64,000 bases of DNA from NCBI RefSeq assembly GCF_000341105.1, contig NZ_ANBB01000015.1:62001-126000 (forward strand). The letters run 5' to 3'. The notes below the pieces were generated by a model that did not search any database, had not been told where the DNA came from, and saw nothing but the letters and a program-made list of their open reading frames with translations. A program made the position numbers and the translations under genes. The DNA comes from Nocardiopsis potens DSM 45234. Lineage in GTDB: Bacteria > Actinomycetota > Actinomycetes > Streptosporangiales > Streptosporangiaceae. The number at the start of each line of letters is the position of its first letter. Position 1 is the stretch's first letter. Shown in pieces: positions 1 through 64,000 of this stretch.

Positions 1-871
1 CCTCGCGCAGTTCGCGCAGCTCCTCCTGCTCCTCGTGGAACCGCTGCTCCCAGCGGGCCCGCTCCTTCCGCTTCTCCTCCAGGTAGTAGGTGTAGGCGCC
101 GCCGTAGTGCACCGGGCCGCCGACCGCAGGGTCCAGGTCGAGCAGGCCGGTGCAGACCGCGTCCAGGAAGGCCCGGTCGTGGCTGGCCAGGACCACCGCC
201 CCGGGCAGCGCCGACAGGTACTCCTCCAGGAAGAGCACCGCGCCGTCGTCCAGGTGGTTGGTGGGCTCGTCCAGCAGCAGCGCGCGCGGGCGGCGGATGA
301 GCAGCGCGGCCAGGCCGAGCCGGCTGCGCTGCCCGCCGGACATCGACCGGAGCGGGCGGTCCGGCTCGACGCCGGACAGGCCCAGCCCGGCCAGGACCAG
401 CTCGGCGCGCTGGTCGGCCTGCCACACGTCCAGCGCTTCGGCCAGCTCCAGCGCCTCGGCGTAGGCGCGGGCCGGGCCGGGCGCGTCCGGGGCGGCGTTC
501 ACCGCCTCGGCCTGCGCGGTCAGCTCGCGCTCCACGGCGCGGCTCGGCGCCAGCGCGTCCTCCACGATCGCGCCCAGCGGGGTCTGCTCCGGGTAGGGCG
601 GCTCCTGGTGCAGGAAGCCGGTGTCGCTCGGCCGGGCGATCGTGCCCGAGTCCGGGTCGAGGGCGCCGGAGAGCAGGCCGAGCAGCGTCGACTTGCCGGA
701 GCCGTTCTCGCCGACCAGGCCGAGCCGCCGCCCGGGGGCGACGTCCAGCGACACCCCGTCGAGCACCGGCCGGCCCTCGAAGGACTTGGCGAGGTCGCGG
801 GCGCGCAGCAGCGGTGCGGGGCCCGCACCGGACGGGGCGCCGGCGGTGCGGGTGGCGGGGGTACGGGACAA
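1..871 (-). CDS. ABC-F family ATPase, C-terminal part beyond window edge
   Basis: This is a soluble ATP-binding cassette protein of the ABC-F type (translation factor or ribosome-protection class). Only the first ABC domain and the start of the inter-domain linker are visible. Walker A GENGSGKST lies at about residues 54-62, the signature is MSGGQRSRLGL, Walker B is ALLLDEPTNHLDD, and the H-loop is ASHDRAF. The DEPTNHLD string is typical of ABC-F. A charged segment rich in Glu and Arg (YYLEEKRKERARWEQ) begins the linker. I chose the TTG start at 871 because GGAGG lies 9 nt upstream and the reading frame opens with a low-complexity tail before the domain. The second ABC domain is cut off by the window, so antibiotic resistance versus housekeeping function cannot be decided. 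Confidence 0.85.
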   Translation of the reverse strand, partial: MSRTPATRTAGAPSGAGPAPLLRARDLAKSFEGRPVLDGVSLDVAPGRRLGLVGENGSGKSTLLGLLSGALDPDSGTIARPSDTGFLHQEPPYPEQTPLGAIVEDALAPSRAVERELTAQAEAVNAAPDAPGPARAYAEALELAEALDVWQADQRAELVLAGLGLSGVEPDRPLRSMSGGQRSRLGLAALLIRRPRALLLDEPTNHLDDGAVLFLEEYLSALPGAVVLASHDRAFLDAVCTGLLDLDPAVGGPVHYGGAYTYYLEEKRKERARWEQRFHEEQEELRELRE

Positions 872-1261
872 GGGCGTCCACCTCCGAGGCGGTTCGGGGC
901 GGGTCGCGAGTGCCAGGGGTCCTCGGCGGCGGGCTCGGGCCGCCGGGCGCACACGGGAGTGCGCCGGACCGCTGCATCGAGACCGCGCCGGTTGGGATCT
1001 GGCGGAAAGGGACGCACCGGGAGGGGCCTGGCTCCAGCCTGGTGAAGGGCGAGCCGCCGCGCGTCCCGGTGCGTGGTCTCGATGGTCAGTTGCGCACGGA
1101 CCGAAGAGTACGACGGCCCCCGGCGGAAGTGCAAAGGTTTTTTCCGGCTCGCGCGCCGCCGGCCGCGGACCACTCCGCGACCTGCGGGAGCGCGGGTGCG
1201 GAGGGCGGACCGGAGGGGCTACGGTGGCGACCGCTCGCAGACCCAGGGGAGAGGACCCGAC
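872..1261. promoter_or_regulatory. divergent intergenic region
   Basis: This 390-nt stretch separates the minus-strand ABC-F gene from the plus-strand L7/L12-like gene and must hold promoters for both. I see no convincing open frame with codon bias and no clear -35/-10 pair. A short T-rich patch (AAAGGTTTTTTCC) lies near 1130-1142. Confidence 0.3.
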
Positions 1262-1573
1262 GTGTTCCGCAGACCGCAGGCCAACCTGATCGTGCTCCGC
1301 GACATCGATTCCGCGGTGGAGGCGCTGCGCGAGGCGCTGGCCGCCGCCGACCCGGCGGAGGAGCCCGGGCTGCTCCGCGCCCTGGCCATCCTGGAGCAGG
1401 AGACCGACCCCGACCCGCGGCTGCGCTGGACCCGGCAGGTCCTCGCCGACGCCGGCATCGACCCGCGGGAGAAGAAGGTGCACGCGGTCAAGGCGGTCCG
1501 CGACGCCCTCCCCGGGCTCTCCCTGCAGCAGGCGGTCGACCTGGTCGAGAAGGCCGCGGCGGACGGGGCCTGA
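1262..1573 (+). CDS. small protein with ribosomal L7/L12 C-terminal-like domain
   Basis: A 103-residue protein. Its last 35 residues contain KKVHAVKAVRDALPGLSLQQ followed by AVDLVEKA. This matches the pattern of the ribosomal protein L7/L12 C-terminal domain (K-x-x-V-I-K-x-V-R ... GLxLxxAKxLVE). The N-terminal half is helical and charged (DIDSAVEALREALAAADP) and does not look like the L7/L12 dimerisation domain or hinge. The GTG start at 1262 follows AGGGGAGAGG at a suitable distance. Stand-alone proteins of this kind occur in actinobacteria, but their role is not established to my knowledge. It is not the ribosomal stalk protein itself, because no rplJ partner is present. Confidence 0.75.
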   Translation: MFRRPQANLIVLRDIDSAVEALREALAAADPAEEPGLLRALAILEQETDPDPRLRWTRQVLADAGIDPREKKVHAVKAVRDALPGLSLQQAVDLVEKAAADGA

Positions 1574-1724
1574 GGGGCGGGCCGTCGGCGCCTCGGCGGG
1601 GCGGTTTGTACACGGTGGACTAAAGTGACGTGGATCACTCCGGAATGAAGTCTTGTCGAACCGGGGCGGAACCTGCATTGATGGGCCCCTGACCCTGTCG
1701 ACCGGACGGATGGGACCCCCGACC

Positions 1725-3179
1725 ATGTCCGAAGTGGCGAGCAAGAGCGGTTCGGCCGGAGGCGCCGGCGGCCTCCTGAAGGTGCTGGGGCGCGGGGACG
1801 TCCTGGCGCTGGCGTTCGGCGCGATGATCGGCTTCGGCTGGATCGTGCTGACCGGCGATTTCATCAACGCGGCGGGGAGCCTGGGCGCGGCCTTCGCCTT
1901 CGTGATCGGCGGCGTGGTCATCGCGTTCGTCGGGTTCACCTACGCCGAGCTGGTCTCGGCGATGCCGCATGCCGGCGGCGAGCACCACTACGCGCTGCGG
2001 GCGCTGGGCGGCCACGGCGCGTTCGTCGCCTCCTGGGCGATGGTGCTCGGCTACGTCTCGGTGGTGGCGTTCGAGGCCGTCGCGGTGCCGCAGACCATGC
2101 TCTACCTCTTCCCGGACATGGGCGCCGGGCGGCTGTGGACGGTCGCCGGGTACGACGTGCAGGCCAGCCTGGTCGCGCTGGGCGTGCTCGCCGCCGCCGT
2201 CATCACCTGGCTGAACTACGTGGGCATCCGGCCGGCCAGCGTCTTCCAGACCGTCGCGGTGCTGTTCCTGCTCGCGGCCGGCGCGGTGATGGTCGTCGGC
2301 GCGTTCGCCGGCGGCTCGGTGCAGAACATGGAGCCGATGTTCACCGGCGGGGCCTCCGGCGTCTTCACGGTGCTGGTCGCGGTGCCGTTCCTGTTCGTCG
2401 GGTTCGACGTGATCCCGCAGTCGGCCGGCGAGGTGAAGATCCCCTACCGCCAGGTCGGCACGCTGCTGGTGGTCTCGGTGGCCTGCGCCGCCGGCTGGTA
2501 CGTGCTGATCATGCTCACCGCCGGCGCCGGGCTCGACGCCGAGGGGCTGGCCGGGGCCGAGCTGGCGTCGGCCGACGCGATGGCGGCCATGTGGGACAGC
2601 AGGGCGATGGGCAACGTGCTCGTCCTCGGCGGCATCGCCGGGCTGCTGACCAGCTGGAACGCCTTCCTGATCGGGGGCAGCCGGCTGCTCTACGCGATGG
2701 CGGAGTCGCGGATGCTCCCGCGCTGGTTCGCCAAGGTGCACCCGAAGTACCGGACGCCGTCCAACGCGGTGCTGTTCATCGGCGCGCTGTCGCTGCTGGC
2801 CCCGCTGTTCGGCGAGGCGATGCTGGGCTGGCTGGTCAACGCGGGCGGCCTGAACATCGTCCTCGCCTACGCCGTGGTGGCCCTCTCCTTCCTGCTGCTG
2901 CGCCGCCGCGAGCCGGGCATGGAGCGGCCGTTCCGCGCCCCGGCCGGGCCGTTCACCGGCTGGACCGCGCTGCTGCTCAGCCTCGGCCTGCTGGTGCTGT
3001 ACCTGCCGGGCATGCCCGCCGCGCTCTCCTGGCCCTGGGAGTGGACCATGGTCGGCGCCTGGTGGCTGCTGGGCGCGGTGTTCATGGCCCGGATGCCGCG
3101 GACCGCCCCCGGGGCCGACGCGGAACGCCGGCTGATCGCCGCGGTCGAGGCCCGGAAACGGGCGCGGGGAAGGGGCTGA
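1725..3179 (+). CDS. APC superfamily amino acid/amine permease
   Basis: About 484 residues with roughly twelve hydrophobic segments, normal for an amino acid-polyamine-organocation permease. The first membrane segment carries LALAFGAMIGFGWIVLTG, the glycine-rich unwound-helix motif that binds substrate backbone in this family. It is followed by FVGFTYAELVSAMPHAGG, the conserved YAELxxxxPxAGG loop. I chose the ATG at 1725 (MSEVASKSG) because GGATGGG precedes it; an in-frame ATG at 1710 and a TTG at 1653 are alternatives. The substrate cannot be read from sequence. The following SDR and crotonase genes are co-directional, so import of an amino acid or amine destined for CoA-linked breakdown is possible. 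Confidence 0.85.
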   Translation: MSEVASKSGSAGGAGGLLKVLGRGDVLALAFGAMIGFGWIVLTGDFINAAGSLGAAFAFVIGGVVIAFVGFTYAELVSAMPHAGGEHHYALRALGGHGAFVASWAMVLGYVSVVAFEAVAVPQTMLYLFPDMGAGRLWTVAGYDVQASLVALGVLAAAVITWLNYVGIRPASVFQTVAVLFLLAAGAVMVVGAFAGGSVQNMEPMFTGGASGVFTVLVAVPFLFVGFDVIPQSAGEVKIPYRQVGTLLVVSVACAAGWYVLIMLTAGAGLDAEGLAGAELASADAMAAMWDSRAMGNVLVLGGIAGLLTSWNAFLIGGSRLLYAMAESRMLPRWFAKVHPKYRTPSNAVLFIGALSLLAPLFGEAMLGWLVNAGGLNIVLAYAVVALSFLLLRRREPGMERPFRAPAGPFTGWTALLLSLGLLVLYLPGMPAALSWPWEWTMVGAWWLLGAVFMARMPRTAPGADAERRLIAAVEARKRARGRG

Positions 3180-3247
3180 CGTCGGGGGACGCGAAAAACC
3201 GAACCTGGTTCTAGTCGGGGCGGCGCGGGGTCGGTAAGGTTCCGCAC

Positions 3248-4021
3248 ATGGATCTGAATGGAGTTGCCGCCGTCGTCTCCGGCGGTGCGAGCGGGCTCGG
3301 GGAAGCGACCGTACGGCAGCTGGCCGAGGCCGGGGCGACCGTGGTCGTCGCCGACCTCAACGCCGAGCGCGGCGAGGCCGTGGCCAAGGAGGTGGGCGGC
3401 GTCTTCGCCGCCACCGACGTCTCCGACGAGGCCCAGGTGCAGGCCGCGGTGGACGCCGCGGTGGCCACCGGAAAGCCGCTGCGCGCGGCGGTGTCCTGCG
3501 CCGGCATCGGCTGGGCCACCCGGACCGTCAACCGGGACGGCGTCCCGCACGACCTGGCCAGCTACAAGAAGGTCATCGACGTCAACCTGATCGGCACCTT
3601 CAACCTGCTGCGGCTGTCCGCCGCGGCGATGGCCAAGACCGAGCCGGTCAACGAGGACGGCGAGCGCGGATCGATCGTCAACACCGCCTCGCTGGCCGGG
3701 ATCGAGGGGCAGATCGGGCAGATCGCCTACTCGTCCTCCAAGGGCGGCGTGATCGGCATGACCCTGCCGGCCGCGCGCGACCTGGCCGCCATCGGCGTCA
3801 CGGTGAACACCGTCGCCCCGGGCATCCTGGACACCCCCATCTACGGCCAGGGCCCGGAGTCCGAGGCGTTCAAGGAGCGCCTGGCCGCGCCGGTGCCGTT
3901 CCCCAAGCGGCTGGGCACCGCCGACGAGTTCGGCCGCCTGGTCCGCTCCCTGCTGGAGATCAGCTACATCAACGGCGAGGTCGTCCGGATCGACGGCGGC
4001 CTGCGCATGCCGCCCAAGTAG
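3248..4021 (+). CDS. short-chain dehydrogenase, 3-hydroxyacyl-CoA dehydrogenase type II-like
   Basis: A 257-residue classical SDR. The NAD-binding motif SGGASGLG is at residues 11-18, an acidic residue ends the second strand (VVVADLN), and the active site reads S148, Y161 and K165 (YSSSK). The overall pattern, including [19 protein letters not shown] and VAPGILDTP, resembles the HSD10/3-hydroxyacyl-CoA dehydrogenase type II group, which oxidises 3-hydroxyacyl-CoA with NAD. The gene lies 12 nt upstream of a crotonase, supporting a role in fatty acid or branched-chain CoA oxidation. The specific substrate is inferred. Confidence 0.85.
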
Positions 4022-4033
4022 CGAGGGGGACGC

Positions 4034-4822
4034 ATGGCGGACACGACCGGAGCCCCCGCCGAGGAGGCGGTGCTCTACGAGGCGGCCGACGGGGTCGCCG
4101 TCATCACCATCAACCGGCCCCGGGCGAAGAACGCGGTGAACGCCGCCGTCGCCCAGGGCATCGCCGACGCCCTGGACGACCTGGACTCCCGGGACGACCT
4201 CACGGTCGGCATCATCACCGGCGCGGGCGGCACCTTCTGCTCCGGCATGGACCTCAAGGCCTTCATGAAGGGCGAGGTGCCGGTGGTGGAGGGGCGCGGC
4301 TTCGCCGGGTTCGCCCAGCGCCCGCCGCGCAAGCCGCTGATCGCCGCGGTGGAGGGCTACGCCCTGGCCGGCGGGTTCGAGACGGTGCTCGCCTGCGACC
4401 TGGTGGTCGCCGCCGAGGACGCGAAGTTCGGCATCCCCGAGGCCAAGCGGGGCCTGGTCGCCGCGGGCGGCGGGCTGCTCCGGCTGCAGCACCGCATCCC
4501 GCGCAACATCGCGATGGAGTTCGCCCTCACCGGCGACTTCGTGGACGCGCCGCGCCTGGCCGAACTGGGCCTGGTCAACTCGGTGGAGCCGAGCGGCGGC
4601 GCGCTGGACGGCGCCAAGCGGCTCGCCGCGCGCATCGCGGAGAACGCCCCGCTCGCGGTGGCCGTCTCCAAGCAGGTCGTCAACGAGTCCGAGGACTGGT
4701 CCACCGAGGAGATGTGGACCAGGCAGGACGCCATCACCGGCCCGGTCTTCGTCAGCCACGACGCCATGGAGGGCGCCGCGGCCTTCGCGGAGAAGCGGAA
4801 GCCGAACTGGAAGGGCGCCTAG
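4034..4822 (+). CDS. enoyl-CoA hydratase/isomerase (crotonase) family protein
   Basis: A 262-residue crotonase-fold protein. The two oxyanion-hole segments are visible: GAGGTFCSGMDLKAF near residue 65 and AVEGYALAGGFETVLACDL near residue 105. The region FGIPEAKRGLVAAGGG carries the glutamate position used by hydratases. The ATG follows GAGGGGGACGC. It is co-transcribed with the upstream SDR (12-nt gap); together they could hydrate an enoyl-CoA and oxidise the product. A long GC hairpin and then a 63-bp palindrome follow its stop codon. Confidence 0.85.
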   Translation: MADTTGAPAEEAVLYEAADGVAVITINRPRAKNAVNAAVAQGIADALDDLDSRDDLTVGIITGAGGTFCSGMDLKAFMKGEVPVVEGRGFAGFAQRPPRKPLIAAVEGYALAGGFETVLACDLVVAAEDAKFGIPEAKRGLVAAGGGLLRLQHRIPRNIAMEFALTGDFVDAPRLAELGLVNSVEPSGGALDGAKRLAARIAENAPLAVAVSKQVVNESEDWSTEEMWTRQDAITGPVFVSHDAMEGAAAFAEKRKPNWKGA

Positions 4823-4830
4823 ACGCCCGC

Positions 4831-4860
4831 GGGGGAGGGGGCCGGGCCCGCCCCTCCCCC
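4831..4860 (+). terminator. GC-rich hairpin after crotonase gene
   Basis: The sequence GGGGGAGGGG (4831-4840) pairs perfectly with CCCCTCCCCC (4851-4860) around a 10-nt loop. It lies 9 nt past the stop codon. There is no T-run, as is common for high-GC actinobacterial hairpins. Confidence 0.5.
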
Positions 4861-4923
4861 CGATGATCTTGACGTTGCGGGGTGTCAGAGCGCTCTGACA
4901 CCCCCGCAACGTCAAGATCATCG
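4861..4923. repeat. 63-bp near-perfect palindrome (family member 1)
   Basis: The left arm 4861-4891 and right arm 4892-4923 are reverse complements with a single bulged G and no loop. The outer arm is CGATGATCTTGACGTTGCGG; its complement CCGCAACGTCAAGATCATCG closes the element. It sits between two convergent genes (stops at 4822 and 4964). Members with the same outer arm and nearly the same length lie at 33575, 47826 and 50657. Confidence 0.85.
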
Positions 4924-4963
4924 CCCGCGCCCCGGCCGCCCCCGCGGGGCGGGGCGCCCCGGG

Positions 4964-7711
4964 TCACCGCCCGCCGAGCTCCAGCATCCGGTCGACCACC
5001 TCGGCGGCGGCGCGGCCGTGCGAGGGGTCGCAGAAGTCGCGGACGAAGGCGGCGTAGCGCTCCCGGTGCTCCTCGGCGACCGCGTCGATGTCCCGGATCG
5101 ACCGGACCAGCTCCTCGGAGGTCCTGATCAGCGGCCCGGGGGCGCGCTCGGCGAAGTCGAAGTAGAAGCCGCGCAGGGTGTCCCGGTAGTGCTCCAGGTC
5201 GTAGGTGAAGAACAGCATCGGCCGGCCGGAGTGCGCGAAGTCGAAGAACGACGACGAGTAGTCCGTGACCAGCACGTCGGTGATGAGGAACAGGTCGGCG
5301 ATGTCGGGGTAGGCGGAGACGTCGAAGACGAAGCCCTCGCCGGCGCCCGGAACGCTGTCCACCACCCGGCCGTGCTTGCGGACCAGCAGCACGTGGTCGG
5401 CGCCCAGCTCCTTCTCGGCCGCCTCCAGGTCGACCCGGAGGTCCAGCTTGAACCGCTTGCCGCTGTGCCGCTGATCGTCGCGGAGCGTCGGCGCGTAGAG
5501 CACCACCCGCCTGCCCTCGGGGATCCCGATCAGCCTTCGGGTGCGCTCGGCGCGGGCCCGCCGCTCCTCCTCCGGGGCGTGGAACAGGTCGTTGCGCGGG
5601 TAGCCGGACTCCAGCATCTCGCCCTCGTAGGCGAAGGCGTTCTTCAGCACCGGGGTGGCGAAGGTGTTCGGGGAGACGAACACGTCCCACTGCCGGGACT
5701 GGTGCGGCAGGCTCGCGATGTAGGCCTCGTTGGCCTTGACGGTGCCGCGCAGGTCGGCGCCGATCCGCTTGAGCGGGGTGCCGTGCCAGGTCTGCACCAC
5801 CACCTGCCCCTCGCGCTTGGCGAACCACTCGCCGAACCCGCCGTTGGTGTTGGTGACGATGTAGCGGCTGCGGGCCAGCGCCTCGTACCACTCCCGGCTC
5901 TTCCACTCCACCGCCCGGACGCCCTCCGGCGGCACCGCCTGCTGGTCGGCGACGGTCCACAGGTGCTCCACCTCGACGCCGCGCCGGACCAGCTCCTCGT
6001 GGACCGCGCGCGGGGAGTCGGAGTACTGCCGGCCGCCGAAGTTGTTGTAGAGCACCGCCTCGCGCAGCGGCTCCCGCTTGGCCGCTGCGGTGAACTCCTC
6101 GCGCAGCAGCCGCTGCCGGTAGGGGCCCTGCGCGTCGATCGGCAGCGGCTTCTCCGAGGCGATGAAGAGCAGGTCGTGGAAGCGGCGGTCGAGCCGGAAC
6201 GCGCGGTGCACCCCGGGCAGCGGCTTCGGGACGCCGTCCAGCAGGTCGGTGCGGATCCGCAGCGGCACGTCGCGGTCGGCGCCCCGCTCGCCCTCCGGGC
6301 GCACCCGCAGGTACCAGCGGCCCTTGCGGAGCGGCACCTCGTCGCCGAAGGAGGGGATCCGCTCCGGGGCGATGCGCACGGTGAACCGCCCGCCCGGCGC
6401 CTCGAACGGCAGCCGGACCTCCTCGAACCGCTCGCCGTGCCGGAGCACCAGGCCCATCGGCCGCCCGGGGTCGGAGTAGGAGCCGGAGAGCACCAGGTCG
6501 CCGCCGCTCCACTCGGCGGAGTCGACGACCGGGCCGGCGGTCCGCTCGGCCAGGTTGGCCAGGCCGGTGCCGGTGACCACCACCGCCAGCTCGCGGCCGG
6601 AGCCCAGCGCCCGCTCGGCCGGGACCAGGGACGGCCCGGCGGCCGGGCGCTCCTCGGTGCCGTCGGCGAACACCACGATCGGGCGCAGGTGCCGGGTGGC
6701 CGCATCGGCGCCGGGGGCGGCCATCCCGTCCAGCGGCAGCTCGGCGCTCCACCGGCCCGGCCCGCCGTCGGCGGCGGCCAGCGGGTACTCCCGGTCCGGC
6801 TCCCCGCCGCCCTCGCACACCACCCGCAGCAGCTCCGGCTCCTTGCGGGCGGACAGCTCCAGGCGGAGCGCGCCGCCGCCGAACTCCGCGGCCTCCACCC
6901 GGGCGGCGCAGCGCCGCACGGTGATCCGGAGCCGGCCCTTGGACGGCTCGCAGACCAGCTGGTACCCGTCGCCCAGGTCGCGGGTGAACGGGTGGCCCTC
7001 CCGGCCGACCTGGCCGGGGGCGATGCCGCCGCGCCGGAGCAGGTGCGGGCCGGGCACGCCCAGGGTCAGCGTCCAGTTCCCGGTGCGCAGGCCGCCCTCC
7101 CCGCGCAGCCGGGCCGGGTCGACGGTGATCTCGAACCCGGAGCCGTCGAAGCAGTGCAGCGGCTGCCGGGAGTCCAGGGTGGCCTGGGGCTCGGTGCGGG
7201 CGCGCAGCGGGAGCCGGATCCGGCGCCGCTCGCCGGGCTGGCTCAGCCAGGCGAACCGGGGCAGCCGCGGCCGCCCGGGCACCGCGACGTTGCGCAGGAA
7301 CGCGTAGCCGCGGATGCGCAGCGCGCCGTCCTCCCAGTCGATCGAGGTGGCCTTGGCGCGCAGCGGGATCTCGTCCTTGCGCAGCACCGCGATCTCCGCG
7401 GGCACCGAGGAGAGGTCGACCCCGGGGATGTCCGGCCGGGGCCGGCGCAGCCCCTTGATCCGGTAGGCGGAGGGGAACTCCCGGTCGTGCCGGATCAGCG
7501 CGAGCAGCTCCTCGGTCCGCCCGGCGCCGGCCAGGAACCACTTCAGCCGGGTGACCGGGCCCAGCCCGGCGGCGAGCGCCGCGGTGCCGTGCTCTTCGGT
7601 GAACGCGCGGGCCTCCGCGATGAACGCCTCCCGCTCGGCCGGGCCGGCCTCGGGCAGGTAGCGCATCCGCCGCCGCAGCTCGTCGGGGATCTCGAACGGT
7701 GTTCCGGTCAC
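4964..7711 (-). CDS. CDP-glycerol/CDP-ribitol phosphotransferase (teichoic acid polymerase-like)
   Basis: A 915-residue protein. The C-terminal third is a CDP-glycerol glycerophosphotransferase (TagF/TagB/TarL) domain with WHGTPLK near residue 641, GYPRND near 702, YAPTLRDD, the catalytic-type histidine in VRKHGRV, and TDYSSSFFDFA near 815. These enzymes transfer polyol-phosphate from a CDP-activated donor to a growing wall polymer at the inner membrane face. The first ~540 residues look like repeated beta-rich accessory segments of unknown role. It is third in an operon behind a CDP-ribitol synthase-like fusion gene, so ribitol-phosphate is the likely donor (inference). The ATG start gives MTGTPFEIPDELRRR. 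Confidence 0.85.
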   Translation of the reverse strand: MTGTPFEIPDELRRRMRYLPEAGPAEREAFIAEARAFTEEHGTAALAAGLGPVTRLKWFLAGAGRTEELLALIRHDREFPSAYRIKGLRRPRPDIPGVDLSSVPAEIAVLRKDEIPLRAKATSIDWEDGALRIRGYAFLRNVAVPGRPRLPRFAWLSQPGERRRIRLPLRARTEPQATLDSRQPLHCFDGSGFEITVDPARLRGEGGLRTGNWTLTLGVPGPHLLRRGGIAPGQVGREGHPFTRDLGDGYQLVCEPSKGRLRITVRRCAARVEAAEFGGGALRLELSARKEPELLRVVCEGGGEPDREYPLAAADGGPGRWSAELPLDGMAAPGADAATRHLRPIVVFADGTEERPAAGPSLVPAERALGSGRELAVVVTGTGLANLAERTAGPVVDSAEWSGGDLVLSGSYSDPGRPMGLVLRHGERFEEVRLPFEAPGGRFTVRIAPERIPSFGDEVPLRKGRWYLRVRPEGERGADRDVPLRIRTDLLDGVPKPLPGVHRAFRLDRRFHDLLFIASEKPLPIDAQGPYRQRLLREEFTAAAKREPLREAVLYNNFGGRQYSDSPRAVHEELVRRGVEVEHLWTVADQQAVPPEGVRAVEWKSREWYEALARSRYIVTNTNGGFGEWFAKREGQVVVQTWHGTPLKRIGADLRGTVKANEAYIASLPHQSRQWDVFVSPNTFATPVLKNAFAYEGEMLESGYPRNDLFHAPEEERRARAERTRRLIGIPEGRRVVLYAPTLRDDQRHSGKRFKLDLRVDLEAAEKELGADHVLLVRKHGRVVDSVPGAGEGFVFDVSAYPDIADLFLITDVLVTDYSSSFFDFAHSGRPMLFFTYDLEHYRDTLRGFYFDFAERAPGPLIRTSEELVRSIRDIDAVAEEHRERYAAFVRDFCDPSHGRAAAEVVDRMLELGGR

Positions 7712-7883
7712 CGGGCCTCCAACAGGGCGCCCCGGCCCGCGGGCCGGGAAAGGATCAGGACTCCCTCCCCGCGCCGGTCCCGGTGCCGCGGGCCCGCCGG
7801 AGCACCGGGAAGGGGCCGGGGCGCCGGGGCCGCCGCGGGGGAGGAGGGGGAGTGGGGCAGGGGAGGCGGGGCCGGGCGGGCGA

Positions 7884-7900
7884 GGAGGGGAGACCCCTCC
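7884..7900 (-). terminator. small hairpin between teichoic acid genes
   Basis: GGAGGGG (7884-7890) pairs with CCCTCC plus C (7894-7900) around a 3-nt loop, just downstream of the minus-strand gene that stops at 7923. The rest of the 211-nt gap (7712-7922) is GC-rich without a credible gene. The hairpin may tune expression within the operon rather than end it. Confidence 0.35.
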
Positions 7901-7922
7901 CGACCGGCCCCGCGGCGCGGCC

Positions 7923-9902
7923 TCAGGCCGCGCGCTCGTGCAGCCCGGCGGGGTCGTCCAGCGGGCGCAGCCGGGCGGTGCGCTCGTACAGGTCGTCCAC
8001 GGCCGCGGCGAACCGCTCCTGGGACGGGGGCAGGTCCGGGCCGAGCAGGTACTCGCGCAGCCGCAGCCGGGCGTCGGCGAACCGGTCGCCGCCCGGCTCC
8101 CGGACCGCGTCCAGCGCCTCGTCCAGCCCGCCGGCGTCCGGGGCGAGCAGGAACGCCGCCCCGGAGGTGGGGTGCTCGGCGCGGAACTCCTCGTCGGTGA
8201 CGCCCTCGCAGTTGGCGATGGCGTACGGCTTGCCGCTGGACACGAAGTCGGCGACCACGCTGGAGATGTCGCTGATCAGCAGCCCGGACTCGTTGAAGCA
8301 GGAGTACAGCGACGGCCGCGGGCCCTGCACCACCAGGTGCTCGTCGTCGGCCTTGGACTCCCAGAACAGCCGGTGCCACTCCGCGGTGAGCTCGGCGGCC
8401 TCGTCGGCGTCGGAGGCGCCGGGCCGGCCGGCGTCCCGGGACCGCTGCGCCTCGTCCACCGACTCGTCCAGGGTGTCGATCGCGTTCAGCCGGGTCTCCA
8501 GCTCGGCCAGGCGCGGCGAGGCCGGGCGGGCCGGGGCGGCGGAGCCGGCCGCGGCGAGCAGCTCGGTGATCCGCCGGTGCGCGGCCCGGGCCGCGGCCGA
8601 CCGGATCCCGGTGAACGGGTGCGGCTTGTAGATCACCCGCACCCCGGGCTCGGCGGCGAGCAGCGCCCGGACGATCGCCGGGCCGGCCTCGATCAGCGAG
8701 GTGTTGCCCGGCTCGTCGGTCCAGCCCTCCCAGGTCGGCGCGTACAGCACGGTGGGCCGGGAGCGCGGCGCGGTGTCCGGGCGGACCGGGGACAGCTGGG
8801 GCCGGCCGACCTCGACGATGGTCTCGTCGCGCACCCCGACCGCGGCCAGCGCGTACCGGTCCCGCCCGGCCCGCCCGGCGGTCCACACCTCGTCGTAGAC
8901 CTTGCTGAACGGGTTGACGCTGGCGATCTTGTCGCTGTCGCCGTGGCCGATGAACACGTGCCGCATCTGCGGGTTGCGCAGCATGTGGATGTTCTTGCCG
9001 GTGTTGGCCGGGTAGAGCGCCACCCGCGCCGGCCCGAAGTCCAGCGCCATCAGGTCGGTGGAGGCCGGCACGCACAGCACCGGCAGCGGGGTGGCGGCCA
9101 GCTGGGCGGCGACCGCCCGCTCGCGCAGCACCACCAGGGAGCGGCGGGGCAGCGCCCGCACCGCCTCCAGCCACATGTTCACCTGGTAGGCGGAGTCGGC
9201 CGAACCGGAGAAGTAGAGCACCACCTCGGGGCGGTAGGAGTCCAGCCAGCGCTGGGCGTACTCCATGGCCTCCGCGGAGGAGGCGATGCCGCGGTCCCGC
9301 ACCAGCTGGCGCAGGAGCAGCGCGGACGGCACCAGGGTGGCGGCCAGCGACACCGCGCCGCCGACGGCGACCGCGGCCACCGCCCCGGTGGCGGTGTAGG
9401 CCACCGCGCCGGCCAGCAGCGGCAGGTCCAGCAGGAGCAGCCGGGCCATCACGTCGTGCACCAGGGCCCGGGGCGGCGCGTCGGTGACGCGCAGCGGGCC
9501 CAGGTCGATGTTGCGGGTGACCACGGGCAGCCGGCGCACCGAGCGGAGCCGGCGGGCCAGGTAGCCGTAGCAGAACTGGAGGCCGAACAGGAGCGCGAAG
9601 CAGATCAGCACCCACCAGAACCCGGTGCCGCCGGCCAGCGCCCCGTCCGCGAGCAGGCCGAGCAGCAGGAGCTGGCGCAGGAGCGCCCGGGAGGTGATGC
9701 CGAACCGCAGCTGGGACAGGACCTTGGCGGCCCGGGAGGCGCGCACCATGAGCAGCACCTCGGTGCCGTAGCACAGCGCCAGGCCCAGCGCGAAGGGCGC
9801 GGGCGAGGCCAGGAGCGCGCCGATCAGCAGCAGGAAGTAGCCGAACCCGTAGGCGAGGAACGGCGCCAGGACCGACTCGTTCTCCTCGTGCGGGGCGCTC
9901 AT
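7923..9902 (-). CDS. membrane-anchored CDP-polyol phosphotransferase-like protein
   Basis: A 659-residue protein with hydrophobic N-terminal segments (FLAYGFGYFLLLIGALLA, then further segments up to about residue 190). A cytoplasmic glycerophosphotransferase-like domain follows. Family marks are VLYAPTWEGW near residue 386, IYKPHPFTG with the histidine, and SDISSVVADF near 543. The ATG at 9902 overlaps the stop codon of the upstream fusion gene (ATGA), which indicates translational coupling. I reject a longer reading from an upstream start because that stretch overlaps the neighbouring coding frame. Its likely role is polymerising or priming a polyol-phosphate chain at the membrane, alongside the paralogue at 4964-7711. 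Glycosyl rather than polyol transfer cannot be excluded. Confidence 0.8.
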   Translation of the reverse strand: MSAPHEENESVLAPFLAYGFGYFLLLIGALLASPAPFALGLALCYGTEVLLMVRASRAAKVLSQLRFGITSRALLRQLLLLGLLADGALAGGTGFWWVLICFALLFGLQFCYGYLARRLRSVRRLPVVTRNIDLGPLRVTDAPPRALVHDVMARLLLLDLPLLAGAVAYTATGAVAAVAVGGAVSLAATLVPSALLLRQLVRDRGIASSAEAMEYAQRWLDSYRPEVVLYFSGSADSAYQVNMWLEAVRALPRRSLVVLRERAVAAQLAATPLPVLCVPASTDLMALDFGPARVALYPANTGKNIHMLRNPQMRHVFIGHGDSDKIASVNPFSKVYDEVWTAGRAGRDRYALAAVGVRDETIVEVGRPQLSPVRPDTAPRSRPTVLYAPTWEGWTDEPGNTSLIEAGPAIVRALLAAEPGVRVIYKPHPFTGIRSAAARAAHRRITELLAAAGSAAPARPASPRLAELETRLNAIDTLDESVDEAQRSRDAGRPGASDADEAAELTAEWHRLFWESKADDEHLVVQGPRPSLYSCFNESGLLISDISSVVADFVSSGKPYAIANCEGVTDEEFRAEHPTSGAAFLLAPDAGGLDEALDAVREPGGDRFADARLRLREYLLGPDLPPSQERFAAAVDDLYERTARLRPLDDPAGLHERAA

Positions 9903-11371
9903 CGGATCTCCTCTCCGGCGGCGGCCGCGGCGAGCGCGGCGGGGTCGGTCGGGTCCTCCCGGCGGACGTCGACGACCTGCCCGGTCAGCACGGACAGCAG
10001 CACGTCGACCGAGGTGCGGGCGACCTTCTCCGCGCTGAGCAGGGTGCCGGCCGGCTCGTCGCCGAACGCCCGGGTGCGCATCGGGGTGGCGGTGCGCTCG
10101 GGGTTGATGCAGTTGATCCGCACCCCGTCGGCGGCCCACTCGTCGGCCAGCGCCTGGGTGAGGTTGACCGTGGCCGCCTTGGCCGAGGAGTACAGGCTGT
10201 ACTCGGCGCGGCCGCGGGTGTAGGAGCTGGAGGTGTACAGCAGCAGCTGCCCCCGGGTCTGCGCCAGGTAGGGGAAGGCGGCGCGGGCGATGCTCACCGG
10301 CGCCAGGTAGTTGACCCGCAGATTCCGCTCGATGGCGGCCGGGTCGGCGGCGTCCAGCCGGCCGATCTCCAGCACGCCGGCGGTGTTGACCACGTGGTCG
10401 ATCCGGCCGGTCGCGGCGTGCGCCTGGGCCAGCGCCGCCGCCACCTGGTCCGGGTCGGCGACGTCGGTCCGGGTGGTGCCGCGGGAGTAGCGGAACACCC
10501 GGGCGCCGTGCCGCTGGGCGAAGTCGGCCACGGCGGCGCCGATGCCGTGGCTGCCGCCGAACACCACCACGGTGGCGCCGGTCAGCCGCTCGGTGCGGTC
10601 GGCTTCGGTGAGCGCGGGGGCGGCGGCCGCGGCGAGCTGGAAGAGCTTGTCCGCGATGAAGATGTCCACCGGCTCGGTGACCTTCATGTTGTGCCCGTCG
10701 CCCTCGACCACGTGGATCGGGGTGCCGGGCAGGTAGCGCAGCACGACGGTGCAGTCGTCGGTGGCCTCGAAGCCGGGGTCCTCCCAGGCGTTCCGGTAGG
10801 CCTCGCGGATCGCCGCCAGGCGGAACGCCTGCGGGGTCTGGCCGCGGCGCAGCCGGGACCGCTTGGGCACGTCGGTGATGAGGTCCTCGGCGTCGACCTC
10901 GATGATGGTGTCCGCGGACGGGATGGCCACGTCCACGGCGGCGTGGGTCTCCAGCGCGGTGATGCAGTCGGCGATGATGCGCTGCGACAGCAGCGGGCGG
11001 ACCGCGTCGTGGAACAGCACGTTGGTGCTCTCGCCCGGGTGGGCGTGGAGCGCGTCCAGCGCGAGCTGGGTGGTGGCGTTGCGGGAGGTGCCGCCGGGCA
11101 GCACCTGGACGGCGGTGGTGAGCCCGGCCTTCTTGACGATCTCCTCGGCGTCGGAGACGAAGCCGGGGTTCATCATGACCAGGATCTCGTCGACGCCGGG
11201 GGCCTGGTCGAACAGGGCCAGGGTGTGCTCCAGGATCGCCTTCCCGGCGATCTTCAGCAGCTGCTTGGGGGTGGCCAGGCCGATGCGCCGTCCGCTGCCG
11301 CCGGCGAGCACGACGGCGATGGTGCGCGTACCGCGGGACGGTGCGGACGCGGTGGGGTCGGTCGCGGACAC
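9899..11371 (-). CDS. bifunctional cytidylyltransferase/SDR fusion, Bcs1-like CDP-ribitol synthase
   Basis: A 490-residue two-domain enzyme. Residues ~17-240 form an IspD/TarI-type cytidylyltransferase: VVLAGGSGRRIG, TPKQLLKIAGK, FHDAVRPLLS and KVTEPVDIFIADKL. Residues ~270-490 are an SDR: VVVFGGSHGIGAAVA, then the Ser, Tyr and Lys positions in LYTSSSYTRG and YSLYSSAKAA. The same order occurs in Haemophilus Bcs1/Acs1, which reduces ribulose 5-phosphate to ribitol 5-phosphate and couples it to CTP. The following two genes encode polyol-phosphate transferases, which supports CDP-ribitol as product. The GTG at 11371 has AGGAG 8 nt upstream. It is unlikely to be the MEP-pathway IspD because of the fused reductase and the operon context. 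Confidence 0.8.
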   Translation of the reverse strand: MSATDPTASAPSRGTRTIAVVLAGGSGRRIGLATPKQLLKIAGKAILEHTLALFDQAPGVDEILVMMNPGFVSDAEEIVKKAGLTTAVQVLPGGTSRNATTQLALDALHAHPGESTNVLFHDAVRPLLSQRIIADCITALETHAAVDVAIPSADTIIEVDAEDLITDVPKRSRLRRGQTPQAFRLAAIREAYRNAWEDPGFEATDDCTVVLRYLPGTPIHVVEGDGHNMKVTEPVDIFIADKLFQLAAAAAPALTEADRTERLTGATVVVFGGSHGIGAAVADFAQRHGARVFRYSRGTTRTDVADPDQVAAALAQAHAATGRIDHVVNTAGVLEIGRLDAADPAAIERNLRVNYLAPVSIARAAFPYLAQTRGQLLLYTSSSYTRGRAEYSLYSSAKAATVNLTQALADEWAADGVRINCINPERTATPMRTRAFGDEPAGTLLSAEKVARTSVDVLLSVLTGQVVDVRREDPTDPAALAAAAAGEEIR

Positions 11372-12106
11372 GACAAATCTCCTAGGGGCGACAGGCGGTG
11401 AACCGGTGCGCGGTGGAGTGCGCCGCCCGTTGCGTCCGCATCCGGGGAGGAACGATCGAGTGTTTCCCGGGGGAGGGCAGGAGAAAGGGGCGGTAAACCG
11501 GTATTTGCCCCCAGGTTATACCTGCCGCCGGATAAAATTCACGTTCTGTCCGCCCGGATGTGCCTCCGCGGCGCCGGCCGGAACCGCCTTCCGGGCCGGG
11601 AAAGCGGGTGTTCGCCCAGGTCGTGGCGGTGCCGCTGTGGTGTCGGGGATCACCGGCGGGTGTGCGGAACGGTTTCTTCCGCCGCCGCGGGCGGCTTCCG
11701 GGCCCGTTCCCTACGCGCGAGGAGGGTGTTCGGTTTACCGTCCGCCGACACTTTTTTGCCGACGTTTTGCCCGCCTGTCCGTTGTCGGGAACTCCTATCC
11801 GGTAATCGATCCGTGATCTGCGGCGGCTTTCTTCTGGCGCTGAGTGTCCGTCCGGTTCCGCTCCGTCGGCGCACGGGCGCGCCCGTGCGCGGGGCTCCCC
11901 CGCCCCGGTCCGGGCCCCGCGCCCGGCGAGGTGTGCTAATCCGCGGCGGGTTACAGGGAAACGGTTGAAGTTGTGCATCCAGTGATGGTGGATCGATGGT
12001 GAAACAGGAGATTTACAACGGAATCCCTTGTGTTGTGCAAGTGGCTCTGCCAGGGTACGGAGCAGACGTAATGTGCCCTCCGTCACCTTCTTCAGGAGAG
12101 TTCCGG
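11372..12106. promoter_or_regulatory. divergent regulatory region with inverted CGGTAAACCG pair
   Basis: This 735-nt region is less GC-rich than its surroundings and lacks any frame with coding bias. It separates the teichoic acid operon (minus) from the polyamine operon (plus). CGGTAAACCG at 11491-11500 recurs as its exact reverse complement CGGTTTACCG at 11731-11740, a candidate pair of regulator sites. AT-rich patches such as GGATAAAATTC near 11530 and CACTTTTTTGCC near 11750 could hold promoter elements. The final 20 nt carry AGGAG for the gene at 12107. Confidence 0.4.
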
Positions 12107-13558
12107 ATGACCGAGCAGAGCAGCCCCCGGGTGCTGCGCAATTTCGTCAACGGCGCCTACACCGAGGCGCGCGACGGCAGGACCAGTGAGGTGGTCGACC
12201 CGGCCACCGGCGAGGTCATCGCGCACGCTCCGGTCTCCTCCGCCGCCGACGTCGACGCCGCGTTCCAGGCGGCGCAGGCGGCCTTCGACGGGGGCTGGCG
12301 GGACAGCACCCCGGCCGAGCGGCAGATCGCGCTGAACAGGTTCGCCGACGCCGTGGACGAGCGCGCCGACGAACTGGTCGCCGCCGAGGTCGCCAACTGC
12401 GGCAAGCCGGTGCAGACCACCAAGGACGAGGAGATCTGGCAGGTCACCGACGCGCTGCGGTTCTTCGCCGGCGCCGCCCGCAACCTGGAGGGCAAGGCCG
12501 CCTCGGAGTACATGGCCGACCACACCTCCTGGATCCGCCGCGAGCCGATCGGCGTGGTCGGGCAGATCACCCCGTGGAACTACCCGATGGCGATGGCCGC
12601 CTGGAAGATCGGCCCCGCGCTCGCCGCCGGGAACACCCTGGTGCTCAAGCCCTCCGACACCACCCCGATGTCCACCCTGCTGCTCGCCGAGATCGCCGCC
12701 GACTTCCTCCCGCCGGGCGTGTTCAACGTGGTCACCGGCGACCGGGACACCGGCCGCGCCCTGGTGGAGAACCCGGTCCCGCGGCTCATCTCGCTGACCG
12801 GGTCCACCCGGGCCGGCTTCGAGGTCGCCCAGAGCGCCTCCGCCGACCTCAAGCGGCTCCACCTGGAGCTGGGCGGCAAGGCCCCGGTCATCGTCTTCGA
12901 CGACGCCGACGTGGAGCGGGCCGCGGCCGGCATCGCCGAGGCCGGCTACTTCAACGCCGGTCAGGACTGCACCGCCGCCACCCGGGTGCTGGCCGGCCCC
13001 CGCGTGCACGACGACTTCGTCGCCGCCCTCACCGAGCAGGCCCGCAAGACCCGCACCGGCGGCCCGCAGGACACCGGGGCCGCCTACGGGCCGCTGAACA
13101 ACGCCGCCCAGCTGGACCGGGTCTCCGGCTTCCTCGACCGGGTCCCCGGCCACGCCGAGGTGCTGGCCGGCGGCTCCCGCTCCGGGGCGAAGGGCTTCTT
13201 CTTCGAACCCACCGTCGTCGCCGGGCTGCGCCAGGGCGACGAACTGGTCACCGACGAGGTCTTCGGCCCGGTCATCACCGTGCAGCGGTTCGACGACGAG
13301 GACACCGCCGTCGCCTGGGCCGACTCGGTGCGCTACGGTCTGGCCTCCAGCGTGTGGACCCGGGACCACGCCCGCGCGCTGCGGGTCTCCCGGCGGCTCG
13401 ACTTCGGATGCGTGTGGATCAACACCCACATCCCGATCGTCGCGGAGATGCCGCACGGCGGGTTCAAGCACTCCGGCTACGGCAAGGACCTCTCGCTGTA
13501 CAGCCTGGAGGACTACACCCGGGTCAAGCACGTGATGAGCTACATCGGCCGGGACTGA
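12107..13558 (+). CDS. aldehyde dehydrogenase, likely gamma-aminobutyraldehyde dehydrogenase
   Basis: A 483-residue NAD(P)-dependent aldehyde dehydrogenase. The cofactor and catalytic features are GQITPWNYPMAMAAWK, the active glutamate in LELGGK (about E254), and the nucleophilic cysteine in FNAGQDCTAATRV (about C288). The FNAGQDCTA context is typical of aminoaldehyde (PatD/YdcW-type) dehydrogenases that turn 4-aminobutanal into GABA. It heads a cluster with polyamine import and a PuuB-like oxidase, so oxidation of polyamine-derived aminoaldehydes is the best reading. The ATG at 12107 is preceded by AGGAG 8 nt upstream. Betaine aldehyde is an alternative substrate. Confidence 0.85.
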   Translation: MTEQSSPRVLRNFVNGAYTEARDGRTSEVVDPATGEVIAHAPVSSAADVDAAFQAAQAAFDGGWRDSTPAERQIALNRFADAVDERADELVAAEVANCGKPVQTTKDEEIWQVTDALRFFAGAARNLEGKAASEYMADHTSWIRREPIGVVGQITPWNYPMAMAAWKIGPALAAGNTLVLKPSDTTPMSTLLLAEIAADFLPPGVFNVVTGDRDTGRALVENPVPRLISLTGSTRAGFEVAQSASADLKRLHLELGGKAPVIVFDDADVERAAAGIAEAGYFNAGQDCTAATRVLAGPRVHDDFVAALTEQARKTRTGGPQDTGAAYGPLNNAAQLDRVSGFLDRVPGHAEVLAGGSRSGAKGFFFEPTVVAGLRQGDELVTDEVFGPVITVQRFDDEDTAVAWADSVRYGLASSVWTRDHARALRVSRRLDFGCVWINTHIPIVAEMPHGGFKHSGYGKDLSLYSLEDYTRVKHVMSYIGRD

Positions 13559-13656
13559 GCACCCGCGCCGGCGGGACCGGGGCGGCACCGCCCGCCCCGG
13601 ACCCGGTGCGGCCGCCGGAGCGGCGCGCCGCGGTACGGACGGGCAGGAGGGATGCC

Positions 13657-14808
13657 ATGGCGAGTACGACCGGACCGGGCACCGCGGCGGCGGAGCGCAC
13701 CGGGCAGCAGCAGGACGCCGTCCCCGCGATCGCGCTGGAGGGGGTGTCCAAGACCTACCGCTCCGGCGGCGAGCAGGTCGCCGCGGTGCGCGGCGTCGAC
13801 CTGGAGATCGGTCAGGGCGAGTTCTTCTCCCTGCTCGGCCCCTCCGGGTGCGGCAAGACCACCACCATGCGGATGGTCGCCGGGTTCGAGGAGCCGACCG
13901 GGGGAACGGTCCGGCTCAAGGGCGCCGACGTCACCGGGGTGCCGCCGCACCGCCGCGACGTCAACATGGTGTTCCAGAGCTACGCGCTCTTCCCGCACAT
14001 GAGCGTCTTCGACAACATCGCCTTCGGGCTGCGCCGCAAGGGCGTGCCCGCCGCCGAGGTGCGCCGCCGGGTCGGCGAGGCCGTCGAACTGGTCGAGCTG
14101 ACCGGCCGGGAGCGCACCAGGCCGACCCGGCTCTCCGGCGGCCAGCAGCAGCGGGTCGCCCTGGCCCGGGCGCTGGTCAACCGGCCCAGCGCGCTGCTGC
14201 TGGACGAGCCGCTGGCCGCGCTCGACCTCAAGCTCCGCCAGTCCATGCAGATGGAGCTCAAGCGGATCCAGCGCGACGTCGGCATCACCTTCGTCTACGT
14301 CACCCACGACCAGGGCGAGGCGCTCACCCTCTCGGACCGGATCGCGGTGATGAACGGCGGCCTGGTCGAGCAGCTGGGAACCCCGCAAGAGGTCTACGAG
14401 CGGCCCGCCACCCGGTTCACCGCAGGCTTCATCGGCACCTCCAACCTGCTCTCCGGGGAGGTCACCGCCTCCTCCGGCGGGGTGATCGAGGTCCGGACCG
14501 GCGGCGGCGCGGTGCGCGCGGCCGGCTCGGCCGCGCTGGGCGAGAGGGTGGAGATCACGGTCCGCCCGGAGAAGATCACCCTGGCGGCGGGCGCTGTGGA
14601 GCCGGGCGCCTGCGAGCTCCCCGGTACTGTGATCGAGGCGGTCTACCTCGGCTCCACCACCCACTACACGGTGGCGGCCGACGGCGACGACGGCACTGAG
14701 ATCGTCCTGCACCAGCAGAACACGGCGGGCCCGGCCGAGGCGGCGCGCCGCGGCGATCGCGTCCGCCTCACCTGGCGGCCGGACCAGTCCTACGTGCTGC
14801 CCCGCTGA
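13657..14808 (+). CDS. potA: polyamine ABC transporter ATP-binding protein
   Basis: A 383-residue importer ATPase. Walker [10 protein letters not shown] is at residues 61-69, the Q-loop lies in [14 protein letters not shown], the signature is [15 protein letters not shown], Walker B is [11 protein letters not shown], and the H-loop is [12 protein letters not shown]-terminal TOBE-type domain (~290-380) follows, as in PotA, and carries the PVHxEKI-like stretch VRPEKITLA. The ATG follows AGGAGG. It is the first of four ABC genes whose products form an importer with the lipoprotein and two permeases downstream. Substrate assignment to putrescine/spermidine rests on the flanking catabolic genes. 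Confidence 0.88.
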
Positions 14809-14896
14809 ACCGCCCCTCTCCCTCCCCCCGATGCCCGGCATGAAGAGAGCCGCCCCCCGCCCGTTCCCCGAACCCCATTGCGAAGAGAACCGAAGC

Positions 14897-16111
14897 GTGA
14901 GCAGAACAGACCCGGCCCTCCTGCGAGGGCTCACCCGCACCCGCCCCTCCCGCCGCACCGTGCTGGGCGCCTCCGCGCTGGCGATGGTCCTCTCCGCGTG
15001 CGGAGTGCGCGGCCAGGCCGCCGAGGAGCTCTCCGGGGCGGACTTCTGGGAGGGGAAGGAGAGCAGCGGGAAGCTGTCCTTCGCCAACTGGCCGCTCTAC
15101 ATGGACGCCGAGCGCACCCAGCTCAAGGAGTTCACCGAGGCGACCGGGATCGAGGTCGACTACGACGAGGCGGTCGCGGAGAACAAGTCGTTCTTCGGCA
15201 AGGTGCGGCCGAAGCTCGCCGACGGGGACTCCATCGGCTACGACCTGATGGTGCTCAGCACCGGCGTCGAGCTGACCGAGCTGATGGCGCTGAACTACCT
15301 GGCCCCGCTCGACCACATGAAGATGCCCAACTTCGACGCCTACGCCGGCCAGCGGTACAAGAACGCCACCTACGACCAGGGCAACCGGTTCACCGTGCCG
15401 TACGCCTCCGGCATCACCGGCATCGCCTACAACCCGAAGTACGTGGACCGGGAGATCACCGGCATCGCCGACCTGTGGGACCCGGAGTTCAAGGGCAAGG
15501 TCGGGATGATGGCCGACGCGCAGGAGGCCTCCAACTTCGCGCTGCTGCTGGACGGCGTCGAGCCCGGCGGGTCGGGCAAGAAGGACTGGGAGAAGGCGGT
15601 GTCCCGGCTGGAGGAGCAGCGCGAGGCCGGCATCGTCCGCCGCTACTACGAGCAGGACTACATCCAGCCGCTCACCAACGGCGACCTGTGGATCTCCATG
15701 GCCTGGTCGGGCGACGTGTTCCAGCAGAACGCCGAGGAGGGCACCGAGCTGGAGTTCATCGTGCCCGAGGAGGGCGGGACGCTCTGGAGCGACCTGATGA
15801 TGATCCCCTACACCGCGAAGAACCCGGTGGACGCGATCATGCTGATGGACTTCCTCTACGAGCCGCGGATCGCCGCCGGGCTCACCGAGTACATCAACTT
15901 CATCCCCCCGGTCCCCGAGGCCCACCAGGAGATCAAGGAGAAGGCCGAGGCGGCCTCCGGGGACGAGAAGGAGGCGCTGGAGGAGCTGGCGGACAGCCCG
16001 CTGGTCTTCCCCAGCGACGAGGACTACACCCGCCTGCACGACTACGTTCCGCTCGGCGCCGCAGAGCTGAAGGAGTTCACGTCCATGTTCCTCGCCGTCA
16101 CCCAGGCCTGA
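14897..16111 (+). CDS. potD: spermidine/putrescine-binding lipoprotein
   Basis: A 404-residue extracytoplasmic binding protein. The N-terminus has paired arginines (SRRTVLGAS) and a lipobox LSAC with the acylated cysteine at residue 35, which suggests Tat-dependent export and lipid anchoring. The mature part has the PotD pattern: LSFANWPLYMD, YDLMVLSTGVELTEL, GITGIAYNPKYVD, WISMAWSGDVFQQN. I prefer the GTG at 14897 because the signal peptide begins properly there. An in-frame ATG at 14831 would add 22 residues before a normal signal. It captures polyamine outside the membrane and delivers it to the two permeases encoded next. Confidence 0.85.
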   Translation: MSRTDPALLRGLTRTRPSRRTVLGASALAMVLSACGVRGQAAEELSGADFWEGKESSGKLSFANWPLYMDAERTQLKEFTEATGIEVDYDEAVAENKSFFGKVRPKLADGDSIGYDLMVLSTGVELTELMALNYLAPLDHMKMPNFDAYAGQRYKNATYDQGNRFTVPYASGITGIAYNPKYVDREITGIADLWDPEFKGKVGMMADAQEASNFALLLDGVEPGGSGKKDWEKAVSRLEEQREAGIVRRYYEQDYIQPLTNGDLWISMAWSGDVFQQNAEEGTELEFIVPEEGGTLWSDLMMIPYTAKNPVDAIMLMDFLYEPRIAAGLTEYINFIPPVPEAHQEIKEKAEAASGDEKEALEELADSPLVFPSDEDYTRLHDYVPLGAAELKEFTSMFLAVTQA

Positions 16112-16114
16112 TCC

Positions 16115-17050
16115 GTGGCCGAAAACCTCCCACCCCCCACCCCCGCCCCGGCCGAGGCGGCTCCGCCCGCGGCCGGAGCGTCCCGGCCCGCCGGCCGGGG
16201 CCGCCGGGCCCTGCCCTACCTGCTGGCGGCGCCGGCCTGGCTGTGGCTGGCGCTGTTCTTCCTCGTGCCGATCTGCAGCATGCTCTCGATCTCCCTGATG
16301 AGCGGCGACCTCTACCAGGGGTACGTGCTCACCTGGGAGTTCGGGAACTACGCCGACGCGGTGGCGACCTACTGGCGGCAGCTCGCCCGCTCCCTGGCCT
16401 ACGGCGGCTGCGCCACCCTGCTCTGCCTCGCCGTCGGCTACCCGGTGGCCTACTGGATCGCCTTCCGCGGCGGCGCCTACAAGAACACCTACCTGCTGCT
16501 GCTCCTGCTGCCGATGTTCGTCTCGTTCGTGCTGCGCACCATCTCCTGGAAGGCGCTCCTGGCAGACGAGGGCGTGGTGCTGGGCCCGCTCAAGGACATC
16601 GGGCTGCTACCGGAGGCCGCCCATGTGCTCAATACCGCGCCGGCCGTGGTCCTCGGCCTGGCCTACAACTTCCTGCCGTTCATGGTGCTGCCGGTCTACG
16701 CGGTGCTGGAGCGGATGGACCACCGCGTCGTGGAGGCCGCCCAGGACCTCTACGCCGGGCGGGTCCGGGCGTTCGTCTCGGTGGTGCTGCCCATGTCCCT
16801 GCCGGGCGTGTTCGCCGGGGTGATCATGACGTTCATCCCGACCTCCGCCGACTACATCAACGCCCAGGTGCTCGGCGGCGCGCACAACACCATGGTCGGC
16901 AAGATCATCGAGAGCCAGTACCTGGTGAACAACGCCTACCCGATGGCGGCCGCGATCACCTTCGTGCTGATGGCGGTGCTGCTGGCCGGGATCTTCTCCT
17001 ACGCGCGGGCGCTGGGGACCGAGCAGGTGATGGAGGTGCAGGCCCGATGA
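16115..17050 (+). CDS. potB: polyamine ABC transporter permease 1
   Basis: A 311-residue inner membrane permease with a Pro/Ala-rich cytoplasmic N-terminus (to about residue 28) and six hydrophobic segments. The EAA-type loop that contacts the ATPase is visible as VEAAQDLYAGRVRAFVSVVL. The GTG start at 16115 lies 3 nt after the binding-protein stop, so the genes are translationally linked. Its stop overlaps the ATG of the second permease. PotB-type assignment follows from gene order ATPase-SBP-permease-permease. Confidence 0.87.
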   Translation: MAENLPPPTPAPAEAAPPAAGASRPAGRGRRALPYLLAAPAWLWLALFFLVPICSMLSISLMSGDLYQGYVLTWEFGNYADAVATYWRQLARSLAYGGCATLLCLAVGYPVAYWIAFRGGAYKNTYLLLLLLPMFVSFVLRTISWKALLADEGVVLGPLKDIGLLPEAAHVLNTAPAVVLGLAYNFLPFMVLPVYAVLERMDHRVVEAAQDLYAGRVRAFVSVVLPMSLPGVFAGVIMTFIPTSADYINAQVLGGAHNTMVGKIIESQYLVNNAYPMAAAITFVLMAVLLAGIFSYARALGTEQVMEVQAR

Positions 17051-17886
17051 GCGCAGCGACCGAGCGGGCCCGGCCCGCCCCGACCTGCCGCCGGCCGCGC
17101 CGCCGCGTGGACTGGGGGAAGTTGGATTGGGGGAAATACTGGACGTGGGCGGTGATCGCCTGGCTGCTGGCGCCGATCGCGTTCATGGTCGCCTTCGGCT
17201 TCAACGACGCCCAGGGCCGGCACAACGTCACCTGGCAGGGGTTCACCCTGCGCTGGTACGCCGACGTGTTCGCCTACCCCGACCTGACCCGGGCGCTGGC
17301 CGCCTCGCTGGCCATCGCGGTGCTGACGATGCTGATCGCCGGGGTGCTGGGCGGCCTGCTCGGGCTGGCCCTGGGCCGGTTCCGGTTCCGCGGCAAGGCC
17401 CTCACCGACCTGGTGATGTTCTCCGCGATCTCGGCGCCGGAGGTGGTGCTCGGCGCCGGACTGCTCTCCATGTTCCTCACCATGAACATCGCGACCGGGT
17501 TCTGGACCATCCTGATCGCGCACGTGATGTTCTCGGTGTCGTTCGTGGCGATCACGGTGCGGGCCCGGGTGCTCGCCCTGGACCCCGCCCTGGAGGAGGC
17601 CGCCCGCGACCTGGGCGCCTCGCCCTGGGCCACGTTCCGGCTGGTCACCCTGCCGATGCTGTTCCCCGCGCTGATGGCCGGCGGGCTGATCGCCTTCGTG
17701 CTCTCCATCGACGACTACATCATCACCACCTTCGTCAGCGGCAACACCACCACGTTCCCGCTGTGGATCTGGGGCACCACCCGGGTGGGCACCCCGCCGC
17801 AGGTCAACGTGATGGGCACACTGATCTTCGCGGTCGGCGTGCTGCTGGCGGTGATCAACGCCGCCGTGGCCCGCCGCCGCGGCTGA
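17047..17886 (+). CDS. potC: polyamine ABC transporter permease 2
   Basis: A 279-residue permease with about six membrane segments. The EAA loop reads LEEAARDLGASPWATFRLVT, and the PotC-like end FVLSIDDYIITTFVSG follows. The ATG overlaps the preceding stop (ATGA). Together with the upstream permease it forms the translocation pore. A long perfect inverted repeat follows 15 nt after its stop, before the oxidoreductase gene. Confidence 0.87.
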   Translation: MSAATERARPAPTCRRPRRRVDWGKLDWGKYWTWAVIAWLLAPIAFMVAFGFNDAQGRHNVTWQGFTLRWYADVFAYPDLTRALAASLAIAVLTMLIAGVLGGLLGLALGRFRFRGKALTDLVMFSAISAPEVVLGAGLLSMFLTMNIATGFWTILIAHVMFSVSFVAITVRARVLALDPALEEAARDLGASPWATFRLVTLPMLFPALMAGGLIAFVLSIDDYIITTFVSGNTTTFPLWIWGTTRVGTPPQVNVMGTLIFAVGVLLAVINAAVARRRG

Positions 17887-17901
17887 CCTTCCTCCCTTCC
17901 T

Positions 17902-17989
17902 CGTTGATCTTGGACTTATCGACCGGTCCCGCTCTGCGATCCAGTGCCGGTGAGCGGTCCTGGACCGGTCGATAAGTCCAAGATCAACG
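17902..17989. repeat. 28-bp-arm inverted repeat with 32-nt loop
   Basis: The arm 17902-17929 (beginning CGTTGATCTTGGACTTATCG) is perfectly complementary to 17962-17989. The 32-nt loop contains a shorter CGCTC/GAGCG pairing. The outer bases TGATCTTG resemble the 63-64-bp palindromes elsewhere in the window (TGATCTTGACG), but the rest differs. It lies between two co-directional genes, after the permease stop, so it may act as a partial terminator inside the polyamine operon. Confidence 0.75.
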
Positions 17990-18029
17990 GCCGGGCAGGG
18001 GCACACGACCAACGCAACGGAGTGAGAGC

Positions 18030-19469
18030 GTGTCACCGAGCACGTCACCGACCCCTTCCGCGTCCATGATCGACGCCTCCCTGGCCGGCACCCGGCCGTC
18101 CCCGTTCTGGCTCGACCCGGAGGTGCACGGCGGCGCCGTCCCCGAGCCGGCCGCCCCGCTGCGCGGCGAGGCCTCCGCCGACCTCGCCGTCGTCGGCGGC
18201 GGCTACTCCGGGCTGTGGGCGGCGCTCTGCGCCAAGGAGCGCGACCCCGGCCGGGACGTGGTGCTGCTGGAGGCGCGGACCGCGGGCTGGGCCGCCTCCG
18301 GGCGCAACGGCGGGTTCTGCGCCGCCAGCATCACCCACGGCCACCTCAACGGGCTGGAGCGCTGGCCGGAGGAGATCGGCGAGCTGGAGCGGCTGGGCCG
18401 GGCCAACCTGGACGGCATCGCCGAGGCGGTCCGGCGGCACGGCATCGACTGCGAGTTCGAGCGCACCGGGGAGCTGCTGGTCGCCACCGAGGAGTGGCAG
18501 ATGGAGTCGCTCGCCGAGCAGGCGGAGTCGCTGGAGTCGCTGGGCCACGAGGCGGTGCTGCTCTCCGCCGGGGAGGTCCGCTCCGAGGTGGACTCGCCGA
18601 CCTACGTCGGTGGGATGATCGAGCCCGGCGCCTGCGCCATGCTGCACCCGGGCCGGCTCGCCTGGGGGCTGCGCGAGGCCTGCCTCCGGCTGGGCGTGCG
18701 GATCCACGAGCACAGCCCGGTGCGCCGGATCTCCCCGGTCCGCGGCGGCCTGCGGCTGGAGACCGGCCGGGGCGCGGTCACCGCCCGCCGCACCGCCTGG
18801 GCCACCGGGGCCTTCCCCGGCCCGCTGCGCCGGCTGCGGCACTACGTCGCCCCGGTCCACGACTACGTGCTGACCACCGAGCCGCTCACCGCCGAGCAGA
18901 AGGCGGCGATCGGCTGGAAGGGCCGGCAGGGGCTGGGCGACTCGGCCAACTTCTTCCACTACTACCGGCTCACCGCCGACGACCGGATCCTGTGGGGCGG
19001 CTACGACATCGTCTACCACTACGGCGGGAAGGTCCGGCCCGAGCACGACCAGCGCCCGGAGACCTTCCGCACCCTCGCCGAGCACTTCTTCACCACGTTC
19101 CCGCAGCTGGAGGGGGTCCGGTTCAGCCACTCCTGGGGCGGGGTGATCGACACCTGCAGCCGGTTCTGCGGGTTCTTCGGCCGGGCCTACGGCGGCCGGC
19201 TCGCCTACACCGCCGGCTACACCGGGCTGGGCGTGGGCGCCACCCGGTTCGGTGCGCTCACCGTGCTCGACCTGCTGGAGGGGGCCGACACCGAGCGCAC
19301 CCGCCTGGCCATGGTGCGGGAGAAGCCGATCCCGTTCCCGCCGGAGCCGCTGCGCTACGCCGGCATCGAGCTGACCAAGCGCGCCACGCACGCCGCCGAC
19401 CGCGACGAGGGGCGGCGCAACCTGTGGCTGCGCACCCTGGACCGGTTCGGACTGGGCTTCGACAGCTGA
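18030..19469 (+). CDS. FAD-dependent oxidoreductase, PuuB-like gamma-glutamylputrescine oxidase family
   Basis: A 479-residue DAO-type flavoprotein. The FAD-binding motif DLAVVGGGYSGLWAALCA is at about residues 51-68, followed by LLEARTAGWAASGRNGGFC, which is characteristic of PuuB-type oxidases. The C-terminal part has WGGVIDTCSRFCGFFG and GYTGLGVGATRFGALTVLDL. The likely reaction is flavin-dependent oxidation of a secondary or primary amine, probably a polyamine or its gamma-glutamyl derivative. No glutamylpolyamine synthetase gene is visible nearby. The GTG start follows GGAGTGAGAGC. The hairpin upstream may lower its expression relative to the transporter. Confidence 0.82.
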   Translation: MSPSTSPTPSASMIDASLAGTRPSPFWLDPEVHGGAVPEPAAPLRGEASADLAVVGGGYSGLWAALCAKERDPGRDVVLLEARTAGWAASGRNGGFCAASITHGHLNGLERWPEEIGELERLGRANLDGIAEAVRRHGIDCEFERTGELLVATEEWQMESLAEQAESLESLGHEAVLLSAGEVRSEVDSPTYVGGMIEPGACAMLHPGRLAWGLREACLRLGVRIHEHSPVRRISPVRGGLRLETGRGAVTARRTAWATGAFPGPLRRLRHYVAPVHDYVLTTEPLTAEQKAAIGWKGRQGLGDSANFFHYYRLTADDRILWGGYDIVYHYGGKVRPEHDQRPETFRTLAEHFFTTFPQLEGVRFSHSWGGVIDTCSRFCGFFGRAYGGRLAYTAGYTGLGVGATRFGALTVLDLLEGADTERTRLAMVREKPIPFPPEPLRYAGIELTKRATHAADRDEGRRNLWLRTLDRFGLGFDS

Positions 19470-19545
19470 CCCGGGCCCTTGGCAGGCTCCGAGGCGGTGT
19501 GCTTCGATTCACGGAGGCACCGCTCGGGGGGAGGGGCTCACGGTG

Positions 19546-19965
19546 ATGTCCACGGAACGCGACCGCACCGCGTCGGCGATGACGCTGACCCTGCCGGAGG
19601 GATTCGCGTCCTGGCTGACCGGGACGGGCGCGATCAGCGCCGCCGCGGCCGACCCGTTCCACGCCTCGGCGCAGCAGGCGATGGCGGCGGCCCGGGTCGG
19701 CCCTACCGGGGAGGTGGAGGTGAGCTGCGACGCCGGCGGCCTGTGCGTGATCGGCGAACAGGCCTACCGGCTCGCGCACACCCCCGGCATCCCCGACGAC
19801 CTGCTGGACGCGGCGCTCACCGCCCTGGACCGGTTCCACTCCGCGATGAACGCCTGGAGCGGCCGGGAGGGCATGTGCGTGGACTGCGGCGGCGGGGGCC
19901 GCGCGCCCGGCGGCGCGGCCTGCCCGCAGTGCACCGGATCGGGGCGGGTGCCCACCGGCTGGTAG
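19546..19965 (+). CDS. small protein with two DnaJ-type CxxCxGxG motifs
   Basis: About 139 residues. The C-terminus holds CVDCGGGG and CPQCTGSG, two CxxCxGxG motifs spaced like half of a DnaJ zinc centre, so it probably binds one zinc ion. The N-terminal 100 residues are alpha-helical and otherwise unrecognised. The ATG at 19546 sits about 10 nt after GGGGGAGGGG; a GTG at 19543 is an equally good start. It follows the PuuB-like gene after 76 nt and may be co-transcribed. I do not recognise a family or function. Confidence 0.65.
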   Translation: MSTERDRTASAMTLTLPEGFASWLTGTGAISAAAADPFHASAQQAMAAARVGPTGEVEVSCDAGGLCVIGEQAYRLAHTPGIPDDLLDAALTALDRFHSAMNAWSGREGMCVDCGGGGRAPGGAACPQCTGSGRVPTGW

Positions 19966-20570
19966 CCGCGGAGCGGCCGGCCGGGGCCAGCGCCGGGGCG
20001 CCGACGGGGGCTCGCCGGGGCACGCTGGGGCACGGCCGGACCGTCCGGACAGGCCCGGACCGTCCCTCCCGCCTGTCCGCAAACCCCGGAGGAAACGTCC
20101 GTTACGGGGGGCCATGGGGCTGAAAAGGGGATTTTTCCGCGGGGCCGGGACCGGCCGCGGAACGTGATCCACGCCGCATACCGGTGGGTGTGCATTCCTC
20201 GCCGGGGGCATTTCCCCGACGTCCTGATCAGGGCGTAAACCCCTGCGGGCAAGGCGTTTCAGGCGCTCCGGCGGGCGGTGCGCGGGCCGTCCCCGGCCCC
20301 CGCCCGGCGCCGCCGCCCCGATGAGCCTCTTGAGAGGCGGGGGTTTTCTTGGGAGCGTTGGGAATACGTCGTCGCGAGAGGCGTTGTACAGGACGGTCGT
20401 GAATTTCTGTGTATGTGTTTGACCTTGCGTTTCATACCATGTGTTGACGCTCGCGGGAGTCGTCGCGGGCGCCTTGCTTCTGCCGGGAACGGTGGGGCGC
20501 GCCACGTCTCGAAGTGCGATCTGGGCCCGGAAGTCGGGTCCATCACCCATCGACCTGTCAGGAGACAGAT
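19966..20570. promoter_or_regulatory. long untranslated region upstream of cold-shock gene
   Basis: No credible gene lies in these 605 nt. A hairpin at 20135-20162 pairs TTCCGCGG..CCGG with CCGGCCGCGGAA, with a two-base bulge. A second at 20325-20338 (GCCTC-TTGA-GAGGC) is followed by GGGGGTTTT. Between 20395 and 20450 the sequence becomes unusually AT-rich and includes TTGACC at 20419, a possible -35 box; the matching -10 is weak. Long structured leaders are typical of cold-shock genes, but this is inference. AGGAG at 20560-20564 is the ribosome site. Confidence 0.4.
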
Positions 20571-20774
20571 ATGGCTCAGGGAACCGTGAAGTGGTTCAAC
20601 GGCGAGAAGGGCTTCGGCTTCATCTCCCAGGACGAGGGCGGCCCCGACGTCTTCGTGCACTACAGCAACATCGCGGGCACCGGGTTCCGCAACCTCGACG
20701 AGAACCAGCGCGTCGAGTTCAACATCACCCAGGGCCCGAAGGGCCCGCAGGCCGAGGACGTCCGCGGCATCTGA
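20571..20774 (+). CDS. cold-shock domain protein (CspA family)
   Basis: A 67-residue single cold-shock domain. Both RNA-binding motifs are intact: KGFGFI (RNP1, residues 13-18) and DVFVHY (RNP2, about 26-31). [17 protein letters not shown] is the standard N-terminus. It binds single-stranded RNA/DNA and melts mRNA secondary structure. A strong terminator follows 43 nt after the stop, so it is monocistronic. Confidence 0.95.
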
Positions 20775-20816
20775 GACCGATCGGGCCCCGCGCAGGGGCC
20801 TGACCGGCGGTGACGT

Positions 20817-20858
20817 GCGCCGCCCCCGCCTCTTCGCGAGGCGGGGGCGGCGCCTTTT
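20817..20858 (+). terminator. intrinsic terminator of cold-shock gene
   Basis: A 16-bp perfect stem (20817-20832 with 20838-20853) closes a 5-nt TTCGC loop. It is followed by C and TTTT (20855-20858). It is the clearest classical intrinsic terminator in the window and may also serve the convergent gene ending at 20886. Confidence 0.88.
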
Positions 20859-20885
20859 CCGTTCACGGGCGGGGCGTGCGCCCGG

Positions 20886-21764
20886 TCAGCCCCGGGCCGG
20901 CCGCATCAGGGTGATCAGCGCGGCGAAGCTGTCGTCCTGCAGCCCCGCGCCGAGCCCGCGCCGGAAGAGCGCCGAGACCGCGTCGGGCAGGTCGGTGTCG
21001 ACCCCGGCGTCGCGGGACGCGTGCACCACGTGCTCGATGCTGGCGGCGCCCATCGCCATCCGGTCCTCGTCGCCGGCGAAGTCGCCCTCCCGCACCTGCC
21101 GGGCGGTGCCCTCGAAGAAGGCGGCCATGTCGTTGGCGCCGATCAGGTAGGGCGTGATCGTCTCCACCGGGATGCCCTCGGCCTCGGACAGCGCCAGCGC
21201 GTGCAGGAACCCGGTCATGGTGGTCCAGAACAGCCCGAGCTGGACCTGGTAGTAGGCCTGGGACAGGCCGGGGTCCGCGCCCCGGTAGTCGACCGAGGTG
21301 AGCACCTCCAGCACGCCCCGGAACCGGTCGGCGACCTCCTCGTCGCCGCTGTAGAAGGTGGTCATCTCCGCCGACCCGATCCCCGGGGCCGGCGACATGA
21401 CGCCGCCGCTCAGGAACCGGCCGCCGCGCTCGGCCACCCACGCCGCGCCCTCGCGCGCCTCCGCCGGGGTGCCCGAGCTCAGGTTCACCACGGCCTTCCC
21501 CTCCAGCGAGGGGACGCCCTTCAGCACGTCGTACATGGCCTGGTAGTCGGTGAGGCTGAGCAGCACCGCCTCCGAGGCGGCCACCGCCTCGGCCGCGGAG
21601 CCGGCGAACACCGCCCCCTCCCGCACCAGGCCGTCGGCCCGGGACCGGGTCCGCCCCCACACCGTCACCGGGTGTCCCGCCGCCAGCAGCACCTTCCCCA
21701 TCGCCCGCCCCATCGGCCCGAGCCCGATCAGGGTGACCGCCTGCTTCGCGCTTCCGTCGCTCAT
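20886..21764 (-). CDS. NADPH-binding oxidoreductase, imine reductase/beta-hydroxyacid dehydrogenase-like
   Basis: A 292-residue protein with a Rossmann motif LIGLGPMGRAMG at about residues 12-23 and VTVWGRTRSRAD, where the arginines fit NADP binding. The stretches LSLTDYQAMYDVL, NLSSGTP, FLSGGVMSPAPGIG and YYQVQLGLFWTTM match my recollection of the imine reductase (IRED) family rather than plain 6-phosphogluconate or hydroxyisobutyrate dehydrogenases. IREDs commonly place Asp or Tyr just after the QL of that last motif; here it is Gly, so a different proton donor or reaction is possible. The ATG at 21764 has GAGG upstream. Extended N-terminal readings run into non-coding repeat DNA. Confidence 0.75.
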   Translation of the reverse strand: MSDGSAKQAVTLIGLGPMGRAMGKVLLAAGHPVTVWGRTRSRADGLVREGAVFAGSAAEAVAASEAVLLSLTDYQAMYDVLKGVPSLEGKAVVNLSSGTPAEAREGAAWVAERGGRFLSGGVMSPAPGIGSAEMTTFYSGDEEVADRFRGVLEVLTSVDYRGADPGLSQAYYQVQLGLFWTTMTGFLHALALSEAEGIPVETITPYLIGANDMAAFFEGTARQVREGDFAGDEDRMAMGAASIEHVVHASRDAGVDTDLPDAVSALFRRGLGAGLQDDSFAALITLMRPARG

Positions 21765-21899
21765 CGGAATCCTCGTCTCCGTTCGGTGTCCTCGCTCTGT
21801 CCACCCCCACCGTCGCGAAGACCGCCACGCCTTTCCTACGCATCCGCCACCGGTCCGCCACCGACCTGCCACCGACCTGCCGCCGTCCCACCGCCTTGC

Positions 21900-21965
21900 C
21901 GATGATCCCGACGCTGCGGCCCTGCTAGAGCGGGTGGTTTCCAGCGCCCGCCGCAACACCGCACA
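21900..21965. repeat. decayed copy of the 63-64-bp palindrome
   Basis: CGATGATCCCGACGCTGCGG at 21900-21919 matches the left arm of the palindromes at 4861 and 33575. The expected right arm is reduced to CCGCAAC (about 21951-21957) and then diverges. It lies at the edge of composite element A, upstream of the imine-reductase-like gene. Confidence 0.55.
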
Positions 21966-21967
21966 CC

Positions 21968-22016
21968 AGAGGAGAGGAGGGGGAGAGGGAGGGGAGGGAG
22001 GGGAGGGAGGGGAAGG
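21968..22016 (+). repeat. 49-nt uninterrupted purine tract
   Basis: All 49 bases are A or G, with several GGGGAGGGAG-like units. The G-runs could form a G-quadruplex or triplex-type structure. It marks the left boundary of composite element A and has no counterpart at copy B. Confidence 0.75.
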
Positions 22017-22041
22017 CAGGGGGGCGGCCGGTCGGTCCGGC

Positions 22042-22410
22042 GCGGCGCCCCACGGAGCGAAGGTCAAGACGGGCGGCGAGGGCGGGAGGGGGACCGGCCG
22101 GTCGGTCGGGTGCGGCGCCTCACGGGGTGCAGCTTCAAGCAGGCGGCGACGGCAGCGGTAGGGCCGGGGCGAAGGCGGTCGCCCGGGTGCGGCGCCTCAC
22201 GGGGTGCAGCTTCAAGCGGGCGGCGACGGCAGCGGTAGGGGCGGGGTCGGGCGCCTCACCCGAGCGCGGCACCCCGCAGAATGAAGGTTCAAGCGGGCGG
22301 CGAGGGCGGGAGGGGGACCGGCCGGTCGGTCCGGTGCGGCGGGTCGCGGGGTGCAGGTTCAAGCAGGCGGCGACGGCGAAGGTAGGGGCGGGGTCGGGCG
22401 CCTCGCCCGG
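22042..22410 (+). repeat. composite element A, left hairpin array (5 units)
   Basis: Five tandem units start at 22042, 22112, 22189, 22266 and 22336 (periods 70, 77, 77, 70, 75). Each begins GCGGC and contains a GTTCAAGC-type core followed by GGCGGCGA. The 70-nt type carries the hairpin GGACCG-GCCGGT-CGGTCC; the 77-nt type carries CGGGCG-CCT-CGCCCG or a variant. Frames run open through it only because of base composition. The array points toward the 294-bp core. Confidence 0.85.
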
Positions 22411-22517
22411 GCGGGGCGCCGCGTTCACCGGCCAGGCCCGGCGCATGCTCCCGCCGGGGGTGGCCTTATCCCCTATGCCGGGTTCGCGGCGGGGAACAAG
22501 CGGGCGCGGGGGGCGGC

Positions 22518-22811
22518 CTGCGCACCGCGAGAGCACCCCGATTACATCTACCAGCGAGTAGTAAGCCCCCCAGCCCCCACCACCCCCTCCCCGATCACCC
22601 AGAGTGGCCAAAGCGGGCCCTCCCGGCAGGGCAAAAGCGACATCCCGCCCCCGCCCCTGCCCTTCCCGGGTTCCGGCCCCCTGCCTTGCGGCCTTGCGGG
22701 CCGCTCGACCCCCTGATCAACGGCCCAACCGGGGCGATTCGGGCCCTCAGAGGGCTGATCCGGCCCAGGGTGCGCGCCCAGGAATCACCGAGGTGCTCTC
22801 GCGGTGCGCAG
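22518..22811. repeat. composite element A, 294-bp core with terminal inverted repeats
   Basis: The ends are perfect 20-bp inverted repeats: CTGCGCACCGCGAGAGCACC at 22518-22537 and its complement at 22792-22811. Pairing extends outward with few mismatches. The interior contains ATTACATCTACCAGCGAGTA, which is also present in copy B, and GGCAGGGCAAAAGCGACATC. A core of exactly the same length lies inverted at 45827-46120. Homology between the copies continues outside the core on both sides (for example TTATCCC...TATGCC near 22467 and TTCGCCCAGGTCAGGGAGG near 22842). No transposase is encoded. Confidence 0.88.
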
Positions 22812-22970
22812 GGCGCCCCACCCCACCATCACCCTACGTATTCGCCCAGGTCAGGGAGGAGGAGCGGTTTCACGGGCGGCCGGCCACGCCGCCGGGGCGA
22901 CGCGGGAACGGCGAACCCGCCGCCCCGGCCCGCCCCGGCTCACTCCGACCGGCCCCACCCGCTCTGCCGC

Positions 22971-23189
22971 ACCCGACCGACCGGCCGGTGCCCCTGCCTG
23001 CCTTCGCCGCCGGCTTGAACCTCCGCCCTGTGGGGTGCCGCGCCGGACCGACCGGCCGGTCCTCGCTGCCGCCGTCGCTGCCTGCTTGAGCCCCCGCCCT
23101 GTGGGGTGCCGCGCTCGGGCGACCACCCCCGCTCCGCCCCTGCCGCTGCCGTCGCCGCCCGCCTGAGCCTTCGCTCTGCGGGGTGCCGC
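22971..23189 (-). repeat. composite element A, right hairpin array (3 inverted units)
   Basis: Three units of the same family as the left array lie in the opposite orientation, ending with GCCGC at 23041, 23112 and 23189 (periods 71 and 77). Motifs appear as the complement GCTTGAAC or GCCTGAGC. The array therefore also faces the core. Its outer end lies about 50 nt before the start of the AfsR-like gene. Confidence 0.82.
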
Positions 23190-23242
23190 ACTCGACCGGC
23201 CGGGCGGCGACCGGAGGATCCGGGGCGGGCTACCTTTGGCGG

Positions 23243-26200
23243 GTGAGGTTCGGAATCCTGGGGCCGCTGGAGGTCCGCGACGGCGACGGGGCCCTGGTGC
23301 CCGTCCCCGGGACCAGGGTCCGGACGCTGCTCGCCGTCCTCCTGCTCGACCGCGGCCGCACGGTCTCCGCGGACCGGCTGGTCGAGGACGTCTGGGGCGA
23401 TTCACCGCCGGCCGACCCCGCCGGGGTGCTCCAGGCCCGGATCTCCGACCTGCGCCGCGCGCTGGAGCGCGGCGCCCCCGGCGGCCGCGCCCTGATCCGC
23501 CGCAGCCCGCCCGGCTACCTGGCCGATATCGCCCCGGACCGCCTGGACGCCGACCGCTTCACCGCCCTGACCAGGCAGGCCCGCGAGGAAGAGGGCCCCG
23601 GGCGGCGGGCCGCGCTGCTCACCGACGCCCTCGCGCTGTGGCGCGGGCCCGCGCTGGCGGACTTCGCCGACGAACCCTTCGCCCCGGCGGCCGCCGCACG
23701 GCTGGAGGAGCGCCGGATCATCGCGCTGGAGGAGCAGGCGGAGGCCCGGCTCGAACTCGGCGACCACGCCGACCTCGCCGCGGACCTCGCCGACCCGGTC
23801 CGCCTGCACCCCTTCCGGGAGCGGCTGCGCGCCGCGCACATCCGCGCCCTGTACCGCTCCGGCCGCCAGACCGAGGCCCTCGCCTCCTATGAGGACCTGC
23901 GCACCCGCCTCGCCGACGACCTCGGCCTCGACCCCGGCCCCGACCTGGCCGCCCTGCACCAGGCCGTCCTGGAGCAGTCCCCGTCCCTGGCTCCGCCGCC
24001 CCGAGCGCCCACCGACCGGGAGGCCCCCCGCCCGGCGGCCCCGACCGGACCGGGCACACCGGCCGCAGCCCCCGGAACCGCCCCGCCCCCGGAACCCGCC
24101 CGGAGGGAAGGAGAGGCCCCCGCAACACCTCTGACAGACCTGCCGTCCGGCCCGGCAACCCCCGCCGCAGAAGCAGAGACCCCGACCACCCCGGCTCCGA
24201 ACGACTCGGATGCGCCCGCCGCAGGCCCTGCGGGCGTTCCGCCGCAGGCCCGCGCTTCCGACGGCTCCTCGCCGCCCATGGCGGAGGAACCGCCGGCCGG
24301 TGCAGACCCGGGCGCTCCGCTGCCGGCTCCGGACGGTCCGGGGCGCAGCGGCCTCCGCGCGGGCGCTGCGGCGGACGGTCCGATCACCGCTTCCGCCACG
24401 GCGGACCCCGGTACCGGTGTCCGTGCCGGCGGCGTCCCGGCGCCGGGCCGGGCGGCCGTGGCCGCCTCCGCTCCCGGGCCCGCAGGCGCCCCGCCGTCCG
24501 CCCCGGTGGGGCCGGGGGCCGGTGCCGGGGTGAGCGGTCCGCCGCCGGCGGTGCCGCGAAGCGGGCTGCCCGCACCGATCGGTCCGTTCATCGGGCGGGC
24601 CGGGGAGGTCGCCCGGGTCCGGGCGCTGCTGGCCACGGAGCGGCTGGTCACCCTCACCGGTCCCGGCGGGGTCGGGAAGACGCGGCTGTCGGTCGAGACC
24701 GCCGCCGAAGCGGCCGCGGACTTCCCCGGCGGCGTCCACCTGGTCGAACTCGCACCGGTCGCCCCCGGCGGCGATCCGGCGGAGCGGACCGCCGCCGTGC
24801 TCGGGCTGCGCGACACCGGTGCCGACCCGGCCGCCCCGATCGCCGAGGCGCTGGCGCACCGCCGCGCCCTGCTCGTGCTGGACAACTGCGAACACCTGGT
24901 GGACGCCGTCGCGGGCCTGGCCGCCCGGCTGCTGGCGGCCGCACCGGAGCTGCACATCCTGGCGACCGGCCGGGAACCCCTCCGGGTCTCCGGGGAGCGG
25001 GTGCGCCCGGTGGCGCCGCTCGGGCTTCCGGCCGCCGGAGCCGACCGCGACCTCGGCGTGCTCCGCCAGGCCGCCGCGGCCCGGTTCTTCGAGGCGCGGG
25101 CGTCCGCCGCGGCCCCCGGCTACACGCTGACCGCCGCCGATGCCGGGCCGGTCGCCCGGATCTGCCGGCGGCTGGACGGCATCCCGCTGGCCCTGGAACT
25201 GGCGGCGACCCGGGTCCGCGCGATGGCCCCGAGCGAGATCGCCGACCGGCTCGACGACCGGTTCCGGCTGCTGACCTCGGGATCCCGCGCCGCCCCGGAG
25301 CGGCAGCGCACGCTGCGCGCCGCCATCGACTGGAGCTGGGACCTGCTCACCGGGCCGGAGCGCGCCGTGCTCCGCCGCCTCTCGGTGCACCCGGACGGCT
25401 GCACCCTGGAGGCGGCCGAGGAGGTCTGCTCAGGCGGCGGCGTCGACCGGGCCGACGTCCTCGACCTGCTGGCCCTGCTGGTCGACCGGTCCCTGGCGGT
25501 GCCCGCGCACACCCCGGTCGGCACCCGCTACCGGCTGCTGGAGTCGGTGGCGGCCTACGCGCGGGACCGGCTCGCCGAGGCGGGGGAGACGGAGGAGGCG
25601 CGCCGCCGGCACGCCCTCTACCACGCCGACCTGGCCGGACGTGCAGAGGACGGTGTCCGCGGTCGGGAGCAGTGCGCCTGGCTGGAGCGGGCCGAAGCGG
25701 CCGCCCCCGACCTGCGGGCCGCGCTCGACCACGCGGTCGGCGCCGCCGACGCCGAGCTGGCGCTGCGCTTGGCCAATGCCGCCGCCTGGCCCTGCCACCT
25801 GCGCGGCCGCAGCACCGAAGCGGCCCGGCATCTCACCGCGGCGCTCGGCGTCCCGGGGGGCTCCGCCTCCGCCCGGTCCGAGGCCCGCGCCTGGCTGGCC
25901 GGCCTGTACACCCTGGGCGGCCGGACCGAGGAGGAGCGCCCGGAGCCGCGGAGCGGCACCGCGCCCTCTCCCGGCGAGGCCGCGGCGGCCGACCGCGGCA
26001 CGGCCCCCTTCCCGGAGGAGGCGGAACCGCTTCGGGCGGCGGGGGACTCTGCCGCAGCCGGAACGGGGGGCTCGGAGCCTCGGCGTGCGGAGCGGTGGCG
26101 GGCCGAAGGCGTGGCCGACCCGGTGCGGCGGGCGCGGGTGGAGTGCTTCCTCGCCTTCGCCGAGTGGGGCCTGGGCGACCTGGCCGAGGCGGAGCGGCGG

Positions 26201-27097
26201 ACCCGGGATCTGCTGGCCGGCTGCGAGCGGCGGGGCGACCGGTGGGGGACCGCCGCCGCGTCGTCGGTCCTGGCCCTGGACGCGCTGATCCGGGCCGACC
26301 TGGCCGCGGCGCGGACCGCCGCGACCCGTGCGGCGGAGCTGTTCGGCGCGCTCGGCGACCGCTGGGGGGTTCTGCAGGCCTCCGACGTGCTCGGCCAGGT
26401 CGCGGAGATCACCGGTGACCACGCCGGGGCCGAGCAGGTGCACCGGGACGGCCTGAAGATCGCCGAGGAACTGGGGATGTGGAGCCAGGTGTCGCTCAAG
26501 CTCTCCGGCCTGGGGCGGCTCGCGCTGCTCGCGGGCGACCTGGAGCGCGCCGCCGAGCTGCACGAGCGGGCCCTGGAGGTGGCCGCCGACCACTCCGACG
26601 AGTCCGGCCGCCAGTTCGCCGAGGCCGGACTGGGGCTGGTCGCCCGCCGGGCCGGCCGGCTGGACGAGGCCGAGCGGCACGTGCTCGGCTCCCTGGACCG
26701 GAACCGCGAGGAGGACGGCCGGATCGGGCTGGCGTTCATCTCGGCCGAGCTCGGTTTCATCGCCGAGCAGCGCGGCGACGCCGACAGGGCGCTGGCCCTG
26801 CACACGGACGGGCTCGCCGCGGCGCGCTCCACCGGCGACCCGCGCGCGGTCGCCCTGGCACTGGAGGGCCTGGCCGGGGCGCACTCGCTGGCCGGCCGCC
26901 CGCTCCGCGCGGCCCGCCTGCTCGGCCGGGCCGCCGCCCTGCGCTCCTCGGCCGGAGCCCCGCTCCCCGCCGCGGAGCGCTTCGACACGGACCGGATCGA
27001 GGCCCGGATCCGCACCGCCCTCGGCGGCGCCGGCTTCACCGCCGCCTTCCGCGAGGGCCGGGACGGGGAACCGGCCGAGGAGGAGCGCCGGCCGTAG
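23243..27097 (+). CDS. AfsR/SARP-family transcriptional regulator with BTAD, ATPase and TPR domains
   Basis: A 1284-residue regulator. An OmpR-type winged helix occupies about residues 1-90 (RFGILGPLEV, VEDVWGDSPP) and a bacterial transcriptional activation (BTAD) domain about 95-245. A very long Pro/Ala/Gly linker fills about 255-440. An NB-ARC/STAND ATPase has Walker A GPGGVGKT near 474 and Walker B LLVLDNCEH near 544. A tetratricopeptide C-terminus extends to about 1260, interrupted by a second acidic low-complexity stretch. Such proteins bind direct repeats upstream of target promoters and gate activation by ATP and signalling partners. The GTG at 23243 has no clear Shine-Dalgarno; TACCTT at 23231-23236 could be a -10 box of a leaderless mRNA. 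No antibiotic cluster is adjacent. Confidence 0.88.
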   Translation: MRFGILGPLEVRDGDGALVPVPGTRVRTLLAVLLLDRGRTVSADRLVEDVWGDSPPADPAGVLQARISDLRRALERGAPGGRALIRRSPPGYLADIAPDRLDADRFTALTRQAREEEGPGRRAALLTDALALWRGPALADFADEPFAPAAAARLEERRIIALEEQAEARLELGDHADLAADLADPVRLHPFRERLRAAHIRALYRSGRQTEALASYEDLRTRLADDLGLDPGPDLAALHQAVLEQSPSLAPPPRAPTDREAPRPAAPTGPGTPAAAPGTAPPPEPARREGEAPATPLTDLPSGPATPAAEAETPTTPAPNDSDAPAAGPAGVPPQARASDGSSPPMAEEPPAGADPGAPLPAPDGPGRSGLRAGAAADGPITASATADPGTGVRAGGVPAPGRAAVAASAPGPAGAPPSAPVGPGAGAGVSGPPPAVPRSGLPAPIGPFIGRAGEVARVRALLATERLVTLTGPGGVGKTRLSVETAAEAAADFPGGVHLVELAPVAPGGDPAERTAAVLGLRDTGADPAAPIAEALAHRRALLVLDNCEHLVDAVAGLAARLLAAAPELHILATGREPLRVSGERVRPVAPLGLPAAGADRDLGVLRQAAAARFFEARASAAAPGYTLTAADAGPVARICRRLDGIPLALELAATRVRAMAPSEIADRLDDRFRLLTSGSRAAPERQRTLRAAIDWSWDLLTGPERAVLRRLSVHPDGCTLEAAEEVCSGGGVDRADVLDLLALLVDRSLAVPAHTPVGTRYRLLESVAAYARDRLAEAGETEEARRRHALYHADLAGRAEDGVRGREQCAWLERAEAAAPDLRAALDHAVGAADAELALRLANAAAWPCHLRGRSTEAARHLTAALGVPGGSASARSEARAWLAGLYTLGGRTEEERPEPRSGTAPSPGEAAAADRGTAPFPEEAEPLRAAGDSAAAGTGGSEPRRAERWRAEGVADPVRRARVECFLAFAEWGLGDLAEAERRTRDLLAGCERRGDRWGTAAASSVLALDALIRADLAAARTAATRAAELFGALGDRWGVLQASDVLGQVAEITGDHAGAEQVHRDGLKIAEELGMWSQVSLKLSGLGRLALLAGDLERAAELHERALEVAADHSDESGRQFAEAGLGLVARRAGRLDEAERHVLGSLDRNREEDGRIGLAFISAELGFIAEQRGDADRALALHTDGLAAARSTGDPRAVALALEGLAGAHSLAGRPLRAARLLGRAAALRSSAGAPLPAAERFDTDRIEARIRTALGGAGFTAAFREGRDGEPAEEERRP

Positions 27098-27395
27098 CCC
27101 CTGTGCCGTCGCCTGCGCTCGGGGTGGTGCGGGGACGCCCACCGCCTTCCTTCCGGCAACGACCTCAGCGGACGTCGGGGCGCCGCTCGCATCCCGCCCG
27201 CATTCGGCCGGTCCCCTCGTGGCGCGGCTCTGCCTCATCGCCGGACGGACAGGGCGGCCTCCGGCCGGGATCCCGAGGGGCGGCCCCGCCACCCGGCGAA
27301 CAGGACGGAGGGGAACGGGCGGCCGACCTGTCGGCCTCCACCGTGTCGCGGATGTGCCGGCCGATGCATCCGGCGGGCCCGTCCCCGGTCCCCGC

Positions 27396-27414
27396 CCGGC
27401 CCCACCGGGGCCGG
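27396..27414. terminator. hairpin in the 347-nt convergent gap
   Basis: CCGGCCCC (27396-27403) and GGGGCCGG (27407-27414) form a perfect 8-bp stem with a 3-nt loop, 31-49 nt past the stop of the minus-strand ACT gene. The rest of 27098-27444 is GC-rich and shows no gene or repeat that I can support. Confidence 0.45.
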
Positions 27415-27444
27415 TCCTTCCGGAGCGGAGGGGAGCCGGGCGCC

Positions 27445-27873
27445 TCAGGGCCTCCGTGCTTCGCGTTCGGTGTCCCAGCGGGCCGCGATCCGGCGGCATT
27501 CGTCGTACTGCTCCGGGCGCACGACCAGGATGAGCCGGTGGTCGTGGTCGCTGTACTGCACGAGGACGTCGATACCGGCCTCGCCGAGGCGGTGGGCGAA
27601 GGCGCCGAGCTGCCCCGGGGCCTCCTGGTCGAGCCGGAGCGCGACCACGTCGTCGACGGACACCGGCCCGATGCCGTGCCGCTCCAGTTCGGCCCTGGCC
27701 AGGTCCGCGTCGTCGACGAGGAAGTTCGCCACCGCCCGGCCGCCGTGGGTGAACACGCCGCCGCCTTCGAGGCCGACCCCGGCGGCCCCGAGGATCCGGC
27801 CGAACTCGGCCAGTGCCCCCGGCCGGTCCGCGAGGACGGTCCCGATGTTCCGGTACGCCTCCCGCCCGCTCAT
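27445..27873 (-). CDS. tandem ACT-domain protein
   Basis: A 142-residue protein made of two ACT-like halves: RNIGTVLADRPGALAEFGRI begins the first and a second half follows around LGAFAHRLGEAGIDVLVQYS. ACT domains bind small molecules, often amino acids, and regulate partner proteins. No catalytic or DNA-binding domain is attached. The ATG at 27873 (MSGREAYRN) is preceded by GAAGGGGG. An upstream in-frame start would add a Pro/Arg-rich tail lacking domain character. The ligand and partner are unknown. Confidence 0.75.
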   Translation of the reverse strand: MSGREAYRNIGTVLADRPGALAEFGRILGAAGVGLEGGGVFTHGGRAVANFLVDDADLARAELERHGIGPVSVDDVVALRLDQEAPGQLGAFAHRLGEAGIDVLVQYSDHDHRLILVVRPEQYDECRRIAARWDTEREARRP

Positions 27874-28167
27874 CGGCGCGCCCCCTTCGGCGGGGGACCG
27901 GCGGGTGCGGCCGGTGCGGCGGCTTCTTCGGTACGGGTGCGGTGTCCCCGTTCGGCGGGTGCCGCCGGGAGCGTGGGCGCCGTGCAGGTGTGTGCGGTCA
28001 TGGCCTGCACGGTAGGGGGCGGACGGTTCGGTGCGGGCCGAAGCGTCCGCGTGCACGGCGGCGGCGACGCGGACCGCGCCCCCGTCCGGGGCGGACGGCG
28101 GGACCGCTCCGGGGCGGGCGGTCCCCTCTCCCGGGAGGGCGGCGGGACCGGTCGGGGCGGCCGGGAG

Positions 28168-28181
28168 ATGACAAGTGTCAT
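28168..28181. promoter_or_regulatory. ATGACA-AG-TGTCAT palindrome upstream of ABC/kinase operon
   Basis: The 6-bp arms are perfectly complementary with a 2-nt centre. It lies 82 nt before the ATG of the exporter ATPase, in an otherwise gene-free stretch (27874-28263). A dimeric regulator, possibly the LuxR-type response regulator of this operon, could bind here; that is inference. Confidence 0.4.
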
Positions 28182-28263
28182 GGGCCGGAGGCGGCGGTCG
28201 TCACGGCCGGGCGGTGACACCGTGCTCTACCTCGGGCGGGGGCACCGGCGGGAGAGTAGGGGC

Positions 28264-29232
28264 ATGAGCACGGGAGAGCGCAGCGGCGAGGCCGCGATCA
28301 GTGTCCGGGACCTGCGGCAGGCCTACGGCGACTTCGAGGCGGTCCGGGGGATCTCCTTCGAGGTCGCGCCGGGGGAGCTGTTCGCGCTGCTCGGCACCAA
28401 CGGGGCCGGGAAGACGACGACCATCGAGACCCTGGAGGGGTTCCGCCGGCCCACCGGCGGGCAGGTGCGGGTTTTCGGCACCGACCCCTACGGCCAGCCC
28501 GCGGAGCTGCGCGAGCGGGTGGACGCGGTGCTCCAGCACTCCGGGCACTTCCCGGAGCTCACCGTCGCCGAGACCGTCGACCTCGCCCGCGACCTCAGCT
28601 CCGACCCGATGGAGCTGGACGAGGTCCTGGAGCTGGTCGGCCTCACCGACAAGGCCGGGGTGGCGGTCCGGCAGCTGTCCGGCGGGCAGAAGCGCCGCCT
28701 CGACCTCGGCACCGCGCTGCTCTCCCGCCCCGAGGTGCTCTTCCTGGACGAGCCCACCACCGGGATGGACCCGGAGGCGCGCCGCTCCACCTGGGAGATC
28801 ATCGCCGCGACGGTGCGCGCCGGCACCGCGGTGCTGCTCACCACGCACTACCTGGAGGAGGCCGAGCGGCTCGCCGACCGGCTGGCCATCATGCACCGGG
28901 GCGAGGTGCGGGCCGCCGGGACGCTGCACGAGGTCGTCGCCGAGCGGGGCGACCGGATCGCGTTCCTGCTGCCCGACGGGGTCCGCTCGGACGACCTGCC
29001 GGAGCTGCCCGGATCCACCGCCGAGGTGGAGCTCCGCGGCGAGCGGGCCTGGGCGGTCTACACCGTGCGCGGCGCCGACACCGAGCTGCGCGCGCACCGC
29101 GCCGCGGAGGCGCTGACCGACTGGGCCGGGGCCCGCGGCACCGGCCTGGCCCGGCTGGAGATGCGCCCGGCGTCGCTGGAGGACGTCTTCCTCGGCATCG
29201 CCGACGGCGCCCACGACCTGGTCGCCGACTGA
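28264..29232 (+). CDS. ABC-2 type exporter ATP-binding protein
   Basis: A 322-residue ATPase of the drug/lipid efflux (DrrA-like) class. Walker A GTNGAGKTT is at residues 44-52, the signature is LSGGQKRRLDLGTALL, Walker B is LFLDEPTTGMDPEA, and the H-loop is TTHYLEEAERLA. A C-terminal extension (~220-322) is typical of this class. It is paired with the membrane protein gene starting 81 nt downstream and followed by two sensor kinases and a response regulator, the common arrangement for signal-controlled export or self-protection. Confidence 0.88.
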   Translation: MSTGERSGEAAISVRDLRQAYGDFEAVRGISFEVAPGELFALLGTNGAGKTTTIETLEGFRRPTGGQVRVFGTDPYGQPAELRERVDAVLQHSGHFPELTVAETVDLARDLSSDPMELDEVLELVGLTDKAGVAVRQLSGGQKRRLDLGTALLSRPEVLFLDEPTTGMDPEARRSTWEIIAATVRAGTAVLLTTHYLEEAERLADRLAIMHRGEVRAAGTLHEVVAERGDRIAFLLPDGVRSDDLPELPGSTAEVELRGERAWAVYTVRGADTELRAHRAAEALTDWAGARGTGLARLEMRPASLEDVFLGIADGAHDLVAD

Positions 29233-29313
29233 CCGCCGCCCCCATACCGCCGCACCCCATACCGCCCCGCCCCGCCCCGTACCGCCCCGCCCGCGATGAG
29301 GAGAGACGCAGAC

Positions 29314-30180
29314 ATGGCCCTCAGTACCCCGGCCTCCACCGGAGAGCGCGCTCCCGGGCGCCCCGGCGCGCCCCGCCGCCCCGTTCCGGTCCGGCGGCAG
29401 ATGCTCCGGATGACCCGGGTCGAGCTGCTGCTGTTCTACCGCTACCGGATGGCCGCCTACATCGCCGCCGTCCCGCTGTTCCTGCTGTTCCCCGCGCTGA
29501 CCCTGGGCGGCCAGAACAACGAGGCCGGGATCGACACGGGCGCGTTCTACACCGCGGCGGTGTTCGTCCTCACCCCGATGACCCTGGGCATCATGCACAT
29601 GCCCAACGTGTACGCGGCCCGCCGGGAGAGCATGCTGCTCAAGCGGTACCGGGTGGCCGGCGTGCCGCCGACCGCCCTGTTCGGCGCGACGACGCTGGCG
29701 GTCTCCGCGGTGGTCGCGGTGCTGTGCGCGGTGGTCGCCGCGGTGCTGATCGGCAGATTCGGCGAGACCCCCGCCGACCCGCTGCTGCTGGTCCTCGGGA
29801 TCGCCCTGTGCAGCGTGCAGATGTGCCTGTTCGGCGCGGTCTTCACCAACCTGGCGCGGAACGCGGAGAGCGCGCAGATGATCTCCATGGTGCCGTTCCT
29901 GGGGATGCTCCTGCTCAGCGGCGCGATGTTCCCGGTGGACTTCCTGCCGGACGGTGTGCGCACCGGGCTGTCGCTGCTGCCCTTCCTGCCCGCCGTCGAC
30001 CTGGCCCGCAGCGCCTACTTCGGCCAGGACCTGTTCTCCGGCGCGGCGCAGGCCGAGGCGGCCACCGGGCTCGGCCTGTGGGCGGCGTCGCTGCCCGCGC
30101 TGGCGGTCATGGCGGCCTGGACCGGGATCGCCGTCTACCTCCTCCGGTTCTTCCGGTGGGACCCGCGCCAGGGCGGGTGA
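29314..30180 (+). CDS. ABC-2 type exporter permease
   Basis: A 288-residue membrane protein with an Arg/Pro-rich cytoplasmic start and six hydrophobic segments. It has the ABC-2 mark ESMLLKRYRVAGVPP after the second segment and LLSGAMFPVDFLP in the penultimate loop. The ATG at 29314 has AGGAG 10 nt upstream, better than an in-frame ATG at 29296. It works with the ATPase encoded just before it. The exported compound is unknown. Confidence 0.87.
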   Translation: MALSTPASTGERAPGRPGAPRRPVPVRRQMLRMTRVELLLFYRYRMAAYIAAVPLFLLFPALTLGGQNNEAGIDTGAFYTAAVFVLTPMTLGIMHMPNVYAARRESMLLKRYRVAGVPPTALFGATTLAVSAVVAVLCAVVAAVLIGRFGETPADPLLLVLGIALCSVQMCLFGAVFTNLARNAESAQMISMVPFLGMLLLSGAMFPVDFLPDGVRTGLSLLPFLPAVDLARSAYFGQDLFSGAAQAEAATGLGLWAASLPALAVMAAWTGIAVYLLRFFRWDPRQGG

Positions 30181-30295
30181 ACCGGCTCCGCCGGGGAGGC
30201 GGGCGCTCCTCCCCGGCGGCGTCTCGCGGGGGTCGGCAGGACGGGCCGGCCCCCGCGCGTTGGCGTCCGGGGAGCGGACAGGGAAGGATCGGGGC

Positions 30296-31579
30296 ATGAC
30301 GAGCGAGCGCGGGGCCGCGGAGCCGGCCGGCGGCAGAGGCCACTTCGACCGCCGGCTGCGGGTGGCCGGGTGGACGGTGATCGGCATGCTGCTCTTCGTC
30401 AGCCTGCAGATCCCCTTCTACGCGGTGACACTGCTCATCACCATCACCGACGCCCCCAGGGGGGCGGCGTTCTGGCTGGGCGTCGCGGGCGTCGTGGTCT
30501 CCGTTGCGCTGTCGGTGCTGCTCTCCTGGATGCTCATCGACCGGGTGCGCCACGGCAGGCGGGACCGCCCCTGGCCGTACTGGGGGTCGTTCGCGCTCAC
30601 CGTGCTGATCATCCTGCTCGTCGGGGTGTTCGGCTGGACCATGCTGATCGCCGCGGTGTGGTGGTCGGTCGCCGCCATCACCGGCAAGCGGCGGTGGACG
30701 GCCGCCGGGACGCTGGTCCTGCTGGTGCTGCCCTGGGCCGTCGCCGCGTTCGTCCCGGACCCGCCGTGGGGCGAGGTGCTGCTGGTCTTCACGGCGAGCG
30801 TGGCGTGGGGCCTGATCGTGCTGTTCGGCAACGTCAGCTGCATGTGGCTGTGGGACCTGGCCAAGGACGCCCTGGCCGGGCGGGAGGCGCAGACCCGGCT
30901 GGCGGTGAGCGAGGAGCGGCTCCGGTTCGCCCGGGACATGCACGACCTGCTCGGGCACAGCCTGTCCGGGATCGCGGTCAAGAGCGAGCTGGCCGCCCGG
31001 CTGGCCGAGCGCGACCCGGCGCGGGCCGCCGAGGAGATGCGGCAGGTGCAGGGCTCGGCCCGGGAGGCGCTGCGCGAGGTGCGGATGGCGGTCAGCGGCT
31101 ACCGGCAGATCGACCTGGCCGAGGAGCTGGGCAACGTGCGCGGGGTGCTGGTGGCGGCCGGCGCGCGCTGCGAGGTCTCCGGCCGCACCGAGGAGGTCCC
31201 GGCCGAGCTGCGCACCCTGGCCGCATGGGTGGTGCGCGAGGCCGGTACCAACGTGGTGCGGCACAGCGCCGCCAGGCGCTGCGACATCACGCTCCGCCGC
31301 AGCGAGCGCACCGTCACGGTCGAGGTGTACAACGACGGGGTGGCGGCCGGCCCGGATCCGGAGCGCGGCAACGGCGTCACCGGGCTGGCCGAGCGGGTCG
31401 CGGCGGTCGGCGGCTCGCTGTCCGCCAGCCGCAGCGGCGCCGACGGCTTCCTGCTCCGCGCCGTGCTGCCGGTGGCCTCCGGCGGCGACCGGGAGCGGAT
31501 CGCCCCGGGGGCGTCCGGCCCCGCCACCGGGGCGGAGGGTGCGCGGCCGGCCGAGGAGACTCGGGAGGAGGCCGGATGA
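30296..31579 (+). CDS. NarL-type sensor histidine kinase (first of tandem pair)
   Basis: A 427-residue kinase. Five or six membrane segments fill about residues 25-175, without a large extracellular sensor. The dimerisation/phosphoacceptor helix reads FARDMHDLLGHSLSGIAVKS with the histidine at about residue 216. The ATP-binding domain has REAGTNVVRHS (N-box) and GNGVTGLAERV (G-box). This is the HisKA_3/HATPase class that pairs with LuxR/NarL regulators. Intramembrane sensing of a membrane-active compound is a usual role for such kinases beside ABC-2 exporters. Confidence 0.88.
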   Translation: MTSERGAAEPAGGRGHFDRRLRVAGWTVIGMLLFVSLQIPFYAVTLLITITDAPRGAAFWLGVAGVVVSVALSVLLSWMLIDRVRHGRRDRPWPYWGSFALTVLIILLVGVFGWTMLIAAVWWSVAAITGKRRWTAAGTLVLLVLPWAVAAFVPDPPWGEVLLVFTASVAWGLIVLFGNVSCMWLWDLAKDALAGREAQTRLAVSEERLRFARDMHDLLGHSLSGIAVKSELAARLAERDPARAAEEMRQVQGSAREALREVRMAVSGYRQIDLAEELGNVRGVLVAAGARCEVSGRTEEVPAELRTLAAWVVREAGTNVVRHSAARRCDITLRRSERTVTVEVYNDGVAAGPDPERGNGVTGLAERVAAVGGSLSASRSGADGFLLRAVLPVASGGDRERIAPGASGPATGAEGARPAEETREEAG

Positions 31580-32931
31580 GCGGTGGTGCGGCCGGCGCGC
31601 GGCGCCCGGCCTCCGGCCGGACCGGGGCCGTATCCGACCGGACGGAAGAAGGCGCAGGCACGGGCGCGGGCCCCGCGGGCGCGGAACCGCCCGCCGCCGG
31701 GCACGGCCCCGGTACCGCCCCCGCGGAGTCGGCGGAGGCGGCCGGCGCGCTGACCGACCGCGGGCTCGCCTCGGCCCGGCGCAGCGCCTACGGCGCGCTC
31801 GCCGTGATGGTGCTGCAGATCCCGCTGTGGACCGTGGCCCTGGCCTGGACGCTGCACCTGGACGGCTCCATGCGGGAGATCCCGGGCCTGTTCGCGGTGC
31901 TGGCCGCCGCGCTGCCGCTCTCGGTGGCGCTGGCCGCCGTCGCGGCGCTGCTGCTTCGGCTCCGGGTCGCCGGCTCCGCGCGGCACCGCACCGCCCTAGT
32001 CTGGTCCGGCAACGCGCTGGCGCTCGTCCTGCTGTTCCTGCTCGGCCCGAACCTGAACACCGCGATCGCCCTGGGCACCTGGTGGGCCGCGGTCTCGGTG
32101 GTCCCGCCCCGGCGGCACGTGCTGCTCACCACGCCGCTGCTGGTGGCGCTGCCGGTGGTGCACGCGCTGCTGCTCGACCTGTTCGACCCGGTCCAGTTCG
32201 CCGTCATCGCCGGGTTCGCCGTGCTGATCTGCGCCATCTTCCGCCTGATCGACCTGGGCATGCTGCAGCTGCTGGAGATCGCCCGGGAGGCCATCGCCGG
32301 GCGGGAGGCCCGCGCCCGGCTGGCGGTGAGCGAGGAGCGGCTGCGCTTCGCCCGGGACATGCACGACCTGCTCGGGCACAGCCTGTCCGGGATCGCGGTC
32401 AAGAGCGAGCTGGCCGGGCGCCTGGTGCGGCGCGCCCCGGACCGGGCCGAGGCGGAGATGGCCGGGGTGCAGGAGGCCGCCCGGGAGGCGCTGCGCGAGG
32501 TGCGCGCCGCGGTCAGCGGGTACCGCAGCGTCGACCTGGCCGAGGAGCTGGCCGGGGTGCGCGGGGTGCTCCGCGCCTCCGGCGCCGACTGCGAGGTCTC
32601 CGGCTCCCCCGAGGACGTCCCGGAGGACCTGCGCGACCTGGTGGCCTGGCTGATCCGCGAGGCGGGCACCAACGTCATCCGGCACAGCACCGCGACCCGG
32701 TGCCGGATCGCGCTCCGCCGCGACGGCGGCGCGGTCGTCGCGGAGGTGTACAACGACGGGGCGGCCGGGGCCGCGGGCGCGGCCCCCGGCAACGGCATCA
32801 CCGGGCTGGCCGAGCGGGTCGCCGCGGCCGGCGGCACCCTGTCGGCCGCGCCCAGCGGCGCCGACGGCTTCCTGCTCCGCGCCGTGCTGCCCGCACGCCG
32901 GGGCGCCCCCACCGAACCCGAAGAGCAATGA
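31576..32931 (+). CDS. NarL-type sensor histidine kinase (second of tandem pair)
   Basis: A 451-residue paralogue of the preceding kinase. It overlaps that gene by ATGA and is therefore translationally coupled. It has a long Ala/Gly/Pro-rich cytoplasmic N-terminus (~1-70), five or six membrane segments, and the same phosphoacceptor string FARDMHDLLGHSLSGIAVKS (histidine near residue 263). The ATPase boxes are REAGTNVIRHS and GNGITGLAERV. Identical H-box regions in both kinases point to duplication and allow heterodimers or signalling to one regulator. Confidence 0.88.
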   Translation: MSGGAAGARRPASGRTGAVSDRTEEGAGTGAGPAGAEPPAAGHGPGTAPAESAEAAGALTDRGLASARRSAYGALAVMVLQIPLWTVALAWTLHLDGSMREIPGLFAVLAAALPLSVALAAVAALLLRLRVAGSARHRTALVWSGNALALVLLFLLGPNLNTAIALGTWWAAVSVVPPRRHVLLTTPLLVALPVVHALLLDLFDPVQFAVIAGFAVLICAIFRLIDLGMLQLLEIAREAIAGREARARLAVSEERLRFARDMHDLLGHSLSGIAVKSELAGRLVRRAPDRAEAEMAGVQEAAREALREVRAAVSGYRSVDLAEELAGVRGVLRASGADCEVSGSPEDVPEDLRDLVAWLIREAGTNVIRHSTATRCRIALRRDGGAVVAEVYNDGAAGAAGAAPGNGITGLAERVAAAGGTLSAAPSGADGFLLRAVLPARRGAPTEPEEQ

Positions 32932-32942
32932 GGAGCGAACAC

Positions 32943-33548
32943 GTGATCCGCATCGTGCTGGCCGACGACGAGCACCTCGTCAGGGGGGCCATCGCCGCCC
33001 TGCTCGGCCTCGAAGAGGACCTCGACGTCGTCGCCGAGGTCGGCCGGGGCGACGAGGTGGAGGCGGCGGTGGCCGAGCACGGCGCGGACATCGCCGTCCT
33101 CGACATCGAGATGCCCGGCGCCACCGGCCTGGAGGTCGCCGCCCGGCTGAAGGAGAGCGCCCCCGGCTGCGGGGTGCTGGTGCTGACCAGCTTCGGCCGC
33201 CCCGGCTACCTGCGCCGGGCGCTGGACGCCGGGGCCCGCGGCTTCCTCGCCAAGGACGCCCCGGTGGACGAGCTGGCCGGCGCCGTGCGCAAGGTGCACG
33301 CCGGTGGCCGCTACATCGACACCGAGCTCGCCGCGGCCGCCATGACCAGCGGGGACAACCCGCTGACCCCGCGCGAGGCGGAAGTGCTCAAGGCGGCCGC
33401 CGACGGCCTGCCGGTCTCCGAGATCGCCCGCCGCATCCACCTCACCGAGGGGACGGTGCGCAACTACCTCTCCTCCTCGATCACCAAGACCGGGGCCGGC
33501 AACCGGCTGGGCGCCATCCGCAAGGCCCAGGAGATGGGCTGGCTGTGA
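32943..33548 (+). CDS. LuxR/NarL-family response regulator
   Basis: A 201-residue regulator. The receiver domain has the acidic pair DDE near residues 8-10, phosphoacceptor D54 in VLDIEMPG, the switch Thr in VLTSFG, and Lys in LAKDAP. The C-terminal helix-turn-helix starts at LTPREAEVLKAAADG and includes TEGTVRNYLSSS. I chose the GTG at 32943, which has AGGAG upstream; an in-frame ATG at 32928 overlaps the kinase stop. It is the presumed partner of the two kinases before it. Confidence 0.9.
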   Translation: MIRIVLADDEHLVRGAIAALLGLEEDLDVVAEVGRGDEVEAAVAEHGADIAVLDIEMPGATGLEVAARLKESAPGCGVLVLTSFGRPGYLRRALDAGARGFLAKDAPVDELAGAVRKVHAGGRYIDTELAAAAMTSGDNPLTPREAEVLKAAADGLPVSEIARRIHLTEGTVRNYLSSSITKTGAGNRLGAIRKAQEMGWL

Positions 33549-33574
33549 CCCGGCAGCCCCGTCCAGCCCTTCCG

Positions 33575-33638
33575 CGATGATCTCGACGCTCCGGCCCCGT
33601 CGGCGCACCGGGGCGGGGCCGCAACGTCGAGATCATCG
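33575..33638. repeat. 64-bp palindrome (family member 2)
   Basis: Arms begin CGATGATCTCGACG and end CGTCGAGATCATCG. Compared with the other members, one base pair has changed on both sides (T to C on the left, A to G on the right), so pairing is kept. It lies between convergent genes with stops at 33548 and 33656. Confidence 0.82.
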
Positions 33639-33655
33639 CCCTGGGGGAGGCGGTC

Positions 33656-34405
33656 TCAGCCCTGGTGGCGGGCGAAGCGCCAGGCGCCCGCGGCGGTGAG
33701 GGCGGCCGCGTAGCAGGCCAGCACCAGCAGGCCGAGGAGCCGGTGCCCGCCTCCGGCGCCCCCGGCTGCGGCGTCGCTCGCGGCACTGGGCAGGTAGAGC
33801 GCGAGGTCGGCGCGGCCCGCCAGGGTGAGCAGCGGGAACGCCAGGTACTCCAGGAGCATGGTGACGATGAAGGCCGCGGCGACGGCGGCCGCCGTGCTGC
33901 GCAGGGCGGCGCCGGTGCCCACCCCGATCGGCCCCCACAGCAGCAGGGCGGCGGCCAGGCCCGACAGGGACGCGGCCACCTCGGGGGAGCCCAGCGCGGT
34001 CGGGAGGCCGTTCGCGGCGAGCACGGCGGCGACCGCCGCGGTGCCCGCGCCGACCGCGGTCACCGCGCAGACCGCCGCCGCACCGCTGCCCACGGCGAGC
34101 TTCGCCAGGTAGACGGTGCTCCGGCGGGGCTCGGCGAGCAGCGTCTGGGCGATGCTGCCGGACCGGTACTCGTGGGTGACCAGGACGATCCCGATGACCA
34201 GCGGGAACAGGTAGCCCAGCGCGAGCGGGGCCTTGTAGAGCACCACCGTGTCGGCGGCCGAGTCCGGGGCGGAGCCGAGGCCCAGCCAGAGCTGCGCCAG
34301 GGCGCCGACCAGCAGCGCGCTGACCGCGGCCAGGCCGGCCAGGAGCAGCCAGGTGCTCTTCGCGGTGGTGAGCTTCAGCAGCTCGGAGCGGATCTGGACG
34401 GTCAC
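33656..34405 (-). CDS. ABC-2 family membrane protein
   Basis: A 249-residue membrane protein with about six hydrophobic segments. Features are SELLKLTTAKSTWLLL at the N-terminus and VTHEYRSGSIAQTLLAEPRR after the second segment, the typical EYR(S/T)G loop of ABC-2 subunits of the bacitracin/BcrB-like type. The GTG at 34405 overlaps the stop of the ATPase gene (GTGA). The C-terminal Gly/Ala region AAAGGAGGGHR is a short linker. Confidence 0.83.
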   Translation of the reverse strand: MTVQIRSELLKLTTAKSTWLLLAGLAAVSALLVGALAQLWLGLGSAPDSAADTVVLYKAPLALGYLFPLVIGIVLVTHEYRSGSIAQTLLAEPRRSTVYLAKLAVGSGAAAVCAVTAVGAGTAAVAAVLAANGLPTALGSPEVAASLSGLAAALLLWGPIGVGTGAALRSTAAAVAAAFIVTMLLEYLAFPLLTLAGRADLALYLPSAASDAAAGGAGGGHRLLGLLVLACYAAALTAAGAWRFARHQG

Positions 34406-35181
34406 TGCAGGCCTCCTCGGGCGGGTCGGGTGTCGCCGGTCCGGGTCAGCTCCAGGAACGCCGACTCCAGGGTCCGCGGCTCCGGGGCGCCCCCGGCGGG
34501 GACGGCGGCGGGGGCGCGGAGCAGGGCGTCGAGCGGGCCGGCGTGCACCACCCGGCCCCGGTCCAGCAGCACCACGTCGTCCACGGTCCGCTCCATCTCG
34601 GCCAGCAGGTGGCTGGAGACCAGCACGGTGCCGCCGCCGTCCGCGAAGTCCCGGAGGAACTCGCGGAGCCACCGGATGCCGTCCGGGTCCAGCCCGTTGG
34701 CGGGCTCGTCGAGGACCAGCAGCTCCGGCCCGCCGAGCAGGGCGGTGGCCAGGGAGAGCCGCTGCCGCATGCCGAGCGAGTAGCCCCGGGTGGGCCGGTC
34801 CGCCGCGCCGGTCAGCCCGACCAGTTCCAGCACCTCCGCGATCCGCTCCGGGCCGGCCCCCGCCGGTCCGGCGTAGCAGCGCAGGTGGTTCCGGCCGGTG
34901 CGGCCGGGCGGGAAGGCCCGCTCGTCCAGGACCGCCCCCACCGAGCGGGCCGGGGAGGGAAGGTCGGCGTAGCTCCGCCCGAACACCTCGGCCCGCCCGG
35001 AGGTCGGCCGGGTCAGTCCGAACAGCATGCGCAGCGTCGTCGATTTCCCCGCGCCGTTCGGGCCGAGGAATCCGGTGATCCGGCCCCGGCGGACGGAGAA
35101 CGAGACGCCGTCGACGGCGGGCGTTCCGCGGAACTCCTTTCTCAGTTCGCGGGCGGATATCACTTCTTCGGCATCGGGCAC
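34402..35181 (-). CDS. ABC transporter ATP-binding protein, BcrA-like
   Basis: A 259-residue ATPase. Walker A GPNGAGKST lies near residues 41-49, the signature is YSLGMRQRLSLATALL (G-M replaces the usual G-G, as in BcrA-type proteins), Walker B is LLVLDEPANGLDPDG, and the H-loop is SSHLLAEME. The BcrA family exports or detoxifies peptide and membrane-active compounds. The GTG start has GGAGG upstream with short spacing. The gene is divergent from the kinase/regulator pair at 35420, which probably controls it. Confidence 0.85.
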   Translation of the reverse strand: MPDAEEVISARELRKEFRGTPAVDGVSFSVRRGRITGFLGPNGAGKSTTLRMLFGLTRPTSGRAEVFGRSYADLPSPARSVGAVLDERAFPPGRTGRNHLRCYAGPAGAGPERIAEVLELVGLTGAADRPTRGYSLGMRQRLSLATALLGGPELLVLDEPANGLDPDGIRWLREFLRDFADGGGTVLVSSHLLAEMERTVDDVVLLDRGRVVHAGPLDALLRAPAAVPAGGAPEPRTLESAFLELTRTGDTRPARGGLQ

Positions 35182-35419
35182 GCCGCCTCCCAGGGCAGAT
35201 CGGGAAAAGGGAACGGATCCGCGCCGGCCGCGAAAGGGAATCCGGCGGTGCCTCGAACATAGCGATCCGGGAATGGGAATTCACTGGGCCGTTTGTCATG
35301 CCGGCGGCGGTGAGTTTCGCAGGGGATTCCGATGACGGGCGCGGGTTCCCCGGGCCGCCCGGCCTCGGCGAGGATGGGGCGGGCACCGCCGCCGGGGCGG
35401 GCCGGGAGAGGGGGGGGAC

Positions 35420-36640
35420 GTGCGCGGACCGACACTGGACGAGCAGGGGCTCCGCCAGGCCAGGAAGATCGTGCTGGGGCTGTACGCCGGCGGGACCTCG
35501 GGGCTCGTCGTGCTGCTCGCCGCGAACGGCCTGACCGAGATGTCCGACATCTCTGGCGTCGGGCGGCCGCGGCTGATCGCGGCGGCCCTGCTCGCCCTGC
35601 CGCTGACCGGGTGCCTGCTGCTGATGGCCGCCGACCGGGTCGGGATCAGGCCGAGCGGCCCCCCGCTGTTCTGGGGCTCCTACGCGGTGCTGGCCGCGAT
35701 GGCCGCCGCCGCCGGGGTGCAGATGTGGACGATGATGATCGCCGGAGTCTGGTGGGCCGGGTGCGCCCTGGCCGAACCGAGGCGGCGCGTCCTCGCCGCC
35801 GCCCTCCTCCTCCCGGTGCTGTTCGGCCCGGCCGCGCTGACCGGCCCCGAATGGCCGCTCGCGCTGGGGACCGCGGTGTTCATGGGCCTCTACCCGGTGC
35901 TCACCGGGGCGTTCGTCTACTACGCCGACCGCTGCCTGCTCTGGCTGCTGGACCTGATCGGCGAGGCGGTCGCCGGGCGCGAGCTGCGGGCCCGGCTCGC
36001 CGCGAGCGAGGAGCGGGCGCGGATCGCCCGGGACATCCACGACCTGCTCGGGCACAGCCTGTCCGGGATCGCGGTGCGCAGCCAGCTCGCCGCCCGGCTG
36101 ACCGGGCGGGACCCGGAGGCGGCCTCGGCGGAGATGCGCGGCGTGCAGCAGGCCGCCCGGGAGGCCCTGGGCGAGGTGCGCGCCGCCGTCGCCGGGTACA
36201 GGGAGGCCGACCTGGAGGCCGAGGTGCGCAGCGTCGGCGACGTGCTGTCCGCCGTCGGCGCCCGCTGCGACCTGCGGGTGGACGGCGGCGTGCCGGCCGG
36301 GCTGAGCGGGGTGGCCGCCTGGCTGGTCCGGGAGGCGGGGACCAACGCCATCCGGCACGCCCGGCCGCGCCGCTTCTCCGCGGCGGTCCGCCGCCTCCCG
36401 GAGGCGGTGGAGGTCGAGGTCGCCAACGACGGCGTGCCCGGCCGCGCCGGCCCCGGAGGGCCCGCCGAGGGGAGCGGCCTGGCCGGGATGAGGGAGCGCG
36501 CCGCCGCGGTCGGCGGCACGCTGACCGCCGGTCCGGACGGGGCCGGCGGCTACCGGGTCCGCGCCGTACTGCCGGCCGCGGAACCGGGGCGGGCGCCGGC
36601 GCCGCCCGCGATCGACGAACGGGAGGGGACCGCCGCATGA
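35420..36640 (+). CDS. NarL-type sensor histidine kinase (third)
   Basis: A 406-residue kinase related to the two upstream. It has about five membrane segments (residues ~17-165) and the phosphoacceptor stretch IARDIHDLLGHSLSGIAVRS with the histidine near residue 207. The ATPase boxes are REAGTNAIRHA and GSGLAGMRERA. The GTG at 35420 follows a G-rich ribosome site. Its stop overlaps the following regulator. The 238-nt gap to the divergent ABC operon (35182-35419) holds TTTGTCATGCC and AT-richer DNA, but no clear paired operator. Confidence 0.87.
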   Translation: MRGPTLDEQGLRQARKIVLGLYAGGTSGLVVLLAANGLTEMSDISGVGRPRLIAAALLALPLTGCLLLMAADRVGIRPSGPPLFWGSYAVLAAMAAAAGVQMWTMMIAGVWWAGCALAEPRRRVLAAALLLPVLFGPAALTGPEWPLALGTAVFMGLYPVLTGAFVYYADRCLLWLLDLIGEAVAGRELRARLAASEERARIARDIHDLLGHSLSGIAVRSQLAARLTGRDPEAASAEMRGVQQAAREALGEVRAAVAGYREADLEAEVRSVGDVLSAVGARCDLRVDGGVPAGLSGVAAWLVREAGTNAIRHARPRRFSAAVRRLPEAVEVEVANDGVPGRAGPGGPAEGSGLAGMRERAAAVGGTLTAGPDGAGGYRVRAVLPAAEPGRAPAPPAIDEREGTAA

Positions 36641-37242
36641 TCCGGATCGTGCTCGCCGACGACGAGCACCTGGTGCGCGGGGCGGTCGCCGCCCTGCTCG
36701 GCCTCGAAGGCGACCTGGAGGTCGTCGCCCAGGTGGGGCGGGGCGACGAGGTCGCCGCGGCGGTGGCCGGGCACGGCGCGGACATCGCCGTGCTGGACAT
36801 CGAGATGCCCGGCGCCACCGGCCTGGAGGCCATCGCCGCGACCCTGGCCGCCGCCCCGGGTTGCGGGGTGCTGGTGCTGACCAGCTTCGGCCGCCCCGGC
36901 TACCTGCGCCGCGCTCTGGACGCAGGGGCCCGCGGCTTCATCGCCAAGGACGCCCCGGTCGAAGAGCTGGCCGAGGCCGTCCGCAAGGTGCACGCCGGCG
37001 GCCTGAGCATCGACTCCGGCCTGGCCGCCACCGCCATGATGGCCGGGGGCAGCCCGCTCACCCCGCGCGAGGCCGACACCCTGCGCGCGGCGGCCGACGG
37101 CGGCACCGTCACCGACATCGCCCGCACCCTCCACCTGGCCCGCGGCACCGTGCGCAACCACCTCTCCGCCGCCATCGCCAAGACCGGAGCCGCCAACCGC
37201 CTGGGCGCCATCCGCAAGGCCCGGGAGATGGGCTGGCTGTGA
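36637..37242 (+). CDS. LuxR/NarL-family response regulator
   Basis: A 201-residue close paralogue of the regulator at 32943-33548. The receiver has D54 in VLDIEMPG and K in IAKDAP; the HTH spans LTPREADTLRAAADGG to RGTVRNHLSAA. It is translationally coupled to the kinase (ATGA). The near-identical receivers suggest that both systems arose by duplication of a kinase-regulator-ABC block and could cross-talk. Confidence 0.9.
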   Translation: MIRIVLADDEHLVRGAVAALLGLEGDLEVVAQVGRGDEVAAAVAGHGADIAVLDIEMPGATGLEAIAATLAAAPGCGVLVLTSFGRPGYLRRALDAGARGFIAKDAPVEELAEAVRKVHAGGLSIDSGLAATAMMAGGSPLTPREADTLRAAADGGTVTDIARTLHLARGTVRNHLSAAIAKTGAANRLGAIRKAREMGWL

Positions 37243-37305
37243 GAGGCGTGTCCTCTTCCGGGAAACCGGAACCGTGCGTATGCTTTTTGTAATACGTTCT
37301 GGGTC

Positions 37306-37575
37306 ATGTTCAGGGCGGTTCAGTGGAGCGATGCATCCGAAGAGCACATCGGCCGGCACGGGGTGCTGCCGCAAGAGGTGGAGGACGTCCTCTTCCATCC
37401 GCCGCGCTGGGTCGAATGGCGGAGGGATTCGACCCGGGCGGTGTTCGGGCGGACGGGGGAGGGGCGCTACCTGGCGGTGCTCGTCGCGGATCGGGGCCGG
37501 GGCGAGGTGTTCGTGGTGACCGCGCGGGACATGACCCTCGCGGAACGGAAGACCTATCGGAAGAAGGCGAAGTGA
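37306..37575 (+). CDS. BrnT-like toxin
   Basis: An 89-residue protein. It has the BrnT arrangement: an early histidine-glycine (GRHGVLPQEVEDVLF), central beta strands (RYLAVLVADRGRGEVFVVTARDM) and a C-terminal LAERKTYRKKA helix. BrnT proteins are RelE-fold ribonucleases that block translation. The gene is directly followed by a ribbon-helix-helix-like gene with the stop and ATG touching, as for a type II pair. TGTAAT lies 13-18 nt before the ATG and could be a -10 box. Toxicity is inferred. Confidence 0.72.
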   Translation: MFRAVQWSDASEEHIGRHGVLPQEVEDVLFHPPRWVEWRRDSTRAVFGRTGEGRYLAVLVADRGRGEVFVVTARDMTLAERKTYRKKAK

Positions 37576-37893
37576 ATGGCGAAGGACAGGGAAGAACTGG
37601 AACGCCTCGCTGAGCGGTTCGAGACCGAAGACCAGTCGGCGGCGATCGAGCGGGCCGAGCGGGACGACTCGGCGGCCGTCGAGCCCATGGTCGTGACGTC
37701 GCTGCGGCTGCCCAAGCCGGTCATGGACGCGGTGCGCGACCAGGCGGCGGAGCGCGGCGTCAAGCCCACGCAGCTCATACGGGAATGGGTGGAGGAACGC
37801 GCGGTGGCCGGCATGGAGCTCGGCGGAACGGCGGTGCCCGTCTCGGCGCTGCTCGCCTTCGTCGCGGAGCACGCCGAGCGCCGCACGGCGTGA
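37576..37893 (+). CDS. BrnA/CopG-like antitoxin
   Basis: A 105-residue protein. An acidic helical N-terminus is followed by a ribbon-helix-helix motif, VVTSLRLPKPVMDAVRDQAA and VKPTQLIREWVEERA. This pattern is shared by antitoxins that neutralise the toxin and repress the promoter. The ATG immediately follows the toxin stop (TGAATG). Toxin-first order matches BrnTA systems. Confidence 0.75.
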   Translation: MAKDREELERLAERFETEDQSAAIERAERDDSAAVEPMVVTSLRLPKPVMDAVRDQAAERGVKPTQLIREWVEERAVAGMELGGTAVPVSALLAFVAEHAERRTA

Positions 37894-37912
37894 GCGGGCG
37901 CGAGCCGCCCCC

Positions 37913-37934
37913 CTGAGGGTGCTCCGCACCTCAG
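37913..37934. terminator. hairpin between convergent antitoxin and phosphatase genes
   Basis: CTGAGG-GTGC pairs with GCAC-CTCAG around TCC, with one bulged G. It overlaps the stop codon of the minus-strand phosphatase gene and lies 20 nt past the antitoxin stop, so it may terminate the latter. Confidence 0.45.
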
Positions 37935-40114
37935 AGGAAGCGCAGCACCAGCATCGCCGTGTCGTCGGTGTGGCCGCCCGGGGCGAACTCCTCCAGTTCG
38001 CGGTCAAGGCGGCCGATGACGGCCTGGGCGGTCAGGCCCGAGCAGGAGGAGAAGAGCTCCATCAGGCCCTCGTCGCCGAGCATGGAGCTCTCGTTGCGGC
38101 GCTCGGTGACGCCGTCGGTGACGGCGAGCAGCACGTCGCCGGAGTCGATCTCCACCGTCTCGGTGAAGAAGTCGACGTCCTCGAACGCGCCGAGCAGCGG
38201 CTGGGAGGTGCCGACCGGGACGACCTTGCCCTTGCGGGTGAGCTTGATCGGCAGCGGGTGGCCCGCGGAGACCAGCCGGATGCGCATGCCCTCCCCGGGG
38301 TCGCCGAGCGGGGTCATCTCGCCGTAGAGCATGGTGAGGAACCGGGTCGAGGTGTTCTCGTCCAGGATGGCCAGGTTGAGCCGGTCCATGATGTGCGCCG
38401 GGGAGAAGCCCTCCCGGGCCAGCGCGCGCAGGGTGTGCCGGGCCAGGCCGGTGACGGCCGCCGCCTCCGGGCCGGTGCCGCAGACGTCGCCGATGGCGAA
38501 GCACCAGCGGCCGTCGGTGGCGAACACGTCGTAGAAGTCGCCGCCCACCACGGTCCGCTCGTCCGCCGGGCGGTAGAAGACCGCGTGGTCCACCCCCGGG
38601 ATGCTCGGCTCTTTCTCCTTGGCCGGCAGCAGGCTCCGCTGGAGCGCCTCGCTCATCTCGGTCTGCCCGGCGTACAGCCGGGCGTTCTCCATCGCCGAGG
38701 CGACCCGGCCGGCCAGGTCGTTGGCGACGTCGACGTCCTCCCGGGTGAAGTCGCGGCCGGCCTGGCGGCCCAGCGTCATCCGGCCCAGGGCGCGGCCGTG
38801 CGCCACCAGCGGGACGCTGATCGCCGAGCTCTCCGCCAGCTCCAGGGTGAGCTCGTCGGTCAGCCCGGCGGCGGTCACCAGCTCGCGCGACCACAGCGGC
38901 CGCGGGCTCTGCTGCTCGGGCGGCGGCAGCGTGGACAGCAGCGTGCGCAGCACGTCGTTGTAGTTCTCGTTGGCGTGCACCGCGTGCGACAGCCGGGTGA
39001 CGCCCAGGTCGCTGATGATGTGCACGGCGCACCACTCGCCCAGCCGGGACGTGGTGAGCTGGGCCGCCAGGGCCGCGGTCAGCGGCTCGTCCAGCGTCCC
39101 GGTGAGCAGGTCGCTGGCCTCGGCGAGGAAGCTCAGCGACGCCCGCCGGGACAGCTCCACCTCGGCCAGCCGGGCGCGCTCCACCGGCAGTGCCATCCGG
39201 TCCGCGCCCTCCTGCAGCCGGCGCGCGGCCGTGTCGCCGAAGTGCCGGGTGCGCCGCGAGGCCACCCCGATCAGCCCGGTGATCCTGCCCTCCACGATCA
39301 GCGGCGCGGTGACCAGGGAGCGCATCCCCGTGTCGGCGAGCCGGCCGCGGTGCGCGCGGGCGATCATCAGGTCGTCGTTGATCACCGCGCCGGGCGCCGG
39401 GGCGGCCGAGGGGAACGTCTCCTCGGTGCGGCTGCGGAACGGTCGCCAGTCCCCGTCGGACAGGCCGGCCCCGGCGCGCACCTCCCACTCGGTCTCGTCG
39501 GTGGTGGCCAGCGCGATGTAGGCGGCGTCGCCGCCGAGCGCGGCGCGCGCGTACTCCACGGTGCGGTCCAGCAGGTCGGGCAGGGCCAGCCGGGCGGAGA
39601 GCGCCGCGTCCAGCGCGGCCCACGGGCCCGGCCGGGGCGCGCGGCGGCGCTGCGGGCGCACCGGGGCCGGCGGGGCCAGCGGCCGCTCCGCGGACTCCTC
39701 GTCGTCGGGCACCCGGAACCAGACGGCCTTGTCCTCTTTGCTGTAGGCGACGCCCCAGGAGGCGGCGATCGCCGCGGCCAGCGCCAGGCCCAGGCCGCCG
39801 CTGCGGGCGTTCTCGGTGGAGGGCGAGGTGTCCACCGCCAGCGGGCCGGCCTGGGGCAGGGCCCGCTCCGGGACCCGGTCGGCCACGACCACCTCGACCT
39901 GGCCCGCGTAGCGGCGGACCGTGACCTCCAGCGGGCTCTCGGCGTGGATCACCGCGTTGGTCGCCAGCTCGCTGACGAGCAGCACCACGTCGTCGGCGGA
40001 GCGCCCCACCGCCCACTGGTCGAGGGTCTCCCGGACGAACGCGCGCGCCTCGGCGGCGGACTCCGGAACGGGAGGGAACTCCCTGCTGGCGACCTTCATC
40101 GCATCATGTGGCAT
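37931..40114 (-). CDS. SpoIIE-type PP2C phosphatase with ATPase and GAF domains
   Basis: About 727 residues. An RsbW-like ATPase domain lies at about 15-145 (LVSELATNAVIHA as N-box, SGGLGLALA as G-box). Two GAF-type regions follow at about 175-490 (DRTVEYARAALGGDAAYIAL; RLGEWCAVHIISDL). A SpoIIE phosphatase domain occupies about 520-727 (VGGDFYDVF, AIGDVCGTGPEAA, HPLPIKL, VTDGVTERRN, DDTAMLVLR). It joins kinase-like and phosphatase modules of partner switching and probably dephosphorylates a STAS antagonist in response to a GAF ligand. The start is ambiguous between ATG 40114 and ATG 40099. It is divergent from the HAMP-rich kinase. Confidence 0.87.
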   Translation of the reverse strand: MPHDAMKVASREFPPVPESAAEARAFVRETLDQWAVGRSADDVVLLVSELATNAVIHAESPLEVTVRRYAGQVEVVVADRVPERALPQAGPLAVDTSPSTENARSGGLGLALAAAIAASWGVAYSKEDKAVWFRVPDDEESAERPLAPPAPVRPQRRRAPRPGPWAALDAALSARLALPDLLDRTVEYARAALGGDAAYIALATTDETEWEVRAGAGLSDGDWRPFRSRTEETFPSAAPAPGAVINDDLMIARAHRGRLADTGMRSLVTAPLIVEGRITGLIGVASRRTRHFGDTAARRLQEGADRMALPVERARLAEVELSRRASLSFLAEASDLLTGTLDEPLTAALAAQLTTSRLGEWCAVHIISDLGVTRLSHAVHANENYNDVLRTLLSTLPPPEQQSPRPLWSRELVTAAGLTDELTLELAESSAISVPLVAHGRALGRMTLGRQAGRDFTREDVDVANDLAGRVASAMENARLYAGQTEMSEALQRSLLPAKEKEPSIPGVDHAVFYRPADERTVVGGDFYDVFATDGRWCFAIGDVCGTGPEAAAVTGLARHTLRALAREGFSPAHIMDRLNLAILDENTSTRFLTMLYGEMTPLGDPGEGMRIRLVSAGHPLPIKLTRKGKVVPVGTSQPLLGAFEDVDFFTETVEIDSGDVLLAVTDGVTERRNESSMLGDEGLMELFSSCSGLTAQAVIGRLDRELEEFAPGGHTDDTAMLVLRFL

Positions 40115-40468
40115 CGTGAAGCCGTACGGTTTCCTTCGGTGGCGGACTCTTCGGTGGCGGACGGCTCGGGCGGCCCGGATGCCCGGTGCCGGAAACCCGG
40201 TCGGGCACACCAGCCGAGGGTATCCGCCCGCTCCATCCCTACCCCCATCCGCCTACTGACCGACCCGCGGTGTCGGAACGGTCCTCACATGGGCACAGTA
40301 GGAGACAACGCAGTCATGATGGCAGAACGACCGTGTATTGAGCAGCCCGGCCGAATAACGTGAACCACCGCGGCCCGTGAGACCCCCCGAGCCACGGGTC
40401 TCCGGTGCTCCCCCCGGGGCCTGGGGCGGGCGCGGCCGCGCGATGGGGACAGCCCAAGGAGGGGATCC
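40115..40468. promoter_or_regulatory. divergent region between phosphatase and hybrid kinase
   Basis: The 354-nt region holds no gene. It includes an AT-richer segment around 40300-40365 (ATGATGGCAGAACG, TATTGAGC, GAATAACG) likely to contain the promoters. AAGGAGGGG at 40457-40465 is the kinase ribosome site. No repeated operator was recognised. Confidence 0.35.
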
Positions 40469-44728
<4,260 letters not shown>

Positions 44729-44730
44729 AC

Positions 44731-45369
44731 GTGCCGCAGAAGGCCAACATCCTCCTCGTGGACGACCGCGACGAGAACCTGACCGCCCTGGAGGCGATCC
44801 TCACCTCCCTGGACCAGAACCTGGTGCGGGCCGGCTCCGGTGAGGAGGCGCTCAAGGCCCTGCTCGAAGACGACTTCGCGGTCATCCTGCTGGACGTGAT
44901 GATGCCGGGCATGGACGGCTTCGAGACCGCCACCCACATCAAGCAGCGGGAGAAGACCCGGGACGTGCCGATCATCTTCCTGACCGGCGTCGGCATCGAC
45001 CGCCACCAGGTGTTCCGCGGCTACGCCTCTCGCGCGATCGACTACCTCACCAAGCCGTTCGACCCGTGGGTGCTCCGCTCGAAGGTGGAGGTCTTCGTCG
45101 AGCTGTTCCAGGTCAAGCAGCGGCTCAAGGACCAGGCCCGGCTGCTCCAGCGCCAGCTGGTCGAGGAGGCCGGGGTGGACGCCGAGCCGCTCAGCGCACG
45201 CCTGGCCCGCCAGGTCGGCGAGGTCAACGCGGGCCTGGAGCCGCTGCGCGAGCTGATCGTCACCGGCGACCGCCACACCGACCAGCGCACCGTCGACGCC
45301 GTGCGCGACCTGGCCGAATCGGTGGCCCGCCTGACCACCATGGTGGAGTCCATCCGCGGCCCGGAATGA
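44731..45369 (+). CDS. response regulator with C-terminal helical domain
   Basis: A 212-residue protein. The receiver domain (residues 5-125) has DD at 11-12, phosphoacceptor D55 in LLDVMMPG, the switch Thr in FLTGVG and Lys in LTKPFDP. The remaining ~85 residues are helical (KQRLKDQARLLQRQL and LARQVGEVNAGLEPL) with no DNA-binding or enzymatic domain. It starts with GTG 2 nt after the hybrid kinase stop (AGGAG upstream) and is probably its direct phosphorelay partner. It may act by protein-protein contact. Confidence 0.87.
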   Translation: MPQKANILLVDDRDENLTALEAILTSLDQNLVRAGSGEEALKALLEDDFAVILLDVMMPGMDGFETATHIKQREKTRDVPIIFLTGVGIDRHQVFRGYASRAIDYLTKPFDPWVLRSKVEVFVELFQVKQRLKDQARLLQRQLVEEAGVDAEPLSARLARQVGEVNAGLEPLRELIVTGDRHTDQRTVDAVRDLAESVARLTTMVESIRGPE

Positions 45370-45440
45370 CCCGGGGGAACCGGAGTGGCCCGGAGTTGCC
45401 TGGAGTGACCCGGGGTGACCCGGAGTGACCCGAGGTGGGG
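45361..45440 (+). repeat. decamer tandem repeat, about eight copies
   Basis: Copies of a CCGGAGTGAC-like decamer run from the last codons of the response regulator gene into the intergenic region (for example CGGAGTGGCC, CGGAGTTGCC, TGGAGTGACC, CGGGGTGACC, CGGAGTGACC). The array leads directly into composite element B. Confidence 0.75.
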
Positions 45441-45459
45441 TCGGGCGCTCCGGCCCGAC

Positions 45460-45677
45460 GCGGCGCCCCACGGGGTGGAGGTTCAAGTGAGCGGCGAAGG
45501 CGGCGGCGGGGACCGGCTGGTCGGTTCGGTGCGGCGTCTCACGGGGCGGGGGTTCAGACAGGCGGCGACGGCGCCGGTAGGGGCGGGGCGGGGGTGGTCG
45601 CCCGGGTGTCGGGCCCCACGGGGTCGGGGTTCAGGCGGGCGGCGAAGACGGGAGGGGGACCGGCTGGTCGGTCGGGT
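45460..45677 (+). repeat. composite element B, left hairpin array (3 units)
   Basis: Units start at 45460, 45531 and 45608 (periods 71, 77, 70) and belong to the same family as the arrays in copy A. The 70-nt type has the hairpin GGACCG-GCTGGT-CGGTTC, where a GU wobble replaces a pair, so pairing potential is kept. This side corresponds to the three-unit right array of copy A. Confidence 0.82.
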
Positions 45678-45826
45678 GCGGTAGAGCAGGGCGGGAGTGG
45701 TCGGGGCGGGCCGGGGTGGCGGGGCGCCGTTCCCGCGTCGCCCGGGCACCGTTGCCGGCCGCCCTTGAAACCGCCGCACCTCCCTGACCTGGGCGAACAC
45801 GCACAGTGAAGGCCGGGTGGGGCGCC

Positions 45827-46120
45827 CTGCGCACCGCGAGAGCACCCCGGTGATTCCCGAGCGCGCATCCCGGCCCGGATCGGCCCCCGGAAGCCCCGAA
45901 TCGCCTTGATCGGGGCGGTGGCAAGGGGTTCGTGCCGCCGGGAAGGCCGGGGTGCAGGGGGCCGGAACCCGGGGAGGGCAGGGGCGGGGGCGGGATGTCG
46001 CTTTTGCCCTGCCGGGAGGGCCCGCCTTGGCCACTCCGGGTAACCGGAGAGGGGGCAATGGGGGCTTCGGGGCTTACTACTCGCTGGTAGATGTAATCGG
46101 GGTGCTGTGGAGGTGTGCAG
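45827..46120. repeat. composite element B, 294-bp core, inverted relative to copy A
   Basis: The left end CTGCGCACCGCGAGAGCACC (45827-45846) is identical to the end of copy A. The right end GGTGCTGTGGAGGTGTGCAG (46101-46120) is a degraded complement (16 of 20 match). The length is exactly that of copy A. The shared island TTACTACTCGCTGGTAGATG lies at 46074-46093. The flanks (for example CCTCCCTGACCTGGGCGAA near 45779 and GGCATATAGGGATAAG near 46158) also match copy A in inverted order. No gene with convincing codon bias is present. Confidence 0.88.
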
Positions 46121-46207
46121 GGCGCTCCCACTCCCGCCCGATCCCCGCCGCAAACCAGGCATATAGGGATAAGACCGCCCTGGCGGGCCGGAGCAGGCGG
46201 GCCCGTC

Positions 46208-46640
46208 CCCTTCGCCGGGGCGCCGCCCCGCTCCCGCCGTCGCCGCCTGCCTGAACCCCCGCCCCGTGAGGCGCCGCGCCCGGGTGAGGTGCTCGCCCCG
46301 CCCCTACCCTCGCCGCCTGCCTGAACCTGCACTCCGCGAGGCGCCGCGCCCGACCGACCAGCCGGTCCCCCTCCCGTCGTCGCTGCCCGCCTGAACCTGT
46401 ACCCCGTGGGGTGTCGCGCCTGGCTGGGGCGCCTGGCCCCGCCCCTTCCTTCGCCGTCGCCGCCCGTTTGGACCTTCGCTCTGCGGGGTGCCGCACCGGA
46501 CCGACCAGCCGGTCCCCTCCCGTCGTCGCTGCCCGCCTGAACCTGTACCCCGTGGGGTGTCGCGCCTGGCTGGGGTGCCTGGCCCCGCCCCTTCCTTCGC
46601 CGTCGCCGCCCGTTTGGACCTTCGCTCCGCGGGATGCCGC
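46208..46640 (-). repeat. composite element B, right hairpin array (6 inverted units)
   Basis: Units end at 46277, 46347, 46417, 46494, 46563 and 46640 (periods 70, 70, 77, 69, 77). The last two 146-nt doublets (46348-46494 and 46495-46640) are almost identical, a sign of recent duplication. The array faces the core and corresponds to the five-unit side of copy A. From 46641 to 46921 the DNA is GC-rich intergenic sequence with TATTCT near 46876 as a possible -10 box for the next gene. Confidence 0.83.
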
Positions 46641-46921
46641 GCCCGACTGGGACGCCCGGCCCCGCCGGCCGTTCGGTGGTGGGGAAGGGGCGGCCGGGCG
46701 GTGGTGCCCGGAAAGGGGGTCGGTGTCCGGGATCGGCCAGGCCGGTCTCCCGGTGCGGTCGGCCGCCGCCGGGATGGTCCCGGTGACCTGCGGTGCCGCC
46801 CGCAGGGGTCGCCGGGGGCCGGAACAGCTTCTCCGGCCTGCGCGCGGCCCCGCCGGGGAGCGCTGCCCTCGGTGATATTCTCGCGGCGCTCTGCAACGGC
46901 TACGGACAACGGAAATCCCCC

Positions 46922-47773
46922 ATGGACCTTCGCGACCAGAACTCCCCGCCGCGCCGCTTCGCATCCCCAGGGGTGCTGGGGTTCGTGCTGCTCTGCTTCT
47001 TCCTGCCGTTCGTCGGCGTCTCCTGCGAGAGCTCGATGGGGTCGATCGAGGTGCAGGCGAGCGGCTGGGACATGGCCGTCGGCGGCGAGCCCTCGATCAC
47101 CGGTACCGGCGTCTTCGCGGAGGGGACGGAGACCGACGCCTCCCAGATGACCACCGAGGACCTGGAGTCGGAGACCGGCGAGCCGATCGAGACGTTCAGC
47201 CCGCTGATGCTGCTCAGCGTCGTGGCGATCACCGCCGGCATCATCGTCGGGTCGATTCCGGCCAAGCCGTTCGTCCGCGCGGTGGGCGTGCTGTCGGCGA
47301 GCGGGCTCGGCCTGCTGCTCTCCCTGGTGAACATCTCCCTCGCCCTGGCCGGCGGCACGGAGGAGTCCTCCTACGGCGTGGTCGTCTCGGCGGGGACCAG
47401 GGCGGGCTTCTGGATCACCACGCTGCTGCTGATGGCCGTCGTCGGCTTCGCCGTCTTCGAGATGGTGGCGAGCCGCCGGCCCGCCCCCGTGGTCCCCGGT
47501 GGACCGGTCGGTCCGGGCGGCCCGGCGGGTCCGGGTGGGCCCTTCCCGCCGCCCGGCCAGGTTCCGCCCGGCCAGGCCCCGCCGCCCGCCGGTCCCTACC
47601 GGGCCGGGCCGCCTACCGGGCCGATGCCCCCGCAGCACCCGCCCGTGCCGCAGCGGCCCCCGATGCCGCAGGCCCCGCCGCCCCAGGGCGGCCCGGCCGC
47701 GCCGGCGCCCCCGCCCTGGGCCGCCCCGCCGAACGCCCCGCGCTTCCTCCCGCCGGGGCGGCAGGAGCAGTAG
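46922..47773 (+). CDS. membrane protein with proline-rich cytoplasmic tail
   Basis: A 283-residue protein. There is a hydrophobic segment at ~16-34 (VLGFVLLCFFLPFVGVSC), an acidic exported loop to ~92, and three further hydrophobic segments at about 95-180 (LMLLSVVAITAGIIVGSI, LSASGLGLLLSLVNISLAL, ITTLLLMAVVGFAVFEMV). A ~100-residue Pro/Gly-rich tail (GPVGPGGPAGPGGPF, PPAGPYRAG) completes it. No family is recognised. The first segment ends in a cysteine (LPFVGVSC), but the context is not a clear lipobox. The ATG lacks a strong ribosome site. Confidence 0.7.
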   Translation: MDLRDQNSPPRRFASPGVLGFVLLCFFLPFVGVSCESSMGSIEVQASGWDMAVGGEPSITGTGVFAEGTETDASQMTTEDLESETGEPIETFSPLMLLSVVAITAGIIVGSIPAKPFVRAVGVLSASGLGLLLSLVNISLALAGGTEESSYGVVVSAGTRAGFWITTLLLMAVVGFAVFEMVASRRPAPVVPGGPVGPGGPAGPGGPFPPPGQVPPGQAPPPAGPYRAGPPTGPMPPQHPPVPQRPPMPQAPPPQGGPAAPAPPPWAAPPNAPRFLPPGRQEQ

Positions 47774-47825
47774 GCCACTGGAGGAGGGGCCCGGGCGCCG
47801 GAAGCTGCCCGGGCCGCCCTTTCTC

Positions 47826-47889
47826 CGATGATCTTGACGGTGCGGGCCCTGTCCGAGGGTGCGGCCAGGGGCGCGACGTCAAGATCATG
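47826..47889. repeat. 64-bp palindrome (family member 3)
   Basis: The left arm starts CGATGATCTTGACGGTGCGG and the right arm ends CGACGTCAAGATCATGG. It is the most degraded of the four full-length members but keeps the length and the outer arm. It lies between convergent genes with stops at 47773 and 47933. Confidence 0.75.
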
Positions 47890-47932
47890 GGAGGGAGAGG
47901 GGAGAGGGAGTGGGCCGCTGGGTGCCGCCGGC

Positions 47933-49123
47933 TCACTCGCCGTCGGCGGGCGGGGCGTCTGGGTGCGGCGGGAGGGCCAGGCCGATGTGCTCGCCGATCT
48001 CCTCGATCAGGCCCAGGTCGGCCAGGCGGAACGAGCCGCGGTTGCTCCGCCGGACCAGGGTGAGGGCGCCGCGGACGCCGCGGCTGCCGATCAGCGGGAC
48101 GCTCAGCAGCGAGCCGGCGCCCAGGGCGCTGAGCACCGGGGCGCCCCCCGAGTCGGTGCCGAGCACCGTCTCGTCCTCGATGAGCTGGTTGAGGACCGAC
48201 TTGCCGCTCTCCAGGACCCCGCCGGGGACCTCGGAGGCCATCGGGTCGAGCCCTTCGAGGAGTCCGCGGTGCCCGTCGCTCTCCGGGACGGCGACGACGG
48301 CGCGGCGGGCCCGGCGCGGGTCGGCCGGCAGGTCGCAGACGTCGATCAGCACCCAGTCGGCGTAGGAGTCGGCGAGCAGCGCCGCCGCCTCGTCCAGCGC
48401 CAGCGGGCTGCCCACCCCGCCCGGCCCGGCCGAGGCGAGCAGCAGCCGGGTCATCCGGGTGAGCACGTCGAGCCGGCGCGCGGCGAGCACCACCACCTGG
48501 TCCTCCACCTCCGACTCCAGCGGCGGCGGCCCCTCGTCGTCACCGCCGCCCTCCAGCGGCGGCGAGACGACCGCCAGCACCAGCGGGTTGGCCTCGGTCG
48601 GCAGGTCCAGCCGGGTCAGGGTGAGGTGCACGTCCTCGGCCCAGCCGCGCTGGGCGAGCCGGGACTCGAACGACGCCGGGTCGCCGCCGCGCAGCACCGA
48701 GGCCAGCCAGGACCGCATCGGCGCCCGGCGGCGCAGGTCCACGAAGTTGGAGAACGGCTTGCCGGTCAGGTAACCGGGGGCGCTGCCCAGCCGCTCGGCG
48801 GCGAGCGTGTTGATCCGGCGGATGTAGCCCTCGTGGTCGAGCAGCAGCACCGGCACGGTCAGCTCGCTGAAGACCGCCCGCAGCACCGCCTTCTCGTCGT
48901 CCGGCGCCCGCGGCCCGTCCGGCGGGGCGCCGTCGCCCGCCTCGGAGGCGAGCCGCTCGCCGCACTCGCGCAGCAGCTCGCCGGCGTAGCCGAGCTCGGC
49001 GAGCGCGGCCTCGGCGGTCCCGGCGGCGTCGTCGGGGTACATGCCGAGCGTGGTGCGCAGGGCCTCGGCCCGCTCGTTCAGCTCCGCGATCTCCCGCTGC
49101 AGATCGGCGAGGTTCTCCGGCAC
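47933..49123 (-). CDS. PAS-GAF sensor protein
   Basis: A 396-residue soluble protein. A short coiled coil (NLADLQREIAELNERAEALR) leads into a PAS domain at ~75-200 (LTVPVLLLDHEGYIRRINTL, GSAPGYLTGKPFSNFVDL). A GAF domain occupies about 225-385 (RLDVLTRMTRLLLASA, SLLSVPLIGSRGVRGALTLVR). No kinase, phosphatase or DNA-binding output is attached, so it probably signals by contact with neighbours. I chose the GTG at 49123, where the coiled coil begins; upstream readings overlap the divergent gene region. Confidence 0.78.
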   Translation of the reverse strand: MPENLADLQREIAELNERAEALRTTLGMYPDDAAGTAEAALAELGYAGELLRECGERLASEAGDGAPPDGPRAPDDEKAVLRAVFSELTVPVLLLDHEGYIRRINTLAAERLGSAPGYLTGKPFSNFVDLRRRAPMRSWLASVLRGGDPASFESRLAQRGWAEDVHLTLTRLDLPTEANPLVLAVVSPPLEGGGDDEGPPPLESEVEDQVVVLAARRLDVLTRMTRLLLASAGPGGVGSPLALDEAAALLADSYADWVLIDVCDLPADPRRARRAVVAVPESDGHRGLLEGLDPMASEVPGGVLESGKSVLNQLIEDETVLGTDSGGAPVLSALGAGSLLSVPLIGSRGVRGALTLVRRSNRGSFRLADLGLIEEIGEHIGLALPPHPDAPPADGE

Positions 49124-49316
49124 GCTCTCAGACTCCAGACATCTAGCCGTGCGGGGCCGCGGCGACGTGCTCCGGCGCTCTTCTTTTCCCCCGCATGACG
49201 CTAACGCATGCGGAGCCCTGCGGGTTCTGCGGTTACCGTGGAGTTCGGCCGTGTCCGAGCGGGTGCGGCCCCGAGCGCGACCGGGTGCCCGCGCGGGCAC
49301 CGGAGAGGGGGCTGCG

Positions 49317-50105
49317 ATGACCGGCGGCGCACCGCAGTGGGTCGAGCGGCTCGCCCGCGAGATCGGCGCGCTGGGGCAGGCCGAGGGCGGCACCCCGGAG
49401 CGGGCCCTGGACCGGATGAGCGTCGCGGCGGCGCGCGCCGTCCCCGGCTGCTCGGCGGCGCTGGTGGTGATCTGGCGGGACGTCGGCCCCGGCGGCGACG
49501 GCGACGAGGTGGCCGGCGGGCACGTGGTGGTCGACTACGGCGCCTCGCACTCCGACCTGTCCACCGCCTTCGAGTACCAGTACACGACCGACCAGGGGCC
49601 CGCGGTGGAGGCGGTGCGGGAGATGCGCCCGGTCGCCATCGGCGACGTGCTGCGCGAGGACCGCTGGCCGGACTACGTCAGCACGGCGGTGCAGTGCGGC
49701 GACCGCTCCTCGGTCACCTACCCGGCCGAGCTGGACGGCGAGGTGGTCACCTTCGGGGTGCACTCCGGCCGGGGCGACGCGTTCGACGTGGAGGCGGTCG
49801 CCCCGCTGGTGGCCCTGCTCGCCGAGCACGCCGCGATGGCGCTGCACAGCGCGGGCCGCTACACCGACGTGGCCCGGGAGGCCGCGCACATGCGCCGGGC
49901 GATGTCCGCCCGCGCGGTGATCGACCAGGCCAAGGGGATCATCATGCACGCCCGCGGGTGCGGGGCGGCCGAGGCGTTCGAGGAGCTGCGCAGGGTGGCC
50001 CAGCGGAACCGGATGAAGGTGACCGAGGTGGCGCGGAGCCTGGTCGAGGAGAACACCGCGGAGCGGCCGCGCCCGGCCGCGGCGGCCCAGCGCAGGCGGA
50101 TGTGA
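49317..50105 (+). CDS. GAF-ANTAR protein (putative RNA-binding antiterminator)
   Basis: A 262-residue protein. A GAF-type domain occupies about residues 20-185 (DRMSVAAARAVPGCSAALVV). An ANTAR helix bundle follows at ~195-248 (MRRAMSARAVIDQAKGIIMH, EELRRVAQRNRMKVTEVARS). ANTAR domains bind paired hairpins in mRNA leaders and prevent termination. The ATG has GGAGAGGGGG upstream. It is divergent from the PAS-GAF gene across 193 nt that must hold both promoters. RNA targets are not identifiable from the protein. Confidence 0.87.
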   Translation: MTGGAPQWVERLAREIGALGQAEGGTPERALDRMSVAAARAVPGCSAALVVIWRDVGPGGDGDEVAGGHVVVDYGASHSDLSTAFEYQYTTDQGPAVEAVREMRPVAIGDVLREDRWPDYVSTAVQCGDRSSVTYPAELDGEVVTFGVHSGRGDAFDVEAVAPLVALLAEHAAMALHSAGRYTDVAREAAHMRRAMSARAVIDQAKGIIMHARGCGAAEAFEELRRVAQRNRMKVTEVARSLVEENTAERPRPAAAAQRRRM

Positions 50106-50274
50106 GCTCCGCATGTGGGTGCGGTATCGGTGTGATGACGGTGCGCGGCGCCTTCTGTATCGGGCCCGGGCCGGGCGCTAGGGTGGTTCGGGTGGCGTTC
50201 CCGCCCGGCGCGCGCCCGCCCCGGCGGGAGCAGACCGCTGCGGGACGCCGGCGCAGCGGAGGAGGAGAGTGAGC

Positions 50275-50628
50275 GTGCCGTCGGAGATCCCGGTCCGCCG
50301 CGACGGCGGTGTCGCGGTCGTCTCACCCTCGGGGGAGCTGGACGCCGTCACCTCGCCAGCCCTCGCGGAGACCCTCGACGCGCTGCTGCTCGCCTCGGAG
50401 GAGCCGGTCCGCGGCATCGTGGTGGACCTGGCGGCCGTCACCTTCTGCGACTCCCGCTGCATCGGGGTCCTGGTCGCCGCCTACCGGCAGGCCCGGGAGC
50501 GCGGCATCGGCCTGGCCGTCGCGGCCCCGCAGCGCACCGTGCTCCGGCTGCTCGTGATCGCCGGCATCGACCAGGTGATCACCATCGAGTCCGACCCGGT
50601 CGTGGCCCGCGAGGCCGTCCTGGCCTGA
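50275..50628 (+). CDS. STAS-domain anti-sigma factor antagonist
   Basis: A 117-residue single STAS domain: VAVVSPSGELDAVTSPAL and VVDLAAVTFCDSRCIGVLVA. The serine near residue 60 in the CDSR motif is the expected phosphorylation site; the usual DSSG/DSTG is altered to DSRC. When unphosphorylated, such proteins release sigma factors from anti-sigma kinases. I chose the GTG at 50275, about 9 nt after GGAGGAGG; a GTG at 50269 is too close. Kinase candidates are the MEDS-ATPase next door and the phosphatase at 37931-40114. Confidence 0.85.
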   Translation: MPSEIPVRRDGGVAVVSPSGELDAVTSPALAETLDALLLASEEPVRGIVVDLAAVTFCDSRCIGVLVAAYRQARERGIGLAVAAPQRTVLRLLVIAGIDQVITIESDPVVAREAVLA

Positions 50629-50656
50629 GCCGGCCCGGCGGCCCGGCCTCCCCCCG

Positions 50657-50720
50657 CGATGATCTTGACGTTGCGGGGGCATCGGAGCGTTCTGACACCC
50701 CCGCAACGTCAAGATCATCG
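50657..50720. repeat. 64-bp palindrome (family member 4)
   Basis: The outer arms are identical to the element at 4861: CGATGATCTTGACGTTGCGG and its complement. The centre differs by substitutions that mostly leave GU pairs (TCGGAGCG opposite TTCTGA). It lies between convergent genes with stops at 50628 and 50749. Confidence 0.85.
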
Positions 50721-50748
50721 TTTCCGCCGCCGGAGGGCGGGCGGAGGG

Positions 50749-51699
50749 TCAGCCGAGGCGGAAGTGGAGCCGGACCCGGGTGCCCTCGGGGCCGGGGAGG
50801 ACCTCGAAGAAGTCGCAGACCTGGCGGGTGATCCACAGCCCGTAGCCGCGGTCGCCGGAGGTGTCGGCGGGGCGCAGGCCGACGCTGCGGTCGTCCAGCT
50901 CGGGGGAGGGGTCGTGCACCTCGCAGACCACCCGGCCGTCCTCGTGCCACAGCGAGACGGTGCCCTTGCCCGCGCCGTGCTCCAGCACGTTCGCGGCCAG
51001 CTCGTTGACCGCGATGACCAGGTCGGACCGGCGCTCGTCGGGGATCCCGGCGGCGTCGGCCAGCGCCGCGGCGTCCTCCCGGACCAGGGCCAGGTCGGCG
51101 GCCAGGTCCATGCTGAGCACCGGGGCCCCGGCCGGCGGCGGGGCGGGGGCGCCGGCCTCGGGCACCGGGCGGTGCGCGGGGTTGGCGCGGGGCCCCTCGG
51201 GGGTGGCCAGGCAGGGGTGCGCGGCCAGGGCCGCCTCGCCCACCTCTTCGGGCAGCTCCGAGGTCAGGTGCGCGCACACCACCCGCAGCCGGTGGCCGGC
51301 CAGGGCGGTGCCGAGCTCGGTCTCCAGCCGCTGCCAGTGGGCCAGCTCCACCGGGCGGTCGGCGGGCAGCAGCGGCTCCCCGACGAAGAGCGCGCCGGAG
51401 GGCCCGGCCTCCAGGGCGAGCCGGTGCAGGGCGGCGACGGTCCGCCCGGGGGCGTCGTAGAAGGCGCCCCGGTCGGCGAAGCGCAGGCCGGCCCCGGCGT
51501 CCGGCCGGGCGGAGCGGAGCCGGTCGCGCAGCCGCGGCCCGACGGCCGCGGTGACGCGCGCGCCGCGCGCCAGGCCGCCGTCGATCTCGGCGAGCAGCGC
51601 GTCGCACAGCAGGTCCGGCGCTCCGGCGAAGGCCCCGGCGTGCTCGAACCCGGAGGCCGGGGCGCCCGGATGCGTCGCGTGCGCCACATGCGAGGTCAT
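50749..51699 (-). CDS. MEDS-domain protein with anti-sigma-type ATPase domain
   Basis: A 316-residue protein. The N-terminal ~170 residues match the MEDS/DcmR-like sensory pattern (a RecA-like fold with GARVTAAVGPRL and LTSELPEEVGEAALAAHPCL). The C-terminal ~130 residues form an RsbW-like HATPase_c_2 domain with VIAVNELAANVLEHG (N-box) and DRGYGLWITRQVCD (G-box). This arrangement is common in actinobacterial regulators that phosphorylate STAS antagonists. The adjacent STAS gene, convergent across the palindrome, is the natural partner candidate. The ATG has AGGAG upstream. Confidence 0.82.
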   Translation of the reverse strand: MTSHVAHATHPGAPASGFEHAGAFAGAPDLLCDALLAEIDGGLARGARVTAAVGPRLRDRLRSARPDAGAGLRFADRGAFYDAPGRTVAALHRLALEAGPSGALFVGEPLLPADRPVELAHWQRLETELGTALAGHRLRVVCAHLTSELPEEVGEAALAAHPCLATPEGPRANPAHRPVPEAGAPAPPPAGAPVLSMDLAADLALVREDAAALADAAGIPDERRSDLVIAVNELAANVLEHGAGKGTVSLWHEDGRVVCEVHDPSPELDDRSVGLRPADTSGDRGYGLWITRQVCDFFEVLPGPEGTRVRLHFRLG

Positions 51700-51772
51700 C
51701 CCCGGGCGCTCCTCCTGGCGTTCGGGACGTCGGACAGGGGGCGGCACGGCCGGACCTCACCCGCCGCCCGGA

Positions 51773-53014
51773 CTAGTGTGCATCATCACCGGAGGCGAGC
51801 GGGAGGCCGTCCTCGGCGGGCAGCGCCGACCGGTAGATCCGCTCGGTCTCGGCGGCGACCCGCTGCCAGGTGAACCGGGACCGGGCCCGGTCGGCGGCGG
51901 CGATGCCCTGGGCGGAGCGGACGGTGGGCTCGTTCATCAGCGAGCGGACCGCGCGGGCCAGCGCGTCCGGGCGGGCGTGCCGGAGCAGCAGGCCGGTGGT
52001 GCGGTCCAGCACGGCGCCGGTGGCGCCGCCGGACGCCTTGGCGACCACCGGCAGCCCGCACGCCATCGCCTCCAGCACCGCGCCGCCGTAGGGGTCGTAG
52101 GCCTCGGCGGAGACGTAGACGTCGGCCGAGCGGAGCAGCCGCGGCAGCTCCTTGCGCTCCACCGGGCCGGCCAGCCGGACCCGGTCCTCCACGCCGGCCT
52201 CCTTGACCAGCAGCTCCAGCCGGCGGAGGTCCTCGTCGAGCGAGGGGTCTGCGGGGGAGGAGGCCGCGACCACCAGCAGCTCGGCCCCGGGCAGCCGGGT
52301 GAGCGCCTCGACCACCCGCTCGGCGCCGCCGGAGCCGGGCCGGGCGACGGTGATCAGCCGGGCGCGCTCCTCGCGGCGGTGGCTCCACGGGTCGGTGGCG
52401 GCGCCGCCCTCGACGCTGAAGTGGTCGGTGTCCACGCCGAACGGGACCACCGCGACCTGGTGCCGGGGCAGCCCCATCCGGGCCAGTTCGAAGCGGAGGT
52501 CGGCGGAGCCGGCGACGACCGCGTCGGCGCGGCCCGCGATGGCCGCCTCCATCCGGACCCGGTCCGGCCGCTCGGGAAGGCCGGAGCGCTGCTCGGCGAC
52601 GTTGAGGGAGTGGAAGGTCTGCACGATCGGCGGCGTCCCGCCGCGCTCGGCGCCGCGCACCGCGGAGAGCGCGGCCAGCCCGCTGGTCCAGCCGAGGGCG
52701 TGCACCACGTCCGGGGCGTCCTCGTCGAACGCGGCGGAGAGCGCCGCGGCGAAGGCGCCGGTGTGCTCGGCCTCCTCCCCGCCGTGCAGCGGCCGCTCCG
52801 GCCCGGCGCGCAGGATGTCGGCGTGCACGCCCCGGCCCATCCGGGAGCGGCCCTCGGGGTCCTCGGTGCTCTTGCGCGCGTACACCGTGACCCGGTGCCC
52901 GAGCTTGGCCAGCTGCCGGGAGAGCGATGCGATGTGGACGCTGTCACCGCAGGTGGCTTCGCCCCTGTGGGCGGCGAGGGGAGTGGTGTGCTCGGCGATC
53001 AGGGCGATCTTCAC
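51773..53014 (-). CDS. GT4-family glycosyltransferase
   Basis: A 413-residue protein with a GT-B fold. The N-terminal half has KIALIAEHTTPL, SLSRQLAKLGHRVTVYARK and VVHALGWTSG. The C-terminal nucleotide-sugar site has VAVVPFGVDTDHF, DVYVSAEAYDPYGGAVLEAM and GLPVVAKASGG (the E-x7-E pattern of family 4). The GTG at 53014 has AGGAG 7 nt upstream. The acceptor is unknown; mycothiol-, trehalose- or glycogen-type enzymes share this fold. A longer N-terminal reading is Pro/Arg-rich and unlikely. Confidence 0.82.
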   Translation of the reverse strand: MKIALIAEHTTPLAAHRGEATCGDSVHIASLSRQLAKLGHRVTVYARKSTEDPEGRSRMGRGVHADILRAGPERPLHGGEEAEHTGAFAAALSAAFDEDAPDVVHALGWTSGLAALSAVRGAERGGTPPIVQTFHSLNVAEQRSGLPERPDRVRMEAAIAGRADAVVAGSADLRFELARMGLPRHQVAVVPFGVDTDHFSVEGGAATDPWSHRREERARLITVARPGSGGAERVVEALTRLPGAELLVVAASSPADPSLDEDLRRLELLVKEAGVEDRVRLAGPVERKELPRLLRSADVYVSAEAYDPYGGAVLEAMACGLPVVAKASGGATGAVLDRTTGLLLRHARPDALARAVRSLMNEPTVRSAQGIAAADRARSRFTWQRVAAETERIYRSALPAEDGLPLASGDDAH

Positions 53015-53530
53015 GTAGGACTCCTCGTTGCGGGACGAGATCGGAAAAGGCGCGCGGAGGCCGGCCGCAGGGCGGGCGGGGCCGGCCGGTCGGAGGCCGG
53101 GCGGGGGCACCGGCGAGGCGCGGGAGGGCATCGCGAGAACGCGTCCGCGCGGGGCGCGGACGCGGGGAGGGCGAAGTGGGAACACGGGTCGGAACATGAA
53201 GACGCATGGGCAACACACCTTGGGTTTCAGCGGAGAAAGAGGAAACACCGGAAGCGCCCGCCTCGGCACCGGGAGGTGACCTCCCGGGAGGGAGCGCTCT
53301 GAGGTAGGTGTGTCTGCGTCTTAGACACCCGGACCGCCCATTCTGCCAGACGCCCCGAAGAGCCGACAACGCCGCTGTGACGTGCGGTGACATGGTGAAG
53401 CCCCATGTGGGTGGGGGCGGAGCGGCCCCGCGGGGTGTTTGTCGGCGGGCGTCTCGGGCAGGGTGGCGGCGACGGGCGGTGTTCGCACGGCGCACACCGC
53501 GGACCGCGAGCGCGGACGGAGGCGGGTCGG
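53015..53530. promoter_or_regulatory. divergent region with two strong hairpins
   Basis: No gene is supported in these 516 nt. A perfect 9-bp inverted repeat CCGGGAGGT-G-ACCTCCCGG lies at 53269-53287. A second hairpin, GGTGTCT at 53309-53315 with AGACACC at 53323-53329, follows closely. Together they resemble a structured leader or paired operators for the gene at 53531, but their role is unknown. Confidence 0.45.
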
Positions 53531-54223
53531 ATGGCCGGGATCGTGCCGCGGCAGGCGGAGCGGGCGCGGGCGGGGCGCCCGCGCGGGAACCCGGTGCCCG
53601 GCCTGCACCCGCTGCGCGGCGGGCGCGCGCTGGTGGTGGGCGGCTGCGTGCCCGGCCCGGACGGCGCCCCGGCGGAGGCGGTCGCCGCCGCCCTGGCCGC
53701 GGCGGGCGCGGCCGTGGCGGTGGCCGGCGACACCGGGCGGCCCGGCGCCCCCGCGGCGGTGCTGCCGGCCGACGGGCCCGGCGCGGTGCCGGCGGCGGCG
53801 CGGCGGGCGGCGCGGACCGGCGCCCCGGTGCTGGCCCTGCACTGCGCGGCCGGCTCCGAGGCGGCCTGCCGGGCGGCCGTGGCCCACACCACCCTGGAAT
53901 TCGGCGGGATCGACCTGGTCGTGGTCTGCGCGGAGGCGGGCGGCGAGGTCCCGGTGCGGACGGCGTCCTGGCTGCTCGGCGCGGTGCGCGAGTTCACCCG
54001 GGGCGGTGCGGCGGTGCTGCTGGCCGGGCCGGCGCCGCAGGGCGCCCCGACCGTTCCCGGGGCCCGCCCGGACGACCCCAGGGTGGCGGTGCGGCCGGTG
54101 CCGGGGGCGGAGCCGGAGGAGCTGGCCCGCGGCTGCGTGCGGGCGGCCGCGGAGGCGGTGCGCGGCCGGGCGGCGGGTGCGGCGGCGGTGCGGCGGGCGG
54201 TCGCGCGCGGCCCGCGGCGCTGA
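53531..54223 (+). CDS. degenerate SDR-like Rossmann protein
   Basis: A 230-residue Ala-rich protein. RALVVGGCVPGPDGAPAEAV resembles an SDR nucleotide-binding start without the usual TGxxxGIG spacing. AGAAVAVAGDT fits the second strand, and LEFGGIDLVVVCAEAG fits the fourth strand, but the Ser-Tyr-Lys active site is missing. It may be a non-catalytic SDR relative. The ATG at 53531 gives MAGIVPRQAERARAG. Coding bias is consistent with a real gene, but identity is weak. Confidence 0.55.
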   Translation: MAGIVPRQAERARAGRPRGNPVPGLHPLRGGRALVVGGCVPGPDGAPAEAVAAALAAAGAAVAVAGDTGRPGAPAAVLPADGPGAVPAAARRAARTGAPVLALHCAAGSEAACRAAVAHTTLEFGGIDLVVVCAEAGGEVPVRTASWLLGAVREFTRGGAAVLLAGPAPQGAPTVPGARPDDPRVAVRPVPGAEPEELARGCVRAAAEAVRGRAAGAAAVRRAVARGPRR

Positions 54224-54417
54224 GATCAGCGGTACCGGGATTCCGGGCGGAACCTGCGTGCGCGGGCGATTTCCGCCATGATGTACGCGGTCTTTGGCAA
54301 GGGGTACCGGTCCCCCGATACGGTTACTTGATCAAAGCGCCTCCGCTACCGTCCGGGAGAGGCGCCGCTTGGTCGTGAACGGCAGGCCCGCTGCCGATGA
54401 AACTGGAGGTAGGGCGC

Positions 54418-55179
54418 ATGGGTGTCGCTGGTGGGGAAGTCACGGTCACGGCCCTAACGCACCGGGGCGCCGTCCGTCCGGCGAACGAGGACGCGGTGGT
54501 CATGGGCGCCCTGACCGTCGCCAGCGCGAACATGACCGTTCCGGTCCGCTGCACGATGTCGCTCGCCGAGCCGGTGATCCTCGCGGTCGCCGACGGTCTG
54601 GGCGGCCACGCGGCGGGGGAGATCGCCTCCGAGCACGCGGTGCACCGGATGGCGGAGATGAGCCCCCGCCTGGTCGGGCCGGACGACGTCGACGTCCTGC
54701 TGAAGAACATCGACGAGGAGATCAAGGAGCACGCCACCCAGCACGCGGAGTTCTCCGGGATGGGCACCACGGTGGCGGGGATCCTGCTCAACGCGGACGG
54801 GAACTTCTGGTTCAACGTCGGCGACTCGCGTACCTACCGGCTGGAGGGCAACCGGCTCCGCCAGCTCTCCCAGGACGACTCGCCGCCGCTGCCGCCCTCC
54901 GAGGACGGCAAGCCGGTGACCACCAACTTCATCACCCAGTCGCTGGGCGGCAGCGGTGCGACCGCGATGGTCCCGCACGTCGGCCGGGACCCGGAGCCGG
55001 ACCCCGGCGCCTGGCTGATGTGCAGCGACGGCCTGAGCGACCTGGTCACGCTGGAGGACATGGAGCGGATCATCGCCGAGGCGGCCGACGACGAGGCCGC
55101 GGTCTACGCCCTGTGGCGGGCCGCGATGGACGCCACCGGCCGGGACAACATCAGCATCCTGCTGGCCCGCCGCAACTAG
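54418..55179 (+). CDS. PP2C-family protein serine/threonine phosphatase
   Basis: A 253-residue PPM phosphatase. The metal-site motifs are present: GAVRPANEDAV, VADGLGGHAAGE, GMGTTVAG, VGDSRTYRL, CSDGLSDL and GRDNISILL. It removes phosphate from Ser/Thr targets of Ser/Thr kinases or partner-switching proteins. The ATG at 54418 has GGAGGT 7 nt upstream; an in-frame ATG at 54397 is less well placed. Upstream, TTGGCA (54294) and TACGGT (54319) could be promoter boxes, but the spacing is long. Confidence 0.9.
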   Translation: MGVAGGEVTVTALTHRGAVRPANEDAVVMGALTVASANMTVPVRCTMSLAEPVILAVADGLGGHAAGEIASEHAVHRMAEMSPRLVGPDDVDVLLKNIDEEIKEHATQHAEFSGMGTTVAGILLNADGNFWFNVGDSRTYRLEGNRLRQLSQDDSPPLPPSEDGKPVTTNFITQSLGGSGATAMVPHVGRDPEPDPGAWLMCSDGLSDLVTLEDMERIIAEAADDEAAVYALWRAAMDATGRDNISILLARRN

Positions 55180-55196
55180 GCGGGGGCCGGAACCGG

Positions 55197-55242
55197 CGAG
55201 GGGCCGCGGGCCCGGGGCGCGCCCCGGGCCCGCGGCCCCTCG
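55197..55242. terminator. 46-bp perfect palindrome between convergent genes
   Basis: Every base from 55197 to 55219 pairs with its mirror from 55220 to 55242; the centre is CCCGGGGCG-CGCCCCGGG. It lies between the PP2C stop (55179) and the CopC stop (55255) and can end transcription from both sides. Its sequence is unrelated to the CGATGATC palindrome family. Confidence 0.75.
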
Positions 55243-55254
55243 GTCCGTGCGGGG

Positions 55255-55914
55255 TCAGGCGCCGCTTCCGCCGCTTCCGCCGGAGCGGTTCCGCAGCAGC
55301 CGCAGCACCACGACGGCGACCAGGGCGATCAGCGCGATGCCGATCACCGCGCCGCCGACCGGGCCGAACAGCGAGACCGGGTCGGAGGAGGGCACCGGGG
55401 CCTCGGAGGCGTCGCCGCCCGCGGCGGCGTCCTGCTCCCCGCCGTCGCCGGCGGAGTCCCCGGCGGCCGGGCTCTCCTCCGCGGAGGCCCCGTCCTGCTC
55501 CGCGCCGGCCACCGCGTCCTCGGTGAGGGTGAAGGAGAAGTCGTCCTCCACCACGTGGCCGTCGGAGGAGACCATCCGGTAGGCGACGGTGTAGTCGCCG
55601 GCCTCGGTCAGCTCGTCCAGTTCCACGGTGGCGTCCGGGCCGTCGACGGCGGGCTCGCCGACCGCGTGGTTCGTCCCGGAGGGGCCGTTGACCACCACGG
55701 CGTTCCCGCCGTCGCCGATGTCGGCGCTGAAGGTGAGTTCGATCCGCTCGGGGGCCCGGTCCAGTTCGGCGTCGGCCTCCGGGGTGGAGGAGAGCAGGGT
55801 GTCGTGGGCCAGGGCGGCGGGGGCGCCGCCCAGCCCGAGGAGGCCGGCCGCCGCCAGGGAGGCGGCCAGTACGGCGCCGCGGCGCAGCGGCTTCTTCACG
55901 GTGGTGTCGTTCAT
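55255..55914 (-). CDS. CopC-domain copper-binding protein with C-terminal anchor
   Basis: A 219-residue exported protein. The signal peptide ends at AALA-H37, so histidine becomes the mature N-terminus, as in CopC copper sites. The domain continues with LLSSTPEADAELDRAPERIE, LTFSADI and YRMVSSDGHVVEDDFSFTL. A low-complexity Ala/Glu/Asp stretch leads to a C-terminal membrane segment (about 186-208) and an RNRSGGSGGSG tail. It probably binds copper at the outer membrane surface. The next gene is membrane-bound and likely cooperates. Confidence 0.88.
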   Translation of the reverse strand: MNDTTVKKPLRRGAVLAASLAAAGLLGLGGAPAALAHDTLLSSTPEADAELDRAPERIELTFSADIGDGGNAVVVNGPSGTNHAVGEPAVDGPDATVELDELTEAGDYTVAYRMVSSDGHVVEDDFSFTLTEDAVAGAEQDGASAEESPAAGDSAGDGGEQDAAAGGDASEAPVPSSDPVSLFGPVGGAVIGIALIALVAVVVLRLLRNRSGGSGGSGA

Positions 55915-55963
55915 CGGTTCGGGCCCTTTCCGGCCGTCGGGGTCGGTTCCTCGGCGTGCGCGC

Positions 55964-56545
55964 TCAGCGCGCGGCGGCCGGGGGACCGCGCTGCCGGTCG
56001 GCGCCGAGCAGCCCGGGGCCGGGACGGGCGGAGGGGGCGGGGGCGGCCGGCCGGGGCCGGGCCGGGGGCGGCGCCCCGCGGAGCGGGGCGAGCAGCCGGG
56101 GCAGTGCCGCGAAGACCAGGCCGGCCAGGGCCCACAGCGCGGCCTCGCCGTGCGCGAGCAGCGCGGCGGCGAGCAGCGCCGCCCACAGGTGCCCGGCGAG
56201 CATCGCGGGGTGGTAGCCCAGGGCGTGCGCGGCGTGCGGGCCCGCCGCCGCGGCCGCGGCCGGTTCCGGGGCCGGGGCGCCCCAGGTGAGCAGCAGGTGG
56301 AGCGGGAGCTGGGCGGCGGCCAGCACCGCGAAGATCTCGCCGAACTCGCGCCGGGCGCGGGTGAACCGGGAGAGCGGCGGCCACAGCGCGGCCCCGGCGA
56401 GCAGCGGGGCCCATGGGGCGGTCGGCGCGCCGCCCCAGACCGCGTGCCCGCACCAGGCGATGCCGACGCACGCCGCGGCGAGGACCGCGGCGCGCAGCGC
56501 GTGCAGCGGGCCTCGTGCGGGGACGGGCCGGGCGGGACTGTGCAC
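55964..56545 (-). CDS. small polytopic membrane protein beside CopC
   Basis: A 193-residue hydrophobic protein with about five predicted segments (ALRAAVLAAACVGIAW, APLLAGAALWPPL, FAVLAAAQLPLHLLLTW, MLAGHLWAALLAAALLA, ALWALAGLVFAALP). Histidines lie at segment ends and the C-terminus is Pro/Arg-rich. It is separated from copC by 49 nt in the same direction. Its position upstream of copC suggests a role in copper handling; the family is not recognised. The GTG start at 56545 has no strong ribosome site. Confidence 0.65.
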   Translation of the reverse strand: MHSPARPVPARGPLHALRAAVLAAACVGIAWCGHAVWGGAPTAPWAPLLAGAALWPPLSRFTRARREFGEIFAVLAAAQLPLHLLLTWGAPAPEPAAAAAAGPHAAHALGYHPAMLAGHLWAALLAAALLAHGEAALWALAGLVFAALPRLLAPLRGAPPPARPRPAAPAPSARPGPGLLGADRQRGPPAAAR

Positions 56546-56723
56546 GGTTCTCGAACCTAACCGAGGCGGCCCGGCGGAGGAACCGCCCCATCGCGCCGGG
56601 CTCCCGGCGCGGTGCGGGGCGCTGGGCGGGCGGGAGCGCGCTCGGTGCGGCGGGGCGGGAAGGGCGGGGAAGGACGGAGGCCGGCCGCCTCCGCTCGGCG
56701 GCCGGCCTCCGAAGGGTGCTCTT

Positions 56724-56987
56724 CTAGGCGACCGGGGCCAGCTCGCGGCGCATGTAGCGGCGCTCCTCGGGCGTGGTGCCGCCCCATACTCCGTCGGCCT
56801 CTCCGGCCCTCAGCGCCCACCGCAGGCATTCTTGGCGAACAGGGCAGCTGCGGCAGACGGCCTTGGCCAGGTCGGTGCTCTGCCGGCCGGGGCCGGTGCT
56901 GCTGACCGGGAAGAAGAGCTCCGGGTCGTACTGGCGGCATGCTCCGCTGCGGACCCAGTCTTCGCTGTCGTGGTAAAGGCGATTCAC
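56724..56987 (-). CDS. WhiB-family iron-sulfur transcription regulator
   Basis: An 87-residue Wbl protein. Cysteines at 17, 45, 48 and 54 (GACR, CRSCPVRQEC) bind a [4Fe-4S] cluster. GVWGG at about 66-70 is the family turn, followed by the basic helix TTPEERRYMRREL. Wbl proteins bind sigma factors and respond to redox or nitric oxide. The GTG start has GGAGG 7 nt upstream. Confidence 0.93.
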   Translation of the reverse strand: MNRLYHDSEDWVRSGACRQYDPELFFPVSSTGPGRQSTDLAKAVCRSCPVRQECLRWALRAGEADGVWGGTTPEERRYMRRELAPVA

Positions 56988-57122
56988 CGGAAGCCTCCGT
57001 TCCCATGCTCACGTCCCGCCCCACCGGGCGGGGGGACCGCCGGCGGGACCGCCGCCGACCGGGACCTCGCGTGAAGGCTGTCGATGGCCGTGCGATCGAG
57101 CTTCACCGAGACATCGACCCGC

Positions 57123-57149
57123 TGTAGTACTACAACGGGTCGTACTACA
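57123..57149. promoter_or_regulatory. TGTAGTACTACA palindrome with repeated GTACTACA
   Basis: TGTAGTACTACA (57123-57134) is a perfect 12-bp palindrome. GTACTACA occurs within it and again at 57142-57149. It lies about 140 nt upstream of the WhiB gene and 500 nt upstream of ectA. It is a good candidate regulator site for the WhiB promoter, but no regulator is recognised. Confidence 0.45.
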
Positions 57150-57349
57150 CGCAGTCTGTTCGATAACGCCGCTCAGTTCAACCCGTGGGACGGTTCCCGT
57201 GAAGGAACGAGGCCACCGTCACACGATCCGTGCAATCACCCCGCTGACCCGCCGGACTGCGGGAACGCCGGAGGTTCCGGCGGGCGGAGCGGAACGGGGG
57301 TGGGCGCTTCGTGGTCTGTCGCGAGGATTCACCCGAATCAGTGTGACTT

Positions 57350-57362
57350 AGAACACTGTTCT
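57350..57362. promoter_or_regulatory. AGAACA-C-TGTTCT palindrome upstream of ectA
   Basis: This is a perfect 13-bp palindrome about 290 nt before the chosen ectA start. The downstream TATGTT near 57386 could be a -10 box. The region 56988-57645 has no gene that I can support. Confidence 0.4.
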
Positions 57363-57619
57363 CGGCGGCGTGTCCGTGGCGTATGTTTGCCCGGTGAGAG
57401 CCGGGCGCGGCAGCATGCCCCCGGAACTCCTCCGCCGGACGGCCCGCGCGGCGATCGGGGTGAAACCCCTGGTGGCCCCGGAGTCCCGAGCGCTTCCGGG
57501 CGGGCCCGACCGGCCGCCCCCGATCCCCACGGATTGTGACGGCGAGCGCCAGAAGGGCTAGCTCTACCCGGTGCAACAGCGTCGAAACACATCCGCCGTT
57601 TCCAAGAAAAACGCTGCTC

Positions 57620-57640
57620 AGGAACGTTCGCTAAGTTCCT
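57620..57640. promoter_or_regulatory. AGGAAC-N9-GTTCCT inverted repeat at the ectA start
   Basis: The two 6-bp arms are complementary with a 9-nt spacer and end 5 nt before the chosen GTG of ectA. Both this and the palindrome at 57350 share GAAC/GTTC half-sites. It could be an operator or a leader hairpin over the ribosome site. Confidence 0.4.
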
Positions 57641-57645
57641 TCGAC

Positions 57646-58239
57646 GTGCCTCACCGAAGCAGCGACCTCGCAGATCCCGAGTCGGCCGACCGCGGCCCGC
57701 TCCCCAGGGTGACCGCCGGAACCGGCGCCGATCCCGACGGAGCGGTCCTCTCCCGGCCGGTGCTCGACGACGGACCGGACCTGTGGCGGCTGGCCCGCGA
57801 CTGCGGCCTCGACGTCAACACGCCCTACGCCTACGCCCTGTGGTGCCGGGACTTCTCCGACACCTCGGTGATCGCCAGGGACGCGGACGGCACGCCGCTG
57901 GGCTACGTCATCGGACATCTGCGCCCGGCCGCGCCCACCACCTACTTCCTGTGGCAGGTGGGCGTCGCCGAGCGGGCCCGGGGCCGCCGCCTGGCCAGGC
58001 GCATGCTGGACCGGATCGCGGAGCGCTTCGCCGGCCTCGGCGTCACCCACCTGGAGGCCACCGTCACCCCGGGCAACGCCGCATCGCGCGCGCTGTTCGC
58101 CTCGTTCGCCCGGGAGCACGGGGCCGAACCCGTGTGGACCCCGCTGTTCGAGCACCGCCACTTCCCGGCCGAGAGCGGCGGCCACGAACCGGAGGACCTG
58201 GTCCGGATCGGCCCGCTGCACACCCCCGACCCCTCCTGA
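57646..58239 (+). CDS. ectA: L-2,4-diaminobutyrate acetyltransferase
   Basis: A GNAT-fold enzyme that acetylates diaminobutyrate at the gamma-amino group, the second dedicated step to ectoine. Family marks are LWRLARDCGLDVNTPYAYAL, CRDFSDTSVIA, FLWQVGVAERARGRRLARRM (acetyl-CoA loop) and EATVTPGNAASRALFASFAR. I chose the GTG at 57646 (197 residues). The stretch from 57571 to 57645 is open, but about half its third codon positions are A or T, unlike the near-uniform G/C after 57646. Neither start has a clear ribosome site. It heads the ectABCD operon. Confidence 0.88.
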   Translation: MPHRSSDLADPESADRGPLPRVTAGTGADPDGAVLSRPVLDDGPDLWRLARDCGLDVNTPYAYALWCRDFSDTSVIARDADGTPLGYVIGHLRPAAPTTYFLWQVGVAERARGRRLARRMLDRIAERFAGLGVTHLEATVTPGNAASRALFASFAREHGAEPVWTPLFEHRHFPAESGGHEPEDLVRIGPLHTPDPS

Positions 58240-58299
58240 ACACCCCGACTTCCAAGCCGAGAGCCCATGAAACTGGGGAAAGGAACGAAGGAACCCACG

Positions 58300-59565
58300 A
58301 TGGAGATCTTCGAGCGCCTCGAGTCCGAAGTCCGCAGCTACTGCCGGAACTGGCCGGTCGTCTTCAACGAGGCGCGGGGCAGCTACATCTACGACGAGTC
58401 GGGCCGCGCCTACCTCGACTTCTTCGCGGGTGCCGGTTCCCTCAACTACGGTCACAACAACCCCGAGCTCAAGACCCGGCTCATCGACTACATCCTCTCC
58501 GACTCGGTGGTGCACAGCCTGGACGCCTACAGCGCGGCCAAACGCGAGTTCCTCACCGCCTTCGAGGAGGTCCTGCTGGGCCCGCGCGGCCTCGACTACA
58601 AGGTCCAGTTCCCCGGCCCGGCCGGGAACAACGCGGTGGAGGCGGCGCTGAAACTGGCCCGCAAGTACACCGGGCGCGAGACCGTCATCAGCTTCACCAA
58701 CGGCTTCCACGGCATGACCCTGGGCGCGCTGGCGGTGACCGGCAACTCGATGAAGCGCGGCGGCGCCGGCGTCCCGCTGGGCCACACCGCCACCATGCCG
58801 TTCGACAACTACCTCGACGGGCGGACGCCGGACTTCCTCTGGCTGCGCAGCCTGCTCGAGGACAGCGGCAGCGGCCTGGACAAACCGGCCGCGGTCATCG
58901 TCGAGACGGTCCAGGGCGAGGGCGGCATCAACGCGGCCAGCGCCGAGTGGCTGCGCGGCCTGGAGGCGCTCTGCCGCGAGTACGGCATCCTGCTCATCGT
59001 CGACGACATCCAGATGGGCTGCGGCCGCACCGGCGGGTTCTTCAGCTTCGAAGAGGCCGGGATCACCCCGGACATCGTCACCCTGTCCAAGTCGATCAGC
59101 GGCTACGGCCTGCCGCTCGCGCTCACCCTGTTCCGCCGGGAGCTGGACGTGTGGGAGCCGGGCGAGCACAACGGCACCTTCCGCGGGTTCAACCCCGCCT
59201 TCGCCACCGGCGCCGCCGCGCTCCGCGCCTTCTGGAGCGACGACGAGCTGGAGAAGGCGACCCTGGCCAAGGGCGAGCTGATCGCCTCCCGGCTGGCCGA
59301 CATCGCCGAGGACGCCGCCGAGGCGGGCGCGCACGTCCGCGGCCGCGGCATGGCGCGCGGCCTGGCCTTCGAGCGCCCCGGCGCGGCCAAGGCGGTGGCC
59401 GCCGAGGCGTTCAAGCGCGGCCTGCTGCTGGAGACCTCCGGCCCCGAGGACGAGGTCGCCAAGCTGCTGCCGCCGCTCACCACCGCCAACGAGGACCTGG
59501 AGCGAGGGCTGGACATCATCGCGGAATCCACGCGTGCCGCGGTGAAGACCCCCCAGCCGGCCTAG
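58300..59565 (+). CDS. ectB: L-2,4-diaminobutyrate-2-oxoglutarate transaminase
   Basis: A 421-residue class III aminotransferase of normal EctB length. It converts aspartate semialdehyde to diaminobutyrate using glutamate and PLP. Visible features are [59 protein letters not shown] (PLP-binding Asp) and [12 protein letters not shown] with the Schiff-base lysine. The ATG at 58300 (MEIFERLES) has AAGGAA upstream; an ATG at 58267 would add 11 residues. Confidence 0.95.
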
Positions 59566-59598
59566 CGCCCTGATAAACCGGGTTGCATCATCCGGAAC

Positions 59599-59652
59599 GG
59601 CCCGCGGACCCTGTGAAGGCGGACGCCCCGCGCGGAGCGGGGTCCGCGGGCC
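59599..59652 (+). promoter_or_regulatory. alternative hairpins in the ectB-ectC gap
   Basis: GGCCCGCGGACC (59599-59610) pairs perfectly with GGTCCGCGGGCC (59641-59652). A competing hairpin CCCCGC-GCGGA-GCGGGG (59626-59642) uses bases that overlap the start of the second arm. Only one of the two can form completely, so this could set the relative level of ectC/ectD or act as an attenuator. Confidence 0.45.
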
Positions 59653-59686
59653 ACTGCACGAAGCAAGCGAAAAGGGAGCAGCCACA

Positions 59687-60082
59687 GTGATCGTGCGCAG
59701 CCTGAAGGACATCGACGGCACCGAGGCGGACGTCCAGACCGAGACCTGGCGCAGCCGTCGGATCGTCCTCGCCAAGGAGGGCGTGGGCTTCTCGTTCCAC
59801 GAGACGGTGCTGTACGCGGGCACGGAGACCAGCATGTGGTACGCCAACCACATCGAGCTGGTGCACTGCATCGAGGGTGAGGCCGAGGTCACCAACGACG
59901 AGACCGGCGAGGTCCACCTCATCACCCCCGGCACCCTCTACCTGCTCAACGGCCACGAGAAGCACACCGTCCGCCCGAAGACCGACTTCCGGGTGCTGTG
60001 CGTGTTCAACCCGCCCGTCACCGGGCGCGAGGTGCACGACGAGAACGGTGTGTACCCGCTGCTCACCGAGGCCGACGCCTGA
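59687..60082 (+). CDS. ectC: L-ectoine synthase
   Basis: A 131-residue cupin that cyclises N-gamma-acetyldiaminobutyrate to ectoine. Family marks are [56 protein letters not shown] (metal-binding Glu), [14 protein letters not shown] and [17 protein letters not shown]. The GTG at 59687 lies after AAAGGGAGCAGCCACA. Length and motifs are fully typical. Confidence 0.96.
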
Positions 60083-60088
60083 GCGCCC

Positions 60089-60113
60089 GGGCGGGGCGCG
60101 CCGCGCCCCGCCC
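60089..60113 (+). terminator. GC hairpin in the ectC-ectD gap
   Basis: GGGCGGGGCG (60089-60098) pairs with CGCCCCGCCC (60104-60113) around a 5-nt loop. It starts 7 nt after the ectC stop. It may partly terminate transcription and lower ectD relative to ectABC. Confidence 0.45.
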
Positions 60114-60201
60114 GCCCGCGCCCGCGCTCGGCCCCGGCCACGAACGCCAGAGAACCGATCACGAGCAGAAGAAGGAGAGAACCCCGCAGAGGGGTGACGC
60201 C

Positions 60202-61116
60202 ATGACTGCGTTGACGGAGACTCAGCTGCCGGCCCCGGACGAATACCCGACCCGCAAGGACCGAGCGCCGGCCCTGCTCTACCGGACCCACCCCACGGTG
60301 TGGGGCCCGGTCGAGGACGGCCCGTGCACCACCGAGGAGATCGAGGCCTACGCGGCCACCGGATACGCCCGCACCGAAGGGCTGCTCACCGGGGACGAGA
60401 TCCGCGGCCTCAGCGCCGAACTGGACCGGCTCCGCGGGGACGACGGGATGCTGGTCGACGACCGCACCGCGATCGCCGAGGGCCTGGACGGCGCCCAGGT
60501 GCGCTCCGTCTACGAGGTGCACCGGATCAGCGACGCCTTCGCCGAGCTGGCGCGCGACCCCAGAGTGGTCGACCGCGCCCGGCAGATCCTCGGCTCCGAC
60601 GTCTACCTGTACCAGACCCGGGCCACCCACGTCCCCGGCCTCGACGCCGCCGACGTGCACTGGCACTCCGACTTCGAGACCTGGCACGCCGAGGACGGCA
60701 TGCCGGCGCCGCGCGCGGTGGCGGTCTCCATCGCGCTGACCGACGCCGTCGAGGAGAACGGCGCGCTCCGGGTGATGCCGGGCTCGCACAAGACCTTCGT
60801 GTCGTGCGTGGGGGAGACCCCCGACGACCACTACCTCGACGCCGGCAAGAGCCAGGAGGCCGGCCTGCCCGACGACGGCAGCCTGTCCATCATGACCGGC
60901 ATGTACGGCGTGGACGTGCTGGCCGCCGAGGCCGGCGCCGTGACGCTGTGCGACGCCAACCTGATGCACGGCGCCGCCGCCAACGCCACCTCCGACCCGC
61001 GCTCCGAGCTGCTGCTGGTCTTCAACAGCGTGGAGAACACCTGCGTGGACCCGTTCTCGGCGGACGCGCCGCGCCCCGCCTTCCTCGGCGCCCGGGAGGC
61101 CCGGCCGCTGAGCTGA
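60202..61116 (+). CDS. ectD: ectoine hydroxylase
   Basis: A 304-residue Fe(II)/2-oxoglutarate dioxygenase that makes 5-hydroxyectoine. The iron site is H155-x-D157 in HWHSDFETWHAEDGMP and H256 in LMHGAAAN; R267 in SDPRSELLLVFN can hold 2-oxoglutarate. The segment RATHVPGLDAADVHWHSD differs from the more usual aromatic-rich approach to the WHSD motif, so it is a somewhat diverged EctD. The ATG follows GAGGGGTGACGCC. Confidence 0.94.
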   Translation: MTALTETQLPAPDEYPTRKDRAPALLYRTHPTVWGPVEDGPCTTEEIEAYAATGYARTEGLLTGDEIRGLSAELDRLRGDDGMLVDDRTAIAEGLDGAQVRSVYEVHRISDAFAELARDPRVVDRARQILGSDVYLYQTRATHVPGLDAADVHWHSDFETWHAEDGMPAPRAVAVSIALTDAVEENGALRVMPGSHKTFVSCVGETPDDHYLDAGKSQEAGLPDDGSLSIMTGMYGVDVLAAEAGAVTLCDANLMHGAAANATSDPRSELLLVFNSVENTCVDPFSADAPRPAFLGAREARPLS

Positions 61117-61144
61117 CCGCGGGCGCGCTCCGCGCCGACCGCGC

Positions 61145-61179
61145 GGGCGCCGCCCGGCCGCTCCGGCCGGGCGGCGCCC
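61145..61179 (+). terminator. strong hairpin after ectD
   Basis: A 16-bp perfect GC stem (61145-61160 with 61164-61179) has a CTC loop, 29 nt after the ectD stop. There is no T-run. It probably ends the ectABCD transcript before the uptake operon. Confidence 0.7.
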
Positions 61180-61558
61180 GCCCCCTCCGCTCCGCCGGGG
61201 ACCGGTCCGCTCCGCCCTCCGGGACTGACCCGCTGAAGTCGCCCGTATCCCTAAGGTGATCAGGTCGTTCTTCCCGGGTAGGTCTCCCGGGGCGACCCGA
61301 TCGTTACGGGGCCGGACCCGGCCAGAGCGTTGGGGAACAAGTGGATAACGACCCCGTTAGGGGCCGCCGATCTTGGGGACGTGAGCCCGAACAAGGCGGC
61401 ACCGACCGGCGATCCGCGCGCTCGCCGGGCGGCCGCGGACCCGCGCGACAGCGGGCCCGCGGCCGCCCGGCGGGCGCCGTCGGTGTCCTCCTCCCGGGGG
61501 AGACCCGCTCGGGGAGGACCGCCGCACCATTCCCTTAGCCCCCGATGAGGAGAAGTCA
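61180..61558 (+). promoter_or_regulatory. promoter region of the ehu operon
   Basis: There is no gene here. CGTTACGGGGCC at 61302-61313 and CGTTAGGGGCC at 61355-61365 form a near direct repeat 53 nt apart, a possible operator pair. GTGGATAACG near 61341-61350 could contribute to a -10 region. AGGAGA near 61548 is the ribosome site of ehuB. Confidence 0.35.
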
Positions 61559-62473
61559 ATGAGCAAGAACAGGCCGCACGGCCGGTACGGACGCCGCGAT
61601 CTGGTCCGTGTGGGCGCACTGGGGGCGGCGGCCGTCCTCGGGGCGACCTCGCTGACCGCGTGCTCCAAGGCCGACACCGGGCCGATGAGCCTGGACGACC
61701 TGCGCGAGCAGGGCTACATCCGGGCCGCGATCAACAACGAGCCGCCGTTCGGCTTCATCGACGAGGACGGCGAGGTCACCGGTGCCGCTCCGGAGCTGCT
61801 CCGGGAGATGGCCAAGGAGCTCGGCATCGAGGAGGTGCGGGCGGAGTCGGTCGCCTGGGACGCGCTCATCCCCGGACTGAACTCCGGCAAGTACGACGTG
61901 GTCGCCGCCGGCATGTACATCACGCCGGAGCGCTGCGAAGAGGTCGCCTTCATGGAGCCCGACTACAAGGTCGAGCAGGCGCTGATGGTGCCCAAGGGCG
62001 ACGCCGAGGAGCTGCCCGACTTCGCGGCGGTCGCCGAGGACGGCGAGGCCAAGATCGCGGTGCTCAACGCCTCGGTGGAGCAGGGCTACGCCGAGGCCGC
62101 CGGGGTGGGCAAGGACCAGATGGAGCTGGCCGGAAGCGCCACCGAGCTGCTCGACCTGCTGGAGAACGGCCGGGTGGACGCGGTCGGGCTGAGCACCTTC
62201 TCGCTCAACTACCAGATGGAGCAGCGCGGGATGGAGGACGACTTCGAGGTCACCGAGGGCTTCATCCCGAAGAACGAGGAGGGCGAGGACGAGAGCCCCG
62301 CCGGAGGCTTCGCGTTCGCCAAGCAGAACACCGAGGTGCGCGACGAGTTCAACACCGTGCTCGCCGGCTTCAAGGAGGACGGGACGCTCCGCGAGACCGT
62401 CGAGCCGTTCGGCTTCGACGAGTCCTCCGACCCGGGCGACCTGACCACCGAGCAGCTCTGCGCGGCCGGCTGA
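61559..62473 (+). CDS. ehuB: ectoine/hydroxyectoine-binding lipoprotein
   Basis: A 304-residue amino-acid-type (SBP_bac_3) binding protein. The N-terminus has RRDLVRVG (Tat-like) and lipobox LTAC with the lipidated cysteine at 35. The mature part has YIRAAINNEPPFGFIDEDGE, APELLREMAKELG, WDALIPGLNSGKYDVVAAGM and AVGLSTFSLNYQM, the pattern of EhuB. The identification is supported by ectABCD immediately upstream and by two His/Glu/QAT-type permeases and an ATPase downstream. Confidence 0.88.
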   Translation: MSKNRPHGRYGRRDLVRVGALGAAAVLGATSLTACSKADTGPMSLDDLREQGYIRAAINNEPPFGFIDEDGEVTGAAPELLREMAKELGIEEVRAESVAWDALIPGLNSGKYDVVAAGMYITPERCEEVAFMEPDYKVEQALMVPKGDAEELPDFAAVAEDGEAKIAVLNASVEQGYAEAAGVGKDQMELAGSATELLDLLENGRVDAVGLSTFSLNYQMEQRGMEDDFEVTEGFIPKNEEGEDESPAGGFAFAKQNTEVRDEFNTVLAGFKEDGTLRETVEPFGFDESSDPGDLTTEQLCAAG

Positions 62474-62485
62474 CGGAAGGGCCAC

Positions 62486-63214
62486 GTGGACTTCTTCGTA
62501 CAACGCTATCCGCTCTACCTGGAGGGCGCCTGGGTCACGATCCAGCTCACCCTGGGCGGAGCCGCGCTCGCGTTCGTCCTGGCCATGGTGGTCGGGACCC
62601 TCGGCACCCTGCAGAACCGGTTCGCCCGGGCGGTGGCCACCGTCTACACCGAGGTCTTCCGCGGCATCGCCGCGCTGGTCCTGCTCTTCTGGACGACCTA
62701 CTCGCTGCCCCAGCTCACCGGCTACGAACTGGATCCGATGTTCGCCGCGATCCTCGCCCTGGGCCTCAACCTCGGCGCGTACGGCGCCGAGGTGGTCCGG
62801 GCGTCGATCAACGCGGTGCCCCGGGCCCAGGTGGAGGCGACGATCGCACTGAACATGACCTGGTGGCGCCGGATGCGCCTGGTGGTCCTGCCGCAGGCGT
62901 GGGCGCAGATGCTGCCCACCTTCGGCAACCAGGTCATCGAGCTGATGAAGGCGACCGCCATCGTCTCGATCGTCGGCCTGACCGACCTGACCAAGGTGGC
63001 GCAGGACTTCCGCGCCTCGGCCGCGGCGGACACCTTCACCGTGTTCTTCGCCGCCCTGGTGCTGTACTTCCTGATCGCGCAGGTGCTGATCCTGCTGGTC
63101 CGGATCCTGGAGCGGCGGGCCAACCGCCGGCTGGGCCGGGTCCCGGAGGGCGGCGGGCTCCTGGCGCTGCTCCGGCCGCCGTCCATCGGAACGACGACGG
63201 GGGGTGCGCGCTAG
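62486..63214 (+). CDS. ehuC: ectoine/hydroxyectoine ABC transporter permease
   Basis: A 242-residue permease of the polar amino acid (HisM/GlnP) class. It has the family start GAWVTIQLTLGGAALAF, the FRGIAALVLLFWTTY substrate-channel segment, and the cytoplasmic coupling loop VPRAQVEATIALNMTWWRRM. The GTG start lies 12 nt past the ehuB stop. The C-terminal tail is Arg- and Gly-rich. Confidence 0.88.
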   Translation: MDFFVQRYPLYLEGAWVTIQLTLGGAALAFVLAMVVGTLGTLQNRFARAVATVYTEVFRGIAALVLLFWTTYSLPQLTGYELDPMFAAILALGLNLGAYGAEVVRASINAVPRAQVEATIALNMTWWRRMRLVVLPQAWAQMLPTFGNQVIELMKATAIVSIVGLTDLTKVAQDFRASAAADTFTVFFAALVLYFLIAQVLILLVRILERRANRRLGRVPEGGGLLALLRPPSIGTTTGGAR

Positions 63215-63853
63215 ATGTGGGACGTCGAATTCACCCGGATCCTCATCCCCGCGCTGCTCAGCGGGCTGTGGGTGACCCTGCAGGCCACGGTGTTCGGGTA
63301 CGCGCTGGCCCTGGTGCTGGGCCTGGCGATCGCCATCGTCCGCCGGGTCCCGGTGGTCGGCTCGGCCGTCTTCGTGGTCATGGAGTTCGTCCGGACCACC
63401 CCGCTGCTGGTCCAGCTGGTCTTCATCTTCTCGCTGAGCGGGCTCTCCCAGGTGTCGCCGCTGGTGATCGGCATCGTGGTGCTGGGCGTGCACTACTCCG
63501 CCTACACCGCGGAGGTGTACCGGTCCGGCATCGAGGGCGTGGCCAAGGGCCAGTGGGAGGCGTGCCGGGCGCTGAGCCTGCCCACGTACCGGGTCTGGGG
63601 CGCAGTGGTGCTCCCGCAGGCCATCCGCAAGGTCATCCCGGCTCTGGGCAACTACCTGATCGCGATGTTCAAGGACACGCCGCTGCTGTTCGCCATCTCC
63701 GTCCCGGAGATGCTCAGCGTGGCCAACGGCCTGGGCGGGCAGTACTTCCGTTTCTTCGAGGCGTTCACCCTGGTGGGCGTGGCCTTCCTGGTGGTGAGCG
63801 TGCCCTCCGCAGTGATCATCCGCCGTCTGGAGCGACGTTATGCAGCAGTCTGA
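63215..63853 (+). CDS. ehuD: ectoine/hydroxyectoine ABC transporter permease
   Basis: A 212-residue second permease: GLWVTLQATVFGYALALVL, FVRTTPLLVQLVFIF and the coupling loop VAKGQWEACRALSLPTYRVW. The ATG abuts the ehuC stop (TAGATG). It forms a heterodimeric pore with EhuC. Confidence 0.88.
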   Translation: MWDVEFTRILIPALLSGLWVTLQATVFGYALALVLGLAIAIVRRVPVVGSAVFVVMEFVRTTPLLVQLVFIFSLSGLSQVSPLVIGIVVLGVHYSAYTAEVYRSGIEGVAKGQWEACRALSLPTYRVWGAVVLPQAIRKVIPALGNYLIAMFKDTPLLFAISVPEMLSVANGLGGQYFRFFEAFTLVGVAFLVVSVPSAVIIRRLERRYAAV

Positions 63854-64000
63854 CGAGAAAGAGTCCCCCGGTATGGCAGACCAGGCTTCCGGCGGCCCGC
63901 TGATCACCTTCGAGGACGTCGTCAAGAAGTTCGGCGACAACGTGGTCCTCAACGGGCTGAACCTGGAGATCAACGCCGGCGAGCGGGTCACCCTGATCGG
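63840..64000 (+). CDS. ehuA: ectoine/hydroxyectoine ABC transporter ATPase, truncated by window end
   Basis: The first ~53 residues are visible: MQQSDEKESPGMADQASG, then ITFEDVVKKFGDNVVLNGLN and INAGERVTLIG, the strand leading into Walker A. The window ends just before the P-loop. The ATG at 63840 overlaps the end of ehuD and has GGAG upstream; an in-frame ATG at 63873 is an alternative. Position and sequence fit the energising subunit of EhuBCD. Confidence 0.82.
   Translation, partial: MQQSDEKESPGMADQASGGPLITFEDVVKKFGDNVVLNGLNLEINAGERVTLI

Follow-up and report, generated by a model that had tools for sequence, protein, structure and literature searches.

A dispersed non-coding repeat of mirror-image arrays around a core in Nocardiopsis potens, with signs of sequence exchange among its copies

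The 6.91-Mb draft genome of Nocardiopsis potens DSM 45234 (G000) carries a non-coding dispersed repeat, apparently not described before, in which a core lies between two arrays that mirror each other. Two copies (A and B) stand in the window analyzed here, a stretch of 64,000 nucleotides inside contig C15. For one protein encoded in the window the nearest named record is from Streptomonospora sp. PA3 (76% amino-acid identity), followed by Microbispora, Acrocarpospora, Sphaerisporangium and Nonomuraea, which fits a host in the Streptosporangiales. Exchange of sequence among the copies is well supported by how their variants are distributed, and the reading we favor, to which we give an even chance, is that of a foldback-like non-autonomous element in which recombination through the mirror-image arrays carries the core cassette from one site to another. 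More than 100 dispersed non-coding copies would then behave much like a recombining population while their flanks stay put, offering a natural assay of the frequency, tract length and divergence tolerance of ectopic recombination in a high-GC actinomycete. A search of full-text literature, in which subscription journals and preprints are mostly absent, returned no description of such an element.

The first-pass annotation of copy A had placed a core at 22518-22811, bounded by a perfect 20-bp inverted repeat and set between a left array of five units and a right array of three, every unit facing the core. All of this was re-verified, as was the second copy, whose core is 85% identical to that of copy A, and gene calls bear out the intergenic placement of the element (Table 1). 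Across the genome these dimensions hold in part. Among 115 aligned cores, 110 of them complete, the 20-bp repeat is perfect in 26 of the complete copies, whereas the other 84 have one to seven mismatches; a length of 292-296 bp is found in 102 of the 110, but seven measure 282-283 bp and one 273 bp. The 294-bp core is likewise a real landmark but not the unit of conservation, as similarity extends over about 460 bp (22462-22921). Because conservation crosses both arms of the inverted repeat, the core is an inner landmark of the element and not its boundary. The dyad at 22548-22561, which reads TACC[A/G]GCGAGTAG in the consensus of both species that carry the element, is among its most conserved words and resembles a regulator operator; it and the other conserved words, like the arrays, may bind proteins.

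Table 1. Positions of the features of copies A and B in the 64,000-nucleotide window
Feature	Position	Strand	Description
Copy A, left outer shell, type s1	21900-21985	+	CGATGATCCCGACGCTGCGG (terminal-repeat-like), then s1 sequence
Copy A, left array	22033-22396	+	Five core-facing units, start-to-start 69-78 bp
Copy A, conserved central block	22462-22921	+	About 460 bp, kept across copies in two species
Inner inverted repeat, left arm	22518-22540	+	Two forms among copies; outer ~10 bp kept in both species
Highly conserved word	22548-22561	+	CTACCAGCGAGTAG; imperfect dyad; candidate protein site
Inner inverted repeat, right arm	22789-22811	-	Commonest form in 76/110 copies
Second conserved word	22827-22854	+	CATCACCCTACGTATTCGCCCAGGTCAG; outside inner repeat
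Copy A, right array	22988-23205	-	Three core-facing units
Copy B, genomic-left array	45451-45658	+	Three core-facing units
Copy B, core	45827-46120	-	294 bp
Copy B, genomic-right array	46224-46656	-	Six core-facing units

The inward orientation of the units is without exception in N. potens, where all 429 left-hand and all 376 right-hand units of 81 copies face the core (805/805). In the one congener that also carries the element (G004) the same is true of all 164 units assigned to a core, a further 49 hits in those loci having no core assignment. The first sample from G004 was partly selected by motif, but 18 copies picked by their units alone are free of that bias, and among the matches listed a full core lies between inward arrays at all 18 of these sites. 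Two N. potens sites picked in this way also have a core, one of them truncated. The composite is thus built as a foldback element is, its middle segment enclosed by long inverted repeats that consist of tandem sub-repeats, as seen in 805/805 N. potens units and 18/18 G004 sites. When 84 control loci (0.90 Mb) were scanned by HMM, a single hit resulted, with an E value of 0.81. Unit spacing is bimodal, at 70-71 and 76-77 bp, and in N. potens the two alternate (S-L 171, L-S 163, S-S 68, L-L 31). A helical spacing of the arrays was considered, the N. potens mean being 73.5 bp, but spacing in G004 is mostly 76-77 bp and 77 bp does not correspond to an integral number of turns, so we make no such claim.

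The element can reach beyond its arrays, since copy A has an outer shell with terminal-repeat-like sequence on its left; no shell of this kind was found at its right end. Shells are of two types, each beginning CGATGATCTTGACGYTGCGG, and among the 81 N. potens copies HMM searches detected at least one in 34 and both in 15, with an outward-facing hit in two; the remaining 47 have none and terminate in their arrays. Of the 81 copies, 24 have inward-facing sequence resembling GATGATCTTGACGTTGCGG on one side or both, and in 10 of these it is on both. That the shells are a separate host element which the composite entered is disfavored, as all seven shell hits distant from a core adjoin at least one array unit; four of the seven lie at contig ends, where no core could show. 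Among the sites checked, the sole array lacking a core is at L252 (G000:C9:74550-76742), where positions 1855-2080 hold facing s2 and s1 shells that enclose just one partial unit; it is perhaps an internally deleted element.

Copies extend far beyond the window. A 27-bp core word (up to three mismatches) is found at 123 places in the N. potens genome (60 + 63) and an 18-bp core word (up to two mismatches) at 126 (62 + 64), the reversed-pattern controls for both words giving none in the same genome. An array word marks 780 units in N. potens, of which 647 lie within the loci retrieved at the time of the count, and 353 in G004; there are none in the other four congeners (G001, G002, G003 and G005). 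From these unit counts we would put the totals at roughly 140 copies in N. potens and 60 in G004. Within the family, 2 of 341 genomes contain the core word, and both belong to this genus; the motif search behind this count is insensitive to diverged copies and missed most of those in G004. A DNA search of 60 genomes added to the two carriers five genomes with matches of 22-36 bp only. No match was found in plasmids or, by exact 21-mer, in viral contigs, and an exact 22-mer scan of named genomes, which may exclude the N. potens record or near ones, returned none. A match to a catalogued family or a lack of copies elsewhere would have told against the first-pass annotation; neither was found, the search for a family having covered Rfam, plasmids and viral contigs. 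The N. potens copies have a mean identity of 84%; one (L324, G000:C25:1800-5000) shares just about 70% identity with the rest and has apparently escaped homogenization. On multi-copy contigs, 10 of 88 listed copies lie within 600 bp of a contig end, and in contigs such as C14, C18, C27, C46-C48, C71, C79, C98 and C99 a core stands no more than a few hundred bp from the terminus; composites are thus places where the draft assembly is prone to break.

Within N. potens, variants in the core are linked over very short distances. For 51 sites with a minor allele of at least 0.2 in the 110 complete copies, mean r2 falls from 0.215 at 1-3 bp to 0.034 at 8-14 bp, 0.026 at 15-29 bp and, at spacings above 30 bp, 0.011-0.014, the shuffled null being 0.0096. 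All four gametes occur for every pair of sites at least 8 bp apart. Long shared runs exceed those under permuted order (15 pairs vs 1, 3 and 4). Exchange here falls short of being entirely free: pairwise identities have 3.0 times the variance expected for independent sites (110 copies), and the distant r2 of 0.0123 is slightly above the null. A star-like history of independent mutation is disfavored by this short-range linkage and excess of shared runs, by 24 near-balanced transversions among the 55 sites with a minor allele of at least 0.25 in 81 copies, and by the orthologue comparison given below. In G004, r2 forms a plateau of about 0.056 at all distances above 8 bp; this congener keeps subfamily structure, and near-free exchange is thus a result for N. 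potens only. Identity within the closest N. potens pairs is 95-98%, a figure that varies with the stretch chosen, so recent large transfers are not seen in that genome, nor was any recombination intermediate or strain-level event observed directly. G004 holds three pairs of near-identical composites at different sites, which should help to map recent events. For two of these three closest pairs, alignment places the ends of the shared tract inside the arrays (L019/L020, 98% over 915 bp; L309/L310, 96% over 1128 bp), while in the third (L315/L316, 96% over 1299 bp) it spans the whole L315 composite, as a transposed copy would.

Comparison of 45 G004 composite loci with 118 N. potens loci gave 22 matches, from which we dropped one in a neighboring gap and one (L298/L313) that matched on the wrong side. 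At the 20 accepted sites, presumably inherited by both species, both flanks are orthologous in 14 and one flank in six, several of the latter being sites where the contig or locus ends. Aligned flank segments average 91.9% identity (segments below 78% not counted), yet the cores have kept no memory of their location. Identity between cores at the same site is 68.9%, against 68.6% to N. potens copies at large, with a mean percentile of 0.58 (KS p = 0.31; 18 scored pairs, that is, 20 submitted minus two without a full N. potens core, L298/L313 still being counted). No same-site pair of the 18 exceeds the 82.6% identity among N. potens copies at different sites, and none is the best match. The 13 scored pairs with two orthologous flanks behave alike (67.4 vs 67.6%, percentile 0.52). 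Core orientation is also mixed, being the same at 12 and flipped at 8 of 20 scored sites, and 8 and 6 at the 14 two-flank sites; the 20-site figures, and those for array units, again include L298/L313. The array units, outermost included, show no memory of their site, and the edges of the composites differ by tens of bp. The conserved words are common to the two species, at an overall identity of about 65%.

Occupancy of sites also differs between the species. One 126-kb stretch has four composite sites in N. potens and two in G004, with one shared; two of the N. potens sites lack units in G004, and one G004 site lacks them in N. potens. The copy B site in G004 holds other DNA, with a 64-bp palindrome in place of the composite. 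Such gain and loss implies mobility at some time, and the original spread of the element was probably by transposition. No target-site duplication was found in three empty-site comparisons, where poor conservation of the intergenic junctions prevents the ends from being located.

We suggest that these copies form one exchanging pool. Each would act as double-stranded DNA and consists of an optional shell, about five inward units of 70/77 bp, the ~460-bp core, a mirror-image array and a second optional shell. Ectopic recombination, whether gene conversion or double exchange, would carry the core and part of the arrays to other sites, with the arrays as the likely place of pairing, and because the arrays mirror each other a copied core could land in either orientation. 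The mirror build would thereby give a simple account of how orientation is randomized. Continued exchange would keep copies within a species alike while wiping out the history of each locus. We favor recombination through the arrays because it would explain the loss of linkage, the lost site memory and the random orientation together; its enzymology, like any role of the composite in the host, we infer from these sequence patterns.

The main rival is recurrent transposition, in which a MITE mobilized by some transposase keeps returning to a few hundred intergenic gaps, with the result that the two species share sites and not copies. We regard this as possible though unlikely. Re-insertion would leave composites in either orientation, with edges that shift and without memory of the locus, as is seen at the shared sites, and it predicts outermost units without memory equally well. 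The gain and loss within the 126-kb stretch, the terminal-repeat-like shells, the shell-bounded L252, which looks like an internal deletion, and the L315/L316 tract that covers an entire composite are further points in its favor. On the other hand it requires only about 250-400 target gaps (118 x 45 / 20, or / 14; Lincoln-Petersen), no target duplication accompanies the three empty sites, and no autonomous partner appeared in a transposase screen confined to the Y1 family. Recurrent transposition covers the lost site memory and random orientation but not the loss of linkage, since clonal copying alone does not break linkage within about 15 bp. Of the readings offered at first pass, a non-autonomous mobile element comes nearest: gain and loss and the terminal-repeat-like ends in 24 of 81 copies support it, but a target-site duplication, a transposase and a fixed outer end were not found. 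A REP-type system was rejected because the Y1 transposase (PF01797) has no match in either carrier, N. potens or G004. Each of the non-carrier congeners has one PF01797 match; those of G003 and G005 are strong, whereas those of G001 and G002 are weak and short.

A second rival holds that the composite is a nucleoprotein station kept by the host at gene 3' ends, for example a site for gyrase, a condensin loader or a nucleoid protein, for which the core would provide a helically phased scaffold. This chromosome-organizing role, also raised at first pass, is a possible reading in view of the wide spacing, convergent gene ends and helical-turn-sized indels, but on balance we consider it rather unlikely. 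The composite favors convergent gene ends: the 115 N. potens copies lie in 51 convergent, 43 tandem, 5 divergent and 16 edge contexts, against 62 convergent, 217 tandem and 103 divergent among the other gaps of the same loci (chi-square p ~5e-14). REP elements have a similar preference for convergent or co-directional gaps and, in E. coli, are targets of gyrase, according to one study (PMC3733652). Neighboring copies are also over-spaced, with 3 of 59 gaps shorter than 10 kb where 16.0 were expected and 0 of 5000 simulations as low; this test rests on 29 contigs and 88 known copies, to which further copies could add short gaps, and placing 20 unseen copies at random would lift their number to about 12. 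Both the convergent bias and the spacing, moreover, would also follow from harmless 3' gaps and from loss of close repeats by recombination. The relative orientation of neighbors is random (30 of 53 the same), the 77-bp unit spacing of the congener is no whole number of turns, and the element is undetected in four congeners and hence not essential to the genus.

Further points in favor of a host site are that 110 of the 115 N. potens cores are complete, that the conserved words persist between diverged species, and that core indels come in helical sizes. Core indels of at least 3 bp measure 11, 11, 21 and +3 in N. potens and 10, 11 and 11 in the unit-picked G004 copies, to which the first G004 set adds one of 11, possibly the same event, and one of +12. 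All but one are near one or two helical turns, and these few events provide a lead that the core acts as duplex DNA in a protein complex. A host function would explain the intact cores, the spacing and the conserved words, and is compatible with either transposition or exchange, the latter as the homogenizing force. The fullest version seems to us quite unlikely: about 140 chromosomal stations, set wide apart, would each hold a helically phased, protein-bound module that is constantly exchanged across the genome via the mirror-image arrays, in either orientation, and that stays uniform by concerted evolution because it organizes the chromosome and is not parasitic; if the copies are host sites, an unknown layer of chromosome organization would be exposed.

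A family of structured RNA genes, as proposed at first pass, or an RNA-level 3' end element is highly improbable. Folded as a single sequence, the window core does outperform shuffles on either strand (z -4.9 and -5.9), the plus-strand consensus energy of -29.0 lies below five column shuffles (-14.3 to -23.4), and a preference for gene 3' ends would suit such a role. The alignment argues the other way: the inverted-repeat arms do not co-vary (2.618 mismatches within a copy vs 2.628 between copies), consensus structures have no more pairs than row shuffles (0.981 vs 0.981; 0.978 vs 0.978), the minus-strand consensus energy is inside the column-shuffle range, and mutual information across the aligned copies gives no support for RNA. 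Rfam returned no match at gathering or at E <= 1, and a tRNA search found one tRNA, located elsewhere. The arrays had been described as hairpins, a label we abandon because seven single units, folded as DNA, do no better than shuffles (z -0.57 to +1.38). The composite carries no gene, as the 110 complete cores have 29 distinct indels of 1-2 nt and none of 115 N. potens cores overlaps a gene call by more than 90 bp; in G004, 1 of 19 scored composites overlaps one.

Among known systems the composite is most like the eukaryotic foldback-type transposons Foldback and Galileo of Drosophila, which have long inverted repeats with internal tandem repeats, variable in number, around a middle domain. 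Sequence exchange among Galileo copies has been reported, and their long terminal inverted repeats (TIRs) have been proposed to attract recombination and conversion (PMC3573991). Unlike these elements, ours has a bacterial host, no transposase-bearing copy and no target duplication were found, and many copies lack a recognizable outer terminus. The nearest bacterial system that we found is the BrickBuilt MITE of Porphyromonas gingivalis, described (PMC4596501) as intergenic, with a tandem array inside leader and tail segments that have terminal repeats; in several copies the leader or the tail is missing, some sites recur in a sister species, and the TIRs match IS5-family elements. BrickBuilt has one array of 23-nt units in 19 copies, whereas the composite has two mirror arrays of 70/77-bp units, a conserved core and more than 100 copies. 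REP and BIME elements, as described in two papers (PMC3733652, PMC1525189), are high-copy intergenic repeats favoring convergent and co-directional gaps, and the composite shares their gene-end bias, copy number and placement; REPs, however, are short palindromes, whereas the composite unit forms no hairpin beyond shuffles and its carriers lack the Y1 transposase. Discussion of concerted evolution in bacteria has centered mostly on rRNA operons and a few genes.

Two other repeats occur in the window. A family of 63-65-bp palindromes (CGATGATCTTGACGTTGCGG...) has copies at 4861-4923, 33575-33638, 47826-47890 and 50657-50720, the first of which folds with a z of -12.9. In 16 copies examined the outer 20 bp are near constant and the inner part is variable but mostly self-complementary. 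The palindrome end word occurs 125 + 126 times in N. potens, 74 + 53 times in G004 and 2-3 times in each other congener, so that this family is abundant in the same two carriers as the composite. The palindrome at the copy B site of G004 (C1:5052006-5052069) stands alone a few bp after a response-regulator gene, and its arms resemble the outer shell ends of the composite. Finally, six in-frame direct repeats of 276 bp (40861-42540) lie inside a long gene at 40469-44728 and are presumably the HAMP-like repeats of a sensor kinase.
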